Of a DNA stretch of 64,000 nucleotides, positions 1 to 64,000 are shown piece after piece. The stretch covers positions 1-64,000 of the forward strand of contig DATBHW010000057.1 in assembly GCA_036557285.1 (NCBI GenBank), written 5' to 3'. The translations under genes were made by a program, and so were the position numbers. The first letter of the stretch is position 1. Each line of letters begins with the position of its first letter. This DNA is from Ktedonobacterales bacterium (GTDB taxonomy: Bacteria; Chloroflexota; Ktedonobacteria; Ktedonobacterales; DATBGS01). Under the pieces are notes generated by a model, which did no database searches, was not told where the DNA came from, and worked only from the letters and a program-made list of their open reading frames with translations.

Positions 1-192
1 GGAGTAGGTGGGCGACGCGGGGTCCACATCCACCGTCGCCAGATAGTCGGGCGCCTGGATGCCGGTGCCACCATAGAGCGCCACGGTGTACAACACCGTT
101 TCGCGCTCAGCCTGCATCGCCTCTTGCGGCGAGGCATAGCCCGGCCCGCAGCAGGAGTCCGTTTCATGAGTTCCTTGTTGTGCGTAAGACAT
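1..192 (-). CDS. Methanethiol oxidase / selenium-binding protein SBP56, N-terminal part only
   Basis: Read on the minus strand from the ATG at 192, the first 64 codons give the typical start of the SBP56 family: a Cys-Cys-Gly-Pro-Gly-Tyr segment near residue 14, then an [12 protein letters not shown] motif near residue 50. The family is a beta-propeller copper enzyme that oxidises methanethiol to formaldehyde, hydrogen sulfide and peroxide. A GGGAG ribosome-binding site lies about five bases before the ATG. The gene runs off the left edge, so about 85 % of a usual 460-residue protein is not seen. It is divergent from the GH127 gene. The family assignment is firm; copper dependence is family knowledge. 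Confidence 0.85.
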
Positions 193-390
193 ATTTGCTC
201 CCTTTCTTCTCTTTATTTATGAGGAGGCAAAACGTGCATACAAGACTTACCTTCCCATGTCTTGCAAGAGGAGCGCCATCTCTTGCCCAAAAGGGCAAGA
301 CGAGCAGCGCCCACCATATTGCTCTTCCAAAAACCGATGAGGCGGAGTACAATGCTTGCACCCTCCTGCCTGTCGAAGAAAGGATAGCCG
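193..390. promoter_or_regulatory. Divergent intergenic region
   Basis: This 198-bp space separates two divergent genes. A possible plus-strand -10 hexamer TACAAT lies at 348-353, but its -35 partner is poor (TTCCAA at 325-330). The GH127 ribosome-binding site, AAGAAAGGA, sits just before 391. No operator or repeat was recognised. Confidence 0.3.
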
Positions 391-2313
391 ATGGACTCCT
401 CTTCTTTTTCGCGCTCCAAGCGAGAACAAGCGACCGAGGAACCTTCGTTCCCAGTGGCCCATACGGCGATCACCATTGAAGATGGGTTTTGGGCGCCCCG
501 CTTGCAAAACGTGCGTGAACGCAGCCTGCCTCTCATATACGAGCAATTCAAGCGGAACGGCCATCTGGCGGCCTTTCGAGGTGAGTGGACCCCTGGAAAC
601 ATGCCGATTCCTTATGTCTTTTGGGAATCTGAGGTGACGAAATGGCTTGAGGCAGCCAGCTATACCCTTGCCAGCCATCCTGAACCCGCGCTCAGCGCGC
701 TGGTGGAGGAGGTCATCGCATTAATTGCAGCTATGCAACAACCGGATGGTTATCTTAATGTCTGGTTTACGGCGGTGGAGCCAGAAAAACGCTGGACCAA
801 TCTGCGCGATTGGCACGAACTCTATTGCGCCGGACATCTCATCGAGGCTGCGGTCGCCCATTTCCAGGCAACCGGCAAACGCGACCTGCTGGACGTAGCC
901 TGCCGCTATGCAGACTATATAAATACCGTGTTTGGCCGCGCAGAAAGGAAACGACGCGGGTATTGTGGACACCCAGAGATCGAACTGGCGCTCATCAAGC
1001 TGTATCGGGCAACCAAAGAACCACGCTATCTTTCCCTGGCTCACTATTTTGTTGAGGAACGCGGGCAGCAGCCATCTTACTTTGATGCAGAAGCGCGGGC
1101 GCGCGGAGAAGACCCTGCCGCTTATTGGGCGAAGACCTACGAGTACTGCCAATCTCATCTGCCGGTGCGCGCACAGGATAAGGTGGTTGGTCACGCCGTC
1201 CGGGCGATGTATCTCTATTGCGCCCTGGCTGATCTGGCACAAGAGTTACATGACGATTCTCTACTCCAGACCTGCCAGCGTCTTTGGCAGCATCTCACCT
1301 CGACGAGAATGTATCTGACGGGCGGCCTGGGATCTTCAGCGGATAACGAGGGACTCACAGCAGATTATGATCTACCCAATGCCGCCTATGCAGAAACCTG
1401 CGCTGCTATTGGGCTGGTACTCTGGAGCCATCGCATGCTCCTGCTCGATATGGATCGCCGCTATGCCGATGTGCTTGAGCAAGCCCTCTACAACGGCGTT
1501 TTGAGCGGCGTGGCGCTGGATGGCGCGTCGTTCTTTTACGAGAATCCGTTAGAGAGCCAGGGGAACCATCACCGACAGGAGTGGTATGAGTGCGCCTGCT
1601 GTCCTCCCAATGTCGCTCGCCTACTCGCGTCGCTGGGAGGCTATGCCTATAGCGTTACGGAGACCGATATTCTTGTTCACCTGTATATGCAAAGCACCAG
1701 CGCCATTCCCCTTGGCGACCAGCAGATCATTCTGCGGCAGGAAACCACCTACCCCTGGGACGGCGCCATCCGGCTTGGTTTGGAACTGGAGGAACCCAGG
1801 ACGTTTGGGGTGCGTTTACGTATTCCTGGTTGGTGTACGAACGCGCATCTGAGCGTGAACGGCGAAGATATTCCTATCGAGCCATCGCTGCATAAAGGCT
1901 ATGCGCGGATTGAGCGTCTCTGGCGCTCTGGCGACAGCATCCTCCTGCATCTAGAGATGCCCGTCGAGCGTATGCACCCTCACCCCGATGTGCGCGCCGC
2001 TGCCGGATACGTGGCGCTCCAACGGGGACCACTGGTCTATTGCCTGGAAACCGCTGATAACCCGCTCCCTCTCCACCGCATCCGATTACCAGAGACTACC
2101 GTGTTGGAGAGCCAGTTTGCTCCCACCATGTTAGGCGGTGTGACGCTCATTCGCGGAAATGCCATAGCCCTGGAGACAGGGGATTGGACAGACGCCTTGT
2201 ATCGCGCGGCCCCTGCAAGGCGCTCCCCATATACACTTATCGCTATCCCTTACTACGCCTGGGACCATCGCCACCCTGGAGAGATGTGTGTCTGGATAGG
2301 GTCATCTCTCTGA
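391..2313 (+). CDS. GH127 family beta-L-arabinofuranosidase (DUF1680)
   Basis: The 640-residue protein has the length and layout of GH127 enzymes, an alpha/alpha-barrel followed by beta-sandwich domains, which release beta-L-arabinofuranose from arabinan or hydroxyproline-linked sugars. The zinc and catalytic residues known from HypBA1 are present: E335 and C337 in an AETCAAIG segment, and the C403-C404 pair in CACCPPN, where the equivalent cysteine is the nucleophile. There is no clear signal peptide, so it probably acts in the cytoplasm on imported oligosaccharides. The ATG at 391 has a good AAGAAAGGA site. No sugar transporter is adjacent. Exact substrate is inferred from the family. Confidence 0.9.
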   Translation: MDSSSFSRSKREQATEEPSFPVAHTAITIEDGFWAPRLQNVRERSLPLIYEQFKRNGHLAAFRGEWTPGNMPIPYVFWESEVTKWLEAASYTLASHPEPALSALVEEVIALIAAMQQPDGYLNVWFTAVEPEKRWTNLRDWHELYCAGHLIEAAVAHFQATGKRDLLDVACRYADYINTVFGRAERKRRGYCGHPEIELALIKLYRATKEPRYLSLAHYFVEERGQQPSYFDAEARARGEDPAAYWAKTYEYCQSHLPVRAQDKVVGHAVRAMYLYCALADLAQELHDDSLLQTCQRLWQHLTSTRMYLTGGLGSSADNEGLTADYDLPNAAYAETCAAIGLVLWSHRMLLLDMDRRYADVLEQALYNGVLSGVALDGASFFYENPLESQGNHHRQEWYECACCPPNVARLLASLGGYAYSVTETDILVHLYMQSTSAIPLGDQQIILRQETTYPWDGAIRLGLELEEPRTFGVRLRIPGWCTNAHLSVNGEDIPIEPSLHKGYARIERLWRSGDSILLHLEMPVERMHPHPDVRAAAGYVALQRGPLVYCLETADNPLPLHRIRLPETTVLESQFAPTMLGGVTLIRGNAIALETGDWTDALYRAAPARRSPYTLIAIPYYAWDHRHPGEMCVWIGSSL

Positions 2314-2532
2314 GCGGCAGCGTGTACCTGAGAACGTCACTCGCCCATCCAGCCTCATATTCCTGCACTGGCTGCCGCCACGAGGAGACAGATATTTCAT
2401 GGTATGCTGCTGGTGGATGGGAGAGATGCCCGTTGAAGGATATGCAAAGGAACTGGAACAACGCCTGCGCCAGCTCCTTCGGGGACGGCGATACGACCAG
2501 ATGACAGCGTGACAAGAAAGGAAGCAGTATCA

Positions 2533-4053
2533 ATGGAAGTTATCGTTGAAACCACTGCCGGAAAGCTCCGGGGCGCTACCGCCAACGCTATCCATAAGTT
2601 TGTCGGCATCCCCTACGGAGGCCCCACAGGCGGGCAGCATCGCTTTCGCCCGCCAACCAGGCCCGCACCCTGGGCCGGGGTGCGTGATGCGCTCCAGTAT
2701 GGCAACAGAGCGCCCCAACCGGCAGACGGCATGGCGGGCCTGCGGGCGATCATCGGCGAGGCGCAGCCTGAACCAGACAGCGAGGATTGCCTCTTCCTCA
2801 ATGTGTGGACACCCGCTGTAGACGATGGAGGCAAACGACCAGTGCTGTTCTGGTGTCATGGCGGCGCCTTTACGATGGGTTCGGGGTCGGCGCCCTTTTA
2901 TCATGGAACCAATCTGGCGCGTCGGGGAGATGTCGTCGTGGTGACGGTGAACCACCGCCTGGGTCCGTTCGGCTACTGCTATCTAGGCGACCTGGCGGGC
3001 GAAGCCTATGCCGCATCGGGCAATGCGGGCATGCTTGACCTGGTGGCGGCGCTGGAGTGGGTGCGCGACAATATTGCCGCATTTGGTGGCGATCCTGGCA
3101 ATGTCACCATCTTTGGCGAATCCGGCGGGGGAGCCAAGGTAAGTGTCCTGATGGCTATGCCTGCGGCAGCGGGCCTGTTTCACCGGGCCATCGTGCAAAG
3201 CGGTCCGGGGGTGCGGATGCTGCCGCGAGCAAAGGCGACGGAACAGGCTGAGAAGCTGCTGAAGAGCCTCGAAATCTCGGCAAGAGACGTAGACCGATTG
3301 AGTACGCTGCCAGCCGAGCAGATATTGGCAGCCAACGCCAGGGTCAATAGCAACCAGCTCCGAGGGTGGAGTCCGGTGGTTGATGGGCAGACGCTTCCCC
3401 AGCATCCTTTCGACCCTGCGGCGCCTGCGCTCTCGGCCCACATACCCCTCATCATCGGCACGAACAAGGACGAGGCGACGTTGTTCCTGCTGGCTGAAGC
3501 AGGGATCGACACGCTGGACGAGGCGGGGCTGCGCGCGCGGGTACAGCCCCTCGCCGGAGAGGCCACAACAGCCCTGATCGCAGCCTATCGTCATACCTAC
3601 CCCCAGGCGTCCCCTGGCGATCTCTTCTCCTCTCTCATGAGTGATCGGATGATGCGCATGCACTCGATTACGCTGGCCGAACGCAAACACGCTCAGGGCG
3701 CGGCTCCGGTATGGATGTACCTGTTTACCTGGGAGACACCCGTGTTGAACGGCAGGTTGAAGTCGTGCCACGCGCTGGAAATCCCGTTCGTTTTCGATAA
3801 TCTCAAGTACGGGATACGCTTCACCGGCGAAAGCCCTGAGCGCCTCGCGCTTGCGGAGAACATGAGTGAGGCGTGGCTCGCGTTCGCTCACTCTGGAGTT
3901 CCGGGCTATCGTGACCTGCCCACCTGGCCTGCCTATGACTCGGAGACGCGGGCGACGATGATCTTCGATCACGCCTGCCGTGTGGAAAACGATCCAGGTG
4001 GGGAACTACGGCGCGCCTGGAGCGGGATTCCGATTCCAAGTCTCAACGAGTGA
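2533..4053 (+). CDS. Type B carboxylesterase (para-nitrobenzyl esterase-like)
   Basis: This is an alpha/beta hydrolase of the carboxylesterase/cholinesterase class, 506 residues, the usual size. The nucleophile elbow [10 protein letters not shown] holds S197, and the acid E314 (NKDEATLF) and H413 (SCHALEIPF) complete the triad. The oxyanion-hole segment CHGGAF is present. The common elbow is GESAGG; here Ala is Gly. It has no signal peptide. I chose the ATG at 2533 because AAGAAAGGA lies ten bases upstream; an in-frame GTG at 2509 would add eight unlikely residues. Substrate is unknown; such enzymes cleave a range of short esters. Confidence 0.88.
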
Positions 4054-4174
4054 GAGGAGCCTATGGTACTATATCGGCTGATCTGAGTCCAGCATCACTC
4101 TCCCAGGCAAGAGCAGACTAGCTGCACAAGAACGCATCAGAACACAAACGCGCCAGAACACAAAGGAGGCCACC

Positions 4175-4861
4175 ATGCCAGGTCTACCTGGTCATCTCTT
4201 GCTGATAGGTCTCATCGGCTATATATGGGGGTCGATCCCCGCCGGGTATTGGATGGGGAAATTGCTCCGGGGCAAAGATTTTGACATTCGGGATCATGGC
4301 AGCCATAAAATTGGGGCGACCAACGTGCTGAGAACGCTTGGCCGCATCCCGGCCAGCATCGTCTTCATCTTCGATCTCACCAAAGGGATACTGCCGCCGG
4401 TTCTCGCCCTGGTCGTACCCTTCTTTTCGGGAGATGGTTGGGGACCGCCCCTCGCCGCATTCATGGCCCTGATCGGTCACTGTTTCCCTATTTTCATTGG
4501 ATTCAAGGGAGGACGGGGCGTTTCAACCGGCGGAGGCGCATTGGTCGTTCTCTCATTACCCACCTTCTTCATCGCCGCCTTGACCACAGGCGCCACCGTT
4601 GCCATCTGGCGCTATGTTTCTCTTGGCTCGATTGTCGGCAGCCTCTCCACCATGATCTGCGGCATCATCTTTGGCTTCATCGGCTGGGCCGACCTGCCCA
4701 CCACGCTCTATCTCGTCATCGGTCCTGCCATCGTGATCCTGCTGCACTACGACAATATTGGCCGATTACGGTCAGGGACCGAACCCAAGATCGGGCAAAA
4801 GGCGAAGAGTAAGCAGGCATCCTCCCCTTCAACCAACGCCTCGTCGAATTTGCCCGTCTGA
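4175..4861 (+). CDS. plsY: Acyl-phosphate:glycerol-3-phosphate acyltransferase
   Basis: PlsY is a polytopic membrane enzyme that moves an acyl group from acyl phosphate to glycerol 3-phosphate, the first committed step of phospholipid synthesis. At 228 residues it matches the family. The conserved loops are visible: GSIPAGYWMGKL near residue 14, GSHKIGATNV near 42 (most members have SGNIGATN), and FKGGRGVST near 110. Several hydrophobic helices fill the gaps and the C-terminal tail is Ser/Lys-rich. It is followed after 36 bases by glpK, which makes its substrate glycerol 3-phosphate, so the two may be co-transcribed. GGAGG precedes the ATG. Confidence 0.93.
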   Translation: MPGLPGHLLLIGLIGYIWGSIPAGYWMGKLLRGKDFDIRDHGSHKIGATNVLRTLGRIPASIVFIFDLTKGILPPVLALVVPFFSGDGWGPPLAAFMALIGHCFPIFIGFKGGRGVSTGGGALVVLSLPTFFIAALTTGATVAIWRYVSLGSIVGSLSTMICGIIFGFIGWADLPTTLYLVIGPAIVILLHYDNIGRLRSGTEPKIGQKAKSKQASSPSTNASSNLPV

Positions 4862-4897
4862 CACCATGCCCGCGCTCAGCCAGAAAGAGAGCTAGCT

Positions 4898-6403
4898 ATG
4901 GCACACTATATACTCGCTTTAGACCAGGGTACGACCAGTTCGCGCGCCATCCTTTTCGATCAGAACGGGGCGCTTGTCAGTCTGGCTCAGCAAGAGTTTC
5001 CCCAGATTTACCCCGCGCCGGGCCTGGTCGAGCATGACCCGGAAGCGATCTGGTCAAGCCAGATCGCCGTTGCCCAGGAGGCCATGCGCAAAGCAGGCGC
5101 TGCTGCTGCCGATGTCGCCGCCATTGGGATTACGAATCAACGCGAAACAGCCATTGTCTGGGAGAAAGCGAGCGGAAAGCCTGTCTTCAATGCCATCGTC
5201 TGGCAAAGTCGCCTGACAGCCCCTATTTGCGACGCCTTGAAGGCGAAAGGGTTCGACCAGGAAATCCGCGCTCGCACCGGCCTGGTGACGGATGCCTATT
5301 TCTCTGGCACAAAGGTCAAGTGGATTCTTGATAACATCCCCGGCGTGCGCGAAAAGGCCGCGCGCGGCGAAGTGCTGTTTGGCAACGTGGATACTTTCCT
5401 GATCTGGCGTCTGACGAAGGGGCGCGTCCATATCACCGATTATTCCAACGCTTCGCGGACCCTGCTGTTCAATATCTCTACTGGCGAGTGGGATGACGTA
5501 ATCCTCAACGAATTAGGCGTCCCGCGCGCCATGCTGCCCAGGGTCATGCCCTCCAGCGGTCTCTATGGCGAGACAGACCCGGAGTTCTTCGGCGGACCCA
5601 TCCAGATCGCTGGGGCTGCCGGAGACCAACAAGCCGCAACCTTCGGCCAGGCGTGTTTTGAAACTGGCATGGCGAAAAACACCTATGGCACTGGCTGCTT
5701 CATGCTCATGAATACTGGCAGCAAGGCTGTGCCATCGCAAAACGGCTTGCTTACGACTATTGGCTGGGGTATGGGCGATCCAACCAGGGCGCAGCTTACC
5801 TATGCGCTGGAAGGCAGCATCTTTGTAACCGGCGCGGCTGTGCAGTGGCTGCGCGACGGTCTTGGCATCATTAAAAACAGCAGTGACGTGGAGAGCCTGG
5901 CCGCATCCGTTCCCGATAATGGCGGCGTCTATCTGGCGCCAGCCTTTGTCGGCCTGGGCGCGCCCTACTGGGACGCCTACGCGCGCGGCGTCATCATCGG
6001 CCTGACACGCGGGTCTACCGCCGCTCATATCGCTCGCGCAACGCTGGAGTCCATCGCCTATCAGACTCGTGATGTCTTAGAGGCGATGAGCGCCGATAGC
6101 AGCGTGCAGGTCAAAACGCTGCGCGTGGATGGCGGCGCAGTAGTGAATACTCTGCTGATGCAGTTCCAGGCGGATATTCTCGGCGTGCCGGTACAGCGCC
6201 CCAGGGTCGCCGAGACCACCGCGCTGGGCGCGGCCTATCTTGCTGGCATTGCCACTGGTTTCTGGAGTGGCCCGCAAGAAGTCGCCAGGCAGTGGGCAGT
6301 GGATCGCACGTTTGAGCCACGCATGAGCGCCGATCAGCGCGACACGCTCTATGCCGGTTGGAAGCGGGCTGTTGAGCGTTCCCTCAAGTGGGAGCAAGCC
6401 TAG
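4898..6403 (+). CDS. glpK: Glycerol kinase
   Basis: The 501-residue FGGY-family sugar kinase phosphorylates glycerol to glycerol 3-phosphate in the cytoplasm. The ATP-binding start ([12 protein letters not shown], residues 7-18), the ITNQRET segment, the TYGTGCFML phosphate loop and the DGGAVVN adenosine motif near residue 410 are intact, and the length is normal. No GlpF channel or GlpD dehydrogenase is adjacent. The upstream neighbour plsY consumes the product, so the pair links glycerol use to membrane lipid synthesis. AGAGAGCT precedes the start codon. Confidence 0.96.
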
Positions 6404-6518
6404 CATTCCCCAACAACGCTCTATCGCCTCTTCACCCAGGGCTTCTGAGAGATCAACCTCTCCTGGTACGTGGCTTGCAGGAGTATCGCTTGGCGCTTAA
6501 GAAAAAGTCGAGAATGCC

Positions 6519-8423
6519 ATGACATACTCCTCTCCCAACCTATCCAATACCAAAGTGCCAGGTCAGATTCTCTCCGGGGGGCGTCCAGGGCAGCTTCAGC
6601 GTCTCTGGCATGACCCGTTGCTGATCGGCGTCATGCTCTTCATCGTCGCGCTGCTGAGCTTTCAACTCGCCGTGACCCTGCTTCACCCGACCTGGAGCAG
6701 CCCGGAAACAGACTGGCTGCGGGCAGCCCTGGCATGGCCGGAGCTAGCCGTCTTGCTGCTCGTCAGTATATGGGCCGCCGATAACCACCACCCGGAAGCA
6801 CGCACCTGGTGGATACTCAGCGTGGCGCTGCTCTCCTATACGGTGGCGCGCACCCTCTGGTCAATAGAAGATCAGATTCTCTTCCCCAACCACGCGCCCT
6901 TCCCTTCATTTCCCGACCCTTTCTTTATGCTCCAGTACCCCTTCTTTTTTCTGGCGGTCATCTTGATTCCGAGCGGGCGGCCCTGGGGGTCCAGAGTGAA
7001 ACTCATTCTGGATGGCTTGCTGATCATGTGTTCCGTCACAGCCCTCTCCTGGTATTTCCTCCTGGCGCCGCTCTACTTGCAAAGTCAGGTATCATCGCTT
7101 GGCAGATTTATCAACCTCTACTATCCGACGGCGGATCTGGTGATCCTCTTCGGGCTGACATTCACACTCTTCTATCATCAGTGCAGGATGGACCGCATCG
7201 TTCTGGCGCTGCTGATCGCCGCCATCCTCTGCCTGATCACTGCCGATTCCTGGGTCGCCTGGCTCATCGCCACGATAGGCTTCACTGCGGGTACCCCCCC
7301 TGATCTCTTCTGGATGGCCTTCTACCTGATGGTACCGTTGGCGGCGCTGGTCTGGCTGAGGCGCAGCCAGCGTGGGCCTCCCCCACCGAGAGAGCAGAGG
7401 CCGATGCTCAACAATCCCCCTCTTCAGCAGGAAGACCTGAAAGAAACGGTGCGGTTCCTTTTCCCGTTTGTGGCCGCCCTGCTCGCCAGCGCAGCGATTG
7501 CTATGCGGGCCATTCTCTCGCCGGTTCAGCCCCTGCAACCTATGGCGCCTATCCTGGTGATTTTGGGGCTGGGGCTGCTGGTCATTGTGCGCCAGGGGAT
7601 CACCCTTCTGGAAAATGCCCAGGCGCGGCGCGAGCGCGCCGAGGCGCAGGCCAACGAACTGGCAATGCGCGAGACCAATCGGCAGATGGAAACCTTCCTG
7701 GGCATGGCGAGCCATGAACTCAAGACGCCGCTGACCTCGATTATCATGGGCCTCCAACTGGTCCAGCGCCGCATGCAGCCCACAGCGCCCTCTTCAGCAA
7801 CCCCTGGCGCCACCGGTGGCGTCCGGTCTCTGACTTCGCAGGGCGCGCTGGAGAAGACCCTGCACCAGGCACATCGCATGGATCGCCTGGTAAACGATCT
7901 GCTCGATACCTCGCGTATTCAGGGTGGACGCCTGGAACTTGCCTTCACTTTCACCGATCTGACGGCGCTGCTCTCGGCAACGGTTGAAGAGCAGCGCCAG
8001 GCGTCCCCGCAGCGAACGATCCTCCTGACCACGCCCGATCAGCCCGTCCTGGTCTATGCCGATGCGGAACGCCTTGGGCAAGTGGTGACGAACTACCTGA
8101 CCAATGCGCTCAAATACTCGGATGAAGCGTCCCCGGTAGAGGTGAGCCTCCAGATAGAGCAAGCGCAGGCGCTCGTCCAGGTGCGCGATCAAGGGCCGGG
8201 CATTCCTCACGCGGAGCAGCCCCACCTTTGGGAGCGATTTCATCGGGTGCCGGGGATCGAATTGCAGAGCGGGTCGGGAGTCGGATTGGGTATAGGACTC
8301 TACATCAGCAAGACCATCATCGAACACCACCAGGGGCAGGTCGGGCTGGAAAGCGCCCCTGGAGAGGGGTCCACCTTCTGGTTTACCCTCCCGCTGGCGA
8401 AGCCAGGCCAGGCCAGCGAATGA
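6519..8423 (+). CDS. Membrane sensor histidine kinase
   Basis: The N-terminal 370 residues hold about ten predicted membrane helices without a long extracellular loop, which suggests sensing within or near the membrane. A short coiled linker (QARRERAEAQANELAMRE) leads to the HisKA domain with the phospho-accepting H399 in MASHELKTP. The HATPase domain follows, with an N-box NYLTNALKYS near 526, a G1 box VRDQGPGIP and a G2 box GVGLGIGLYISK. No response regulator is adjacent; the nearest receivers are at 41-42 kb. The signal and partner are unknown. The gene converges on the Fur-family gene with only 20 bases between. Confidence 0.92.
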   Translation: MTYSSPNLSNTKVPGQILSGGRPGQLQRLWHDPLLIGVMLFIVALLSFQLAVTLLHPTWSSPETDWLRAALAWPELAVLLLVSIWAADNHHPEARTWWILSVALLSYTVARTLWSIEDQILFPNHAPFPSFPDPFFMLQYPFFFLAVILIPSGRPWGSRVKLILDGLLIMCSVTALSWYFLLAPLYLQSQVSSLGRFINLYYPTADLVILFGLTFTLFYHQCRMDRIVLALLIAAILCLITADSWVAWLIATIGFTAGTPPDLFWMAFYLMVPLAALVWLRRSQRGPPPPREQRPMLNNPPLQQEDLKETVRFLFPFVAALLASAAIAMRAILSPVQPLQPMAPILVILGLGLLVIVRQGITLLENAQARRERAEAQANELAMRETNRQMETFLGMASHELKTPLTSIIMGLQLVQRRMQPTAPSSATPGATGGVRSLTSQGALEKTLHQAHRMDRLVNDLLDTSRIQGGRLELAFTFTDLTALLSATVEEQRQASPQRTILLTTPDQPVLVYADAERLGQVVTNYLTNALKYSDEASPVEVSLQIEQAQALVQVRDQGPGIPHAEQPHLWERFHRVPGIELQSGSGVGLGIGLYISKTIIEHHQGQVGLESAPGEGSTFWFTLPLAKPGQASE

Positions 8424-8443
8424 TCGCCAGGCCGGATATGAGA

Positions 8444-8941
8444 TCAGTGTGAGGCTGTTCCTGCTTTACGCCCGCCTGCTCCTGCGCGGCAATCTTCACA
8501 GCGCCCAAAGAGTTCGATTGAATGGCCCTCCAGGGCAAAGTTCGTCTTGCTGGCAATCGCGGCAAAGACCGCGCTCGGAAGGCACGTCTCTACTTCGATG
8601 ACTCGATGGCAGGCGGTACAGGTGATATGGTGATGATGGCTGCCCCCGCAGACCCGATAGCGGTGCGTCCCATCGGCAAACTCCACGCGATCCAACAGGC
8701 CCTGGCTCAGCAGCACTTCCACAGTGCGATAGACGGTTGCGCGCCCCAGGCGGGGATCAACCTGTTTTAACTCGTGCCAGAGTTCATCCGTGCTAAAATC
8801 CGTCGCGCTCGCTGCCAGCGCAGCTAAACGCTCGGCCAGCAGGCGACGAGGCCGCGTGTTGCGCAAGCCCATCTCCTCGAAAGCCATCAGAATCGTCTCT
8901 ATCGTGACCGCCACTTGACACACCTCGTTTTCTGCCTGCAT
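8444..8941 (-). CDS. Fur-family metal-responsive repressor
   Basis: The protein has the winged-helix N-terminus of Fur/Zur/PerR proteins (GLRNTRPRRLL, then GRATVYRTVEVL as recognition helix), a four-His metal segment SHHHHITC, and two Cys pairs (CTAC and CEDC) typical of the structural zinc site. It is divergent from a metal ABC importer whose promoter carries a 7-1-7 box, so it probably represses that operon. The start is uncertain: ATG at 8941, GTG at 8965, or GTG at 8914, the last with a GAGGTG site and the best match to family N-termini. Whether it senses zinc, manganese or iron cannot be read from the sequence. Confidence 0.88.
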   Translation of the reverse strand: MQAENEVCQVAVTIETILMAFEEMGLRNTRPRRLLAERLAALAASATDFSTDELWHELKQVDPRLGRATVYRTVEVLLSQGLLDRVEFADGTHRYRVCGGSHHHHITCTACHRVIEVETCLPSAVFAAIASKTNFALEGHSIELFGRCEDCRAGAGGRKAGTASH

Positions 8942-8977
8942 GTTCGCTTCGTGTGCCAAGAACACAGGAGCAAAGCT

Positions 8978-8983
8978 ATTATA
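8978..8983 (-). promoter_or_regulatory. Extended -10 element of the Fur-family gene
   Basis: The minus strand reads TGTTATAAT here, an extended -10 (TGn plus TATAAT). No good -35 is visible. Transcription would start near 8971, close to the upstream GTG at 8965. Confidence 0.5.
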
Positions 8984-9055
8984 ACAGATACGCGCTGCGG
9001 AGCCGAAGCCCTGACCGCTTTCTTTCCTTCAATCTGCATTTGAGACACTATCTCA

Positions 9056-9084
9056 TTGACAAGCATCAAAAAATCTGCTATGCT
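9056..9084 (+). promoter_or_regulatory. Sigma70-like promoter of the metal-uptake operon
   Basis: A consensus -35 TTGACA (9056-9061) and a -10 TATGCT (9079-9084) are separated by exactly 17 bases. Transcription should begin near 9091 and run toward the binding-protein gene at 9400. Confidence 0.75.
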
Positions 9085-9095
9085 CTTTTTGTTTC

Positions 9096-9110
9096 TGATA
9101 CATTGTATCA
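9096..9110. promoter_or_regulatory. Perfect 7-1-7 Fur-family operator
   Basis: TGATACATTGTATCA is a perfect 7-1-7 inverted repeat, the architecture of Fur, Zur and PerR boxes. It lies at about +6 to +20 relative to the predicted start site, where bound repressor would block transcription. The divergent Fur-family gene is the obvious source of the repressor. The half-site TGATACA is nearest to Fur-type half-sites (TGATAAT) but not identical to any consensus I know. Confidence 0.7.
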
Positions 9111-9144
9111 TACATGTGATGCCGTTCCTATGCTTGCCAATAGG

Positions 9145-9378
9145 GGTTCTACCAAAAAGTGGGGGCCACTTGTAGCGCCGCCTCCCTTCGGGAAGGGCCG
9201 CTTGACCGCGCTGGGCGCGGCCATTCTCGCTCGGCTGCGCCTCGCTCGCGCGTCCCTTCCAGGCGGCCAACGCTGCGCCCTGGCGAGCGTTCGCCTCCAG
9301 GCCACGGCGCCAGCAGGCCAACGTTGGCCGCCGAGACGGCGGCGCTACCAGCGGCAACCCCCGATCATTGGTGGAACC
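9145..9378. mobile_element. MITE-like palindromic element, copy A, with 9-bp target duplication
   Basis: The element starts with GGTTCTACCAA and ends with TTGGTGGAACC, inverted ends with one mismatch. Inside them are longer inverted arms built on CACTTGTAGCGCCGCC. The perfect 9-bp direct repeat GCCAATAGG flanks it (9136-9144 and 9379-9387). It contains no coding gene of its own. It lies between the promoter/operator and the start codon of the metal-binding protein gene, so it would be part of the 5' leader and fold strongly. Removing it with one repeat copy leaves a normal leader of about 65 bases with the GGTGGAG site intact. Confidence 0.8.
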
Positions 9379-9399
9379 GCCAATAGGTGGAGATAGCCT

Positions 9400-10386
9400 A
9401 TGTCTCACCCCCACGTTCCTGATGCTGGCGCGCGCGCCCTGCTGTCTCCTGGGCTGCGCCAGGTCTCTCAATCGGGGGGAGGCATGCTGGCGAGTCTGCT
9501 GGCCCTCTCGACGCTGCTCTTGATCCTGACCGGCTGTGGCATACCAACGGCAAACGGCGCCAGTGATGGCAAGATACAGATAGTCGCTGCCGAAAATGTC
9601 TGGGGCAGCATCGCTGCCCAGATCGGCGGCGTCCACGCCAAAGTCAACAGCATCATTGTCAACCCGAATACCGACCCCCACGATTACGAGGCTACCCCCG
9701 CTGACGCCCGCGCCATCGCCAGCGCAGGCTACGTGATCTTCAACGGGGTCGGCTATGATCCCTGGGTCCGCCAGCAGCTTGACGCCAATCCGGTCAGCGG
9801 ACGCCGCGAACTGGATGTTGGGAAGTTCCTGGGCAAACAGGGAGGCGATAATCCACATTTTTGGTACAATCCTGACTATGTGACGCGGATAGCCGACCAG
9901 ATTACCAGTGACCTCAAACGCCTGGACGCGGCTGATGCGTCCTATTTCGATCAGCAGAACCAGCAGTTCCTGACGACAGGACTCCAGAGCTATCATGACC
10001 TCATCACCATGATCAAGCAGAAGTATCAGGGGACGCCTGTGGGGGCCACCGAAAGCCTCTTCATGTATCTGGCGTCAGCCCTGGGGCTGAACCTGATTTC
10101 GCCCCCAGGGTTTATGAAAGCCATCTCGGAAGGGATCGAACCGACAGCCGCAGACAAAGTAACCTTCGATCAGCAGATCACGCAGAAGCAGATCAAGGTT
10201 CTGGTTTATAATAAACAGAATGCTACCCCGGACACAGAAGCTCTCAAGGCGAAGGCACAGCAGACGGGCATTCCTATTGTGGCAATGACCGAAACCCTGG
10301 ACCCAGGCTCCGCCAGCTTCCAGGGATGGCAATCGGCCCAGCTTCAGGCTCTTGAGCAGGCGCTGGCCCAGGCCACCGGCATGTAG
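9400..10386 (+). CDS. Metal ABC transporter substrate-binding lipoprotein (ZnuA/TroA/PsaA cluster)
   Basis: The protein captures a divalent metal outside the membrane for the ABC importer encoded downstream. It has an N-terminal hydrophobic stretch ending in a lipobox (LILTGCG). Likely ligands are H94 (DPHDYEATP), H153 (DNPHFWYNP), E218 (GATESLF) and D301. A Glu at the third position is typical of manganese proteins such as PsaA, whereas ZnuA has His; the His-rich loop of zinc proteins is also absent. Metal choice is therefore open. I chose ATG 9400 because GGTGGAG precedes it; ATG 9484 also has a strong site (GGGGGGAGG) and would give a shorter signal peptide. Confidence 0.9.
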   Translation: MSHPHVPDAGARALLSPGLRQVSQSGGGMLASLLALSTLLLILTGCGIPTANGASDGKIQIVAAENVWGSIAAQIGGVHAKVNSIIVNPNTDPHDYEATPADARAIASAGYVIFNGVGYDPWVRQQLDANPVSGRRELDVGKFLGKQGGDNPHFWYNPDYVTRIADQITSDLKRLDAADASYFDQQNQQFLTTGLQSYHDLITMIKQKYQGTPVGATESLFMYLASALGLNLISPPGFMKAISEGIEPTAADKVTFDQQITQKQIKVLVYNKQNATPDTEALKAKAQQTGIPIVAMTETLDPGSASFQGWQSAQLQALEQALAQATGM

Positions 10387-10479
10387 CCTGCAATCAACGG
10401 GGCGCGGCCTGCCTTTTTGTTCTGGCAGATGCCAGAGACACATCGCTCCCAATACCTATCTCCTATAAGAGGACCGTTC

Positions 10480-11403
10480 ATGACACGCATCGCAACCGGC
10501 GCAGATTCAGCGCCCTCAGACTCTTCCGACCCCTGGGCGCTCTGCCAGCGGGCTGCCGACCCCACTTCAGAGCGCGAGGTCGTCATAGCCGCCGAGCGCG
10601 CCGGGGTCCGACTGGGCGGGCGCGCCATCTGGCGCGAGATGACCTTCGAGGTTCGCTCAGGTGAATGTATTGCCGTTCTCGGTCCCAATGGGGCGGGTAA
10701 ATCCACATTGCTCAAAGCCTTGTCAGGGCTGGTCCCGCTCAGCGAAGGCGAAGTACGCGTGCTGGGAACGCCCACGCGCCGAGGCAATGCTCAGATTGGC
10801 TATCTTCCCCAGCGCCACAGTTTTGACGCGGATGTGCGCGTGCGCGGGCGCGACGTGGTGCGCCTCGGCCTGGATGGGCGGCGTTGGGGGATTCCCCTGC
10901 CAGGGCTGCGGCGTCTCTGGGGCGGCGACAAATGCGCCCGCCAGGCAGCGGCGCGAGTCGAAGAGGTTATCGAACTGGTAGGCGCGAGCAGCTACGCCAA
11001 TCGGCCTATTGGCGAACTCTCCGGCGGTGAGCAGCAGCGGCTGCTGATCGCTCAGGCGCTTGTAAACCGGCCACGTCTGCTGCTACTGGATGAACCGCTC
11101 GAAAGCCTGGACCTGAACAACCAGCAGATCGTCGCCGCGCTGATTCGGCGCGTCAGCCAGGACCAGCAAGTAGCAGTGCTGCTCGTGGCCCACGATGTCA
11201 ATCCCATCCTACCCTATCTGGATCGGGTCATCTATATCGGGCGCGGCCAGACCGCCATCGGCGCGCCGCAGGAGGTCATCACCTCCGAGACGCTCTCGCG
11301 GCTCTATGACGCCCCTATCGAAGTACTGCGGACCAGAGACGGGCGCGTGGTGGTTGTCGGGCAGCCAGAGGAGGTCAGCTATCGTGTTCATCGCCCTCGC
11401 TGA
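10480..11403 (+). CDS. Metal ABC transporter ATP-binding protein (ZnuC/MntB type)
   Basis: The 307-residue ATPase has the Walker A motif GPNGAGKST, the signature LSGGEQQR, a Walker B LLLLDEP and the switch His in LLVAHD. It drives import through the two permeases encoded immediately downstream. An N-terminal extension of about 35 residues, rich in Asp, Ser and Ala, precedes the usual domain. ATG 10480 has an AGAGGA site; an in-frame ATG at 10417 lacks one. Its 3' end overlaps the start of the first permease by 20 bases, which implies translational coupling. Confidence 0.93.
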   Translation: MTRIATGADSAPSDSSDPWALCQRAADPTSEREVVIAAERAGVRLGGRAIWREMTFEVRSGECIAVLGPNGAGKSTLLKALSGLVPLSEGEVRVLGTPTRRGNAQIGYLPQRHSFDADVRVRGRDVVRLGLDGRRWGIPLPGLRRLWGGDKCARQAAARVEEVIELVGASSYANRPIGELSGGEQQRLLIAQALVNRPRLLLLDEPLESLDLNNQQIVAALIRRVSQDQQVAVLLVAHDVNPILPYLDRVIYIGRGQTAIGAPQEVITSETLSRLYDAPIEVLRTRDGRVVVVGQPEEVSYRVHRPR

Positions 11404-12289
11404 TGATGTCCGGCTCTCCTGGGATTTGCTGGCCGATCTGCAACAGCTCTTTACTTACCACTTCATGCAAAACGCCTTCCTGGCGGGGACGCTGGTGGCT
11501 ATCGTGGCCGGAGCCGTCGGGTATTTCATGACGCTGCGCAGCCAGAGCTTTGCTGGTCATACGCTGGCCCAGGTGGGCTTTCCGGGCGCGCTGGGGGCGG
11601 CGCTGCTGGGCCTGTCGCCGGTTGTTGGGCTGCTGGCCTTTGGCCTGGGCGCGGCGCTCTTGATCGGCGCACTCAGCGCCCGCGAGGTCAAGGGCCAGGA
11701 TAGCGCCGTCGGCATCGTCCTCGCCTTCAGCCTGGGGCTGGGGCTGCTCTTCGTGCGCCTCTCCCACGCCAACAATACGACGGGCATCTACTCGCTCCTC
11801 TTTGGCGCGGCGCTGGGTGTCAGTGACCGCGATCTCGGCCCCATCGCCCTGACCACCCTGGCAACCCTGGTGACGCTGGTGGTCATTGCCCGCCCGCTCT
11901 TTTTTGCCTCCCTCGATCCCGAAGTCGCGGCGGCTCAAGGCGTGCCGGTGCGCCTCCTCTCCATACTCTTTCTATCGCTGCTGGCCTTTGCCGTCGCCGA
12001 AGCGGTTCAGGTCGTCGGCGTCCTGCTGATCTTTGCCCTGCTGGTGACGCCTGCCGCCATTGCCCAGCAGATCACCGCCCGCCCCGCGCTTTCCATCGGG
12101 CTATCAGTCGTCCTGGCGCTCCTCTTCACGTGGAGCGGGCTGGCTATCGGCTATTTCACCCCTTACCCGATTGGCTTCTTCATTACCAGCTTTGCTTTTG
12201 GCGCTTACGCGCTGGTCCGGCTGGCGCGCGCCTGGCATCGCTGGCTCGCGCAGCACAAGCAGGCCGCGCAGAAGGGGGACATGGCATGA
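11384..12289 (+). CDS. Metal ABC transporter permease 1 (ZnuB/TroC family)
   Basis: This polytopic membrane protein of the ABC-3 family has eight or nine hydrophobic helices, the GHTLAQVGFPGALGAALLG coupling segment and the AVAEAVQVVGVLLIFALLVTPAA motif region near the C-terminus. The start is most likely the GTG at 11384, preceded by GAGG and overlapping the ATPase gene; reading further upstream gives only a low-complexity Ser/Arg-rich extension inside the ATPase gene. It ends in an ATGA overlap with the second permease. Confidence 0.9.
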   Translation: MFIALADDVRLSWDLLADLQQLFTYHFMQNAFLAGTLVAIVAGAVGYFMTLRSQSFAGHTLAQVGFPGALGAALLGLSPVVGLLAFGLGAALLIGALSAREVKGQDSAVGIVLAFSLGLGLLFVRLSHANNTTGIYSLLFGAALGVSDRDLGPIALTTLATLVTLVVIARPLFFASLDPEVAAAQGVPVRLLSILFLSLLAFAVAEAVQVVGVLLIFALLVTPAAIAQQITARPALSIGLSVVLALLFTWSGLAIGYFTPYPIGFFITSFAFGAYALVRLARAWHRWLAQHKQAAQKGDMA

Positions 12290-13224
12290 GAGAGAAAGCT
12301 GGCGCGGCGTTGCTCTCGGTCATCCCGCCCTTCTCCCCTAACCTCATTGCGGATGCCCAGGAAATGTTCCAGCATGATTTTATGCGCTACGCCTTCCTGG
12401 CGGGAACGGCTATTGCCCTGGCTGCCGGGCTGGTCAGCTACTTCGTCATCATGCGTCATCAGGTCTTTGCAGGCGATGCACTCTCCCATGTCGCCTTTGC
12501 GGGCGCGCTGGGCGCTGCCGTCCTGGGCGTCAACTTGCTCCTGGGCCTCTTCGGCGTTGTCATCGCAGCCGCGCTTGGGATTGGCCTGCTGGGGGAGCGC
12601 GCGCGGGCGCGCGATGTCGCCATTGGCACAGTCCTGGCCTGGGTACTGGGGATAGGCGTCCTCTTCTTAAGCATCTATACCTCGACGGCCAGCGGCTCCA
12701 ACGGCTCTGTCGGGATCAACGTCCTCTTCGGAACGATCTTTGGTCTCACCAATCAACAGGCCAGCATAGCAGCCTGGGTTGGCATCGGAGCTATACTGGC
12801 CCTGCTGGTGATCGCGCGCCCGCTGCTCTTTGCTTCGCTCGATCCCGATGCAGCAGCGGCGCGCGGGGTACCCACACGCCTGCTGGGGCTGGCCTTTCTG
12901 GCGCTCTTGGGAGCTACCGTTGCTGAGGCTGTTCAGGCCGTTGGCGTCTTGCTGATCTTCTCCCTCCTGGTCGCGCCGGGGGCCATCGCCCAGCGGCTCC
13001 TCACGCGCCCCTTCGCCGCGCTGGCCCTCTCGGCGGCGCTGGCGCTGGCCTTCACCTGGGCTGGCCTGACTATCGCCTTCTATACCTCCTATCCCGTCAG
13101 CTTCCTCATCAGCGCGCTCGCTTTCTTCACCTATCTGCTGGTCCTGCTGGCGCAGCGCGTTCGCGCATTCTGGACACGCCGCCTGAACCCCACGCTCACC
13201 GCTGGCAGAGGTCGGGGAGGCTGA
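12286..13224 (+). CDS. Metal ABC transporter permease 2 (ZnuB/TroC family)
   Basis: A second 312-residue ABC-3 permease follows at once, its ATG overlapping the previous stop as ATGA, with GGGGG as ribosome-binding site. It has the same signatures as permease 1 (GDALSHVAFAGALGAAVLG; TVAEAVQAVGVLLIFSLLVAPGA) and is clearly its paralogue. Many operons of this family encode one permease that forms a homodimer; some, such as tro-type systems, encode two that pair. Heterodimer formation is inferred from the tight coupling. Confidence 0.92.
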   Translation: MREKAGAALLSVIPPFSPNLIADAQEMFQHDFMRYAFLAGTAIALAAGLVSYFVIMRHQVFAGDALSHVAFAGALGAAVLGVNLLLGLFGVVIAAALGIGLLGERARARDVAIGTVLAWVLGIGVLFLSIYTSTASGSNGSVGINVLFGTIFGLTNQQASIAAWVGIGAILALLVIARPLLFASLDPDAAAARGVPTRLLGLAFLALLGATVAEAVQAVGVLLIFSLLVAPGAIAQRLLTRPFAALALSAALALAFTWAGLTIAFYTSYPVSFLISALAFFTYLLVLLAQRVRAFWTRRLNPTLTAGRGRGG

Positions 13225-13232
13225 TGAATAGC

Positions 13233-13373
13233 AGCGGGCGGTTAAAACCGCGCCTGCGGGCGTTTGCCTGTACCGCCGCCGTCCCTGGCGGCGAGACGCT
13301 GCGCCAATGCGGGCGGGTTCCCAGCAGACGGGTTTGGTGGCGTAGCCCCTAGACGTGGTTTTAACCGCCTGCT
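13233..13373. repeat. Palindromic repeat between convergent genes, module H
   Basis: Outer arms AGCGGGCGGTTAAAACC (13233-13249) and its complement (13357-13373, one mismatch) enclose a block that is identical over 43 bases (13264-13306) to 20405-20447. It lies between two convergent genes and could end transcription from both sides. Confidence 0.6.
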
Positions 13374-13394
13374 ACCTGCGCCTGCGGCGCTATG

Positions 13395-14576
13395 CTAAGC
13401 AATCACCAGCCGTTCGCGCAATCCGGCAATCTGTTCTGCGCTGAACCCCAGTTCTTGCAAGATCGCTTCGGTATGCTCACCGAGCGAAGGGATCGGGCCG
13501 AAGACAGGATCAACGCCCTCAAACGTTATAGGAGGAAGCAGCGCCTGGAGCGTCCCAACAGGCGAGTCCACTTCACGCCAGCGTTGACGCGCCTTCAATT
13601 GGGGATGGTCCAGAAACTCCTGCATCGTGCGCATCTGGCTATAGGCAATCTGAGCCTGCTCCAGCGAAGCTATCGCCTGCTCCTTTGTCATCTCCAGCAA
13701 GCGTGCTTGCAGCAGCGCCTCAAGCTCCGCGCGATGGGTCAGGCGCAAGGCGTTTGAGCCAAAGCGCGCGTCGTGAACCAGTTCAGGCCGACCAAGCACC
13801 CACTCGCAGAACTGCGTCCATTCGCGTTCATTCTGGACGGCTATAAGCAGAGCGGACCCATCCCCCAGCGCAAACGGGCCATAGGGCGTAATCGTCGCGT
13901 GGTGCGCGCCGCTTCGGCGCGGAGCCTGGCCGCTGTAGGCCGTGTAATACGCCGGAAAGCCCATCCACTCGCCCAGCGCCTCCAGCAGCGATACCTCCAG
14001 CGTCGTTCCCTGCCCTGTCTGCGCTCGCATGAATAAAGCGGCCAGCATACCCGAAAAAGCGTACATCCCTGCCCCAATATCGGCCACCGAGATACCTGCT
14101 TTCGCGGGCGTATCTCCGCTTCCGGTGATCGAGAGCAAGCCGCTCTCCGCCTGCACCAGCAGGTCATACGCTTTTTTATCGCGGTAGGGTCCAGACGCGC
14201 CATAGCCGGAGATGCTGCACACAATCAGTCGCGGAAACGCTTCGCGCAGGGCCGCTGCCCCAAAACCCAGCCGATCAACCGCGCCAGGCGCGAGATTATG
14301 CAGAAATATATCGGCATCGGCCAGCAGGCGCCTAAGAATGGCCCGCCCTTCAGGATACTTGAGGTCCAGCGTCAGCGACTCTTTCGAGCGATTGGTCCAC
14401 ACAAAGTAACTCGACATGCCCTTGACGCTCGTATCATAGTACCGGGCAAAATCCCCGCCATCCGGGCGCTCGATCTTAATCACGCGCGCTCCCAGATCAG
14501 CAAGCTGACGAGAAGCAAAAGGGGCAGCGATAGCCTGCTCCAGAGAGATTACCGTGATGCCATCAAGCGGTTTCAT
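13395..14576 (-). CDS. CaiB/BaiF family III CoA-transferase
   Basis: The 393-residue enzyme belongs to the class III CoA-transferases, which move CoA between carboxylic acids through a mixed anhydride on an aspartate. The N-terminal fold motif (GADLGARVIKIERP-like, residues 27-39), the NRSKESLTLDLK segment and the likely nucleophile in KKAYDLLVQAESGL are present. It is translated from an ATG sharing one base with the stop of the upstream acyl-CoA dehydrogenase (TGATG), so the two form one operon. The pair probably activates and oxidises a carboxylic acid; the substrate cannot be told. Confidence 0.9.
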   Translation of the reverse strand: MKPLDGITVISLEQAIAAPFASRQLADLGARVIKIERPDGGDFARYYDTSVKGMSSYFVWTNRSKESLTLDLKYPEGRAILRRLLADADIFLHNLAPGAVDRLGFGAAALREAFPRLIVCSISGYGASGPYRDKKAYDLLVQAESGLLSITGSGDTPAKAGISVADIGAGMYAFSGMLAALFMRAQTGQGTTLEVSLLEALGEWMGFPAYYTAYSGQAPRRSGAHHATITPYGPFALGDGSALLIAVQNEREWTQFCEWVLGRPELVHDARFGSNALRLTHRAELEALLQARLLEMTKEQAIASLEQAQIAYSQMRTMQEFLDHPQLKARQRWREVDSPVGTLQALLPPITFEGVDPVFGPIPSLGEHTEAILQELGFSAEQIAGLRERLVIA

Positions 14577-15727
14577 CAGTACGACCTCGGCAGCTTCAAG
14601 ACATTCTGCGCAATATAGGCAAGCACAAGATTAGTCGAGATGGGCGCAACCTGATACAAGCGTGTTTCCCGAAACTTGCGCTCGATGTCGTATTCGGCGG
14701 CAAACCCGAAGCCTCCATGCGTTTGCAGCGCGATGTTGGCCGCCTGCCACGCCGCATCAGCCGCCAGCAATTTCGCCATATTAGCCTCAGCGCCGCAGGC
14801 CGCCTGGCTATCGAAAAGGTCAGCCGCGCGAAAACGCATCAAATCAGCGGCCTGAATATGGGCATAGGCTTGCGCCAGCGGAAACTGAATCCCCTGGTTC
14901 TGCCCGATGGGCCGCCCAAACACCACGCGCTGGTTAGCGTACCGTACCGTTCGCTCGACAAACCAGTAGCCGTCGCCTAAAGACTCCGCCGCAATCAGAA
15001 TGCGCTCGGCATTCAAGCTGTCAAGCAAATAGCGAAACCCTTTGCCCTCTTCCCCAATCAGATGCTCGAACGGGACGCGCACATTGTCGAAGAATACTTC
15101 TGCCGTGTGATGATTGATCATCGTGCGGATCGGCTTGATCGTCACCCCCCTTCCGACGGCTTCGCGCAAATCAACCAGGAGCAGCGAGAGTCCCTCGGTT
15201 TTGCGAGCGACCTGATCGAGCGGCGTCGTGCGCGCCAGCAGCAAGAGCAGATCAGAATGCTCGACGCGCGATGTCCAGATTTTCTGCCCGTTGACGACGT
15301 ACCCATCGCCCGCGCGCACAGCCGTCGTGCGGATGCTCGTCGTATCGGAGCCAGCATCCGGCTCCGTAACCCCGAACGCCTGAAGGCGCAGTTCCCCGGC
15401 GGCAATCTTCGGCAGATAAACCTGCTTTTGCTCGGCTGACCCGTGACGCAAAAGCGTCCCCATGATGTACATCTGCGCGTGGCAGACGGCAGCATTTCCA
15501 CCGGAGCGATTGACCTCTTCAAGCACGATAGAGGCTTCTCTGATGCCCAACCCCGATCCGCCGTAGGCTTCGGGAATCAGCAGCGCGAGATAGCCAGCGT
15601 CGGTCATTGCCCGCACAAACGCTTCCGGGTAGGCGCGCTGCTCGTCCATCTCGCGCCAGTAGCCATCCCCGAAACGCTCACACAGTTTCCGCACGCTCGC
15701 GCGTATGTCAGCTTCCAATTCTGTCAT
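14576..15727 (-). CDS. Acyl-CoA dehydrogenase
   Basis: A 383-residue flavoprotein of the acyl-CoA dehydrogenase family, with the three usual parts. The FAD/substrate signature is seen as AFGVTEPDAGSD and QKIWTS, and the C-terminal signature as LQTHGGFGFAAEYDIERKFRE. It inserts an alpha-beta double bond into an acyl-CoA and passes electrons to ETF. The catalytic base position in this subfamily is uncertain from sequence alone. It is the first gene of a two-gene operon with the CoA-transferase. The start ATG at 15727 has a GAAGGA site. Confidence 0.92.
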   Translation of the reverse strand: MTELEADIRASVRKLCERFGDGYWREMDEQRAYPEAFVRAMTDAGYLALLIPEAYGGSGLGIREASIVLEEVNRSGGNAAVCHAQMYIMGTLLRHGSAEQKQVYLPKIAAGELRLQAFGVTEPDAGSDTTSIRTTAVRAGDGYVVNGQKIWTSRVEHSDLLLLLARTTPLDQVARKTEGLSLLLVDLREAVGRGVTIKPIRTMINHHTAEVFFDNVRVPFEHLIGEEGKGFRYLLDSLNAERILIAAESLGDGYWFVERTVRYANQRVVFGRPIGQNQGIQFPLAQAYAHIQAADLMRFRAADLFDSQAACGAEANMAKLLAADAAWQAANIALQTHGGFGFAAEYDIERKFRETRLYQVAPISTNLVLAYIAQNVLKLPRSY

Positions 15728-15915
15728 ATTCCTTCACCGTTGCCTTCCACAGAAAGAAGAGGCGCTGTTGTCTCGGAGACGGCCTCATGAGAACATGGTG
15801 TTTACCCTCGGAGAATACTATGATAGCAGCCGTATGTAGTATACAACGGCCAGCGCGAGCTATCCGCCTGGATAGCCCGCGCGCGATATGCGCGAGGGGT
15901 TGGTGTCGTCTTCTT

Positions 15916-16725
15916 CTAAGTGCGCAGCGTCGGCTCAGGGACCAGATGCCGATAGGCTGAGCGGAGGCTGGCGAGCGCCTCGCGGGCGTGATAGGGATGA
16001 TCCCCAGCGACAACCTGCGCCGCGTAGCGCAGGAGGACCGCCCTGGCGGCCTCTCTGCTCACCCCGTCATCGCGCAAATGGCAGGCCAGCCAGTATCCCG
16101 TCACATTGCGGTTCCCTGGGCGCGCCCGTTCCAGCGCCTGGCTGAGCCAGAACGGCTCGGCTTCTCCTGGGGGCGCCTGGGGATAGGTGCGCACACCCTG
16201 ACGATTGGGGTCTGTGTGGCGGGCCAGCAGGGAAGACAACCACTCTGGCAGTTCGGCAAGCGGGCGCGCTTCGTCCTGCCAGGCGTAATACTGTCCGCTC
16301 AGATGACGCGACGGCGGCGCCACAATATAACCACCATCCCCGCGTACATCCAGACCCTCTAGCCCAAAGAGCCGGGCAATATTGTGAACGCTCCCGCCTG
16401 GATGGCGAAAGAACAAATGGCGGCCTCCCCCACCAGTGCGAGCGGTAAGCGTGCCTGGCAGGCGATCATACATAGCCTCCAGCGCCGCCAGCGACTCCTC
16501 GCCCTGGTAACGCGCGTCCACATCGAGCGCCACCAGGTCGCTCTCCTTGCCGGTCACAATGCCGACATTGGCGTTGGGCCAGCGACGCCACCACGCCCGG
16601 ATGATCCCAGGCTCCAGGGCAGCGTCTTTCAAGCCGTGTGCTGTCCTGGGATGTTTGCCCGCGCTGCGTCCACAATCCTGCCCACACGAACACCCGCGCG
16701 GAAGCGGCGTATGTACCGGCAGCAC
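15916..16725 (-). CDS. Orphan primase-polymerase (PrimPol/Prim_Pol domain) protein
   Basis: The 269 residues match the bifunctional DNA primase/polymerase N-terminal domain: WWRRWPNANVGIVTG, then the metal-binding VALDVDAR, a GGGGRHLFF His motif, and GLDVRGDGGYIVAPPS. A short helical C-terminal region follows, but there is no helicase domain or helicase neighbour. The GTG at 16725 is the only usual start, yet family-like sequence (EAALAYAARGWAV) continues at least 13 codons upstream of it to a TAG at 16798-16800 with no ATG, GTG or TTG. The gene may use a rare start such as ATT at 16773, or be a decayed remnant of a mobile element. Confidence 0.75.
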   Translation of the reverse strand: MLPVHTPLPRGCSCGQDCGRSAGKHPRTAHGLKDAALEPGIIRAWWRRWPNANVGIVTGKESDLVALDVDARYQGEESLAALEAMYDRLPGTLTARTGGGGRHLFFRHPGGSVHNIARLFGLEGLDVRGDGGYIVAPPSRHLSGQYYAWQDEARPLAELPEWLSSLLARHTDPNRQGVRTYPQAPPGEAEPFWLSQALERARPGNRNVTGYWLACHLRDDGVSREAARAVLLRYAAQVVAGDHPYHAREALASLRSAYRHLVPEPTLRT

Positions 16726-16978
16726 AGCCCAGCCGCGCGCCGCATACGCCAGCGCAGCTTCTCCGGGGGAAATGCCTATGCGATGGCCCCCTTTCGCCTA
16801 CACGAAGCGATCATCCTGAAACAAACGAGCGCCAACACAAACAGACCGGCGAAGTGATGAAGCCCTCTTCATCCAAGTTATGGATCGAGGCAGCGAAACC
16901 TGAAAGTAGCTCAGAAACGTTTGTTCTATTACCAGCATACCTCAGCAGCAGCCAGGAGTCAAGGGGTCCGCGCGCCGG

Positions 16979-17223
16979 GGTTCCACCAAACATGAGGTGT
17001 TAGCAAGCGAGGTGTGTTACTTGTAGCGCCGCCTTCCAGGCGGCCACCGCTGCGCCAGGGCGAGCGTTCGCCCTCCAGGCCACGGCGCCAGCAGGCCAGC
17101 GTTGAGCCGCCAGGAGGGACGCGCGAGCGACCAACGGGAGCGAGAATGCCGAGGCCCAGCCGAGGCAAGCGGCCCTTCCCGAAGGGGGGCGGCGCTACAA
17201 GTGGCCCGCTTTTTGGTGGAACC
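16979..17223. mobile_element. MITE-like palindromic element, copy B
   Basis: The 245-bp copy has ends GGTTCCACCAA and TTGGTGGAACC and inner arms CTTGTAGCGCCGCC / GGCGGCGCTACAAG. Flanking 9-mers (GCGCGCCGG and GCCCCGGGG) match only in part. A TATAAT at 17233-17238 follows its right end directly. The copy includes a 29-base stretch (17121-17149) that recurs exactly at 29141-29169. Confidence 0.7.
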
Positions 17224-17331
17224 GCCCCGGGGTATAATGACGCCATCTTCAACACAAGCCACGACGCTTGCGCCTCCCCATGCGGGAGGCATGCCTACAG
17301 AAGAACAACGCACTACAGCAAGGAGAACCCC

Positions 17332-18429
17332 ATGCAGCACGACCCTGACACACTCGACGCGCTCCGAACAGATCTAGCCGCGCTCACTGCCCTGCACGCG
17401 CCCTCTGGCGCAGAGCAGCCCGTCATTGCCCGGCTGCGCGAACTCTTTCGCCCGCTGGTTGATAGCGTGAGCGTCGATCATATGGGCAACCTGGCAGCCA
17501 CGCGCGCCGGACCCGCTGACACGCCGCATCTCGTGGTTTCGGCGCATGCCGACGAGATCGGCGCCGCTGTAGCGAGCATCGAACCTGACGGGTTCCTGCG
17601 GCTGGCCCCCCTGGGCGGCGTACAGCCCCGCCTGTTGGAAGGGCGCGCCGTATGGGTCGCAGGCCATCCTGGCGTGATCGGCGCTCGCTCCGGGCATTTG
17701 ACCGCGCGCGACGAGCAGGGCAAAGGCGTCGCCCTCGCCGATCTCTACGTGGACCTGGGAGTTGATGATGCGGCCAGCGTCGCCGCCCTCGGCGTGCGCA
17801 TTGGTGATCCGGTTGTGGTTCTCTCTGAACTGCGGAGCCTGGCGGGAACGCGCGTCGCTGGCAAGGGGATTGATAATCGCGCGAGCTGTGTCCTCCTCCT
17901 CCACCTGCTGCGGCGGCGGCATGGGCAGCCGCTCCCCTGCACGCTGACCGCCCTGGTAGCCGTACAGGAAGAAGTAGGCTTGCGCGGAGCCATCGCTGCC
18001 TTCGCCCGCCTCAAGCCTGATCTCGCCATTGTCGTAGACACTTTCCCTGCAACTGGCACACCCGATACCCGCCATCTGGCCTACAGCGCCCGCATTGGTC
18101 GGGGCGCTCTGCTCACGCCGGTATCCAATTCCAACTCGGGCGGATTTCTGCTGCCGCACGCGGCGCGCGATGTCTTGATCCGCGCCGCCGAACGTATCGG
18201 CGCGCCCTATCAGCTTGCTATCGCTCCTGGCGGGGTCACAGATGCAGCCGCAGCGCACCTCGCCGCCGGAGGCATCGCCACGCTCGAAATCAAACTGCCG
18301 CGACGCTACTCACACTCGCCCGTAGAGGTGCTTGACCTCACGGATCTGGCGGCGGCGCTGGCGCTGGTAGAGGAACTGGTCCTCCATCCACCATCTCAGG
18401 AAGACCTGGCGTTCCTCCAGACCAGATAA
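17332..18429 (+). CDS. M42 family metallo-aminopeptidase
   Basis: The 365-residue protein is a di-metal aminopeptidase of the M42 (glutamyl aminopeptidase/FrvX-like) family that trims peptides in the cytoplasm, usually as a dodecamer. The metal and catalytic residues are visible: H72 (SAHADEIG), D181 (GKGIDNRASC), E213-E214 (QEEVGLRG), D236 (VVDTFP) and H328 (YSHSPVEV). The ATG at 17332 has an AAGGAG site. The frame stays open upstream to 17014, but that part is repeat element copy B and should not be annotated as protein. A TATAAT at 17233 abutting the repeat may serve as promoter. Confidence 0.92.
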   Translation: MQHDPDTLDALRTDLAALTALHAPSGAEQPVIARLRELFRPLVDSVSVDHMGNLAATRAGPADTPHLVVSAHADEIGAAVASIEPDGFLRLAPLGGVQPRLLEGRAVWVAGHPGVIGARSGHLTARDEQGKGVALADLYVDLGVDDAASVAALGVRIGDPVVVLSELRSLAGTRVAGKGIDNRASCVLLLHLLRRRHGQPLPCTLTALVAVQEEVGLRGAIAAFARLKPDLAIVVDTFPATGTPDTRHLAYSARIGRGALLTPVSNSNSGGFLLPHAARDVLIRAAERIGAPYQLAIAPGGVTDAAAAHLAAGGIATLEIKLPRRYSHSPVEVLDLTDLAAALALVEELVLHPPSQEDLAFLQTR

Positions 18430-18547
18430 AAGACCTCCCAACAGGGAACCCTCAGCGCGTTACCTCCTGTCTCATCGCTGTGAGTTCGCTACCCTGGAGG
18501 AATGTCCTGGAGAGCAAACGAGCGGCTGGCGCACGAACCCAGGCGCC

Positions 18548-19972
18548 CTAGAGATTAATCTTGGTCTCCAACACCCTGGCATGAAGTTGCACCGCTTCAG
18601 CCACCGCCTGGGAAAACGACCGCCAGGGGTCGCTCGCTGGCTCTACAAGCGCCTTGACGCGCTCGTAAAAGGTATTGATCGGGCTGCCCTGGGGGGCAGT
18701 AGCCTCGACCTGCACCGTATAATCTTCCGGTGAGACGGTCTCGTTGTACAGCCGCAGCGAGGTAGCCTGCAAGTGTTCATCGAGAAGGATGGCTGCTGCC
18801 CCATAGATCGGCGATGGCTCGCGGTGATCGACCACCCAGCCGCCGCTGTTATACACGCTCATCTGCTCGGGGAAGCCAGCAAAGCGCATCTGCTGCTGAA
18901 AGGGTTTGTGCGTATGGCCGAAGACCAGCGCCATATTCGGCGGCATAGCAGCCTGCTTGCTCTCGATCTGCAACTGCTCAAGCAGCGGGCCCTCCAGAAA
19001 CCAGTGCAGCCCCTCCTGCGCGTCGGGACTCAACAACTGCTCTGGTTCGTGTCGTTCCAGGCCGGCTACTCTGCCAAGTGTCAAGTCCAGAATCCACGCC
19101 AGTCCCTTCGTTTCGATGCCTTCCGCCCATTTTAGATGGTTATATTTCTTCACCAGGCTGCCCGCAAAGTTTTCGATCAACTTTTCAACCTGATGCTTAT
19201 CCTGAAGCTTATCGTACAGCAGGCCAATATCACGCCCCACATCGCCGGAGCGGCCCATCGTTGACCAGAAGAAGTCAAGCCAGGCAAAGTTTTCTGCCTC
19301 CACCTCCCACACCACTTTTGGCCGCACGCGATCAGGAAAAATCATCGTATTCAAGGTACTCATCAATGAGTAGATGCCTTCAATGTAATGACCATGCGTG
19401 AAGATCACACACCGCTGCCCATCGCGGCTGAACAGCGCGTAATTGGGATAGGCCACCCCCACCACCGCATCCGAAAGATGCGGGCGTCGGCGCAGCAGAT
19501 TGGTCAAGAAATGCTCCAGCACGAAATCGGGCGCAACCATTTTGGTCGTATGCCAGGGGGCCGCCAGAGGCGTCCCTGGGGGAATGCGGGTAATGAAGTT
19601 CACATACTGCGTCTCGCGGGCGCTCTCCCAGATGTGATGATCATGGTTGCCGGGGATATAAAGCAGCCGCTTGTCAAAAAGCGCCTCGCCATCTTCGGGA
19701 AAAATAAGCTCGACGAAACGCTCAAAGACCATCGCCGCCGTATTGGTCTCCGACAGCGCCATCTCCAGAATATCCCCGTTGAGGATCAGCCGGGGCTTTT
19801 CGGGACTGGTATTATGCGCAATCAACTCTCGTAAACAGGCGACAAATTGGACCAGCGCCGGACTGGCTTGAGCGGTCTCAACGTCTATCGAGCCGGGTTT
19901 AATGGCGGTCAACACGCTGTTATCTGCGCCAAGATGCAGATCAGAGAGGCAAACGTACCGGATGTCAGGCAT
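18548..19972 (-). CDS. Calcineurin-like metallophosphoesterase
   Basis: All blocks of the metallophosphoesterase fold are present in order: SDLHLGAD (residues 10-17), NGDILE, GNHDHHIWE, HGHY and GHTHKPF. Two metal ions bind at these Asp, Asn and His residues. At 474 residues it is longer than single-domain members; the region between NHD and GHTH is enlarged. The substrate is not known from sequence (phosphodiester or UDP-sugar hydrolysis are possible). AAAGGAG lies before the ATG. It converges on the M42 gene. Confidence 0.87.
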   Translation of the reverse strand: MPDIRYVCLSDLHLGADNSVLTAIKPGSIDVETAQASPALVQFVACLRELIAHNTSPEKPRLILNGDILEMALSETNTAAMVFERFVELIFPEDGEALFDKRLLYIPGNHDHHIWESARETQYVNFITRIPPGTPLAAPWHTTKMVAPDFVLEHFLTNLLRRRPHLSDAVVGVAYPNYALFSRDGQRCVIFTHGHYIEGIYSLMSTLNTMIFPDRVRPKVVWEVEAENFAWLDFFWSTMGRSGDVGRDIGLLYDKLQDKHQVEKLIENFAGSLVKKYNHLKWAEGIETKGLAWILDLTLGRVAGLERHEPEQLLSPDAQEGLHWFLEGPLLEQLQIESKQAAMPPNMALVFGHTHKPFQQQMRFAGFPEQMSVYNSGGWVVDHREPSPIYGAAAILLDEHLQATSLRLYNETVSPEDYTVQVEATAPQGSPINTFYERVKALVEPASDPWRSFSQAVAEAVQLHARVLETKINL

Positions 19973-20177
19973 CGCTATCAGTCTCCTTTACCATCAGACG
20001 ACCTTTCCCCGCTTACTGATCTGCTTTGGTGGGCGAGGCATCCTGAGCCTCAGCGCGCGAGGAGCAACAGGAAAGCGCCAGGATCACTGCGATCTGGCTG
20101 ACCAGCCGCAGCAGTGTTTCCACAGCCCTTAGCATAACTGAGGAATCGCAAGCTGGCAAGAGCCTGCGCGAAGAGCC

Positions 20178-20338
20178 GGTTCCACCACCTATCGGGCGGC
20201 ATCACCTGTAGCGCCGCCATCTTGGCGGCCAGCGTTGGCCTGCTGGTCCGCTGGCCTGGAGGGCGCACGCTCACCCTGGCGCAGCGGTGGCCGCCTGGGA
20301 GGCGGCGCTACAAGTGACCCCCGATAATTGGTGGAACC
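20178..20338. mobile_element. MITE-like palindromic element, copy C
   Basis: A short 161-bp copy with GGTTCCACCA at the left, TTGGTGGAACC at the right and inner arms CCTGTAGCGCCGCC / GGCGGCGCTACAAG. The flanks begin GCGAAGAGC (20168-20176) and GCGAAGGGG (20339-20347), 7 of 9 identical, which suggests a decayed 9-bp duplication with one base inserted at the left end. It lies upstream of the metallophosphoesterase gene. Confidence 0.7.
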
Positions 20339-20404
20339 GCGAAGGGGGAGGGGCGCCGCTGCCCCAGGAGGATTGCTCATCTGAAACACGCATGCCAACA
20401 TGGG

Positions 20405-20447
20405 TTGCCTGTACCGCCGCCGTCCCTGGCGGCGAGACGCTGCGCCA
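20405..20447. repeat. 43-base repeat block, module I
   Basis: This block is identical to 13264-13306 over 43 bases. It contains a short palindrome, CCGCCGTCCCTGGCGG. Together with copy C it fills most of the 544-bp space 19973-20516; the rest shows no feature I can support. Confidence 0.6.
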
Positions 20448-20516
20448 GCGCGGACGTGGCCCTGGGGCGCGAACGTTCCGCTCGTACCGCAGCGTTCAGC
20501 GCGATTCGAGATAGCA

Positions 20517-20819
20517 TCAGCGGCGAACTTTATTGGTGGGCCGATGCGATGAGGATTGCGACCAGTAGAGTTCGGTTCGGCTCATCCACTCCTCAGCCAT
20601 CACCGTCGCCATATCCGCCTGCTCAGCCTCCGCCGGGGCGCGCGGGGTAAATCCTATGGCTTCTTTCACCTGCTGATACTTTTTGGTCGCGCCTTTCAGT
20701 GTCGTAAAGCTCGCCAGAACCTGACCCTGGTGGATAACATAAAACTTCTGGGGTTCTGGCGTCCGTTCCGAGTCTTGTTCAATGAACAGATCAATATCAG
20801 GGATACCTTGCTTATACAT
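20517..20819 (-). CDS. Small hypothetical protein following the methyltransferase gene
   Basis: I do not recognise this 100-residue protein. It begins only 22 bases after the methyltransferase stop and has a GAGAGG ribosome-binding site, so it is probably real and co-transcribed. The N-terminal half looks like a small beta fold (PQKFYVIHQGQVLASFTTLKGATKKY), and the C-terminal end is polar and rich in Ser and Arg. No membrane segment or metal motif is visible. The linkage suggests a role tied to the methyltransferase. Confidence 0.6.
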   Translation of the reverse strand: MYKQGIPDIDLFIEQDSERTPEPQKFYVIHQGQVLASFTTLKGATKKYQQVKEAIGFTPRAPAEAEQADMATVMAEEWMSRTELYWSQSSSHRPTNKVRR

Positions 20820-20841
20820 CCAGTGTTTCCTCTCGCCAGGG

Positions 20842-22716
20842 TCACAGCGTCGGCTTTCTCAAGACGATCAGCGTCTCATAGTACGCGTCAAGTGAGCGCG
20901 GGCGCGCGTTTCGGTTCGCTTTATCTAATTGTATATCGTGGAGTGCTTCCACTTCAAAGCCCTTCCGCTCCGCCTCATCGGCCAGTATCTCGGCAACGTT
21001 GACAACCTGGAGCGGATCGCGTGTCGCAAATTGATAAAACGTGCTGGTTTTGCCGCTGACCACCACCGCCAGCGCCCCAGGCAGCAGCGCCCGGTACATC
21101 TGCTCGAACGTCAGGCGCATATCTAAAAAGTACCGCGCCGTCGGCTCCGCTTTGATGGCCCGCAGTTCATCCTGACGCAGCCAATCCACCACCCGGCGCT
21201 CTTCAGCGGTCAGTTCATCAGAGCCTATCCCACCGCCATCCATCGAGCCTATCGCATCATCAACCAGATCGTCCACATCCACATGATTCCTCATTTCCAG
21301 GGCAATCAGGGACGGCGCGCGCGCTTTGGCATAGCTTTCTCTGCCGCTGGACGCGGGCAGATAGGGAGGCGAGGTCACGACAATATCAAATCGCCCCACC
21401 TGCTCAGGGATATTCCGCGTATCAGCGGCGACGATCTCGGTATCGGCAAAGGCCAGGTGAATCGTCTGGCGCAGCCACTCGCAGGTGGCCGCCACCTTGA
21501 CATAATGCGCTAACGATACGCTAAACATCTGGGTCAGCGACGCCTTCGCAAAGGTCAGAGAGAAACGTCCAACGCCCGTCCCTAAAAAGCGCATACGAAT
21601 CTTGCGCGCAATGGCATCCGACATCAGGACGCGAAACACATGGCTCACGCGGGGATCACACCCGGCAATCGCCACCTGCATGCGCGCGATGTCTGCGCTG
21701 AGCCTGCCTGCTATCTCCGCAGACATGCGGCGGTTTTTCATCAGCCAGGCGGGAAACGTGATGGCGCTGTCAGGCGTCTCCGTAATGAGGGGATCAAATA
21801 AAGAAAGCTGCCCCGATGCCCGCGCATCGAGTCGAGCGATGGCCGCAGCGGCTTCGCTCGCCAGGAGCGCGCTTTCCAGGTGGACCGCCGCGAGCTTGGC
21901 ATGGGCGATCATCACCGACAGCGGATCAATGTCCAGCCCGACGCCCGGCATCCCCAGCAGCGAGGCTTCCAGCAGCGTCGTTCCACTGCCCACAAAATTA
22001 TCGAGCACGCGATGCGGGCCTTCTCCCAGGCGGATCGCGCACACATTGAGCATGGCGCGCGCCATACGGGGAAAGAACTTGGCTTTGTAATAGTGGATGT
22101 CGTGCGACAAATGCGAGGTCGTTGATTGGGCCGAAAGGGCCGCGCTGGCAAGCTTCGTCGCCTGGTGGTCGCCGGTTCTTTCGAGGATGGCATCCAGAAC
22201 CAGCGTCAGATTGCGCTTCGTATCCAGAATGCCCCGCGAGTGCCTGGCGATCACATCTGAGAGTTCGATCAGCGCGTAATGTGGCAGCGCCTGAATAATC
22301 AGTTGGTCCTCAGCCAGACGGTACGACAAGACCGGCCCCAGCGTCTCCAGACGCTCAGCCAGCGCCTCTCGCGCAGCCTGAGAGTCCGGCGCGACACAGT
22401 AGATACGCTGGATAAAGGAAACGCGCTGGACCAGGCGCGAGAGCCGAGAGAGCGGCCCCCAGGCCACATACCCCTGCGTTCCACTGGGGCGGGCAAGGTG
22501 ATCGAGCGCGCCGAACCCCTGTAACCCGGCCAGGCGCGGCGCGAGGCGCAGGGCATCGCGCATCTGGTCCAGAGTCTCCACTTTCCCAGGCAGGAACGCT
22601 TCCAGTTCCATGCGCGCCAGCAGCAAATCCCCTTCGAGAGCAATGTTGCGGCGCAGCTTAAAAATGAAAACAGGACATTGAGGGCCGCCGGATACATCTG
22701 AAGAATGTGCTGCCAC
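20842..22716 (-). CDS. SAM-dependent nucleic-acid methyltransferase, TRM11-like with SPPY motif
   Basis: The 624-residue protein has a class I methyltransferase core in which the SAM motif DNFVGSGTTLLEA (residues 239-251) precedes the catalytic TSPPYL motif (S449-Y452). A long N-terminal region of about 200 residues could be a target-binding domain like that of TRM11/TrmG10 tRNA enzymes. The gap of 200 residues between the two motifs is unusually large. SPPY is common in DNA N4-cytosine methyltransferases, while tRNA enzymes usually have D/N-PPY. No restriction enzyme is adjacent. Either a tRNA or a DNA target is possible. Confidence 0.75.
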   Translation of the reverse strand: MAAHSSDVSGGPQCPVFIFKLRRNIALEGDLLLARMELEAFLPGKVETLDQMRDALRLAPRLAGLQGFGALDHLARPSGTQGYVAWGPLSRLSRLVQRVSFIQRIYCVAPDSQAAREALAERLETLGPVLSYRLAEDQLIIQALPHYALIELSDVIARHSRGILDTKRNLTLVLDAILERTGDHQATKLASAALSAQSTTSHLSHDIHYYKAKFFPRMARAMLNVCAIRLGEGPHRVLDNFVGSGTTLLEASLLGMPGVGLDIDPLSVMIAHAKLAAVHLESALLASEAAAAIARLDARASGQLSLFDPLITETPDSAITFPAWLMKNRRMSAEIAGRLSADIARMQVAIAGCDPRVSHVFRVLMSDAIARKIRMRFLGTGVGRFSLTFAKASLTQMFSVSLAHYVKVAATCEWLRQTIHLAFADTEIVAADTRNIPEQVGRFDIVVTSPPYLPASSGRESYAKARAPSLIALEMRNHVDVDDLVDDAIGSMDGGGIGSDELTAEERRVVDWLRQDELRAIKAEPTARYFLDMRLTFEQMYRALLPGALAVVVSGKTSTFYQFATRDPLQVVNVAEILADEAERKGFEVEALHDIQLDKANRNARPRSLDAYYETLIVLRKPTL

Positions 22717-22787
22717 CTGGCGCTTCCTCGACTCATCTTTTCACCCATCATATCACGCCAGAGGAAGCAGCGCCGCTGCAAATCTTC

Positions 22788-25220
22788 TCAAGTCCAGGCC
22801 CAATTGCTGATCGCTGGCATATCCTCCAGATGCTCGCGCGAGTAGGCCACCGCCTGGTTTATCAGGTTGTTGCACTCGGCCATCAAGCCCTGAGCCTGCT
22901 CGCGCAGGCGCGGCACACGCCGCAGCGCCTCGATGCAGAGATGATAGCGGCTCATGCCGTTCATCACCACCATATCAAAGGGCGTGGTCGTGGTCCCTTG
23001 CTCGTTGAAGCCGCGCACATGGAACCGCTCCGCATGGGGCTGCCCATGCACAATCTCGTGAATCGCCCGTTGATAGCCATGAAAGGCAAAAATGACCGGC
23101 TTCTCAGCGGTAAAAAGCTCAACGAACCGGGTTTGATCCATGCCGTGTGGATGAAAGATACGTGGGAACAACGTCATCAGGTCCACCACGTTGACGACGC
23201 GCACCTTCAACTCAGGAACACGCTGGCGCAGCCACCAGGCCGCCGCCACCGTCTCCAGGGTGGGGATGTCTCCGGCGCACGCCAGCACCACATCGGGTTC
23301 CTGGCCCTGGTCGTTGCTGGCCCACTGCCAGACCGAAGCGCCCCGCGTGCAGTGTTCAATGGCTGCCTCCATGTCCAGCCACTGCAACTGAGGCTGCTTG
23401 TCAATCACAATCAAGTTCACATAATCCCGGCTGCGCAGGCAGTGATCGGCGACCGAAAGCAGGCAGTTGGCGTCGGGCGGTAGATAGATGCGCGCCACTG
23501 TCCCACGCTTGGAGAGCATCACATCAATCAGCCCTGGCCCCTGATGGCTGAAGCCGTTGTGGTCGTTGCGCCAACTGGTGGAGGTGAGCAGGACGTTGAG
23601 TGAGGCAATCGCCTCGCGCCAGGGCAGCCTGACGCTTTCTTCCAGCCATTTCGTATGCTGCACCGTCATCGAAGCCGACACCATCGCAAACGCTTCGTAG
23701 GTGGCAAACAGCCCATGCCGTCCGGTCAACAGATAGCCTTCCAGCCAGCCCTCGCAGAGATGTTCGCTCAACACTTCCATCACCCGGCCAGCGGGCGAGA
23801 CATGATCGTCAATAGCGATGGTCTTGCCCACAAAGCAGCGATTTTCGACCTCAAAGACATTGCCCAGCCGGTTCGAGGTCGTTTCATCGGGGCAGAACAG
23901 CCGGAAGTTCGCCTGCTGCGCATTGCGCGCGTAGATGTCGCGCAGCAGCTTGCCGAGCTGGCGCGTGGACTCATGCTGCTCCGTCGCCGGATGCTTCACC
24001 GGCAGCGCGTAGTCGCGGAAATCGGGCACGTCCAGTTCTACCAGCAGCTTGCCCCCGTTGGCATGCGGGTTCGCGCCCATGCGGCGCTCGCCCTCTGGCG
24101 CGAGTTCGGCCAACTCAGGAATCAGCCTGCCGTTCTGGCCGAAGAGTGCTTCAGGCTGATAGCTGCGCATCCAGGCTTCAAGATGGGCCAGTTGGCGCGG
24201 ATCGTCGCGCACTTTGCCCAGCGGCACCTGATGCGCGCGGAACGTGCCTTCCACCGGCAGCCCATCCACTTCCTTTGGTCCGGTCCAGCCCTTGGGCGTG
24301 CGCAGCACAATCGCGGGCCAGCGTGGCCGCCCGGAGACGCCTTTCGCCCGCGCCTCCCGCTGAATGGCGCGAATCTGAGCATAGCAGCTATCCAGCGTCG
24401 CGGCAAACTCCTGATGCAGCCGCATGGGATCGTCGCCTTCGAGAAAATAAACCGCGTAGCCGTTGCCCTCCAGGATGCCGCGCACCTCCGCGTCACTTGA
24501 ACGGCCCAGCACCGTTGGGCCAGCAATTTTGTAGCCGTTGAGATGCAAGATGGGCAGCACCGCGCCATCTCGCGCGGGATTGAGGAAGCTGGTCCCCTTC
24601 CAGGAGCCTGCCAGCGGCCCCGTCTCGGCTTCGCCATCGCCCACCACCGCCGCGACGATCAGGTCCGGGTTGTCGAAGGCTGCGCCAAAGGCATGGGTCA
24701 GGACATAGCCAAGCTCACCGCCTTCATGAATGGAGCCGGGCGTGGGGACACTGACATGGCTGGGGATGCCGCCGGGCGTCGAAAACTGGCGGAATAACCG
24801 CCGCAGCCCCTCGCTGTTCTGCGGGATGTCTGGATAGATTTCGGAGTATGTCCCCTCCAGATAGACGTTTGCTATCAGCGCCGGACCGCCATGACCCGGC
24901 CCGGCCAGGTAAATTATATCCACAGCCTGCTCTTTGATGAGCCGGTTCAGGTGGACATAAATGAAACTCAAGCCAGGCGACGTACCCCAGTGGCCCAGCA
25001 GACGCGGCTTGATGTGCTGCGGGGTAAGCGGCTCACGCAGCAAGGGGTTGTCTTGCAGGTAGATTTGTCCGATGGTCAGATAATTGGCGGCGCTCCAGTA
25101 ACGCTGCATCTTATCCAGCAGTTCTGCTGAAAGCGGCCCTTTGGCCGGGGCTGCTGGCGGCTGGGGGACTTTGCCGTGCCCGCGAACCGTACTGGAGATG
25201 GTGGTATCAAATTGAAGCAT
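22788..25220 (-). CDS. xfp: Xylulose-5-phosphate/fructose-6-phosphate phosphoketolase
   Basis: An 810-residue thiamine-diphosphate enzyme that splits xylulose 5-phosphate or fructose 6-phosphate with phosphate into acetyl phosphate and a shorter sugar phosphate. Length and sequence are typical: [20 protein letters not shown] near residue 70, [29 protein letters not shown] with the thiamine-diphosphate site, and [12 protein letters not shown]. It starts two bases after the acetate kinase stop, with GAGGG inside that gene's end. Acetate kinase converts its product acetyl phosphate to ATP and acetate, so the pair forms a complete energy-yielding branch. Confidence 0.96.
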
Positions 25221-25222
25221 GG

Positions 25223-26425
25223 TTAATTCCCTCGTGAAAGCAGGCGATAGGTATGTCGGGCGATCATCAGGTCTTCGTTCGTTTGCATCACGCGCACGAC
25301 GGCAGGCCCCCCATCACGGGAAATGATCGGCGCGTGCGCTTCATTCCGCGCCGGGTCCAGGGTAATGCCCAGGAACTCCAGCCCCGCGCAGATGCGCTGG
25401 CGAACAACGGCGGCACGTTCACCAATCCCGGCGGTAAAGATCAATGTCTCCAGCCCGCCCAGCGCAGCCGCCAGCGCCCCCAGGAACTTCTTCGCCTGAT
25501 AGCAGAAGAGCGCAATCGCCTCGGCGGCGCGCGGGTCCGAAGCTTCCCGCTCCAGCAGATCGCGCATGTCTGCGCTCGTTCCTGAGACGCCTAGAAGTCC
25601 CGCTTGATGGTTGACCACCTTACTCACTGTAGCAGCATCCATGCCTTGCGCTGCCAGCAGATAGAGCAGCACGCCAGGGTCCAGATCGCCGGAGCGCGTA
25701 CCCATCACCAGCCCGCCCGTAGGGCTGAAGCCCATTGTCGTCTCAACGCTCGCGCCGCCCTGCGCAGCGGCCATGCTGGCCCCGTTCCCCAGGTGCGCGA
25801 TAATCACCCGCCCATCAGCCGCGCCAGCGTCTTCCTTGCGCAAGGCGCGCAAAATGTACTCATACGAGAGGCCGTGAAAGCCATAGCGCAGCACGCCCTC
25901 ATCCGCCAACCGGCGAGGGAGCGCGTAGAGCTGCGCGACGCGGGGCATGCTGCGGTGAAAGGCTGTATCAAAGCAGGCCACCTGGGGTAGAGCAGGGTAC
26001 GCCCGCTGCGCAGATTGAATGGCGCTGATCGCCTGGGGCAGATGATCGGGATCAATAGAGACTAACCCTTGAAGTGCGTTTAAGAGGTTAGCATCAATCA
26101 GATGTGGTTCGCTGTAACGGCTGCCCCCATGCACCACCCGATGCCCTATCGCATCCAGGTTACTATCAAGCTGGCGCTGTCGCAGCCCGTCAAATACCAT
26201 CTGCAAGCCAGCCGCGTGGTCAGACAGATCGCGCCGCTCATCCAGCAGAGTCGCGCCGCTGTCGTCAGCAATACGCAGCCGACTGCCGGAGAGGCCGATG
26301 CGCTCCACCTGCGCCGAGATATGCAGCCGTTCCTCGCTGTCCAGGTCGTAGAGCGCCGCCTTGAGGCTGGACGAACCCGTGTTGATCGTCAAAATCCGTC
26401 TGCTTTGCCGGTTAGACATCCTCAT
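25223..26425 (-). CDS. ackA: Acetate kinase
   Basis: The 400-residue enzyme carries the family signatures [16 protein letters not shown] at the N-terminus, [11 protein letters not shown] and [22 protein letters not shown]. It makes ATP from acetyl phosphate in the cytoplasm. It lies directly upstream of xfp on the same strand and probably shares one transcript with it, and with the truncated gene at 26467. ATG at 26425 or 26419 could be the start; both lie after GGAAAGAG. Confidence 0.96.
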
Positions 26426-26466
26426 GTCTCTTTCCAGATCGCCTGAGCGTCTGTCGTTGTTCTTGC

Positions 26467-27075
26467 TCAGGTCAATGCGGCCAGGCGCTGGTTCGCTTCC
26501 CCGCGATAGAGGCCGCCGTGATAGCAGATAACCGTTTCGATGTCGTACCGCGCGAGCTTTTTCAGTGACTCCAGGGCCAGCGGCATATCAAGTGTTGCTT
26601 GTTGGCTCGGCCCCTGCAACTGCCCATCCACCACCCTCAGCGCGTCTCCGGCGATCAGCGTCTTACTCTGGCGATGATACAGGCAGATATGCCCAGGCGT
26701 GTGGCCCGGCGTGTTGATCACGGTAATGCCGCCGCAGTACGGCAGTTCCTCGCCATCCGCAACCGTTTTGTCTACGGCAGCCCTTGGCGGGTTCTCAAGC
26801 CTCGCCTGAAATGCCTGGCGCGCCTCCTCCGGCATCTCAGCCGGTAAAGCGGCCACCGCCTGAGCGATGGCCTGCGGCGTTAATTTCAGCGGCCTCTGGT
26901 CGCCCTGAATAAACGGCTTTTCGATTTCATTCGCTAAGACTTCGACTTTTTGCGGCGCTTCCTTCAGCATAACTGGCAAGCTGCCAATATGGTCCAAGTC
27001 CTGGTGCGTTACAATAATAGTATTGAGCCTCTCAAATGGGACGCCCGCCTGCTGCATGGCCTCACGAATTGACAC
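26467..27075 (-). pseudogene. 5'-truncated metallo-beta-lactamase-fold hydrolase
   Basis: The sequence keeps the metal motifs THQDLDHIG, a later His in NTPGHTPGHICLYH and Asp in LIAGDALR, but it lacks the first strands of the fold (normally 40-60 residues ending in an IDTG-type motif). The apparent GTG start at 27075 lies inside the right end of the IS605-type element; the native reading frame begins at about 27068. No missing N-terminal coding sequence is found on the other side of the element, so a deletion or rearrangement accompanied the insertion. Probably inactive, although a short protein might still be made from the element's GTG. Confidence 0.7.
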
Positions 27076-27107
27076 TCCCCAAAGCTATACGCAAGGGGAT
27101 TCTTCCT

Positions 27108-28301
27108 TCAGCCAGCCAACTTAGCAGATCGCAGCTTCCTGCGTCCACCAGCGGTTGATTGTCCAGAAGCGTTCGCAGCCTTGCGGCTGCCCGTTCCCGC
27201 CTGCCCGGCGGTACGGAGAGCGAGTTCTAAGATATTGAGGGCGGCATTCTGATCGCGGTCCAGCACCAGGCCACAGGAAGGACAGACATGAGTACGCATG
27301 CTGAGCGTTTTCTTCACCCGTTCGCCGCACCTGCTGCAATCCTGGCTGGTGTAGTGTGGGGAGACCGCCATAATGGGAATACCATGCAGCCCGCCATAAT
27401 AGCGCACCCAAGTGAGGAACAGCCCCCAACTGGCATCGCTGATACTCTTCGCCAGATGGTGATTCTTGACCAGGGAGGCAATCTGCAAGTTTTCATAGGC
27501 AATCAGGTCGTTAGACCTGACCAACGCACTTGCCGTCTTGGCGGCGAAGTCTTTACGCTGCCGACTGACCTTGAGATAGCCTTTTGCCAGGCGTTTGATC
27601 GCCTTCTTGCGGTTTTTCCCGCGCTTCACCTTACGCGAGACGCGCCGATGCAGGCGCGTGAGTTTCGTTTCTGCTTTGCGGAGATAGCGGGGATTGGCTA
27701 CTTGTTGGCCGTCCGAGTCGGTATAGAAGGCTTTCAGCCCTACGTCAATGCCGATCTGCTTCCCTGTCGGCTCATGCGGAGTCTTTCGGTCTGCCTGGAC
27801 GGCAAACTGCACATAGTAGCCATCGTCACGCTTGAGCAGACGCGCGCGCTTGATCTGAGCCAGGGGAAAGGTTTCGATAGAGCGCGTACCGATCAGTCTG
27901 AGTGTGCCAATGCCGTGTCCATCGGTGAAGGTGATACGTTTGCCGTCCGGTTCCAGCTTCCAGCCAGAGGTTTTGTACTCAACGGAACGGTTATCCTTCT
28001 GGAAGCGGGGATAGCCCTTCTTGCCGGGTTTCTTCGTCTGGCAGTTGTCATAGAAGCGGGCAATAGATTGCCAGGCGCGTTCTGCGCTGGCTTGCCGGGC
28101 CATCGAATTGAGGCGGGCCGCAAAGGGATACTCCTTTGCGAGTTGGGCACTGTACTGATTCAGAGCATAGGCATTCGTGTCCCGCGTGTCCATCCACAGC
28201 TGGATAGCCTTATTGCGGATGAATTGCGTGGTGCGGATGGCTTCATCAATCGCGGCGCGGCTTTCCTGATTGGTCCTGAGCTTGTATTCCAGTATCAGCA
28301 C
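27108..28301 (-). CDS. tnpB: TnpB RNA-guided nuclease, IS605 type
   Basis: The protein has the TnpB plan: an N-terminal helical wedge with YKLRTNQ, a RuvC-like nuclease with D in GIDVGLKAFYTD, E in LIAYENLQI and D in DRDQNAALNIL, and a four-Cys zinc finger (CSRCG and CPSCG) before the last aspartate. All catalytic residues look intact. The GTG at 28301 has an AGCGAGG site; an in-frame GTG lies at 28328. The gene begins inside the end of the ribbon-helix-helix gene, so the two are likely coupled. Known relatives use an RNA from the element's right end to find their target. Confidence 0.9.
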   Translation of the reverse strand: MLILEYKLRTNQESRAAIDEAIRTTQFIRNKAIQLWMDTRDTNAYALNQYSAQLAKEYPFAARLNSMARQASAERAWQSIARFYDNCQTKKPGKKGYPRFQKDNRSVEYKTSGWKLEPDGKRITFTDGHGIGTLRLIGTRSIETFPLAQIKRARLLKRDDGYYVQFAVQADRKTPHEPTGKQIGIDVGLKAFYTDSDGQQVANPRYLRKAETKLTRLHRRVSRKVKRGKNRKKAIKRLAKGYLKVSRQRKDFAAKTASALVRSNDLIAYENLQIASLVKNHHLAKSISDASWGLFLTWVRYYGGLHGIPIMAVSPHYTSQDCSRCGERVKKTLSMRTHVCPSCGLVLDRDQNAALNILELALRTAGQAGTGSRKAANASGQSTAGGRRKLRSAKLAG

Positions 28302-28437
28302 GGATACCTCGCTTGCGGGCGGCCTCACGAATCAACAGTTCCATCACTGCCGTCTGGGAAATCCCATCGGCTGCTGCCAGTCGCTCCAAAAGCATCCTGG
28401 CATCCTCAGTTAGGCGAAAATGTGTAGACCGTTTCAT
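28246..28437 (-). CDS. Ribbon-helix-helix (CopG-like) small protein upstream of tnpB
   Basis: From the ATG at 28437 this frame encodes 63 residues starting MKRSTHFRLTEDARMLLER, followed by a helix-turn-helix-like GISQTAVMELLIREAA. This is the pattern of a beta strand and two helices in dimeric DNA-binding proteins of the Arc/CopG class. It overlaps the 5' end of tnpB in another frame. The promoter in front predicts a transcript that begins at or very near the ATG, so the message may be leaderless. It could repress the element's own promoter. Confidence 0.6.
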   Translation of the reverse strand: MKRSTHFRLTEDARMLLERLAAADGISQTAVMELLIREAARKRGIRADTGIQAQDQSGKPRRD

Positions 28438-28443
28438 GTACCT

Positions 28444-28473
28444 ATTGTAGCACATGATGGGCCTCTATGTCAA
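28444..28473 (-). promoter_or_regulatory. Promoter of the RHH-tnpB transcript
   Basis: On the minus strand -35 TTGACA (28468-28473) and -10 TACAAT (28444-28449) are 18 bases apart. The start site is expected at about 28437, the A of the ATG. Confidence 0.65.
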
Positions 28474-28541
28474 CCGCAACCAGGGCGCTTTTATCCCCAT
28501 GCCTGAAGGCAGAGGTTTTACGCGCCCCTTGATAATTCACG

Positions 28542-28576
28542 GGCCGCTTAGATACGGGTCAGGTACCTAAGCGGCC
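28542..28576. terminator. Strong hairpin at the edge of the tnpB element
   Basis: GGCCGCTTAG (28542-28551) pairs perfectly with CTAAGCGGCC (28567-28576); the stem can extend to 14 pairs with one mismatch and a 7-base loop. No T-run follows on either strand, so termination is only one option. Confidence 0.4.
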
Positions 28577-28608
28577 AACAGTACCAACCCGCGAGAACCC
28601 GTAAAGAA

Positions 28609-28649
28609 CCCACGCGCCGGTATGGCTATTGTAGCCTATGGCGCGTGGG
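28609..28649. repeat. Large hairpin just upstream of the winged-helix-like gene
   Basis: Outer arms CCCACGCGCC (28609-28618) and GGCGCGTGGG (28640-28649) are perfect complements, and an inner GGCTA-TTG-TAGCC hairpin sits within. It ends 25-30 bases before the start codon at 28680, so it may lie in the leader or serve as an operator. Confidence 0.5.
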
Positions 28650-28679
28650 CATGGCAAGCATCGGAAAGGAACCATGCCC

Positions 28680-29069
28680 ATGCAGACTACAGGAACGTTT
28701 GATTTCACCCTACGCTATCAGCGCACGCTCTGTGCCAGGTATCACGTGCGCCCCCTCTCCCTCTTTCAGCAAGACATCCTCTATCGCTGTGATGGCACGG
28801 TTACGGTAGCTGATTTGTCCGACGCTACCCGCTGCCCCCACCCTGAAATCCGCGACGTGCTCAGCTTTCTCTCTCTTCACGGTCTGGTGAAAACACTGAT
28901 GCCTGAACCCTGGCTGTTTGAGCGTCCTCTGGCGCCATTCCCCAAGCCCCAACCAGCACAGACCACAGGACATATCCAGCGTTGGCTGCAACGGCTGAAG
29001 CGCCTGATCCAGCACAGGCGAGATAGGTTCTGGTTCAGACGGTCTCTAGAAGTTCCTACACATCTATAA
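28680..29069 (+). CDS. Hypothetical protein with winged-helix-like middle
   Basis: I do not recognise a named family for this 129-residue protein. The middle (FQQDILYRCDGTVTVADLSD, then PEIRDVLSFLSLHGLVKTL) resembles a short winged-helix unit in which a helix pair is followed by a hairpin. The C-terminal third is very basic, with clustered Arg, Trp and Phe. The ATG at 28680 is chosen because GGAAAGGA lies nine bases upstream; an in-frame ATG at 28638 falls in the hairpin. It stands alone on the plus strand between the IS element and a repeat-rich region. Confidence 0.55.
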   Translation: MQTTGTFDFTLRYQRTLCARYHVRPLSLFQQDILYRCDGTVTVADLSDATRCPHPEIRDVLSFLSLHGLVKTLMPEPWLFERPLAPFPKPQPAQTTGHIQRWLQRLKRLIQHRRDRFWFRRSLEVPTHL

Positions 29070-29386
29070 CCTCTTGCCTGCCTCCGAAGGCTCCCCCAGC
29101 CCTGCGCGGCGTCTTCGTCCCAGGCCGCGCAGGCACGGGTGCGCGAGCGACCAACGGGAGCGAGAATGCGGGACTGGGTTCCCGCAAGCACCCGTCGCCG
29201 CAGGCGGCCTTTGCGGCAGAGCCTCCAGGCGTGGCCTTCAGCCGCCAGCGGGCTTGTGCATAGCCCTGGCCTGCCAGGAAACCTCCTTGCCCTGCGCTCA
29301 GAGTTTGTGCTAGGCTTGTTACTATGCGGGAAATAGAAGAAAGAGCAAGTTGAAATCCTACAAGGGCTGGACAGGGAGAGAACCCG
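29070..29386. repeat. Intergenic region with repeat-derived sequence, module K
   Basis: The left two thirds are palindrome-rich and share 29 identical bases (29141-29169) with repeat copy B. The right third leads into the DUF255 gene with a GGGAGAG site. No other gene was seen. Confidence 0.45.
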
Positions 29387-31570
29387 ATGAGCAATCAGGA
29401 GCATATAGACACCAAGCCTCGTCATACGAACCGGCTGATTCATGAAACCAGCCCTTATCTGCTTGAGCATGCCCACAACCCCGTTGATTGGTATCCCTGG
29501 AGTGAGGAGGCGCTGACAAAAGCAAAGACAGAAGACAGGCCAATCTTGCTGAGTGTAGGCTACAGCGCATGCCATTGGTGTCACCGCATGGCTGCTGAGA
29601 GCTTCGAGAACGAAGAGACGGCTCGCTTGATGAACCAACACTTTGTCAGTATCAAGGTGGACCGCGAGGAGCGCCCGGATATTGACGCCCTCTACATGGA
29701 TGCCGTCCAGGCCATGACCGGCAGCGGCGGCTGGCCCATGACCGTCTTCCTCACGCCGGAGGGTCTGCCCTTCTACGGCGGCACCTACTTCCCGCCCAAA
29801 GACCGCTACGGCATGCCCGGCTTCCCCACGCTCTTGCAGCGCATCAGCGATTATTACCGCAACAAGCGCGAGCAGGTCGAGGAGACCGCCGCGCAGTTCC
29901 GCGACTTCTACAGCCGCCGCGTCCGGCTGGAGCAGGCGTCTGCTGGCGAGATCGGCCAGGAAGACGCTGCCAGCGGGCAGGCTGCTCTCAAAGAGGCCGT
30001 CGGGCGGCTCGCCGCCTCGTTCGATGGCACGCATGGCGGCTTCGGCGGCGCGCCCAAGTTTCCGCATCCGATGTCGCTGGATTTCCTGCTGCATCAGCGC
30101 CTGCGCCGGGCCGCGCAAGACGCCGAGACAACCGCCAGCGCCACGCAGCAGGACAAAAGCGCCTCAGCCAGCCCCAGGGACTCCGAACTGGGCATGGTCG
30201 AGTTCACCCTGGAAATGATGGCGAACGGCGGCATCTATGATCAGATCGGCGGCGGCTTCCATCGCTACGCCGTTGATGATCGCTGGCTTGTGCCGCACTT
30301 CGAGAAGATGCTCTACGACAACGCTTTGCTCAGCCGCGCCTATCTGCACGCTTATCAGATCACGGGCGAGCCATTCTATCGCCGCATCTGCGAGGAAACG
30401 CTGGATTACGTGCAGCGCGAGATGCTGAGCCAGGACGGCGGCTTTTATTCCACTCAGGATGCCGACAGCGAAGGCGTCGAGGGCAAGTTCTATCTCTGGA
30501 CTCCGGCGGAAGTCAAGGCCGCGCTGGGCGAAGAAGACGGCGCGCTCTTTTGCGCCTTCTACGATGTTACTGAGCGCGGCAACTTCGAGCATACAAACAT
30601 TCTGCACGTTGATCACGCGCTCAAAGAGATCGCAGAGCAGCAAAGCGTCAGCGTCGAACGGCTGGAGCAGGCGCTGGCGCGGGGCCGCGAGGTGCTGTAC
30701 AGGCGACGCTCGGAGCGTGTCTGGCCGGGACTGGACACCAAAATCCTTACCGGCTGGAACGGCCTGATGCTGCGCAGCTTTGCCGAGGCCGCGCGCGTGC
30801 TGGGCCGCGACGACTACCGCGCCAGCGCCGAACGCGCCGCCAACTTCCTGCTCGCCACTATGAACAGCAGCGGGCGGCTCTTGCGCAGCTATCGGGACGG
30901 GCAGGCCAAACTCAAAGGCTACCTGGAGGACTACGCCAACCTCGCGCTCGCCCTGCTTGAACTGTATCAGACCACACATACCCCGCGCTGGTTCAGCGCA
31001 GCGCGCCAACTGGCCGACCAGATGATCGATCTCTTCTGGGACGAAACGGACGGCGGCTTTTTCAGCACCGGCAAAGACCACGAAGAACTGGTGGGCCGCC
31101 CCAAAGAACTGATGGACAACGCTACGCCTTCCGGCAACAGTTCCGCCGTCGAACTGCTGCTGCGCCTGGCCGCCTATACCGGCGAAGACGCCTATCGCGC
31201 TCGCGCCGAAACCATCCTGCGCCCGCTCGTTCCGGCAATGGCCGAACATCCCAGCGCCCTCAGCCAGATGCTGATCGCCCTGGATTTCCTGATCGGCCCG
31301 GTCCACGAAGTCGCTGTCATCGGCGATCCCGCTGCGCCCGACACGCGCGCCCTGCTCGATGTCGTCAATCGGCAGTTCCGGCCCAATCTGGTGCTGGCCG
31401 TCGCCAGACCAGACGACACCACAGCGATCAATACTGTTCCGCTCTTGCAAGAGCGTCCACAGCGAGACGGCGCAGCCACCGCCTACGTCTGCCAGAACTT
31501 TGCCTGCAAGCAGCCCGTTACCGCGCCAGAGGCGCTGGCTGAACAGTTACAATCAAGGCATCCGGCGTGA
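29387..31570 (+). CDS. DUF255 / YyaL-like thioredoxin-domain protein (SPATA20 family)
   Basis: The 727-residue protein has the two parts of this family. The N-terminal 170 residues are a thioredoxin-like DUF255 domain with the motif SACHWCHRM near residue 60 and [11 protein letters not shown] near 105. The rest is an alpha/alpha six-hairpin barrel like that of N-acylglucosamine 2-epimerases ([26 protein letters not shown] near 290). The biochemical role of the family is not settled. There is no signal peptide. It is followed by the parS site and probably ends its transcript there. Confidence 0.92.
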
Positions 31571-31618
31571 CGGTCCAAACTCCCTTTGCAAAAGTGAGTT
31601 GAAAGGAAGCTAGCGTCA

Positions 31619-31732
31619 GTGTTTCACGTGAAACATTCCCAGGTAGCGCGCTTTGCTCGATCTGACCGTCTCGACGCCGCGCTGGAGGCAGCGGGGCTGA
31701 GCCAATCCGACCAAGAGGAGATGACTACATGA
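31619..31732 (+). CDS. Possible 37-codon leader reading frame formed on parS
   Basis: A frame opens at GTG 31619 inside parS (first residues MFHVKH), runs 37 codons and ends with TGA overlapping the ATG of the DJ-1/PfpI gene (ATGA). An AAAGGA lies 12 bases before it. The ATGA coupling and upstream site fit a translated leader, but the length is small and the first codons are dictated by parS. It may be chance. Confidence 0.3.
   Translation: MFHVKHSQVARFARSDRLDAALEAAGLSQSDQEEMTT
31620..31635. promoter_or_regulatory. Perfect parS centromere site
   Basis: TGTTTCACGTGAAACA is a perfect 16-bp palindrome that equals the bacterial parS consensus bound by ParB. It is the only copy seen in the window and sits in an intergenic space. 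No parA or parB gene is present here. parS sites usually lie in the origin-proximal part of the chromosome. Confidence 0.9.
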
Positions 31733-32337
31733 ATATCGGCATCTTGATCTTTGACGATGTCGAAGTGCTGGACTTCTGCGGCCCTTTCGAGGTCTTCTCA
31801 GTGGCCGCCAAACTCGCGCAAGCGGCTAACAAAGAGCCGCCGCTCACCGTCTTTACGCTGGCCGAGCGCGCCGATGGGCAGCCCATTCGCTGCGTCGGCG
31901 GGCTGCTCGTTCAGCCGCATTACAGCCTCGACAATCATCCGCCCATTGACCTGCTTGTCGTTCCGGGCGGCTGGGGTACGCGCCGCGAGGCCGAGAACCT
32001 CCGGCTCATTGACTGGATTCGCAGCCAGGCCACGCGCGCGCAGCTTACTACCTCTGTCTGCACAGGCGCTTTCCTGCTGGGTCGGGCCAGGCTGCTGGAG
32101 GGCCACCGCGTCACCACCCACTGGGGCAGCATCGAGCGCCTGCGCGCCAGCCTGCCCGGCGCGACGGTCCTTGAGAATATTCGCTACATTGACGAGGGGA
32201 ACATTGTCACCTCCGCTGGCATCAGCGCGGGCATAGACATGGCGCTGCATCTCGTCGCGCGCTTGCATGGAGATGACCTTGCTCGCCAGACGGCGCGCCA
32301 GATGGAGTACATCCCCGCAGCAGCAGAGAGCGCCTAG
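31729..32337 (+). CDS. DJ-1/PfpI superfamily protein (isonitrile hydratase-like)
   Basis: The 202-residue protein has the glutamine-amidotransferase-like fold of DJ-1/PfpI. The nucleophile elbow holds Cys in TSVCTGAFLLGRARLL near residue 104, and VVPGGWGTRRE marks the preceding loop. The N-terminal FDDVEVLDFCGPFEVF segment and the GNIVTSAGISAGIDMAL end are as in isocyanide hydratases and in the N-terminal domain of GATase-type AraC regulators; no AraC DNA-binding domain follows. Substrate unknown. AAGAGGAG precedes the ATG. Confidence 0.85.
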   Translation: MNIGILIFDDVEVLDFCGPFEVFSVAAKLAQAANKEPPLTVFTLAERADGQPIRCVGGLLVQPHYSLDNHPPIDLLVVPGGWGTRREAENLRLIDWIRSQATRAQLTTSVCTGAFLLGRARLLEGHRVTTHWGSIERLRASLPGATVLENIRYIDEGNIVTSAGISAGIDMALHLVARLHGDDLARQTARQMEYIPAAAESA

Positions 32338-32439
32338 CCAGGGGCCAGCAAAAGAAGACGCTGGCACAGCGGATGCACAAAGCAGGTGATTATGGTATAG
32401 CGTATTCCCTCTCCGCGAGGCGGGAAGGCATCATATTCT

Positions 32440-33984
32440 TTGGCTGGTTTAGAAGGCACGCGACTCGGACCCTATGAAATAATCCAGCGCATTGGTGGCG
32501 GTGGCGTGGCCGAAGTGTACCGCGCCAAACAACTGAGCGCCCTTGGCCGTGAAGCCGCGCTGAAAGTGATCCGTCCAGACTATACGGGAGACCCAACGTT
32601 TCGCGCCCGCTTTTTGCGCGAGGCAACCGCCATTTCGCAGCTCTCGCATCCCAACATCCTACCCCTGCTCGATTTTGGCGAAGAAAACGGGACACTGTAT
32701 CTGGTGATGCCGCTCGTCCATGAAGGGTCGCTGCGCGACCTGCTCCAGCGGCGCGGCGAGGCGCTCCCAGGCGCCGAAGCCATGCCGCTCTTCGCGCAGC
32801 TTTGCAATGCGGTGCAATATGCCCACGATCAGGGCATTGTCCACCACGACATTAAGCCGCAGAACATCTTGCTTCAGCGAGGCTCCCACGTCCTGCTGTC
32901 CGACTTTGGCATCGCTCGTGACCGCTTCGCCAGCCACATGACGCTGGCCGGAGCTGGCCCTGGCGCTATCGAATACATGGCTCCTGAGCAGGCCGTCGGC
33001 CAGGCCGACGCGCGCAGCGACATCTACAGCCTGGGCGTCGTTCTCTACCAGATGTTGACGGGGGCAACGCCCTATTCAGGCAGCGAACCCCTGCATGTCC
33101 TCTTCAATCAAACGAGCGAGCCTATGCCCGACCCGCGCAGGTATGCCCCTAACCTCTCAACTGAGCTTGTTCAGGCGCTCCAGATAGCCCTGGCAAAAGA
33201 ACCGCAGGACCGCTTCGTGAGCGCAGCGGCGTTCAGGCAGGCCGTTCAGCAAGCGAGTGGCATCATCAAATTCCCGCAGGCTGCTGGTCAGGCCATCTGG
33301 CCGGGCGGCCCAGGAGCCATCCCGTCAGCATCGTCAGAAACCCTGGCGACTCGACCCTATCAGAGCGGCAACGCGGCGCCCACAGGAGCGCCTCCTGCTG
33401 GGCCGCTGGTCATACCGCCTGTAGCCGAACGCGGCTGGCCCGGTCAGCCCCCTCAGAGAGAGGCATGGCACGACGCGCCCACCTGGGCCGGACAGGACGA
33501 CTTCTGGCGACACCATGAGGCTGGCGGTGGTCAGCCGCCCGGCTATGATGGCCCGCCGCCCGGAGGAGGAGGCCCGCCCGACGACCACGACCACAGGCGC
33601 GGACACGGATCGCTGCTGGTCGCGCTGATCGTCGCGCTCGTCTTAGTGATCGCCGTTTCTTCCATTGCCTATGGTTACTTCGGCCTGGGATGGCTGCGCC
33701 CCAGCGCAGGCAGTTCTGGCGGGCAACCAGTCACGCCATCGCCCACGCCCACGTCGCAGCCAACCAATACACCGACACCAACGCCAACATATCCGCCGCC
33801 ATCACCATCGCCAACCACACCAGAGCCTTCCCCGTCTCCGTCTCCGTCGCCAGGCACACCGGAGCCTTCGCCGACTACGCCATCGCCTGGCCCATCGCCC
33901 AGCCCACCATCGTCCCCTGAGTCCAGCCCGACACCTGGCCCTACAACGCCTTCGGAATCGCCCACCCCAACGACTGGCTCATAA
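32440..33984 (+). CDS. Membrane Ser/Thr protein kinase 1 (HHD variant)
   Basis: A Hanks-type kinase domain (residues 10-275) has a Gly-rich loop GGGGVAEVY, the Lys in AALKVI, DFGIAR and the APEQ segment. The catalytic loop reads H135-H136-D137 where the family has HRD, so the activation-loop phosphate contact may be missing. One membrane helix follows (about 389-410), then an exported Pro/Ser/Thr-rich tail of some 100 residues with no folded sensor. The start is TTG 32440, placed by alignment with the next two kinases, which begin MAGLEGTRLG with ATG. It is first of three tandem paralogues. Confidence 0.9.
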   Translation: MAGLEGTRLGPYEIIQRIGGGGVAEVYRAKQLSALGREAALKVIRPDYTGDPTFRARFLREATAISQLSHPNILPLLDFGEENGTLYLVMPLVHEGSLRDLLQRRGEALPGAEAMPLFAQLCNAVQYAHDQGIVHHDIKPQNILLQRGSHVLLSDFGIARDRFASHMTLAGAGPGAIEYMAPEQAVGQADARSDIYSLGVVLYQMLTGATPYSGSEPLHVLFNQTSEPMPDPRRYAPNLSTELVQALQIALAKEPQDRFVSAAAFRQAVQQASGIIKFPQAAGQAIWPGGPGAIPSASSETLATRPYQSGNAAPTGAPPAGPLVIPPVAERGWPGQPPQREAWHDAPTWAGQDDFWRHHEAGGGQPPGYDGPPPGGGGPPDDHDHRRGHGSLLVALIVALVLVIAVSSIAYGYFGLGWLRPSAGSSGGQPVTPSPTPTSQPTNTPTPTPTYPPPSPSPTTPEPSPSPSPSPGTPEPSPTTPSPGPSPSPPSSPESSPTPGPTTPSESPTPTTGS

Positions 33985-34330
33985 GAATGCCTCACAAAAC
34001 CAACGGTTGGCCCCACCCCTGCCGCCTGGAAGGACGGCGCTACAACCCCGCCCCTGCTCGTGCGGAGGTTGTGTGAGGCGCTCTAAGGCGGCCCTGGCCC
34101 CTCATCATCTGTAGCGCCGCTGCGACAGCACGCTTTCCCTGAGAGTTGTTCGAGGGGCAGCGGGCGCAGGCTGCGCCACACCCCCGCCCGCGCCAGCACG
34201 GAGGCTGGCGGTACACGCAAGAGGCCGCCGCGTGTACCGCCGCCGTCCCTGGCGGCGAGCGTTCAGCCGCCAGGGACGGCGGCGCTACAAGTATGCTGCT
34301 TCCATCCGGGTGCGGCATGCCGAAATAGTG
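33985..34330. repeat. Palindromic repeat cluster between kinases 1 and 2, module G
   Basis: Two nested perfect inverted repeats are seen: GGCGGTACACGC (34207-34218) with GCGTGTACCGCC (34230-34241), and an 18-base arm at 34239-34256 with its complement at 34266-34283, loop of nine. Further pieces of the TGTAGCGCCGC arm occur at 34019-34045 and near 34110. No coding gene is present. Confidence 0.6.
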
Positions 34331-34340
34331 AGCGATCTCG

Positions 34341-34369
34341 CAGACAGGCTAACAGAGGTATGCTATAAT
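34341..34369 (+). promoter_or_regulatory. Promoter of the second kinase gene
   Basis: An extended -10 TGCTATAAT (TATAAT at 34364-34369) lies 17 bases after a weak -35 CAGACA (34341-34346). The expected start is about 70 bases before the ATG at 34443. Confidence 0.6.
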
Positions 34370-34442
34370 CAAACCTGCAAAAATACAGAGCCGGTAGAGC
34401 GGCTCACGGTATGTATCGCTGCTGCGGGCAGGAGGGTTTTGT

Positions 34443-36221
34443 ATGGCTGGCCTGGAAGGGACGCGCCTGGGCGCGTATGAGCTTATCGAGCGGATTGGGA
34501 GCGGCGGGATGGCCGAGGTCTATCGCGCCAGGCAGCTTACCGCCTTTGGCCGCGAGGTAGCGATCAAGATCATTCGCGTGGGTTTCAGCGAAAATAGCTC
34601 ATTTCGTGAGCGTTTTCTGCGAGAGGCCCAGGCTGTCTCCAAGCTCTCGCATCCCAATATTTTGCCGCTCATCGAGTTTGGCGAAGAAAACGAAACGCTG
34701 TATCTCGTCATGCCACTGGCCCGCGAGGGTACGCTGCGCGATCTGCTCAAGCAGCGCAACGGCCCGCTGGCGCTGGATGAAACCATCCTTATTTTCACCC
34801 AGTTGTGCGAGGCCGTACAGTACGCCCACGAAGAAGGCATCATCCATCGAGACATCAAACCTCAGAACGTGCTGCTTCAGCGGCGCTCCCATGTCCTGCT
34901 CGCTGACTTTGGCATCGCGCGCGATACCGCAGAAACGCAGCATATGACGACCACAGGCGCGGGCATTGGCACTGTCGAATACATGGCGCCAGAACAGGCT
35001 ATCGGCCAGGCCGACGCGCGCAGCGACATCTACAGCCTGGGCATCGTTCTCTATCAGTTGCTCACCGGCTCCGTCCCCTATTCGGGCAGCACCCCCTTCC
35101 AGGTCTTGATGAAGCATACCAATGACGCGCTGCCCGATCCACGCCTGTTGAACCCCAGCCTGCCCGCCGAGATCGTGCAGGTGTTGCAAAGCGCGCTGGC
35201 GAAAGACCCGAATCGTCGCTTTCACAGCGCGCAGGCGCTGGGGCGCGCGGTCCAGCAAGTGCGGCCCGATGCAGCGGCGGGCGCGGCTGGAGCCGCTGGC
35301 GCTCATCAGCCGCCGATCTCGATTGCGCCCCCACCCAAGTCGCTGACTAAACAGACCACCTGGCATGGACAGGATTTCAGGGATATGCCGGTTGAGGGGC
35401 CGCCGCAAGAGTTTCCCAGCGGCCCCGCGCCGGTCGGGCCAGGCGGCATGACCGGCGCGACTGGCCGCCAGGGACCGCCCGCAGGCTGGGCCAACGTTTC
35501 GCCTGAAGGGGCAGACTACGATCAGCCTACCTGGAATACCACAGGCGGCAGAGCGGCAATGACCGGCGCGGGCTGGCAGCAGCGGGGGCGCGCTGGCCCG
35601 CCGCCCTATGCTGGCGGGGGCCAGTTTCCTCCGCCGTCCGGTCCCCGGCGCAGGCGTGGCCCGCTCATTGCCGCGCTGATAGGCGCGCTGGTCCTGGCCG
35701 TGATTCTCTCTTCGGTGGCCGTCGCCTATGGCCTGTTTGGCTCAAAATCCAACGGCCAGACCGCCAATCAGGGCGGCGTGACGGTGACGGCTCAGCCAAC
35801 AGCCACACCCACAGCGACAGCCACCGCGACGGCGACGGCCACCGCCACACCAACGCCCACGCCAACCCCGACGCGCACGCCGACGCCAACGCCGACGCAT
35901 ACTCCAACGCCACCAGCCATTCCACCACCGCCAGCGCTACTCTCCCCAGCGAATGGGGCGTCGTTCAGTAATTTCCCTCGTACAACCACCCTTACCTGGC
36001 GATCTGTGTATGGCGCAACTTCATACGTCGTACAAATCTACTTCGCGGGAGGCAATTCGTGCTCCGATCCACTTACCGCCTACTCACCGGTAACGGTAAC
36101 CGGAACCAGCTACACATTCGACTTTGTAGGCAAGCAAGCGGGCTGCTGGAAGGTCGCATCCGTAGGCTCAGGGGGCCAGGGGTCTTTCAGTCCATTATGG
36201 CAGTTTGTTTATACCGTCTAG
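34443..36221 (+). CDS. Membrane Ser/Thr protein kinase 2 with FN3-like exported domain
   Basis: The kinase domain (10-275) is canonical: GSGGMAEVY, AIKII, H135-R136-D137 and DFGIAR. A Gly/Pro-rich juxtamembrane linker of about 120 residues leads to one membrane helix (about 406-430). Outside are a striking Thr-Ala and Thr-Pro repeat stalk (about 455-492) and a C-terminal beta domain of about 100 residues. Its NGASFSN, TLTWRSV and YVVQIYF segments suggest a fibronectin type III-like fold and two Cys that could bridge. GGAGG precedes the ATG. The exported domain is probably the sensor; the ligand is unknown. Confidence 0.93.
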   Translation: MAGLEGTRLGAYELIERIGSGGMAEVYRARQLTAFGREVAIKIIRVGFSENSSFRERFLREAQAVSKLSHPNILPLIEFGEENETLYLVMPLAREGTLRDLLKQRNGPLALDETILIFTQLCEAVQYAHEEGIIHRDIKPQNVLLQRRSHVLLADFGIARDTAETQHMTTTGAGIGTVEYMAPEQAIGQADARSDIYSLGIVLYQLLTGSVPYSGSTPFQVLMKHTNDALPDPRLLNPSLPAEIVQVLQSALAKDPNRRFHSAQALGRAVQQVRPDAAAGAAGAAGAHQPPISIAPPPKSLTKQTTWHGQDFRDMPVEGPPQEFPSGPAPVGPGGMTGATGRQGPPAGWANVSPEGADYDQPTWNTTGGRAAMTGAGWQQRGRAGPPPYAGGGQFPPPSGPRRRRGPLIAALIGALVLAVILSSVAVAYGLFGSKSNGQTANQGGVTVTAQPTATPTATATATATATATPTPTPTPTRTPTPTPTHTPTPPAIPPPPALLSPANGASFSNFPRTTTLTWRSVYGATSYVVQIYFAGGNSCSDPLTAYSPVTVTGTSYTFDFVGKQAGCWKVASVGSGGQGSFSPLWQFVYTV

Positions 36222-36292
36222 TCCCTGCTCTCATCAGTAGGCGCTAATGTTCATCACTATGATGCTGGCACTCAGCCAGGAGAAGACGTTCT

Positions 36293-37984
36293 ATGGCAGG
36301 ACTAGAGGGGACGCGCCTGGGGGATTACGAACTGGTCGAGCAGATCGGCAGCGGCGGCATGGCCGAAGTCTATCGCGCCAGGCAGTTGACCGCCTTTAGC
36401 CGCGAGGTCGCCGTGAAAGTAATCCGCCCCGGCTTCAGCGAAAAAGAAGAGTTTCGCGCCCGCTTTCTGCGCGAAGCCCAGTCCATTTCGCGCCTCTCGC
36501 ATCCCAACATCCTGCCGCTCATCGAGTTTGGCGAAGAAGACCAGGCGCTCTATCTGGTGATGCCGCTCGTCCGCGAAGGCACGCTGCGCGATCTCATCAG
36601 GCAGCGCAACAGGCCGCTGCCTCTGGAAGAGGCGCGGCCTCTGTTCACCCAGTTGTGCGGCGCGGTCCACTACGCCCACAGCCAGGGCATCATCCACCGC
36701 GACATCAAGCCGCAGAACGTCCTTTTGCAGCAGCATACGCACGTCCTGCTGGCCGATTTTGGCATCGCCCGTGATCGCAGCGAAAAGACGATTACGGCCA
36801 CCGGAGCGGGCGTCGGCTCAGCCGAATATATGGCCCCGGAACAGGCGATGGGGCAGGCCGACACGCGCAGCGACATCTACAGCCTGGGCATTGTCCTCTA
36901 CCAGATGCTTACCGGCTCGGTCCCCTATTCAGGCAGCACCCCGCTTCAGGTGTTGATGAAGCACACCACCGCGCCCCTGCCCGATCCGCGCACGCTCAAC
37001 CCCAGCCTTTCCCCGCGCATCGTGGAGGCGCTGCAAACGGCGCTGGCGAAAGACCGCGATGAACGCTTCCAGAGCGCCCAGGCGCTGGCGCGAGCCGTAC
37101 AGGAGGCCCAGGCAGAAGCCGCTTCTTCTCCGGCGTCAAGCGCGCCTGCCTGGCAGCCATCAAACCAATTTATCCAGCCGCCGGCGGGGGCGTCATTTCC
37201 CCCGCCCGCGTCGTCACATTACGCTGACCTGGCGACCCCCTACGAGCAGAGCAGCGCGGCGCCCACGCCAGCATCTTCCCCCGGCTCCTATGACACCAGG
37301 CCCGCCAGCAATTATGGCCCGCCGCCTGGGAGCATGGCCCCGTCGAGCCAGCCCATTGTCAGCCCGGCGCTTCCGATAAAGCCGCCGCCCCGGAAGAAGA
37401 AAACCGGCCTGATCGCGCTGATCTCGGCTCTGGCGCTGGTCGTGCTGCTGGGCGGTATGCTGCTCGCGCTCGGCCTGACGGGGAACGGCCCCTTCGGTTC
37501 TCTCGGCGCAAACCTCCAGACGACGCCCACACCGACGACAGGGCCGATCCCAACTGGCTTCAAGCTCTACACGCACACCGATCACAGCTTCAGCATCATT
37601 TATCCAACTGCGTCCGGCTGGTCAATGAAGGCAGCCATTACGGTGAATGGCTCAGGCGAAGAGTTCGACGGACCGGCGAGCCAGGTGGTGCAAGTCGTCA
37701 ACGGTGGCTCTGCGCAATCATCAGATACCGGCTCCAACGACGACGCTTTCTGCGTTGTCTTTGGGGCTACCACCAACGGCCACACCACCGTCACTCTCGC
37801 CGGGCAGCAGTGGACACGGGAGGAGTGCGACAGTTTTGGCGGCATCGCTCACGCCATCGTCGAAACGATAGTCTATAAGGGCCAGCTCTATCTGCTCTCT
37901 TACGCCTCGACCACAGGCAGCTTTGACAGCAATCGCCGCCAGTACTTCACACAGATGGAGCAGAGCTTCACATTCCTGACCTGA
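36293..37984 (+). CDS. Membrane Ser/Thr protein kinase 3 with PsbP-like exported domain
   Basis: The third paralogue again has a complete kinase domain (GSGGMAEVY, AVKVI, H135-R136-D137, DFGIAR), a Pro/Ser/Ala-rich linker and one membrane helix (about 370-396). Its outer part differs from kinase 2: a short Thr/Pro stalk and a domain of about 135 residues beginning YTHTDHSFSIIYP, a start seen in PsbP/DUF1795-like lipoprotein domains. The domain assignment is tentative. The gene begins 71 bases after kinase 2 and is followed after 26 bases by the deacetylase, so they may be co-expressed. Confidence 0.92.
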   Translation: MAGLEGTRLGDYELVEQIGSGGMAEVYRARQLTAFSREVAVKVIRPGFSEKEEFRARFLREAQSISRLSHPNILPLIEFGEEDQALYLVMPLVREGTLRDLIRQRNRPLPLEEARPLFTQLCGAVHYAHSQGIIHRDIKPQNVLLQQHTHVLLADFGIARDRSEKTITATGAGVGSAEYMAPEQAMGQADTRSDIYSLGIVLYQMLTGSVPYSGSTPLQVLMKHTTAPLPDPRTLNPSLSPRIVEALQTALAKDRDERFQSAQALARAVQEAQAEAASSPASSAPAWQPSNQFIQPPAGASFPPPASSHYADLATPYEQSSAAPTPASSPGSYDTRPASNYGPPPGSMAPSSQPIVSPALPIKPPPRKKKTGLIALISALALVVLLGGMLLALGLTGNGPFGSLGANLQTTPTPTTGPIPTGFKLYTHTDHSFSIIYPTASGWSMKAAITVNGSGEEFDGPASQVVQVVNGGSAQSSDTGSNDDAFCVVFGATTNGHTTVTLAGQQWTREECDSFGGIAHAIVETIVYKGQLYLLSYASTTGSFDSNRRQYFTQMEQSFTFLT

Positions 37985-38010
37985 ATCCTGATTGATCAAG
38001 GAGGCGACCT

Positions 38011-38982
38011 ATGGCTGCTCGCCAACCGCCGCCGTTTTATCGCCGCTTTCTGTTTCTTGCTATCTTAGTTGCTGTGCTGCTGACGCTGCTGGTCATTAGC
38101 GACAGCAGACCATCGAGTCTGGCGCAGCAGCCAGCCAGGCCAACCGCCACACCTACGCCCACACCAACCCCCACGCCCCCGCCCCCGCTGGTGTATCTGG
38201 CGGCGCATGGCAATCCGAAACTGCACGAAATCGCCCTGACCTTTGATGATGGCCCTTCCGCTGGCTACACCCGCGCGATCCTCAATGTCCTCCAGCACTA
38301 TCACGTCCTGGCAACCTTCTTTATGCTGGGTATATGGGTGCAGCGTTATCCCGATCTGGCGCGCGCAGTGGTGGCTGCTGGGGATGCAGTGGGCGATCAC
38401 ACCTGGAATCACCTCGATCTCACCACGCTGAGCGCCCATCAGATCACTCAGCAGCTTACCAATACGCGCAATATCATCCAGCAGGTGACAGGCGTTCACC
38501 CCTATGTGTTCCGCCCACCCTACGAAGCCTATAATCGCCAGGTACTTGACATCGCGCACTCGCTCAAGCTCTCGACGATCTTATGGAACATTGACCCCCA
38601 TGATTGGGCGCGCCCTGGCGTCGGCTCCATCATCAGTACGGTGCGCGTCAACGCGAAGAACGGGGCTATCATTCTGATGCACGATGGCGGTGGGGACCGC
38701 TCACAAACGGTAAAGGCGCTGCCCACCATCATCGAACAATTGCAGAAGCGCGGCTTTACCTTTGTGACCATCCCGCAACTGCTGGTCCACCTGACGTCAG
38801 GCAGCAACGCTCAACTGGCTCAGGAGAGTCTCAAACCAAATCCGGTTAAAGAGCAGCTTTGCGCGTGCGGCGCCAGCAGGGAGGCTGGCGAAGGGGGCGC
38901 AGAGGCAAAGGCTGCTTGTCAGCGCGAACGTTTGCTCAGGCCAGCGGTTCGCCGCCAGGGACGGCGGCGGTACACGCAATAG
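38011..38982 (+). CDS. Polysaccharide deacetylase (NodB domain), membrane-anchored
   Basis: A single N-terminal membrane anchor (about 8-30) and a Thr/Pro stalk place the NodB domain outside the cell. Catalytic motifs are complete: TFDDGPS near residue 78, GDHTWNH with the two metal His, FRPPYEAYN, and ILMHDGGG. It likely removes acetyl groups from peptidoglycan or another surface glycan. About the last 45 residues (Cys, Ala, Gly and Arg-rich) are encoded by a palindromic repeat and do not belong to the domain. It sits downstream of three kinases with similar stalks, which suggests a shared envelope role. Confidence 0.9.
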   Translation: MAARQPPPFYRRFLFLAILVAVLLTLLVISDSRPSSLAQQPARPTATPTPTPTPTPPPPLVYLAAHGNPKLHEIALTFDDGPSAGYTRAILNVLQHYHVLATFFMLGIWVQRYPDLARAVVAAGDAVGDHTWNHLDLTTLSAHQITQQLTNTRNIIQQVTGVHPYVFRPPYEAYNRQVLDIAHSLKLSTILWNIDPHDWARPGVGSIISTVRVNAKNGAIILMHDGGGDRSQTVKALPTIIEQLQKRGFTFVTIPQLLVHLTSGSNAQLAQESLKPNPVKEQLCACGASREAGEGGAEAKAACQRERLLRPAVRRQGRRRYTQ

Positions 38983-38984
38983 CC
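38867..38984. repeat. Palindromic repeat overlapping the 3' end of the deacetylase gene, module J
   Basis: The stretch ends with GCCGCCAGGGACGGCGGCGG followed by TACACGCAATAG, matching pieces of modules G and H. It provides the final codons and stop of the deacetylase and lies in the gap to the convergent SDR gene. Confidence 0.5.
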
Positions 38985-39009
38985 CACGCGCCAGTTTTGC
39001 CAGACGCGC

Positions 39010-39774
39010 TCAGAAATAATGAGAAGTGATGCCGCCATCCACGACCATCACGGCTCCGGTGGTCCAGCTTGCCTCATCGGAGGCCAGATAGAGCGCCAGA
39101 TAGACAATATCTTCCGGCGCGCCAAAGCGGCCCAGGGGGATACGGTTCAGCCGCTTGCTGCGCTCTTCCTCGCTGGTCCAGAGGGTACGCAAGAGCGCCG
39201 TCTCAATCGGCCCCGGGCAGATGACGTTGGCGCGAATCCCCTGCCTGGCATATTGCACCGCCAGCGATTTCGTCAGCGAGATCATCCCGCCTTTGCTGGC
39301 CGTGTAGGCATCCTGCGGCACAGTGCAGCCCAGCAGCGCGACGAACGAGGCGATATTGATGATCGAGCCGCCGCCAGTCTTCACCATCTCAGGAACAGCG
39401 TATTTGCAGCAGAAAAAGGCGCTTTTGAGGTTCACATCCAGCACCTTATCCCACGTTTGCTCACTTATATCGGTGACAGAGCCGTCATCGGCAGGCATGA
39501 TGCCCGCATTGTTATAGAGGATGTGCAGCGCCCCGAAACGCTCGACGGTCGCCGCGACCATGCGCCGCACCTGCGCTTCATCGGCCACGTTCACCGGCAC
39601 AAACAGCGCGTCGCCGCCCGCCAAGCGAATCTCGGCCACCGTCTCTTCGCCCGTTTTCGTGTCCAGGTCGGCCACCGCCACTTTTGCGCCCTCACGCGCA
39701 AAGAGCAACGCCGCCGCGCGGCCCATGCCGCTGCCCGCGCCGGTAATGATCGCTACTTTATTGGCTAATCGCAT
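39010..39774 (-). CDS. Short-chain dehydrogenase/reductase
   Basis: A classical 254-residue SDR: the NAD(P) motif TGAGSGMG near residue 11, NNAG near 88, and the active-site Ser, Tyr and Lys in IASF and AYTASK. The Asp at the end of the second strand (VAVADLD) suggests NAD rather than NADP. It follows the glutamine synthetase-like gene after nine bases and shares its transcript. The substrate is not evident; a role in oxidising a product of the neighbouring enzyme is inference. Confidence 0.92.
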   Translation of the reverse strand: MRLANKVAIITGAGSGMGRAAALLFAREGAKVAVADLDTKTGEETVAEIRLAGGDALFVPVNVADEAQVRRMVAATVERFGALHILYNNAGIMPADDGSVTDISEQTWDKVLDVNLKSAFFCCKYAVPEMVKTGGGSIINIASFVALLGCTVPQDAYTASKGGMISLTKSLAVQYARQGIRANVICPGPIETALLRTLWTSEEERSKRLNRIPLGRFGAPEDIVYLALYLASDEASWTTGAVMVVDGGITSHYF

Positions 39775-39783
39775 GCGTATCCT

Positions 39784-41145
39784 CTAGACCATCTCGAAAT
39801 AGCGTTCGCGCTGCCATTCATCAACCACTTTATTGTAGCACTCCACTTCCCAGCGGCGCATAGCGACATAGTGTTCGACAAACTCCTCGCCAAAAAACTC
39901 GCGCGCCAGATCGCTGCGATTGAAACGCTCAATCGCCTGCTCCAGCGTGCGCGGCAGGGGCGGCGCTTCCTCCGCTGAAAGCGCGTAGGCGTTGCCCCGC
40001 GCCGCCGGGGGCATCTCCAGCTTTTGCTCCAGCCCATACAGGCCCGACGCCACCGAAGCCGCCATTGCCAGATAGGGGTTGGTGTCGGCCCCTGGCGCGC
40101 GGTTTTCCAGGCGCGTCGCCTTCATCGCGCCTGGCACCAGGCGCAGCGCCGTCGTGCGCGTTTCGATGCCCCAGGTGGCTGTCGTCGGCGCCCATGTCCC
40201 CACCATAAAACGCTTATACGAATTGATATTGGGCGCGTACAGAGCCAGGAAATCGGGCAGCAGCTTCAGCACGCCCGCCGAATACTGTTTCAGCGCGTCG
40301 CTGAGATGGTGGGGCGCGGCCTGGTCGTAGAAAATATTCTTGCCAGCGGCGTCCCAGAGGCTCTGGTGCAAATGGCCGCTGCTGCCATCCTGTTCGTGAT
40401 TCCACTTCGCCATAAAGCAGGCCGTCATACCACTCTGCGTGCAAATCTCTTTGACCCCGTTGCGGAAAAGCATCGCTCGATCAGCGGCGGCCACGCCTGG
40501 CGCGTGATGCAGGTTCATCTCATACATCCCCGGCCCATGCTCGCGGTTATAGCCTTCCACGGCAATGCCCGCCTCGTTCATCTGGCGCATGATCGGCCCC
40601 AGCAGAAAATCGTCGCCGCTGGAGCGGAAGACACTATAGCAGCTATTGGTCGGGCTAAGCGGCGTCAGATCGCGCCAATGCTTCTCCCGCAGAGATTGCT
40701 GCGTCTCGCGGAAGAGGCGGAACTCTAGCTCAATCGCCAATTCCACCAGATAGCCACGCGCCGCCGCGCGGTCTATCACGCGCTGCAAGACAGCGCGCGG
40801 CGAGATGGTGATCGGTTCGCCATGCTCACCCACAAAATCGCAGATCACCTGGGCAACGCCTGTGTCCCAGGGGACGATCCCAAAGGTGGAGAGATCGGGC
40901 TTCATCCAGACATCAGGATAGCCGGTATCCCAGCCGGTAAAGCGCAAATTGGGGATCAAATCCTCGGCAATATCCCAGCCAAAGAGGACATCGCACTGGG
41001 CGAAACCGTCGTCCAGGCCAGCGAGAAAATTATCGCGCGGTACCCGTTTGCCGCGAAACACGCCGTCCATATCCGGCATACCAATCTTGACGGTATGAAT
41101 CTGATGTTCCTGAATGATACGCTCAATATCGGCTGCCATCGCCAT
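39784..41145 (-). CDS. Glutamine synthetase-like ligase (GlnA-related, gamma-glutamyl ligase type)
   Basis: The 453-residue protein has the catalytic core of glutamine synthetases: ELEFRLF with metal-binding Glu, YEMNLHHAPG, the ATP-site segment GHLHQSLWD and NSYKRFMVGTWAPT, with the Arg in RLENRAPGADTNPY. It lacks the adenylylation-loop features of housekeeping GlnA and looks more like PuuA-type enzymes that join glutamate to amines. The TTG at 41163 is not the start: GAGGAGG lies in perfect position before the ATG at 41145. It leads a two-gene operon with an SDR, which suggests amine catabolism. Confidence 0.85.
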   Translation of the reverse strand: MAMAADIERIIQEHQIHTVKIGMPDMDGVFRGKRVPRDNFLAGLDDGFAQCDVLFGWDIAEDLIPNLRFTGWDTGYPDVWMKPDLSTFGIVPWDTGVAQVICDFVGEHGEPITISPRAVLQRVIDRAAARGYLVELAIELEFRLFRETQQSLREKHWRDLTPLSPTNSCYSVFRSSGDDFLLGPIMRQMNEAGIAVEGYNREHGPGMYEMNLHHAPGVAAADRAMLFRNGVKEICTQSGMTACFMAKWNHEQDGSSGHLHQSLWDAAGKNIFYDQAAPHHLSDALKQYSAGVLKLLPDFLALYAPNINSYKRFMVGTWAPTTATWGIETRTTALRLVPGAMKATRLENRAPGADTNPYLAMAASVASGLYGLEQKLEMPPAARGNAYALSAEEAPPLPRTLEQAIERFNRSDLAREFFGEEFVEHYVAMRRWEVECYNKVVDEWQRERYFEMV

Positions 41146-41248
41146 AAGCTCCTCCTCTTGCACCGGGTATACGACCTCTGCGCCAGGGTGTCAGCAAGCG
41201 AACGAAAATAAAGGGATGCTGCCATTCGCCATCGTATCGAGTAGCATA

Positions 41249-41277
41249 ACTATAGCCGAGAGGAGCAACGCTTACAA
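41249..41277 (-). promoter_or_regulatory. Promoter of the GS-like/SDR operon
   Basis: On the minus strand -35 TTGTAA (41272-41277) and -10 TATAGT (41249-41254) are 17 bases apart, giving a leader of about 100 bases before the ATG at 41145. Confidence 0.55.
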
Positions 41278-41282
41278 GGCGA

Positions 41283-41807
41283 TTATTCTCCCTGAAAGTC
41301 TTCTGGCTGGGGCGGAGGCGAAGAGGGAGAGGGTGGAGGCGAAAGGGTGCCCTGCTGCGAGGGCCTCTGGTCCAGGGCTTTCAAGCGGAAGAGCAAGCGA
41401 ACGCGCGCGCTAAAGAAGCGCGGATCAATTGGCTTGACCACATAATCATCTGCCCCGGCCATAAATCCGGCGACTTTATCGCCGATCCCCGCGCGCGTCG
41501 TCAAGAGCAGAATCGGCAGACCGGCGGCTGCCTGATTGGCGCGCACCTGCTCGCAGAGTTCCAGCCCGTTCTGATCGGGCAAGTCCACTTCACTGATCAT
41601 CAGGCCCGGAAGCTGGCGCCCAAGCGCGTCCCAGGCCTCTCTTGCCGTCCTGGCATGGCGCAGCACAAAGAGGTCTTGCAGCATCTGCTCCATCTGTTCG
41701 TGCATGTCGCTCTCTGGATCAACAAACAGGACACTCTCCATTTGCCACTCCCCCTGATGCACTGACTCCTGCTGGGCCTCTTGCCGTGTCTTTGATTGCT
41801 GCTCCAT
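41283..41807 (-). CDS. Pseudo-receiver response regulator (Glu at the phosphorylation site)
   Basis: The 174-residue protein is a single receiver domain with a Pro/Ser-rich C-terminal tail. In the position of the phospho-accepting Asp it has E73 (LMISEVDLPDQNG, where the family has LxxLDxxxP). The conserved Thr (LLLTT) and Lys (DDYVVKPID) are kept, and the acidic pocket is reduced to D30 and E32. Glu can mimic a phosphorylated state, so it may be permanently active or simply not phosphorylated. It follows the next receiver gene after 30 bases in the same transcript. Confidence 0.85.
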   Translation of the reverse strand: MEQQSKTRQEAQQESVHQGEWQMESVLFVDPESDMHEQMEQMLQDLFVLRHARTAREAWDALGRQLPGLMISEVDLPDQNGLELCEQVRANQAAAGLPILLLTTRAGIGDKVAGFMAGADDYVVKPIDPRFFSARVRLLFRLKALDQRPSQQGTLSPPPSPSSPPPQPEDFQGE

Positions 41808-41837
41808 AGCTCATCCTCAACAGTAAAATTGGCTGGT

Positions 41838-42311
41838 CTAGCCTCTGTATCGCGCGGCAAGATCACGCATACGTTGATAGCGTTGCTCGGCGGTGATCTT
41901 CATTACACGTTCCAGCGCAGCGCCCAGGGCCGCTGGCTTAAACGGCTTGGTCAGGTATTCATCAACCCCTGAAAGATAGCCGCGCGCCTGGTCTTCCTCT
42001 CGAATCATCGCACTCAGGATAATCAAGGGAACCTGCGCGCTGTTGGCATCTCCGCGCAGGCAGCGCACCAGTTGATAGCCGTCTATGCGCGGCATCTTGA
42101 CATCAATAATCACGCAATCGGGACGTTCTTGATAAAAGCGCCGCAGCCCTTCCTCACCATCATACGCCGCCACCACCTCGTAATTCCCTTGCAAATGAAC
42201 GGCGTATTTCACCAGTTCGACAATGGTTGGATTGTCGTCAATCACCAGCACCTTTTTAGGATTGTTCGGCTGGCGTCTATCCCCCGGCGTATCAGATGGC
42301 GCCTGTGACAC
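41838..42311 (-). CDS. Single-domain response regulator
   Basis: A complete receiver domain follows a short polar N-terminus: VLVIDDN, the phospho-accepting Asp in CVIIDVKMPRIDG, Ser in ILSAM and Lys in YLTKPFKP. A short helical C-terminus follows, with no DNA-binding domain, so it acts through a protein partner. I chose the GTG at 42311 because GAGGAGG lies five bases upstream; GTG at 42365 lacks a site. It is paired with the pseudo-receiver gene, and no histidine kinase is adjacent. Confidence 0.88.
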   Translation of the reverse strand: MSQAPSDTPGDRRQPNNPKKVLVIDDNPTIVELVKYAVHLQGNYEVVAAYDGEEGLRRFYQERPDCVIIDVKMPRIDGYQLVRCLRGDANSAQVPLIILSAMIREEDQARGYLSGVDEYLTKPFKPAALGAALERVMKITAEQRYQRMRDLAARYRG

Positions 42312-42390
42312 AAGTTCCTCCTCTGCCGCCCCTTGCGGAAGCTGCCGCGCAAAGACGCGCGCCACAAGAGAGTGGACTCATCGTGTCCGT

Positions 42391-42419
42391 ATTGTAGCAT
42401 AGCTCACATCAGCCGCCAA
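42391..42419 (-). promoter_or_regulatory. Promoter of the receiver-protein pair
   Basis: On the minus strand -35 TTGGCG (42414-42419) and -10 TACAAT (42391-42396) have 17 bases between them. On the plus strand a TACAAT at 42448-42453 may serve the divergent E1-like gene. Confidence 0.5.
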
Positions 42420-42564
42420 ATCTTCAGTTCTCTGGATGCCACTGTGTTACAATGAGCAGTGTGGAAAGATCGTTCTATCCCGTTTCCTGCTCGAAGGCGC
42501 GCAGGCATCCTTCGTAATGCGTTCGCATACGTTGGCGCACACATCAGCGAGGCAGAGCCGACCT

Positions 42565-43641
42565 ATGAATGACAAGATACTACCAGATACTGCTCCTCCC
42601 TCTCTAGCGGACCGCTATGCTCGCCAGACGCTCTTCGCTGGCATTGGCCGCGAAGGCCAGGGGCGCTTGCTCGCCTCGCGCGTGGCGATTATTGGCTGCG
42701 GCGCGCTGGGTACAGTGCTGGCAAATAACCTGGCGCGCGCCGGAGTCGGCCATGTGACGATTGCGGACCGCGATTTTATCGAGGCCAACAACCTCCAGCG
42801 TCAGGTACTCTTCGATGAAGATGATCTGGCGCGCAACCTGCCCAAAGCCATTGCCGCCAGCGCAAGGCTGCGGCGCATCAATTCTGAAATCGAGATTACG
42901 GCGCTGGCCGAAGACATCAACGTAGATAATATCGAGGCCATCGTTGCCAGCGTCGATCTGGTGATGGACGGTACGGATAATTTCGAGACGCGCTATCTGC
43001 TCAACGATGCCTGCGTCAAAGCGGGCAAGCCCTGGATTTACAGCGGCGTAATCGCCTCCTATGGCGTCACCATGAATATCCTGCCAGGCGATACGGCCTG
43101 CCTGCGCTGTGTCTTCCCGGAGATGCCCCTGCCCGGCACGACGCCCACCTGCGATACGGCTGGTGTCCTCAACGGCATCGTCGGCGCTGTCGCCTCGATT
43201 GCCTCCACCGAAGCCCTCAAAATCCTGCTGGGCCGGGCAGAAAAGATCAACCGCGCCATGCTCTGGATGGACCTCTGGGAAAATACGCAGGACCAGATGG
43301 AAATCCCGCGCATGCCCGACTGTCCTGTCTGCGGCCAGGGCCATTACGAATTTCTTGACGACGCCAGCGGCGGGCAGAGCGCGTCGCTCTGTGGGCGCAA
43401 CGCTGTGCAGGTGCGCCCGCCGCGTCGCGCCGACAATGGACACGACGCGCCAGCGATGAACTTTGCGCTGCTGGCTGAGCGGCTGCGCGAAGTGGGCGAA
43501 GTGAACTTCAACGACTTCCTGCTGCGCTTCCGCGTGGATGGCTACGAGTTCACCGTCTTTCCCGATGCCCGCGCGATCATCAAAGGCACCGACGATCAGG
43601 CTATCGCCCGCTCGCTCTACGCCCGCTATATCGGCGCGTAG
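42565..43641 (+). CDS. E1-like adenylyltransferase (ThiF/MoeB/HesA family)
   Basis: The Rossmann segment VAIIGCGALGTVLANNLARAG, the DRDFIEANNLQRQ motif and the DGTDNFETRYLLND segment define a ThiF/MoeB-type enzyme that adenylates the C-terminus of a ubiquitin-like sulfur carrier. The active-site Cys is in TPTCDTAGV, and Cys pairs CLRC and CPVC make the zinc site. A C-terminal region of about 90 residues is less conserved. No ThiS/MoaD partner is adjacent, so thiamine, molybdenum or other sulfur transfer cannot be decided. ATG 42565 is preferred over the in-frame ATG at 42436. Confidence 0.87.
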   Translation: MNDKILPDTAPPSLADRYARQTLFAGIGREGQGRLLASRVAIIGCGALGTVLANNLARAGVGHVTIADRDFIEANNLQRQVLFDEDDLARNLPKAIAASARLRRINSEIEITALAEDINVDNIEAIVASVDLVMDGTDNFETRYLLNDACVKAGKPWIYSGVIASYGVTMNILPGDTACLRCVFPEMPLPGTTPTCDTAGVLNGIVGAVASIASTEALKILLGRAEKINRAMLWMDLWENTQDQMEIPRMPDCPVCGQGHYEFLDDASGGQSASLCGRNAVQVRPPRRADNGHDAPAMNFALLAERLREVGEVNFNDFLLRFRVDGYEFTVFPDARAIIKGTDDQAIARSLYARYIGA

Positions 43642-43683
43642 CCGACTGCGCGTGACCCCAGCTAAACCGAAAGGCAGGATACG

Positions 43684-44265
43684 ATGGTTGCTGAACCGCA
43701 TCGAACAGCGATGAGCATCGAGGACTATCTGGCTCTTGATCGCAGCAGCAGCGAGGCCCGCTATGAGTTTATTGACGGCCACCCCTATCTGCTAGCCGGG
43801 GGAACCGCCGATCACGCCACCATCAGTTTCAATATGATGAGCGCCATCCATAGCCGCCTGAGCGACCCATGCCGTATCTATAACTCTGATTTGCGGGTCC
43901 GTCTATCCGAGACGCGCTATGTCTACCCGGATGCCTCGGTAAGCTGCGATCCGCGAGATCGCGGGCAGGCCGATACCATCCAGTATCCGCGCCTGGCAGT
44001 TGAAGTCCTCTCCCCCGGCACAGAAGCCTATGATCGGGGCAGGAAGTTTGGGTACTATCGCGCCTGCCCGACGCTGCAAGAATATGTCCTGGTGGACACG
44101 CAGCGCCAGGCGATAGAGGTCTATCGCCGCGAGACCGATAGCCTCTGGACGCTGCATCCCTTTGGGCCAGGCGATGAGGTGGAACTGGCAAGTTTGGGCG
44201 TGCGTTTTCCCGTTGCCGAGGCTTATCGAGACGTGGTGTTCTCAGAAGGGTCGGCAGAGGACTGA
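43684..44265 (+). CDS. Uma2-family (DUF820) putative nuclease
   Basis: The 193-residue protein belongs to the Uma2/DUF820 family, common in Cyanobacteria and Chloroflexota and structurally like restriction endonucleases. The family core is visible: MSIEDYLAL, RYEFIDGHPYLLAGG, YPDASVSCDP, VEVLSPGTEAYDRGRKFGYYR with Asp/Glu and Lys of the PD-(D/E)xK site, and EYVLVDTQRQAIEVYRR. Biological role is not established. It is a single gene, in the same direction as its neighbours; AAGGCAGG precedes the ATG. Confidence 0.9.
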   Translation: MVAEPHRTAMSIEDYLALDRSSSEARYEFIDGHPYLLAGGTADHATISFNMMSAIHSRLSDPCRIYNSDLRVRLSETRYVYPDASVSCDPRDRGQADTIQYPRLAVEVLSPGTEAYDRGRKFGYYRACPTLQEYVLVDTQRQAIEVYRRETDSLWTLHPFGPGDEVELASLGVRFPVAEAYRDVVFSEGSAED

Positions 44266-44301
44266 TCGAGGTATTGACAGCCATTGAACAGGAGGTTCTT
44301 T

Positions 44302-45294
44302 TTGACAGCATCTGACGCTTCTCTCGACAGACTCATCGAGGACTATCAAACCGCTATCGGCGCCGTGTGCGAGATCGCCGAAGCCTATTACCGTCTGGGC
44401 AAGCTGGATGCGGCTCTCACCGCCCTCCAAGCTGGCGCCCTGCTCCTGGAAGATGCAGCCGAAGAACAGAGGCTGGACGACAGCCGGGCAAAGCTGCTGC
44501 TTCAGCAAGGCAAGCTGCTCGTTACCAAAGGATTTTATGCCAACAGTGGCTATGAGGCTGCGGCCTCCACCTTGCTGCGCGCCCAGGGGCTGGCAACCTC
44601 CATCGGGGATGAGGGCGGCAGCGCAGACGCGCTTCAGCTCCTTGGGCAAGCGGCTTACAACAAGACGGTGCATGGCAGCGAAGGCGACTATACACAAGCC
44701 CTGGATTACTTTCAGCAAGCTCTGGCCCGGCGAGAGAAGCTGGAAGATCGGCGGGGTATTGCCGAGTCATTATTTTATATCGGCCTGATTCATGAACGCT
44801 GGCAGCAGCCGGGCGAAGCGGAAAGCTATTATACCAGAGCGCTGGCGATTGCCCAGGAGAGTGGCTACCAGATCGAGCAATCCTATGCCCTGCGCCATCT
44901 GGCGGGTCTCGCTCAGGAAGCGGGCGATCTTGAGAAGACGCTGACCCTGTTTACAGAATCGCTGACCTTGCGGGAAGGCGCCGGTTACAAAATCCTGCTC
45001 CCGCTCTCCCACATTGCCGTTGGTGATGTGCTCCTGGCGCAGCAGCATCTGCCCCAGGCGACAACGCATTACCAGGTGGCCTATGCCATCGCCCAGGAGC
45101 TGGATACGCCTGTCGCGCAAATGATCTGTATGCTCTCGCTTGGCGCCTTGTATCAACAGCAGCAGGAACTTGCTCAAGCGCGCTCGTATTTCGAGCAGGC
45201 ATACGATCAGGCAAAAGAGATAGATATGCAATGGGCAATGGGAGTCGCCTCCAGGGAATTGGAAGGAATTGCCAGGCTGGAGCACAACAGCTAG
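44302..45294 (+). CDS. Tetratricopeptide-repeat protein
   Basis: About 330 residues of paired helices, with clear TPR units such as LFYIGLIHERWQQPGEAESYYTRA-like repeats from residue 150 on and four or more further units to residue 310. TPR arrays bind other proteins. No other domain or signal peptide is seen. The start is TTG 44302, six bases after AGGAGG; the in-frame TTG at 44284 lies upstream of that site. mnmE follows after 15 bases, so the two are probably co-transcribed. Confidence 0.85.
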   Translation: MTASDASLDRLIEDYQTAIGAVCEIAEAYYRLGKLDAALTALQAGALLLEDAAEEQRLDDSRAKLLLQQGKLLVTKGFYANSGYEAAASTLLRAQGLATSIGDEGGSADALQLLGQAAYNKTVHGSEGDYTQALDYFQQALARREKLEDRRGIAESLFYIGLIHERWQQPGEAESYYTRALAIAQESGYQIEQSYALRHLAGLAQEAGDLEKTLTLFTESLTLREGAGYKILLPLSHIAVGDVLLAQQHLPQATTHYQVAYAIAQELDTPVAQMICMLSLGALYQQQQELAQARSYFEQAYDQAKEIDMQWAMGVASRELEGIARLEHNS

Positions 45295-45309
45295 CATCAT
45301 AGATTCATT

Positions 45310-46797
45310 ATGCAAACAAACGCCAACGATACGATTGCCGCCATTGCGACGCCCCCTGGCATCGGGGGCGTCGGCATCGTGCGCGTCAGCGGGCCAGAGG
45401 CGCTGGCGATTGCGCGGCGCATCTTCCGCCGCTCCGGCAAGCATCAGGACGCCGCCGATTGGCAGCCGGAATCACACCGGCTCTATTACGGTCATGCTAT
45501 TCAGCCGCGCACAGGCCAGACGCTGGATGAGGCGCTGCTGGCCTTTATGCGCGGCCCCCACAGCTATACCGCCGAAGATGTGGTCGAGATTCAAGGGCAT
45601 GGCGGGCCGCTCGTCTTGCGCCGCATATTGGACGCCGCGCTCAGTGAGGGCGCGCGGCTGGCAAATCCTGGCGAAATGACTTTGCGAGCCTTCCTCAATG
45701 GCCGCATCGATCTGGCTCAGGCCGAAGCAGTCATGGACGTGATCGGCGCGCGCACCGATGAGAGCCTGAGTCTGGCGCTGGCGCAACTGCGCGGGCGGCT
45801 TTCGGAGCAGGTCCAGGCGGCGCGCCAGGATACGCTGGGCGCGCTGGCGCAGATCGAGGCCAGCATTGATTTTCCCGATGATGTCTCCGCGCCAGAGCCT
45901 GAGCGTCTGCGGGCCAGCATCGAAGCCGCAGCGGGACGGGTGGCGCGGCTGCTGGCCGGGGCAGAACAGGGGCGTCTCTATCGAGAGGGGCTGCGCGTGG
46001 CGATCATCGGGCGGCCCAATGTCGGCAAGTCCAGCCTGCTCAACGCCCTGCTGCGCGCCGAGCGCGCCATCGTCACCCCTATTGCCGGAACGACCCGCGA
46101 CACCGTTGAGGAGTACGCCAACGTGCGCGGCATTCCTGTACAGTTGATTGATACGGCTGGCATCAACGAAACCAGCGATCCCATCGAGCAGATCGGCGTG
46201 CAGCGCAGCCGCGCCGCCGCGCGCGCCGCCGATCTGGTGCTGCTGGTGCTGGACGCCAGCGAACCCCTGAACGAACGGGACGAAGCGGTGAGCGCGGCGC
46301 TGCATGCCCTGGGCTTTGGCCGCAGCGACCCCGCGCTTCAGGATGAGGCGCGCGGCCATCCGGCGTCAGAGGCCGACGGCGCGCGCGCCGGGCGGCCAGT
46401 CATCGTCGTCCTCAACAAAAGCGACTTGCCGCAGCGGCTTGCGGAGAGAGAGGCGACGGTTCACTGGCCGGACGCGCCCGTCGTGCGCACCTCGATGATT
46501 ACGCAGGACGGACTGGAGGCGCTGGAGGAGCAGATGCGCGCCCAGGCGCTGGCCGGGCAGGTCAGACGCGCATCCGATGAAGAGGCGCTGGTCACAAACA
46601 CGCGCCACCGCGACGCCCTGCGCCGCACAGCAGAGCATCTCAGCGGGGCGCTGGAAACGCTTCAGCAAGGGCTGCCCTTCGATTTCGTCGCTATAGACCT
46701 GCATGGCGCGGCCAACGCGCTGGGCGAAATCACCGGCGAAACCGCCACCGAAGACCTGCTGGAGCGCATCTTCCACGATTTCTGCCTGGGGAAGTGA
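45310..46797 (+). CDS. mnmE: tRNA-modifying GTPase MnmE
   Basis: MnmE, with MnmG, makes the 5-carboxymethylaminomethyl group on U34 of some tRNAs. All parts are present: N-terminal folate-binding domain (AIATPPGIGGVGIVRVSG), helical domain, an inserted G domain with GRPNVGKSS, GTTRDT, DTAG and NKSD, and the C-terminal FCLGK, equivalent to the folate-reactive FC(I/L)GK motif. The 495-residue length is slightly above usual because of a loop rich in Ala and Arg before NKSD. MnmG is not in the window. A strong palindrome follows the stop. Confidence 0.97.
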   Translation: MQTNANDTIAAIATPPGIGGVGIVRVSGPEALAIARRIFRRSGKHQDAADWQPESHRLYYGHAIQPRTGQTLDEALLAFMRGPHSYTAEDVVEIQGHGGPLVLRRILDAALSEGARLANPGEMTLRAFLNGRIDLAQAEAVMDVIGARTDESLSLALAQLRGRLSEQVQAARQDTLGALAQIEASIDFPDDVSAPEPERLRASIEAAAGRVARLLAGAEQGRLYREGLRVAIIGRPNVGKSSLLNALLRAERAIVTPIAGTTRDTVEEYANVRGIPVQLIDTAGINETSDPIEQIGVQRSRAAARAADLVLLVLDASEPLNERDEAVSAALHALGFGRSDPALQDEARGHPASEADGARAGRPVIVVLNKSDLPQRLAEREATVHWPDAPVVRTSMITQDGLEALEEQMRAQALAGQVRRASDEEALVTNTRHRDALRRTAEHLSGALETLQQGLPFDFVAIDLHGAANALGEITGETATEDLLERIFHDFCLGK

Positions 46798-46829
46798 ACC
46801 ACATCCCCTGAATGCCAGCGGTTGTCACT

Positions 46830-46885
46830 TGTAGCGCCGCCTTCCAGGCGGCTAATAGTCGAGCCGCCTGGAAGGCGGCGCTACA
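46830..46885. terminator. Perfect 24-bp hairpin between convergent genes, module E
   Basis: TGTAGCGCCGCC... (46830-46853) and its exact complement (46862-46885) are separated by eight bases. It is the inner arm of the MITE-like family without the outer ends. It sits between the stops of mnmE and the convergent blaI-like gene and is likely to end both transcripts, though there is no T-run. Confidence 0.6.
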
Positions 46886-46895
46886 CAGAAAAGGC

Positions 46896-47333
46896 TCATG
46901 CGCCGTTACGCTGGGTCGCTTGCACGCGGGCCACCAGATGCTCCAGGCGCCTGCGCTGCTCAGGCGTCGCGTGGTCAATGCGATAGAGCAGGTGATCAAC
47001 TACCGGCTCAGGGAAGCTGTCAAGCAGGCTATCAACGATGCGCTGCATCGCGCGCGTCGTGAACTCGGCTTTGCTGGAGGCGGGGCGATAGACGTAAGCG
47101 TTATCAACCTTCTGGCGCGACAGCAGGCGCTTCTCAGAGAGGCGTTCCAGCACCGTCTTGATCGTGGAGTACGCCAGGGAGCGGCTGGTGTGTTGGAGGT
47201 GTTCATGGACGACGCGAGCAGTGCATTCCCCGCGTTCCCAGACGACCTCCATCACTTCGGCTTCCAGCTCGCCGAGCAGCTTCTGCATACCCTGCCGGTC
47301 GGGTCGAAAGGCCAATTTGATGTCCTGTGCCAT
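46896..47333 (-). CDS. BlaI/MecI/CopY-family transcriptional repressor
   Basis: The 145-residue protein shows the winged helix of this family (LGELEAEVMEVVWERGECTARVV, then STIKTVLERLSEKRLL) and a helical C-terminal dimer region. Members are inactivated by a membrane protease of the BlaR1 class or by copper; neither a BlaR1-type gene nor a CxC copper motif is adjacent. Target genes are unknown. ATG 47333 follows AGGGGA; an upstream in-frame start at 47387 is less likely. Confidence 0.88.
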   Translation of the reverse strand: MAQDIKLAFRPDRQGMQKLLGELEAEVMEVVWERGECTARVVHEHLQHTSRSLAYSTIKTVLERLSEKRLLSRQKVDNAYVYRPASSKAEFTTRAMQRIVDSLLDSFPEPVVDHLLYRIDHATPEQRRRLEHLVARVQATQRNGA

Positions 47334-47481
47334 AATCCCCTGGCTCCCTCTCTTAATTCGGCTGCCTATTTCAATCGCTGGCGCCACTCAACAGATACGC
47401 CGGGGCTGCCTACGTTTCTGGCGAGGCAGCTTGCAAGCGGGCATCCGTCCAGTAGCTCATTCGTTCTTTTCTCGTGGGGCG

Positions 47482-47510
47482 AGTATAGCATGGGAGCGGC
47501 AGAGAGTCAA
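47482..47510 (-). promoter_or_regulatory. Promoter of the blaI-like gene
   Basis: On the minus strand -35 TTGACT (47505-47510) and -10 TATACT (47482-47487) are exactly 17 bases apart, a near-consensus promoter. It leaves a leader of about 140 bases before the ATG at 47333, in which no further motif was recognised. Confidence 0.7.
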
Positions 47511-47539
47511 CTCTTCGGGCAGGGAGATAGGCCATTTTA

Positions 47540-48466
47540 CTAGCCAGCCAGACGGGCAATCTGCGCGGCCAGGCGCAAGAGCCGCTCGCGGTCATGCAGC
47601 GGCTCCAGCCAGCGGGCCGGAATAGCCGAGAGGCCATAGTGCGCGCCGGCCAGCGCGCCACAGACCACGCCGCCGGTATCGGCATCCCCGCCAAGGTTGA
47701 CGGCGGCGATCAGCGCCTCCTCAAAGCTTTCGGTGCGCACAAAGCACCAGAGGGCCAGGCGCAGCGTATCGTTGCTGAAGCCGCTGGGGCAGAGATCGGC
47801 GCGTTCGCCCGCGCCCGCAGTCTCAAAGAGGGCTGCCACCTCCGGGCAGGCCACCCGCACGCCATCAGCCGCACTGCGCAGCGCACCTGATGGCGGTCCT
47901 TCTTGAATCAGCGCGGCTATCGCCAGATTGAGCGCGGCGGCCCCATAGCGCGCGCGTTCGTCCCAATGGGTGATCAGCGCGCTATTCAGGCTATCTTCCA
48001 TGAGGCGTTCAGGGGTCCGGTAATCCAGCAAGGCTATCGGCGCGCAGCGCATGATCGCCCCATTCCCCGCCGTTCTGCCGCCCAGGTGGTCATGCGCCCA
48101 GCGGCCAGCGCGGTCCCAGCGTTCTCCGCTTGCCAGCGCGCGCATGGCAACGGAGATCGTATTGCCGACATCGCGGGGGCCGGATTGAAACCAGCGCAGA
48201 AAGCGTTCGGCTACATCGGCGGGATCAAAGCGTCCCTGAGAAAGAATGCTTTCAGCGATACAGACGGCCATCGCTGTATCGTCGGTCCACTCGCCCAGGC
48301 CCCAGCCGAGAAACCCACCGCCCAGCATATTGCGCACCGGCCCGCCGTAGTCGCGCAGAATCTCTTCAGCCCCCTTGAACTCCAGCGGCGCGCCCAGCGC
48401 GTCTCCCACCGCCAGCCCCAGCAGCACCCCCTGACAGCGATCAAGAGAGGGCAATGTTCCAGACAT
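47540..48466 (-). CDS. ADP-ribosylglycohydrolase (DraG/ARH family)
   Basis: The 308-residue all-helical enzyme has the two di-metal motifs of the family: GEWTDDTAMA near residue 60 and NLGGDADTGG near 260, with GLAVGDALGAPLE at the N-terminus. It removes ADP-ribose from proteins or small molecules. No ADP-ribosyltransferase or nitrogenase gene is nearby, so its target is unknown. It is preceded by the zinc-ribbon gene on the same strand with 35 bases between. Confidence 0.93.
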   Translation of the reverse strand: MSGTLPSLDRCQGVLLGLAVGDALGAPLEFKGAEEILRDYGGPVRNMLGGGFLGWGLGEWTDDTAMAVCIAESILSQGRFDPADVAERFLRWFQSGPRDVGNTISVAMRALASGERWDRAGRWAHDHLGGRTAGNGAIMRCAPIALLDYRTPERLMEDSLNSALITHWDERARYGAAALNLAIAALIQEGPPSGALRSAADGVRVACPEVAALFETAGAGERADLCPSGFSNDTLRLALWCFVRTESFEEALIAAVNLGGDADTGGVVCGALAGAHYGLSAIPARWLEPLHDRERLLRLAAQIARLAG

Positions 48467-48501
48467 ACCTGTTCCTCAGCAGTGGAGCGCCGCCCCTCAA
48501 A

Positions 48502-49302
48502 TCATGCCCCCTGGCTCAATGTGCATGCCTGCTGTATCTGCGGGGCGAGATTCTTCAGCGGCGCCAGAATAATGAGCAGCAGCGAGCCTCTGGCTGGCGG
48601 ATCAAAAACAAACTCACCTTCTTTCACCGACTGCTGGCTGCCTCTGATCAACGTAACAGTGGAAGCTTTGCAGCCCAGAACGGCGTCACTTTCTGTTCCC
48701 TGGACGGCAGAGGGCAAAGTCCAACCGTACTCCGAGTTAGTCAGTCTCTGTTGATAAAAGGTGGCAATCTGCGCAGGGGTCTGGCTATCCACGGTGTACA
48801 CCCACTCCTCGGAGCCTGGGCCGGTGGTGCCGCTAGCGGAGCGGTCCAGATGCTTGAGAAACGTGATGCCACAGGGCAGCGGAATATCCTGGCGCAGTTC
48901 ATTGCGCTGTTGGACAGCGCACAGACTCGGATAGTAAAAGATGGCGAAGGCGCTGACACCCACCACCAGCAGCAGCAGGAAAAATACCACCATCAGCGCC
49001 CACAGCGAGCGCCAGAAGGGGCGTTTGGGCGGCGGTTCATCGGCGTAACCGGCTGAATAGGCTTGATAGGACTGGCCGCGCCGCGCATGCGCGAAGGGGT
49101 CTCCGGGCTGCGGCGCAGCCCCATAAGGCTGCTGAGCCGCGTTAGACTGGCTCTGCGGCTGATTGCCAGCAGCAACAGATGAGCGCCAGAACGGGTCTTG
49201 CGCCACTTCCTGGGTCAGCCCACAGCTACGGCAAACGCGCGCTGTGATAGGAAATGGCGTGCCGCAGCGGGGACACGGTGGAGCCGAAGGATCAGAACCC
49301 AT
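48502..49302 (-). CDS. Zinc-ribbon membrane protein of unknown function
   Basis: The N-terminus is a zinc ribbon (CPRCG and CRSCG within the first 30 residues) followed by a Gln/Pro-rich linker, one membrane helix near 104-128 and an outer domain of about 140 residues with four Cys that could form two disulfides. This layout is common in Chloroflexota and Actinobacteria but I know of no function. ATG 49302 follows GAGGGA; a GTG lies two codons upstream. Confidence 0.8.
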   Translation of the reverse strand: MGSDPSAPPCPRCGTPFPITARVCRSCGLTQEVAQDPFWRSSVAAGNQPQSQSNAAQQPYGAAPQPGDPFAHARRGQSYQAYSAGYADEPPPKRPFWRSLWALMVVFFLLLLVVGVSAFAIFYYPSLCAVQQRNELRQDIPLPCGITFLKHLDRSASGTTGPGSEEWVYTVDSQTPAQIATFYQQRLTNSEYGWTLPSAVQGTESDAVLGCKASTVTLIRGSQQSVKEGEFVFDPPARGSLLLIILAPLKNLAPQIQQACTLSQGA

Positions 49303-49412
49303 ACACACACTCCCTCATCGCCCGCTCTGCCAGAGCGCGCAGAGCGGCGAACAGGATGCTCAAGCGCCTGGGCAGGTGTCGTGGGCCGACAGGTCAGAGC
49401 CAGGCTTCGCCT

Positions 49413-49435
49413 ATTATAGCCGATTTGAGCCAGCA
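49413..49435 (-). promoter_or_regulatory. Promoter of the zinc-ribbon gene
   Basis: On the minus strand a consensus -10 TATAAT (49413-49418) is preceded by a weak TTTGCA or TTGCAT about 16-17 bases upstream. Confidence 0.45.
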
Positions 49436-49458
49436 TGCAAAGCAGGGCAAGCCGCGCG

Positions 49459-50223
49459 TTAGCGATCAAAAAAAGGCGCAATCCACTCCACCGCATCCAC
49501 AATCATGGGTACTGTAATCATATGCGAGACCTCATACCATTTGAGCGCCAGCCGATCTGGATGATCCTGATAGAACGGCAGGGCCGTGTCATAGATGCGC
49601 TGCGACGCCTGGGGCGAAACCATATCATCCTGGCGACCATGAATCAGCAGCAGTGGGCGCGGAGCATAGTTCGCCAGGTCGTGGGCCAGGTCTTGCGCAG
49701 CAGCCCAGCGCCGAAGCTCTTCGCCCGGCGGGGGCAGCCCCGGCAAGCGCAGCAGCAACAGGTCTTGGGGCGAGGCTCCGGCCAGCGAGACTACCGCCGC
49801 CACGCGCGCATCACGCAGGCCCGTCATCAAAGCGATCCCCGCGCCCATTGAAAAGCCGCCAACGGAGATGGCGTCAGAGCGCACATCCGGGCGCGCGCTG
49901 AGATAATCCAGGCAGGCTTTCATATCATCGGCGCTGCGAATCACTGTCTCGGCAATAAAATCGGCGCTCAGGGTATTCAGATAGCTGGGGCCGTGCAAGG
50001 GCATGCGCTCGCCATGCCCCCAGGCATCAGGAAGCAGCGCCATAAAGCCGCGCTCGGCCAGATATTCGCCCAGCGGCAGCAGATCGGTTTTATCCGCCCC
50101 ATAGCCATGCTGAATAACAGCGGCGGGCTGGGGGCCGTCGGCGCGAGGCCGAATAAGCATCGCGGGAACTTCATTGGGTCCAACGGCAATTTCTTCTGCC
50201 GGGGTAATTGCATAGCGTGCCAC
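49459..50223 (-). CDS. Alpha/beta hydrolase (dienelactone hydrolase-like)
   Basis: A 254-residue alpha/beta hydrolase with nucleophile elbow GGFSMGAG (Ser near 144), Asp in HGRQDDMVS near 205 and His in SHMIT near 235. The N-terminal HGYGADKTDLLPLGEYLAERG matches peptidase S9/dienelactone-type esterases. There is no signal peptide. Substrate is unknown. AGGA lies before the ATG at 50223. Confidence 0.87.
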   Translation of the reverse strand: MARYAITPAEEIAVGPNEVPAMLIRPRADGPQPAAVIQHGYGADKTDLLPLGEYLAERGFMALLPDAWGHGERMPLHGPSYLNTLSADFIAETVIRSADDMKACLDYLSARPDVRSDAISVGGFSMGAGIALMTGLRDARVAAVVSLAGASPQDLLLLRLPGLPPPGEELRRWAAAQDLAHDLANYAPRPLLLIHGRQDDMVSPQASQRIYDTALPFYQDHPDRLALKWYEVSHMITVPMIVDAVEWIAPFFDR

Positions 50224-50377
50224 AAACAGTCCTTTCAGGAAAAGGGGGCTTCTGCTTGCGCCCTCTGGCGCAGCGTTTTTCAGTAGTTATTACGATGCTT
50301 CAGGTAGCAGGGTTAGCAAAGGGCTGGTGGTTTTATAGTTCCAAACCAATAGCGAACTACTGATTGGTTGGTACGGT

Positions 50378-51631
50378 TCACGCCGCCCCCAGCACACAGG
50401 GCTGGACTGACCAGGCAAGCGTTAACCATACGGGCGCAACTACAAGCGCCTCTATCCCCTTGCTAAAAGCGTCAGGGAGTGCTTTCCGCAAGATGTTGTA
50501 CGCCCCGTTCACATCCGCATTCAGGCAGCGCCCATCCTTGGCACGATACAGGCCCCGCTTGATGCGCTTGCCGCTAAATACCGACGGCTCCTTGCGCGTG
50601 GGGTCGTAGGTGGGGATGGGGTCGCTGTCTAAGAAGTTGGTCCGGCTCGTGTAGCTTTCCTCTTGCAGCACAAAGCGAATGCCTGCCAGCTTTGCTTTGT
50701 ATTCCAGCATGGCGATAAAGCGGGCATGGGGCAATCCAACAAAGTGCTGATTGGTGACCCGGCCTAACTCCGCTTCCTGTTTCCAGCCAGGGTTTTTGCC
50801 CACCACCAGCGTGCCTATCCCCTCCGCTACCAGCAGGGCAATGATCGCCTTGCTCGCGGTGTGCAGGTAGTGATTGATACGGCGCGTGCGTTTGGCGGTG
50901 AAGCGCTCCATGCGGGCCGTTGTACCCGTCGTGCCTAATGCCTCTTGCAGTTCCGCTCTGCGCTTGTTGTAGAACTGGTTGGTAGACTTGATCGGACGCC
51001 CGTTAACAAGCCGGGGCACAAAGCCCTTCTTGTTTGAGGTTAGCGCCGCGAGATTGTCTACGCCAATATCTACCGCTGCGGAGAGGGAAGGATTGCCAGA
51101 TGGGGCCGCTTCCTGACATTCGTAGACCACTTCGACCACATAGAAGCCGATACGGGGCACGATGCGGACTTGGGCGATATGGGCGGCCCGCGTTTGCACT
51201 GTGATAGGCAGCATGGATGGCTGAATCAGCCCACGCTTCAAGCCGGGCCGGGAAAGCGCCTGAATCGTGTAGACCAGGGCGTACCGCCCATCGGTCTTGT
51301 GCTTATAGTGCGGCATTTTCGGGTGCTTGCGAAACTTGGACGGGTCTTCCCGGTAGGCTTCACAGGCAGCAAAGTAGCTCTGCCAGTTCTTATCCAGCAA
51401 GCGAAGCACCTGCTGAGCGACTTTGGCAGGCAAGGCTTTGTATGCCTCATGGCCCTTCATCTGATGATACACCGTCTCAAACGGCAGATAGCGGTGCTCA
51501 AAGATGAAGGACTGCCGGACCAGATACAGCGCGGCATTGTAGAGATTCTTCGCTGCAAAGGCTGCCACGTCAATGGGGGCAAAGCGGGGGTCCGAACGTT
51601 TGATGCTGTGCTGCTCAGTCCGTTGCATCAT
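50378..51631 (-). CDS. tnpB: TnpB RNA-guided nuclease, IS607 type
   Basis: The 417-residue protein matches IS607-type TnpB: the RuvC Asp in AAVDIGVDNLAAL, the VVGKNPGWKQEAELG and PHARFIAMLEYKA blocks, EESYTSRTNFLD, and the final Asp in NADVNGAYNILRK. The zinc-finger cysteines of IS605-type TnpB are absent, as in many IS607 relatives. The ATG at 51631 lies inside the end of tnpA, a 17-base overlap, so translation is probably coupled. Catalytic residues look intact. Confidence 0.88.
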   Translation of the reverse strand: MMQRTEQHSIKRSDPRFAPIDVAAFAAKNLYNAALYLVRQSFIFEHRYLPFETVYHQMKGHEAYKALPAKVAQQVLRLLDKNWQSYFAACEAYREDPSKFRKHPKMPHYKHKTDGRYALVYTIQALSRPGLKRGLIQPSMLPITVQTRAAHIAQVRIVPRIGFYVVEVVYECQEAAPSGNPSLSAAVDIGVDNLAALTSNKKGFVPRLVNGRPIKSTNQFYNKRRAELQEALGTTGTTARMERFTAKRTRRINHYLHTASKAIIALLVAEGIGTLVVGKNPGWKQEAELGRVTNQHFVGLPHARFIAMLEYKAKLAGIRFVLQEESYTSRTNFLDSDPIPTYDPTRKEPSVFSGKRIKRGLYRAKDGRCLNADVNGAYNILRKALPDAFSKGIEALVVAPVWLTLAWSVQPCVLGAA

Positions 51632-52214
51632 CCGCCTCACTTTCGCCTGCTTCCAAGCTGCGGATAATGCTTTCCGTTTTGCGTTTGGCCCGCCGCTGCC
51701 CATAGAGCCGCGCCGTAAACGAGTAGAGAATGGCTGTCAGGTCCGCCAACAAGTCTTCCTGCCCATTCACGGCCTCGTTCACCACCTCAATAGCGCGGCC
51801 CTGGCTGCGTAAGAGCGTGTCGAGATAGCGAAACCCAAAACGGGTCGCCCGGTCCTTATGCTCGACCACAATCAGACCGATGGCTTGATCTTCCAACAAC
51901 GCCAGCAGTTTGGGCCGGGCGTCATTCACGCCAGAGCCGACTTCTTTTACCACTTTGGCGACCTGATAGCCTTTGGCGGCACAATAGGCCACAAGCCGCT
52001 CTGCCTGGCTATCCAGGTTGGGCTTGTTCTCGGCACTGGAGACGCGGGCATAAATAGCAACACGGCGTGGCTTCTCTTCCGGCGTGGCCTGCCCTTCCGT
52101 GATGATGATGGTGTGTGGCCCGACACGCTGGCCCTGGATTTTGCCATCCCTGAACCAGCGCCAGGCTGTCTCATAGCGCACACCCATCTGTTTAGCGTAG
52201 TCAGCAAGTTTCAT
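51615..52214 (-). CDS. tnpA: IS607-type serine recombinase
   Basis: The 199-residue transposase begins with a MerR-like helix-turn-helix (MKLADYAKQMGVRYETAWRW) and continues with the resolvase catalytic domain: IYARVSSAENK with the Ser nucleophile, LDSQAERL, and the Arg-rich EHKDRATRFG. The reversed order of DNA-binding and catalytic domains is the mark of IS607. AAGGAC lies three bases before the ATG. Its promoter is framed by an inverted repeat. Confidence 0.92.
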   Translation of the reverse strand: MKLADYAKQMGVRYETAWRWFRDGKIQGQRVGPHTIIITEGQATPEEKPRRVAIYARVSSAENKPNLDSQAERLVAYCAAKGYQVAKVVKEVGSGVNDARPKLLALLEDQAIGLIVVEHKDRATRFGFRYLDTLLRSQGRAIEVVNEAVNGQEDLLADLTAILYSFTARLYGQRRAKRKTESIIRSLEAGESEADDATD

Positions 52215-52219
52215 GTCCT

Positions 52220-52265
52220 TATTCTAGCACAGCCTTGTAAGGATAGTCAAGGATATGCTAGAATA
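52220..52265 (-). promoter_or_regulatory. IS607 tnpA promoter framed by a 10-bp inverted repeat
   Basis: On the minus strand -35 TTGACT (52245-52250) and -10 TAGAAT (52221-52226) are 18 bases apart. A perfect inverted repeat, TATTCTAGCA (52220-52229) and TGCTAGAATA (52256-52265), encloses the promoter and includes the -10. Confidence 0.6.
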
Positions 52266-52356
52266 GACTATGCATCTTGCGAACGTTTATAATACCAGTT
52301 TTCTGCAATGCCAGCAATATCTTTCGGCGCAAAGGCACAGAAGGATGCTCTTACCC

Positions 52357-52385
52357 TTGACACCAGAGCATTTTCAGGGTATGAT
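52357..52385 (+). promoter_or_regulatory. Consensus sigma70-like promoter of an orphan leader unit
   Basis: TTGACA (52357-52362), 17 bases, then TATGAT (52380-52385). The predicted start is near 52392, just before a long Shine-Dalgarno sequence. Confidence 0.8.
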
Positions 52386-52414
52386 TACGCCAACGAAAGG
52401 AGGTGGTGCAAAGC

Positions 52415-52492
52415 ATGAGTGAACCTATACGCTGCGCAGGCAGTACGGCGACTCGCCACGCACCTACCCTGAGCGGAGGGTTCTGGCGCTAG
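52415..52492 (+). CDS. 25-codon reading frame in the orphan leader unit
   Basis: The frame MSEPIRCAGSTATRHAPTLS plus five residues follows the sequence AAAGGAGGTGG (from 52396), which can pair with nearly the whole anti-Shine-Dalgarno end of 16S rRNA. It lies between a consensus promoter and a strong terminator. Inside and after it, GCGCAGGCAG (52434-52443) is perfectly complementary to CTGCCTGCGC (52529-52538). So the transcript may be a short peptide gene, a structured RNA, or a leader controlling birA. I do not recognise the peptide. Confidence 0.4.
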   Translation: MSEPIRCAGSTATRHAPTLSGGFWR

Positions 52493-52545
52493 CCAGTATC
52501 TTTTGCCGAGTCGGAGGGGCAAACGCCCCTGCCTGCGCGGCACGC

Positions 52546-52587
52546 CTGGAGAGAAGGCTAAAACGCCTTCTCTCCAGTCTTTCTCTC
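52546..52587 (+). terminator. Intrinsic terminator of the orphan leader unit
   Basis: A perfect 13-bp stem, CTGGAGAGAAGGC (52546-52558) and GCCTTCTCTCCAG (52565-52577), with loop TAAAAC, is followed by a T-rich run TCTTTCTCTCT. Confidence 0.85.
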
Positions 52588-52627
52588 TCGCAGCTTCTTT
52601 CTGTAGCATGATGCTTGTAGTGCCACC

Positions 52628-52654
52628 GCTCCGCAGCTCTGCGGAGCCGTTTTT
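52628..52654 (+). terminator. Second intrinsic terminator upstream of birA
   Basis: Stem GCTCCGCA (52628-52635) and TGCGGAGC (52640-52647), four-base loop, then CGTTTTT. Confidence 0.65.
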
Positions 52655-52859
52655 CACCCAGGCGCTCGTTGAATCTGGCGCTGGCCGTTCTATCCTCTTC
52701 CGGTCCCCCCGGCTGCTGCGGGCATTCCGGTCTGGCTTTGCTCGTCTCATTGTTGGTTCCCAATCATTCAACCCGATATGGGTAGGGTAAAAAGGATACA
52801 ATAACTTCGCAGAAACAGTGGAAACATTCTCTCCGCGAAGCCAGTCCAGGGATACAGAG

Positions 52860-53708
52860 ATGGATAGCCACACAGGCGACAGAACAGGTGAACAGAAAGC
52901 GCAAGCTCTCATGGATAGTTTTCCCCTGCTCAATATCGCAGACATAGAAAACAACCTCCATAACACACACCTGGGCAAAACGCTGGTCTACCGACCCGTC
53001 ATCGAGTCCACCAACACGCTGGCCCTCACGCTGGCGCAAGAGGGCGCTGCCGAGGGCACCGTTGTGCTGACCGATGACCAGCCAGGCGGGCGCGGACGCC
53101 AGGGGCGACACTGGCAAGCCCTGCCAGGCCAGCAGGCGCTGCTTTCCATCATCGTCTACCCCACGTTTCCAGCGCATTTCCTGGTCATGTGCGCAGCCCT
53201 GGCTGTGCGCGAGGCGATTGCGCTCACCAGCGACCTGGACCCGGAGATTAAATGGCCGAACGACGTGCTGGTTGCGGGGAAGAAGATTTGCGGCATTTTG
53301 ATTGAAACCACGAGTGGGGCCGATGATCGTCTCTGCGCTGTGGTGGGCATTGGTCTGAATGTGCATGGTTCGTTCAAGAAGGAGGCGCCGGAACTTGTCG
53401 AGCGCGCAACCACCATAGCGGAGCAGGGCTGCGAGAACGTGAACCGTGAAGGATTGATCGGCGTCCTTCTGGAACGCTTCGACGAGGGCTACGAGATGCT
53501 CCAACACGGCGGCGCCGATGGCGCCTGGCGTATCTGGAAACACTGGCGAGATCATCTCTCCACCCTGGGGCGATGGGTCCGCATCCAGCAGGGAGAGCGG
53601 CTTATCGAGGGGATGGCAATTGGAGTGGACGGGGATGGCGCCTTGCTGGTCCGTCAATTGGATGGCGCCACCACTCAGATCACCTGGGGCGATGTCGAGA
53701 TGCGCTAG
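52860..53708 (+). CDS. birA: Biotin--[acetyl-CoA-carboxylase] ligase
   Basis: The protein joins biotin to carboxylase subunits through biotinyl-AMP. Motifs are complete: the loop GGRGRQGRHW, KWPNDVLV with the catalytic Lys, CGILIET and VVGIGLNVHG, and a C-terminal SH3-like domain. It lacks the N-terminal DNA-binding domain of E. coli BirA, so it is a class I ligase that should not itself repress transcription. ATG 52860 follows CCAGGGA; GTG 52818 is possible. Two terminators stand between the leader unit and this gene. Confidence 0.92.
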   Translation: MDSHTGDRTGEQKAQALMDSFPLLNIADIENNLHNTHLGKTLVYRPVIESTNTLALTLAQEGAAEGTVVLTDDQPGGRGRQGRHWQALPGQQALLSIIVYPTFPAHFLVMCAALAVREAIALTSDLDPEIKWPNDVLVAGKKICGILIETTSGADDRLCAVVGIGLNVHGSFKKEAPELVERATTIAEQGCENVNREGLIGVLLERFDEGYEMLQHGGADGAWRIWKHWRDHLSTLGRWVRIQQGERLIEGMAIGVDGDGALLVRQLDGATTQITWGDVEMR

Positions 53709-53828
53709 CGCAGCGATCACGTCAGCGCCTGGCGTCATTCAGCCAGCGCACCAGATCAGCGCAATGGGGCGCTGATTGCTCTTGACACTGCTGCTGGCGG
53801 AAGGGGAACCGCCAGAGAAGGAGGTTAC

Positions 53829-54296
53829 ATGGAGACGCAGGATGTTTATTTGACACCGGAAGGCCGACAAGAAAACGCGCAGCGCCTGGAATATCTGCTT
53901 ACCATTAAGCGGCCAGAGATCGCTGAATCTATTCACGATGCCAGAGAGGCGGGCGATGTTACGGATAATGCCGCCTATGAAGAGGCCAAGAATGAGCAGG
54001 CCAGGATTGAAAGCGAGATCGCGCGGCTGCAATGGGTGCTGGCGTCGGCCAAGGAATTGAAACTCAAACAGGGCGGCCAGGAGATCACCCTGGGGTCTCA
54101 TGTTCACCTGCGCAACGAAGACAACCGCGAGTTCCGCTATGACATTGTTGACCCCATCGAGGCCAATCCTTCCAAGGGGAAGATTTCCAACGAGTCGCCG
54201 GTGGGGCGGGCGCTGATGGGCTGCAAGGTTGGCAGCAGCGTGACGGTCTCGACGCCCAGCGGCGTGCGTACCTATACGGTACTGGACCTGGAGTAA
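53829..54296 (+). CDS. greA: Transcription elongation factor GreA
   Basis: The 155-residue factor has the N-terminal coiled coil that enters the RNA polymerase channel, with the acidic tip in AREAGDVTDNAAYEEAK (the usual tip is GDLSENAEY), and the FKBP-like C-terminal domain ending in NESPVGRALMG. It triggers cleavage of backtracked RNA. AGAAGGAGG gives a strong ribosome-binding site. A perfect intrinsic terminator follows. Confidence 0.95.
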   Translation: METQDVYLTPEGRQENAQRLEYLLTIKRPEIAESIHDAREAGDVTDNAAYEEAKNEQARIESEIARLQWVLASAKELKLKQGGQEITLGSHVHLRNEDNREFRYDIVDPIEANPSKGKISNESPVGRALMGCKVGSSVTVSTPSGVRTYTVLDLE

Positions 54297-54351
54297 ATCG
54301 GGCGGTTGTCGCCGCGAACCTCTTCCGCGAGTAGACAGGCCATGTTATACT

Positions 54352-54384
54352 ATATCGGAGGCAAACCGCCTCCGATATTTTTTC
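54352..54384 (+). terminator. Intrinsic terminator after greA
   Basis: Perfect 11-bp stem ATATCGGAGGC (54352-54362) and GCCTCCGATAT (54368-54378), loop AAACC, followed at once by a run of T. Confidence 0.92.
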
Positions 54385-54437
54385 TGCTTTTCATTGCTCA
54401 ACATTTACCCCCTCATCGAAAGGAGACTCTTTCTCAA

Positions 54438-54923
54438 ATGGATGAGCATCCGATGACAGGGCAGACGCCTGTTACCGCCACCGAGGCAGCGGCGCATCAT
54501 GAGGCAGCCGCAGCCCAACAGGCTGGCAAGCCAGGGGCCAAAAGGTCAACGCCCAATCGCCTGGTCGCCCAGGTAGGCACGCAGATGAGCGCCTTGCAGC
54601 AGGCAGAGACGATCAAGCAGTTGCAGAGCCAGGTCAAGCAGCTTGAAAGTCAGAGCAAAGACGCTGGTAGGGTTTTGCTCGCAACCATGACCACGCTGGC
54701 AACCTCAGCCTTCGGTCTGGTAGCCGCACTGGCCTGGAACGAGGCCATCAAGGCCCTTATTGAAGAGTATGTTCCTAATGCAGGGAGTCAGGTAGTCGGA
54801 ACACTCATCTACGCCGTTATTGTCACCTTGATTGCCGTGATTGTTATCTATTACCTCGGCAAGCTGAATGGCCGGTGGGGCAAGAAATCAATAATTGGCG
54901 ATGGTGGACACATCGAAGGGTGA
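54438..54923 (+). CDS. Small membrane protein, DUF5654-like
   Basis: The 161-residue protein has an Ala/Gln-rich N-terminus, a coiled coil near 55-75 (QQAETIKQLQSQVKQLESQ) and two membrane helices (LLATMTTLATSAFGLVAALAW and GTLIYAVIVTLIAVIVIYYL) joined by an acidic loop. The two-helix part resembles DUF5654 proteins of unknown function. The ATG at 54438 follows AAAGGAG; the frame open from 54306 crosses the greA terminator. A second terminator follows, so it is a single-gene transcript. Confidence 0.75.
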   Translation: MDEHPMTGQTPVTATEAAAHHEAAAAQQAGKPGAKRSTPNRLVAQVGTQMSALQQAETIKQLQSQVKQLESQSKDAGRVLLATMTTLATSAFGLVAALAWNEAIKALIEEYVPNAGSQVVGTLIYAVIVTLIAVIVIYYLGKLNGRWGKKSIIGDGGHIEG

Positions 54924-54952
54924 ACCAGTTCCTCAGCGTCTATTCCTGGGCA

Positions 54953-54983
54953 GGCCGAGGCTAACGCCTCGGCCTCTCTTTTT
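54953..54983 (+). terminator. Intrinsic terminator after the DUF5654-like gene
   Basis: Perfect 9-bp stem GGCCGAGGC (54953-54961) and GCCTCGGCC (54966-54974), loop TAAC, then TCTCTTTTT. Confidence 0.9.
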
Positions 54984-55135
54984 CCAGGGCAGCCGATAAC
55001 GTGCAGCGCCGCCCGCTTTTTTAGGAGAACTCGCAAAGGGCGCGGTGATACAATACAACATGATCTCTCTGCAACACCCCTAAAACCTCTCAAGAAGACG
55101 ACAACTGCACAATTAAGAGCGAGGCGAACCGTAGA

Positions 55136-56596
55136 ATGGAAGAGCGAGAAGTTCGATTAGAAAAGCTGAGCGCCTGGCGGGCCGAAGGCGTCAACCCGTA
55201 CCCAACGCACGCCCAACGCACCCATACCATCCAGGAAACCCTGGACCAGTTTGACGCCCTCCAGGCGGAAGAAGCCGAGATTACCCTGGTAGGCCGCATT
55301 GTCCTTTCGCGCGATATGGGCAAAACGACCTTCATGCACATCGAAGACGGCAGCGGGCGCATGCAGGTCTATTTCAGGCGCGACGATCTGGGCGAGCAAG
55401 CCTATACCGGCGTGCGCCGCCTGGATAACGGCGATTTCATCGAGGCCAGCGGCCATCTGTTTGTCACCAGAATGGGCGAGCGCACCCTCAAGGTCCACCG
55501 CTACCGGCTGCTGAGCAAGGCGCTGCAACCACTGCCCGCCAAATACCACGGCTTGCAGGATGTCGAACTGCGCTATCGCAAGCGTTACCTCGATCTCATT
55601 GCCAACCGCAGCGAAGTGCTGCCTGTTTTTGTGGCGCGCAGCCAGACCATTAGCGCCATGCGCCACTATCTGGACACGCATGGCTTTCTAGAGGTGGAGA
55701 CACCGACGCTTCAGCCGCTCTATGGCGGGGCAAGCGCGCGACCATTTATCACGCATCATAACGCGCTGGACCGCGATTTCTACCTGCGCATCGCCACAGA
55801 ACTGTATCTCAAGCGGCTCATCGCGGGCGGCATCGAGCGTGTCTATGAGATCGGGAAGAACTTCCGCAACGAGGGCATTGATCGCGTCCATCAACCTGAC
55901 TTTACGGTGATGGAATGCTATCAAGCCTACGGCGACTACCTGAGCATGATGCGGCTGGTCGAAGAGATGATCGCCGAAATTGCCATCAAGGTCAAGGGCG
56001 CGACACGCTTCGCCTATCAGGATTTCGAGGTGAACGTGGAGCCGCCCTGGATACGCATGCCCCTGCGCGAAGCCATTGCCGAATTCATGGGTGTTGATGT
56101 CAACCGCTACCGAGAGCGTGACGAGTTGGCAGAAGTCATGCGAATACAGGGCTATGAGGTAGATGAGAAGGCAGGCTGGGGCAAGCTCGTTGATGATCTG
56201 AAAGGGCAAATGATGAAGAAAGGGCTGCCGCCGCTGAAGCAGGCGCTCTTCCTGACGGACTATCCGCTGGATGTGTCGCCGCTTGCCAAGCAGCGGGAAG
56301 ATGATCCCGACACGGTGGAGCGATTTCAGCCGTTCGTCGCGGGCTTCGAGTTGGGCAACGCCTATACCGAACTCAACGACCCGCTGGAACAGCGCGCCCG
56401 CTTCGAGGACCAGGCGCGCCAGCGCGCGCGGGGTGATGAAGAGGCGCAGATGCTGGACGAAGATTATCTGGAGGCGCTGGAGCATGGCATGCCGCCCACA
56501 GGCGGCCTGGGCATCGGCGTTGACCGGCTCGCCATTCTCCTGACCAATCAGGAAACCATTCGGGATGTCATTCTCTTCCCCACCCTGCGCGACTGA
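55136..56596 (+). CDS. lysS: Lysyl-tRNA synthetase, class II
   Basis: The 486-residue enzyme has the anticodon-binding OB fold (ITLVGRIVLSRDMGKTTFMHIED), then class II motifs: motif 1 around GFLEVETPTLQP, motif 2 FRNEGIDRVHQPDFTVMECY and motif 3 GLGIGVDRLAIL. Motif 2 has HQPDFT in place of the usual HNPEFT. The end IRDVILFPTLR is typical. A TACAAT at 55049-55054 may be the -10 of its promoter. No T-box or other leader structure was seen. Confidence 0.96.
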   Translation: MEEREVRLEKLSAWRAEGVNPYPTHAQRTHTIQETLDQFDALQAEEAEITLVGRIVLSRDMGKTTFMHIEDGSGRMQVYFRRDDLGEQAYTGVRRLDNGDFIEASGHLFVTRMGERTLKVHRYRLLSKALQPLPAKYHGLQDVELRYRKRYLDLIANRSEVLPVFVARSQTISAMRHYLDTHGFLEVETPTLQPLYGGASARPFITHHNALDRDFYLRIATELYLKRLIAGGIERVYEIGKNFRNEGIDRVHQPDFTVMECYQAYGDYLSMMRLVEEMIAEIAIKVKGATRFAYQDFEVNVEPPWIRMPLREAIAEFMGVDVNRYRERDELAEVMRIQGYEVDEKAGWGKLVDDLKGQMMKKGLPPLKQALFLTDYPLDVSPLAKQREDDPDTVERFQPFVAGFELGNAYTELNDPLEQRARFEDQARQRARGDEEAQMLDEDYLEALEHGMPPTGGLGIGVDRLAILLTNQETIRDVILFPTLRD

Positions 56597-56610
56597 CCGC
56601 CCGGCGTCTC

Positions 56611-56640
56611 TTGTCGCGGCCAGGCGCGCTGTGGTATATT
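56611..56640 (+). promoter_or_regulatory. Promoter upstream of the GltD-like gene
   Basis: TTGTCG (56611-56616), 18 bases, TATATT (56635-56640). The leader of about 250 bases holds a near-palindrome, ACAGTATGTATGCTGT (56741-56756). Confidence 0.45.
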
Positions 56641-56824
56641 TTCCAATAGAATAGTGGCTCTCTGCCGCATTGCCTGGAGAGTGATAGGGCGATCAACTCT
56701 CCGACAACACACCGCTTCACACCTGCGAGCAGAACAGAGTACAGTATGTATGCTGTCATTCTTGCTCTTTCTTCCAATACAGACCCGCAAGCGTGAGCAA
56801 TACCTTCTTAAGAAGGATGGGTAT

Positions 56825-56893
56825 ATGGCGGGCCAGCCCATAGATACCCGCCCATTGCACACATTGTTGCCACCGGAAAGGGAAGACGCCTGA
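56825..56893 (+). CDS. Possible 22-codon leader peptide coupled to the GltD-like gene
   Basis: A short frame from ATG 56825 (MAGQPIDTRPLHTLLPPERE plus two residues) follows AAGGA and ends in TGATG, sharing one base with the start of the next gene. The coupling geometry suggests it may be translated; chance cannot be excluded. Confidence 0.3.
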   Translation: MAGQPIDTRPLHTLLPPEREDA

Positions 56894-58713
56894 TGGCCGA
56901 AATTGAGAACAATGAAAACCAGGAAGAAGAACTCAAATATGAGTCGGAAAGCTGGGAACCAGACTGGTACAAAACCAATATTCCCTGCCAGGTGGGCTGC
57001 CCGGCGCATACCGATGTCTCGACCTACATCGGTCTGATCTCCCAGGGCCGCTTTGACGAAGCCTACCTGCTCAATCGCAACGCCAATGTCGTGCCTGGCG
57101 TGCTGGGCCGCACCTGCGCCAAGCCCTGCGAGCCGGTCTGCCGCCGCAACAAGATTGATGGCCGGCAGGTGACGATTTGCTGGCTGAAGCGCGCCGCCGC
57201 CGACCACCGCGAGTACCGGCACCGCGCCGAGACGCCGCCTATCACCAAAACCAAGACGGTTGCCATTATTGGCGCTGGCTCGGCTGGCCTGGCCTGCGCC
57301 CGCGATCTGCGCCTCATGGGCTATCCCGTCACCATCTATGACAGCTACCCAACGGCAGGCGGTATGATGGTTGGCGGCATCCCCATCTGGCGTTTGCCGC
57401 GCGATGTCACCATCGAAGAGTGCGACGAGTACATGGAAGACATGGGCGTCAAGATGGTCATGAACACGACGGTGGGCAAGGACATCTCGCTCACCGACCT
57501 GCTCAAGCAGTATGACGCCGTGTATATCGCCGCTGGCTGCCAGATGTCCAACGACATGACCGACGACAAGCGCCAGCTTGTCCCCGGCCACGATCTGGAA
57601 GGCGTGATGAGCGGCCTGCCGTTCCTGGAGAAAGTCAACTTTGGCGAGCCGGTCTATGTCGGCAAGCGCGTGGTCGTCTACGGCGGTGGTTTCACGGCGA
57701 TGGACTGCTGCCGCTCGTCCATTCGCTTTGGCGCGGAAAAAGTCTATGTGATTTATCGGCGGTCCAAGGAAGAGATGGGGTCGGATGAGTATGAGGTTGA
57801 TCAGGCCACGCTGGAACATGTCGAGTTTGTCTACCTGACCGGCATCGCCGAAGTGCTGAGCAACGACGGCAAGCATGTCAGCGGCCTCAAGTTCTTCCGC
57901 AACAAGCTTGGCGATCCCGATGAGAGCGGGCGCCGCCGCCCCATCCGCATCCCTGATTCGGAGTATACGATTGAGTGTGATACGCTGCTGAACGCCCTGG
58001 GGCAGTACTCGGATACCTCGTTCATCCCGCCGGAACTGAATCTGGAAACCAATCGGTGGGGTCTGCCAGCCATTGATTTGGATACCTGGATGACCAGCTA
58101 TCCGGGCCTCTTTGCTGGTGGTGACTACACGCAGGGCGCGCGCAACCTGATCTCGGCCATTGCCGATGGCCGCGACGCCGCCTCAGCCATCAATCGCTAT
58201 CTCGGCGGCGAAGACATCCCGCCAGAAGAGGCGATTGAGGTCGAATTGCCCGACTTCCGGCGCGGCATGGTGGATGATTACGAGTCCATCCCCTTCCAGA
58301 CCATCCCCAGCCTGCCGCTGGAGAAACGCTACAGCATCTTCACCGAGTCCGAAACCGGCTACAGCCCGGAGGAAGCGGTCACGCAGGCGCGGCGCTGCTT
58401 GCAGTGCGCGCTGAACATCATGATCGATCCCTCCATCTGCATCCTCTGTTCGGGCTGCGTGGACATCTGCCCCTATGACTGCATCAGCATGGATGGCCTG
58501 AAGACTGTCGTCAAAGGCGACCCGGAGCATCAGCTTGCGGGTACATGGTCGGCTGGGGCCGATATGATTATTGACGAAGAGAAGTGTATCCGCTGCGGCC
58601 TGTGCATCGTGCGCTGCCCCACAGACGCTATCTCGATGGTCCAGTTCGAGACGGCCAGCGCCAACAACCGCTGGAACGTCTCCAAGATTCCGGTCATTAA
58701 CGTCACGCGCTGA
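56893..58713 (+). CDS. GltD-like FAD/NAD(P) oxidoreductase fused to a two-cluster ferredoxin
   Basis: The 606-residue protein starts with the iron-sulfur domain of glutamate synthase small subunits (CQVGCPAHTDV, then CAKPCEPVCRR), followed by FAD binding (AIIGAGSAGLACARDL near 124), NAD(P) binding (VVVYGGGFTAMDCCRSS near 264) and the closing GLFAGGDYTQGARNLISAIADGR motif. The last 90 residues add two [4Fe-4S] motifs, CILCSGCVDICP and CIRCGLCIVRCP. It should pass electrons between NAD(P)H and ferredoxin-like partners. No large glutamate-synthase subunit is adjacent, so it is probably not GltD proper. Confidence 0.9.
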   Translation: MAEIENNENQEEELKYESESWEPDWYKTNIPCQVGCPAHTDVSTYIGLISQGRFDEAYLLNRNANVVPGVLGRTCAKPCEPVCRRNKIDGRQVTICWLKRAAADHREYRHRAETPPITKTKTVAIIGAGSAGLACARDLRLMGYPVTIYDSYPTAGGMMVGGIPIWRLPRDVTIEECDEYMEDMGVKMVMNTTVGKDISLTDLLKQYDAVYIAAGCQMSNDMTDDKRQLVPGHDLEGVMSGLPFLEKVNFGEPVYVGKRVVVYGGGFTAMDCCRSSIRFGAEKVYVIYRRSKEEMGSDEYEVDQATLEHVEFVYLTGIAEVLSNDGKHVSGLKFFRNKLGDPDESGRRRPIRIPDSEYTIECDTLLNALGQYSDTSFIPPELNLETNRWGLPAIDLDTWMTSYPGLFAGGDYTQGARNLISAIADGRDAASAINRYLGGEDIPPEEAIEVELPDFRRGMVDDYESIPFQTIPSLPLEKRYSIFTESETGYSPEEAVTQARRCLQCALNIMIDPSICILCSGCVDICPYDCISMDGLKTVVKGDPEHQLAGTWSAGADMIIDEEKCIRCGLCIVRCPTDAISMVQFETASANNRWNVSKIPVINVTR

Positions 58714-58722
58714 AGCGATTAT

Positions 58723-58836
58723 CACCTGTAGCGCCGCCATCTTGGCGGCTGGACGCTGGCCTGCTGGTACGTTGGCCTGGGGGCGAACGTTCGCTCTGGC
58801 GCAGCGGTGGCCGCCAGGATGGCGGCGCTACAGGTG
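58723..58836. repeat. Palindromic repeat between convergent genes, module F
   Basis: Arms CACCTGTAGCGCCGCC (from 58723) and GGCGGCGCTACAGGTG (to 58836) enclose about 80 bases shared in style with copies C and D. The outer GGTTCCACC ends are absent. It lies between two convergent stops. Confidence 0.65.
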
Positions 58837-58850
58837 GATGCCTTTCGCAT

Positions 58851-59243
58851 TCAACAGAATTGAGTACCAGAAGCCACTTCATCCCCCTCGTCGTCTCCCG
58901 CTTCAGCTTCCTCGTCAGCTTCCGCGCCTGCGGCTTCGGGCTGGCCTCCATCGGTTCCCTCGTCAGTTGTGGCTGGTTCGGGGCTGGCTTTCTCTCCCAG
59001 ATCAAGGTTGCCAACAAGGAACGGCACGATGGCCGACACAGCCACAGCGATGGTGGCATTCAGGTGCAGAAAGAGAAACATGCTCCCGCTCAGAACATAT
59101 GAAATGCCGAGAGAGAGCAGCAAGACGTTCCAGAACTGTCGGGGCGTTGAGTAGATTCCGGCGCTTCTCGTGATGACCATATACAGCGCCAGAACGATGG
59201 TCACGAAGACCAGCACATTCGGCAAACCGATCCAGTCCAGCAT
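58851..59243 (-). CDS. Small membrane protein with acidic tail
   Basis: I do not recognise this 130-residue protein. The first 80 residues hold three membrane helices; the last 50 are strongly acidic (Glu, Asp, Ala, Gly) and would lie on one side of the membrane. It ends in Cys. AGGAGGGAG lies upstream of the ATG, which supports it as a real gene. The acidic tail might bind cations or a basic partner; this is a guess. Confidence 0.65.
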   Translation of the reverse strand: MLDWIGLPNVLVFVTIVLALYMVITRSAGIYSTPRQFWNVLLLSLGISYVLSGSMFLFLHLNATIAVAVSAIVPFLVGNLDLGEKASPEPATTDEGTDGGQPEAAGAEADEEAEAGDDEGDEVASGTQFC

Positions 59244-59392
59244 AGATGCGCTCCCTCCTGAAGATGCTCCGCCGTTGCAGTGGTTGTAGCCTGTGGCGAT
59301 TTTCTTTCCTGCTTGCTACGCAAGATACAACGAAATACTGCGCTTGAATGTTACCATGCGGCCATTATCACGTACAATCGGCGCTCACCCGG

Positions 59393-59581
59393 CGCTCTGC
59401 CAAAAAGCGGTTGCCACCTGTAGCGCCGCCGTCTCGGCGGCTCAACGTTGGCCCGCTGGTGCGCTGTCCCAGAGGGTGAACGCTCGCCCTGGCGCAGCGA
59501 TGGCCGCCGGGACGGCGGCGGTACGGTGGGCCGCCGGGACGGCGGCGCTACCAGTGGCATCCCCCGATACTTGGTGGAACC
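59393..59581. mobile_element. MITE-like palindromic element, copy D
   Basis: The right end TTGGTGGAACC is intact; the left end is worn but keeps TCTGCCAAAAAG. Arms CTGTAGCGCCGCC / GGCGGCGCTACCAG follow. The flanks CTCACCCGG (59384-59392) and CTCATCCAG (59582-59590) agree in 7 of 9 bases, the differences being transitions, as expected of an older 9-bp duplication. The remaining 59244-59392 stretch shows no supported feature. Confidence 0.7.
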
Positions 59582-59605
59582 CTCATCCAGCGTTCGCAAA
59601 ACTTC

Positions 59606-59634
59606 TTGTCAGGCAATCTCAGGCATGGTATCAT
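59606..59634 (+). promoter_or_regulatory. Promoter of the AI-2E-family gene
   Basis: TTGTCA (59606-59611), 17 bases, TATCAT (59629-59634), starting 25 bases after repeat copy D. The start codon is 30 bases downstream. Confidence 0.6.
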
Positions 59635-59663
59635 CGTCGCAGTACAGGAAGGAGTGGATTGCT

Positions 59664-60872
59664 ATGGCATCCGAGACATTACCCCCGGAAACAACACCCG
59701 CCACAACAGGCTTCACGTTCCGCCTGCACTGGCTGGCGCCGCTGGCAATCGCCATTCTCGTTCTCTACCTGGCCCGCGATATTATCACTCCGTTTGTCGT
59801 CGCGGTGGTTCTGGCCTATCTTCTCGATCCATTTGTCGCCACAGTGCATCGCTACACCCGCGCGCCGCGCGGCCTGGTGGTGGTGGTGATGGCGCTGCTG
59901 ATATTAGGCGCTCTTGGCGCGATCATTGCGCTGCTGGTGCAGTTGGCCTCGCACGAGGGAGAGAGCCTGCTGACTAATCTGCCGGACTATCTGAGCAATG
60001 CTGTTGACAACGTGAACGGCCTGATTGCCCCTACTACTATCCAGATTCCCAAAAGCGCGATCCCCGGACTGGGGGGAAATCCACTTCCCAATATCAGCAT
60101 CGGCGACGTTCTGAGCTTCGCCGTCAGCTTTGCCCGCTCCACCGGCCAGAGCCTGCTTGATACATTGATTACCTTTGTCTCGACCATCTACCTGCTGATC
60201 GAAGGGCATCATATCGCCAACGGCGTGCAGCGCTTCTTCCCGCTGGAGCAGCGCCCACGCTTGAGCAGGGTGATGCAGCAGGTTCGCCATACCTGGAGCA
60301 GTTATATCCGTGTCCAGATATTTCTGGCCGTGTTGATGATCGTGGTTTCCTGGATTGTGCTGCAACCCGTTTTTTTCGTGCTGGGCCACTTCCTGCCAGC
60401 CATCTTTGGTGGCGCGCTTCCTTTTGCCTTGCCGGTTGCTATTGCCATTGGCCTGCTGGAAACGATCCCCATTGTTGGGCCGCTGGTGGCAATTGCCCTG
60501 GCCGCCATTGTCGCGCTCGCCACGCTGGGCATCGTCCCGGCGCTGATGGTGGTTGCGGCCCTCTATACACTGCGCCTCGTCGAAGATAATGTCGTCATTC
60601 CCAACGTGCTGGGCAGAGCGACGCACCTGCCAGCCGTCGTCACGCTCTTTGCCGTCGCGGTTGGCGGCCTGGTCGCTGGCCTGGTCGGTCTGCTGCTGGC
60701 GGTTCCTATCGCCGCCGCCGTCAAAGTCATCATTGATGAATACTATCCGCACCCGCACCCCGCGCTTGCTCCTGCGCCGACAAGCGCATCTGCATCGCAG
60801 GCCGAGACGCCCCCGCCGGTCACGCAGACCACCCGGCAGGGCCACAGGAAGAGCGAGCCAACCAGCAACTAG
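59664..60872 (+). CDS. AI-2E family transporter (PerM/TqsA-like permease)
   Basis: The 402-residue membrane protein has the family's eight helices, with the re-entrant central region and the C-terminal GLLETIPIVGPLVA and RLVEDNVVIPNVLGRATHLPAVV signatures. The family includes TqsA (autoinducer-2 exporter) and sodium/proton antiporters, so the substrate is open. ATG 59664 follows GGAAGGAG; the frame continues upstream into the repeat but that part is not protein. Its stop overlaps the convergent DUF512 gene by four bases. Confidence 0.9.
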   Translation: MASETLPPETTPATTGFTFRLHWLAPLAIAILVLYLARDIITPFVVAVVLAYLLDPFVATVHRYTRAPRGLVVVVMALLILGALGAIIALLVQLASHEGESLLTNLPDYLSNAVDNVNGLIAPTTIQIPKSAIPGLGGNPLPNISIGDVLSFAVSFARSTGQSLLDTLITFVSTIYLLIEGHHIANGVQRFFPLEQRPRLSRVMQQVRHTWSSYIRVQIFLAVLMIVVSWIVLQPVFFVLGHFLPAIFGGALPFALPVAIAIGLLETIPIVGPLVAIALAAIVALATLGIVPALMVVAALYTLRLVEDNVVIPNVLGRATHLPAVVTLFAVAVGGLVAGLVGLLLAVPIAAAVKVIIDEYYPHPHPALAPAPTSASASQAETPPPVTQTTRQGHRKSEPTSN

Positions 60873-62275
60873 CGGAGCGACACGGGCTGCCGCTCCGCCG
60901 CGAGGCTGTGAATCAATTCGCCCAATTCGTCGGCATGCCGCGCGAACTCTACGCGGGCGGGACCCTGCGCCTTGAAGTCTGCCAGCGTCATATCATCCAG
61001 AAAGCGCGCCCCGGCGTTATCCAGCATCACACGGGGAAGCACGACCACATCGCCTAATTCATCGCGCGCCTTCAGGTCTGCCAGGGCGTCCAGCACATCC
61101 TGCCCACAGAGCAGGCCCGCCACCGTTACCAGCGGCCCCCAGAATTGGTTGATGACTGGCACAGATCGCGCCTCCAGGTTGGCAACCTGGCGGAGATCAG
61201 CCGCCACCTGCTCCAGAATGGGCGCGGCCAGGGCGCTGGTGATGATCGTCAGGCGCGTTGGATGAGGGAACGCTGCGGGCAGCCGCCGCTGCTGGCGGCG
61301 CCAGCCATCCAGAAACGCTCGCGTCATGCCTACGCCGTTCTCGATCTGCTCGAACGCACCGTAGTGCCGCGCCGAGGGAAATTTCTTGTTCGTCAGGAAA
61401 TACCACTCATCGGAGAGATAGACAAATGGCTCGCCCATCTCGGCCTCAAAGCGTTTCTGCCAGCCCTGCGCCTGTTTGACAATTGCCTGCGCTTCGTCCA
61501 CGCGATACGGGCGCATCGCGGGTAGATCGCCCACCTTGAGCATATTGTTATGCTTCGTCAGGCCAACCGGAACCGCCGCGATGCTCTGCACAATCGGGCG
61601 CATCGCCGCCAGGTCGGCGATGCTCTTATCCAGCCAGGGACCATCGTTGATCTCAGGGCAGAGGACGAGCTGCGTGTGCGCCTGAATGCCCATCTGGCCC
61701 AGCCGCCGCAGATGCTCCAAGACCTCGCCCGCGCGCGGCCCATCAACCATCTTGCGCCGCAGGTCCGGGTCGGTCACATGCACCGACACGTACAGTGGGC
61801 TGAGGCGCTGCTCCTCCAGGCGCTGCCAGTCCTTCTCCTTCAGGTTGGTCAATGTAATGAAATTGCCAAAGAGAAACGAGTAGCGGTAATCGTCATCTTT
61901 AATGTATAAAGAGTCGCGCATCCCCAGCGGCAGGCCGCGCTGCGGCTGATGGCGCTCTGGCAAGCCCTTGATAAAGCAAAAGACACACTTATTGGCGCAC
62001 TGGCGGATAAACGGCGCTGGCTCTTCGCCAAAGAGAACGCCCAGGTCTTCGTCGGCATCCTTCACAATGCGCAATTCGACTTGCGAGGTCTGCCCGTGAA
62101 TTGGGCGCTCCAGCACCAGCGCGAGGTCTTCATCGGCCTGGTAGAAGCGATAATCCACCAGATCGCGCACGACCTGGCCGTTAATGCTGCGCAGCAGATC
62201 GCCGGGCTGCACTCCGGCCAGATCAGCCGGGCTATCAGGAATCACTTCGCGCACCCAGGCATACATCTTGGGCAT
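60869..62275 (-). CDS. DUF512 radical-SAM family protein with PDZ domain
   Basis: The 468-residue protein has an N-terminal PDZ domain (PDSPADLAGVQPGDLLRSING), then a radical-SAM-like region with the CANKCVFCF cluster motif (spacing CxxxCxxC) and the C-terminal DUF512 domain. The family is widespread in Gram-positives, Chloroflexota and Cyanobacteria and has been noted near Der GTPase genes; its reaction is unknown. Here its neighbours give no clue. The ATG at 62275 opens the frame. Confidence 0.88.
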   Translation of the reverse strand: MPKMYAWVREVIPDSPADLAGVQPGDLLRSINGQVVRDLVDYRFYQADEDLALVLERPIHGQTSQVELRIVKDADEDLGVLFGEEPAPFIRQCANKCVFCFIKGLPERHQPQRGLPLGMRDSLYIKDDDYRYSFLFGNFITLTNLKEKDWQRLEEQRLSPLYVSVHVTDPDLRRKMVDGPRAGEVLEHLRRLGQMGIQAHTQLVLCPEINDGPWLDKSIADLAAMRPIVQSIAAVPVGLTKHNNMLKVGDLPAMRPYRVDEAQAIVKQAQGWQKRFEAEMGEPFVYLSDEWYFLTNKKFPSARHYGAFEQIENGVGMTRAFLDGWRRQQRRLPAAFPHPTRLTIITSALAAPILEQVAADLRQVANLEARSVPVINQFWGPLVTVAGLLCGQDVLDALADLKARDELGDVVVLPRVMLDNAGARFLDDMTLADFKAQGPARVEFARHADELGELIHSLAAERQPVSLR

Positions 62276-62534
62276 AACCAGCCCCCCAAAAGTAATAGAG
62301 CAAGGTGAGACGATAACAGGTCCAGAAGAGGATTATAGCCCCACCGCGAGCCAGGCGTCAAACCAGCCAGCACACGAAAATCTGCTGCGATTTTAACCTC
62401 ATACTCAGCTTCTTCTAAGGCTTTTACGGCATGCTACCATTGCAGAGAAAACGGAAGAGCGCAAAGCCCGGAAGACAAGCAGAGAAGGGAAGAAGCCCGC
62501 AGAAAACCAGGAACCTTGTCTTGGAGGATGCCCG

Positions 62535-64000
62535 ATGAATAGCACCGATCCCGCGCACAACCAGCAGCCGCCTGGCGGCGAGCAGCCCGGCGCTCCCCAG
62601 CCATTTTGGGAAGACGCCAACAGCGACTTCTGGCTCAGGCAGACGGCGCCAACCCGGATTGTGGACAGCCAGCCTCCCGGCGGAAGCATTGTCGTCTCCA
62701 GCGGAGCGAACAGCGGCCCGCCGCGCTGGCAGGCGCTGCGTCGCGGCGGGCCGCGTGTCTCGCGCCGCACCCTGCTGGTTGGCGCGGGCATCGCGGGCAT
62801 CGCAACTGTTGCCGTCGCGGCGGGCGTCGGCGTCTACAGCCTGGCTGGCAGCGAGCGTAATTCCGTCGCTCCTGCTGGCGCGCAGCAGATCGCCCATCTG
62901 CTGCGCCGCGCGGGCTTTGGCGCTGCTCCCGGCGAGATCGAAACCTACAGCGCCCTGGGCATCAACGGCGCGGTTGATCGCCTGCTCAATTTTCATGCCA
63001 TCCCCAACACGCTCATGGACCAGCGCATCGCTGCCGCCAGATTCGATTTCAATAATTCGCAGGACATTCTGCGCTGGTGGCTGGCGCGCATCGTCTACAG
63101 CGCCCATCCGTTGGAAGAGAAGATGACCCTTTTCTGGCATGGTCTGCTTACCAGCAGCTTCCGCAAGGTTGGGGGCCAGCGCGGCTTTGCGCTGATCAAA
63201 CAAAATAACGATTTTCTGCGCAAGAACGCTTTCGCGCGTTTCGATGATATTCTGGCAGGCATCACCATAGACCCGGCTATGCTCCACTGGCTGGATGGCA
63301 ACAACAGCCGCGCTGGCTCCCCCAACGAAAACTTTGCCCGCGAGGAAATGGAACTCTTCTCGATGGGCGTCGGGAACTATACTCAGACGGACATCGAGCA
63401 ATCGGCGCGCGCCCTCACCGGCTGGCGAGTGAATCCGCTGACCAGCGAAGCGGTCCTTATCCCCAGGCTGCACGACAACGGCCAGAAAACCTTCCTGGGG
63501 CAGAAGGGCGCCTTCGATTACAAAGACATCGCGCGCATCATCTGCGCGCAAGCCGTCACCCCGAAGTTTCTGGCGACGCGGCTCTGGCGCTTCTTCGCCT
63601 ATGAGAACCCCGGCGCCGCCGACATTCAGCCGCTCGTTGATGCCTACCACAGCAGCAATCACAGCATTGCCGCCATGATGCAGGCTTTGCTCACCTCGCC
63701 CGCCTTCTACTCGCCCCAGGCATACCGCGCCCGCATCAAGAGTCCGGTAGAGTTTGTGGCCGGGGCGTTCCGCAACCTGGGCCTGAGTAGCATCGAGCAA
63801 GGGAAGCGCAATAGCACCCTGGGCGCGCTGACGGTCATGGGCCAGGGCCTCTATAATCCCCCTAACGTAGCAGGCTGGCCGGGCGATCAGGTCAGCGCAA
63901 GCTGGATCAACACGGGCGCCTGGATGACGCGCATCAACACGGTCAACGCGCTGGTTGCCTATATGAACGCCTCACCTGACTTTATGCGCCGCTTGCAATC
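62535..64000 (+). CDS. DUF1800 family protein with Tat-type signal, 3' end outside window
   Basis: The frame from ATG 62535 stays open to the end, 488 codons. GGAGG lies seven bases upstream. After a Pro/Gly-rich cytoplasmic start, a twin-arginine signal is visible (SRRTLLVGAGIAGIATVAVAAG, near residues 76-97). The DUF1800 pattern follows: HLLRRAGFGA, MTLFWHGLLTSS, NENFAREEMELFSMG, ARALTGWRV and KSPVEFVAGAFRNLG. DUF1800 genes usually pair with a DUF1501 gene downstream, which would lie beyond the edge. The function is unknown; export in folded form is inferred from the signal. Confidence 0.9.
   Translation, partial: MNSTDPAHNQQPPGGEQPGAPQPFWEDANSDFWLRQTAPTRIVDSQPPGGSIVVSSGANSGPPRWQALRRGGPRVSRRTLLVGAGIAGIATVAVAAGVGVYSLAGSERNSVAPAGAQQIAHLLRRAGFGAAPGEIETYSALGINGAVDRLLNFHAIPNTLMDQRIAAARFDFNNSQDILRWWLARIVYSAHPLEEKMTLFWHGLLTSSFRKVGGQRGFALIKQNNDFLRKNAFARFDDILAGITIDPAMLHWLDGNNSRAGSPNENFAREEMELFSMGVGNYTQTDIEQSARALTGWRVNPLTSEAVLIPRLHDNGQKTFLGQKGAFDYKDIARIICAQAVTPKFLATRLWRFFAYENPGAADIQPLVDAYHSSNHSIAAMMQALLTSPAFYSPQAYRARIKSPVEFVAGAFRNLGLSSIEQGKRNSTLGALTVMGQGLYNPPNVAGWPGDQVSASWINTGAWMTRINTVNALVAYMNASPDFMRRLQ

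Follow-up and report, generated by a model that had tools for sequence, protein, structure and literature searches.

A short inverted-repeat element with a REP-pair body in the leader of a predicted metal-importer operon of a Ktedonobacterales bacterium

Introduction

Bacterial MITEs such as NEMIS/Correia, RUP, ERIC, Nezha and MITEAba12 are short, gene-less units with inverted ends that duplicate their target. They are found in many intergenic copies and, where they are transcribed, give rise to RNA hairpins (PMC3733652, PMC6382973). REP/BIME sequences have a different architecture, in which a GTAG head is followed by a palindrome and the repeats are arranged as inverted pairs (PMC2817692, PMC3733652). 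In REPtrons, where REP/BIME repeats are combined with a RAYT (REP-associated tyrosine transposase), the head is GTAG or GGAG, the palindrome is GC-rich, the inverted pairs are present in hundreds of copies, and the cognate RAYT genes are flanked by the same repeats (PMC2817692). In addition, Pseudomonas putida and fluorescens contain double inverted repeats in which a degenerate GTAG-1 unit is joined to unrelated stem-loops (PMC3733652).

The element described here, which lies upstream of a predicted metal-importer operon, has features of all three systems. It resembles the bacterial MITEs in its size, its lack of genes, its inverted ends, its target duplication and its many intergenic copies; however, the duplication is of 8 or 9 bp, the body is a GTAG REP pair, no matching transposase was found, and the ends could not be matched to a named IS family. 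The body shares with REPtrons the headed GC-rich palindromes in inverted pairs, the hundreds of copies and the flanked RAYT genes, but here a subset of the REPs is enclosed in terminal inverted repeats (TIRs) with duplications, and is thus the cargo of another transposon. The Pseudomonas composites, which likewise combine a GTAG unit with an unrelated inverted repeat in hundreds of copies, flank RAYT-type genes, whereas the present element is bordered by 8/9-bp duplications; the words ‘duplicat’ and ‘target site’ do not occur in the text that describes those composites (PMC3733652). No description of this MITE family, or of any MITE with a RAYT REP body, was found in the openly accessible literature.

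Results

Anatomy of the element and its insertion site

The initial annotation of the window (the whole stretch of 64,000 nucleotides that was analysed) had reported a pair of inverted ends and a perfect direct repeat on either side of them, and all of these sequences were found exactly where it had placed them. The 9-bp repeats, GCCAATAGG, bracket an element of 234 bp, the body of which contains no plausible gene (Table 1). The inverted ends are 11 bp long with a single mismatch (T/C, position 6). The chance of a perfect 9-bp repeat at one fixed place is approximately 4^-9. The first three bases of the SD-like sequence are part of the duplicated target, and the copy as a whole sits well within a contig of 95.7 kb. 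When one mismatch was allowed, the end motif occurred seven times in the window against an expectation of 1.05, and two more TIR pairs (16979-17223 and 20178-20338) were located there, neither of which has a clear duplication.

Table 1. Coordinates of the element, its insertion site and the surrounding importer locus in the window.
Feature	Position	Strand	Basis and remarks
FUR-family regulator gene, divergent; Fur/Zur/PerR type not resolved	8444..8965	-	Pfam PF01475, E 3e-25
Second 7-1-7 palindrome TGAGACACTATCTCA, abuts -35 box	9041..9055	.	counterpart in equivalent position in L066/G018
Sigma-70 type promoter, TTGACA-17-TATGCT	9056..9084	+	10/12 consensus bases; TTGACA conserved in L066
Perfect 7-1-7 palindrome TGATACATTGTATCA, Fur-family-like putative operator	9096..9110	.	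identical in L066/L089
Target-site duplication, left copy GCCAATAGG	9136..9144	+	sequence
Non-autonomous TIR element (MITE), 234 bp	9145..9378	.	sequence, genome-wide copies
Left TIR GGTTCTACCAA	9145..9155	+	sequence, genome-wide counts of end motif
Left REP head GTAGCGCCGCC (GTAG + palindrome)	9172..9182	+	sequence, genome counts
Extra GC-rich module, ~74 bp, within left REP	9183..9256 (boundaries approximate)	.	alignment of copies
Right REP head, reverse complement of GTAGCGCCGCC	9338..9348	-	sequence
Right TIR, reads TTGGTGGAACC (+), GGTTCCACCAA (-)	9368..9378	-	sequence
Target-site duplication, right copy GCCAATAGG	9379..9387	+	sequence
SD-like AGGTGGAGA	9385..9393	+	sequence
First operon gene, ZnuA-type metal-binding lipoprotein (ABC importer)	9400..10386	+	Pfam PF01297, E 1.3e-44
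Importer ABC ATPase and two ABC-3 permease genes	10417..13224	+	Pfam PF00005, PF00950 twice; ORFs overlap, starts not refined

A family of extragenic copies with a 9-bp, sometimes 8-bp, target duplication

A DNA search of the bacterium's own genome (5.1 Mb in 82 contigs) with the element returned 86 matching pieces, and about 70 copies of the element are scattered across intergenic gaps. The end sequence GGTTCYACCAA is present in 136 exact copies, compared with five for a reversed control. The arms of the copies could be aligned and the ends are common to the family; paired copies are about 110-460 bp long, and the alignment shows that the ∼74-bp module of the window copy is missing from copies of 160 bp. 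Contigs C16, C19, C33, C52, C53 and C66 of this assembly (G000) break within MITE/REP copies, and the copy number is therefore a lower bound.

In a first pass with looser ends, 46 distinct elements displayed a duplication with no more than one mismatch. A stricter set comprised 68 distinct end-to-end pairs, which were picked blind to their flanks. Here the 9-bp duplication was perfect in 31 pairs and carried one mismatch in a further 11, so that 42 of the 68 have a repeat with at most one mismatch, while four pairs had two mismatches. The 22 pairs that fall outside this range include eight with an exact duplication of 8 bp. When the right flank was shifted by one base only this 8-bp class and one other match were recovered, and shifts of two or more bases gave no match at all. 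The family thus duplicates nine, sometimes eight, bases of its target, and the duplicated targets show only a weak base preference. The initial annotation had proposed a non-autonomous transposon with a 9-bp duplication, and the family bears this out: with 31 exact and 15 near-exact cases among the 68 pairs, the other copies are far from never showing 9-bp repeats. Moreover, with the flanks joined, none of 66 insertions fell within a stop-free frame of at least 1000 nt, compared with 43% of control positions, and the persisting copies are therefore extragenic.

Two individual copies have unusual surroundings. Closest to the window copy is L002 (G000:C70:19336-19564; 94%), in which the second end is degenerate. 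It is enclosed by a direct repeat of ∼19-20 bp, and the inner 9 bp of this repeat, TTTGCCCTG, appear to be the duplication. At L026:1454-1819, two MITE copies lie 9 bp apart, with GTCCGTGTC between them, and have one common outer 9-bp duplication, GCAGGCGAT, as if they had moved as one composite unit.

The MITE family is lineage-specific. Among 46 other genomes of the order and class, all from outside its own family, no convincing copy was found, the full element giving two short borderline matches only, and a longer end motif that occurs 57 times in the bacterium's own genome was not found in the others. Similarly, the viral contigs, plasmids and phages that were searched contained no copies.

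The body of the element is a pair of REP palindromes

The interior of the MITE consists of two GTAG-headed REP palindromes in inverted orientation to each other, which form GTAGCGCCGCC-loop-GGCGGC hairpins. Of the 68 copies, 66 contain this pair, and its distances from the ends are fixed, mostly at 26-30 or 44 bp. Across the genome the GTAGCGCCGCC sequence occurs 833 times, compared with 35 occurrences of a reversed control; most of these lie outside the MITE, and many REP pairs stand alone without MITE TIRs. The same sequence is not similarly enriched in other genomes of the class. Three proteins encoded in the genome score above the NCBIfam REP_Tyr_transpos cut-off for RAYTs. At the clearest of these RAYT loci (L280, G000:C55:165651-165833 and its flanks), four exact GTAG-type REP heads are present on each side, and no MITE TIRs were seen. 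The element is a MITE with a REP pair as its body, and its outer ends represent a separate mobility system. The REP body is the unusual part, and had been missed by the initial annotation.

The search for an autonomous transposase

Searches of the genome with PF01609, PF00872, PF06782 and PF03400 gave either no matches or matches without these ends. A derivation of the MITE from ISAs1 or from IS1 was rejected, the copies of these elements in the genome ending in CAGGGCTATT and in about GGCAGTGGCGA, respectively. The IS256 locus is without such ends and no ISLre2 is present, so IS256 and ISLre2 were rejected as well. None of the TIR pairs with a spacing of 0.6-4.5 kb showed a clean duplication in ∼0.65 Mb of fetched stretches (overlaps included), and contig ends near TIRs contained ordinary MITE/REP sequence and no transposase. 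The autonomous partner may have been lost, may be unassembled, or may belong to a transposase family beyond the four searched. Because contigs break in MITE/REP copies, a multi-copy partner could be absent from the assembly.

Two insertion sequences of the same genome were seen in more detail. An apparently intact ISAs1-type element (L147:1370-2711) ends in CAGGGCTATTTAATAG and shows a duplication of 9 bp, TCCTGATGC. An IS1-type element (L282:1048-1844) comprises two overlapping frames; its ends are close to GGCAGTGGCGAAAAGTGCAG, and it shows an 8-bp repeat, CTCATGCC, when one mismatch is allowed.

The importer locus and an element-free ortholog

The insertion had been placed between the operator and the ribosome-binding site of a metal-uptake operon, and the gene content agrees with this, with ZnuA, ABC and ABC-3 genes downstream and a FUR-family gene in divergent orientation. 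None of the NCBIfam equivalogs reaches its cut-off at the importer locus, and the metal transported is therefore not settled; nor does any score above cut-off for the FUR-family gene. A Fur-family protein probably controls the operon, and the leader that contains the element is presumably transcribed.

In G018, which belongs to another family of the same order, the orthologous locus (L066) has the same divergent fur/importer layout and no element. The TTGACA box and the main palindrome are shared, as is a similar second palindrome on the -35 side, and L066 is identical to L089 across the fur/importer promoter region. From the box to the ATG there are 60 bases by direct count in L066, which is an element-free ortholog at the order level and not a strict empty site. 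The same distance is 304 bases in the window, or 61 once the element and one repeat (243 bases) are subtracted. The initial annotation had claimed that removal of the element with one copy of the repeat gives an ordinary leader, and the leader of the ortholog matches this in length.

The second palindrome upstream of the importer promoter (window 9041-9055) is near-identical to its counterpart in L066, which suggests a two-operator Fur-family switch.

The predicted fold of the leader RNA

The leader RNA (9091-9420) is predicted to fold as a long hairpin with a free energy of -171.6 kcal/mol (z = -7.9). With the element in place, the SD had a mean unpaired probability of 0.15 and the AUG one of 0.34; in its absence the values were 0.17 and 0.34, respectively. 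A terminator-like site was not detected in the leader region, and an Rfam search returned sub-threshold chance matches only. The idea that the insertion changes expression of the importer is not supported by these data: since the ribosome-binding site is predicted to be equally accessible whether or not the element is present, such an effect is unproven. As the hairpin is self-contained and the SD and AUG are unchanged in the model, any effect on the importer is most likely weak or nil; altered mRNA stability from the hairpin is possible.

Discussion

It is very probable that the window element is a lineage-specific MITE with a REP-pair body, which inserted into the leader of a ZnuABC-type operon, itself probably under the control of a Fur-family protein, and duplicated GCCAATAGG as it did so. 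Inverted ends and a staggered duplication of 8 or 9 bp point to a DDE-type transposase, and we infer a mechanism of this kind with mobilisation in trans. Such a transposase would recognise the imperfect ends of ∼26 bp (GGTTCYACCAA-) and would stagger its cut in the target by 9 bp, sometimes 8. It could thus have moved a gene-less unit of ∼160-234 bp into the 5′ leader of the importer, leaving GCCAATAGG on both sides. The unit would stack two dispersal systems, with TIR/DDE-type mobility outside and REP hairpins inside.

To our knowledge, single-strand HUH transposition, as carried out by RAYTs for example, makes no target duplications, and the movement of the TIR unit is therefore not driven by a RAYT. 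This bears directly on the suggestion that a RAYT (an HUH tyrosine transposase) has spread the unit in its entirety as a REP/BIME, in which the TIR-like ends would be no more than the outer parts of the BIME. The genome does contain REP heads and RAYT genes, and TIR-flanked tyrosine transposases have been described in the GTAG-repeat paper (PMC3733652). However, most copies have 8/9-bp duplications exactly where the TIRs end, which largely refutes this reading, and many REP pairs are without TIRs, which were not seen at L280 either; taken together, this leaves it very improbable. It is somewhat less improbable, though still unlikely, that the element has been co-opted as the regulatory leader of the importer, as an RNA switch, an attenuator or a stabilising hairpin. 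Its position between the operator and the SD and the high stability of its fold would fit such a role, but the same structure is found at ∼70 unrelated places, the ortholog is without it, and neither a notable Rfam match, a terminator-like site nor any change in SD/AUG accessibility was seen. The assembly is fragmented and some contigs end within copies, which might point to an artefact, or else to inverted and direct repeats that arose by chance in GC-rich DNA. Against this stand the excess of end motifs over the control, the sharp 9-bp register of the duplications and the location of the window copy well within its contig, and we regard such an origin as scarcely credible.

We give slightly less than an even chance to the combined proposal that the unit is a stable composite, in which a DDE-type MITE took up as its body a REP pair spread by a RAYT, and that both partners gained. 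In that event the REPs would have a second route of spread, while the MITE would acquire a transcript-insulating hairpin that allows it to survive in leaders and in other transcribed gaps.

REP palindromes are usually discussed as products of RAYTs only, and this genome provides a clean and countable case in which they lie within a duplication-making TIR element, so that two modes of REP spread are separated in one genome. It follows that REP counts are not readable as RAYT activity alone. The insertion in the importer leader in turn offers a natural experiment on the tolerance of a self-folding hairpin that separates an operator from a ribosome-binding site.

The remaining two RAYT loci differ from L280 in their repeats. 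At L279 (G000:C12:72467-72697 and its flanks) a GGAG-headed variant of the CGCCGCC palindrome is present on both sides, and at L278, the third, a GTAC-headed variant is present on one side. With its own REP variant at each RAYT, the three loci form a neat set for RAYT/REP co-evolution.
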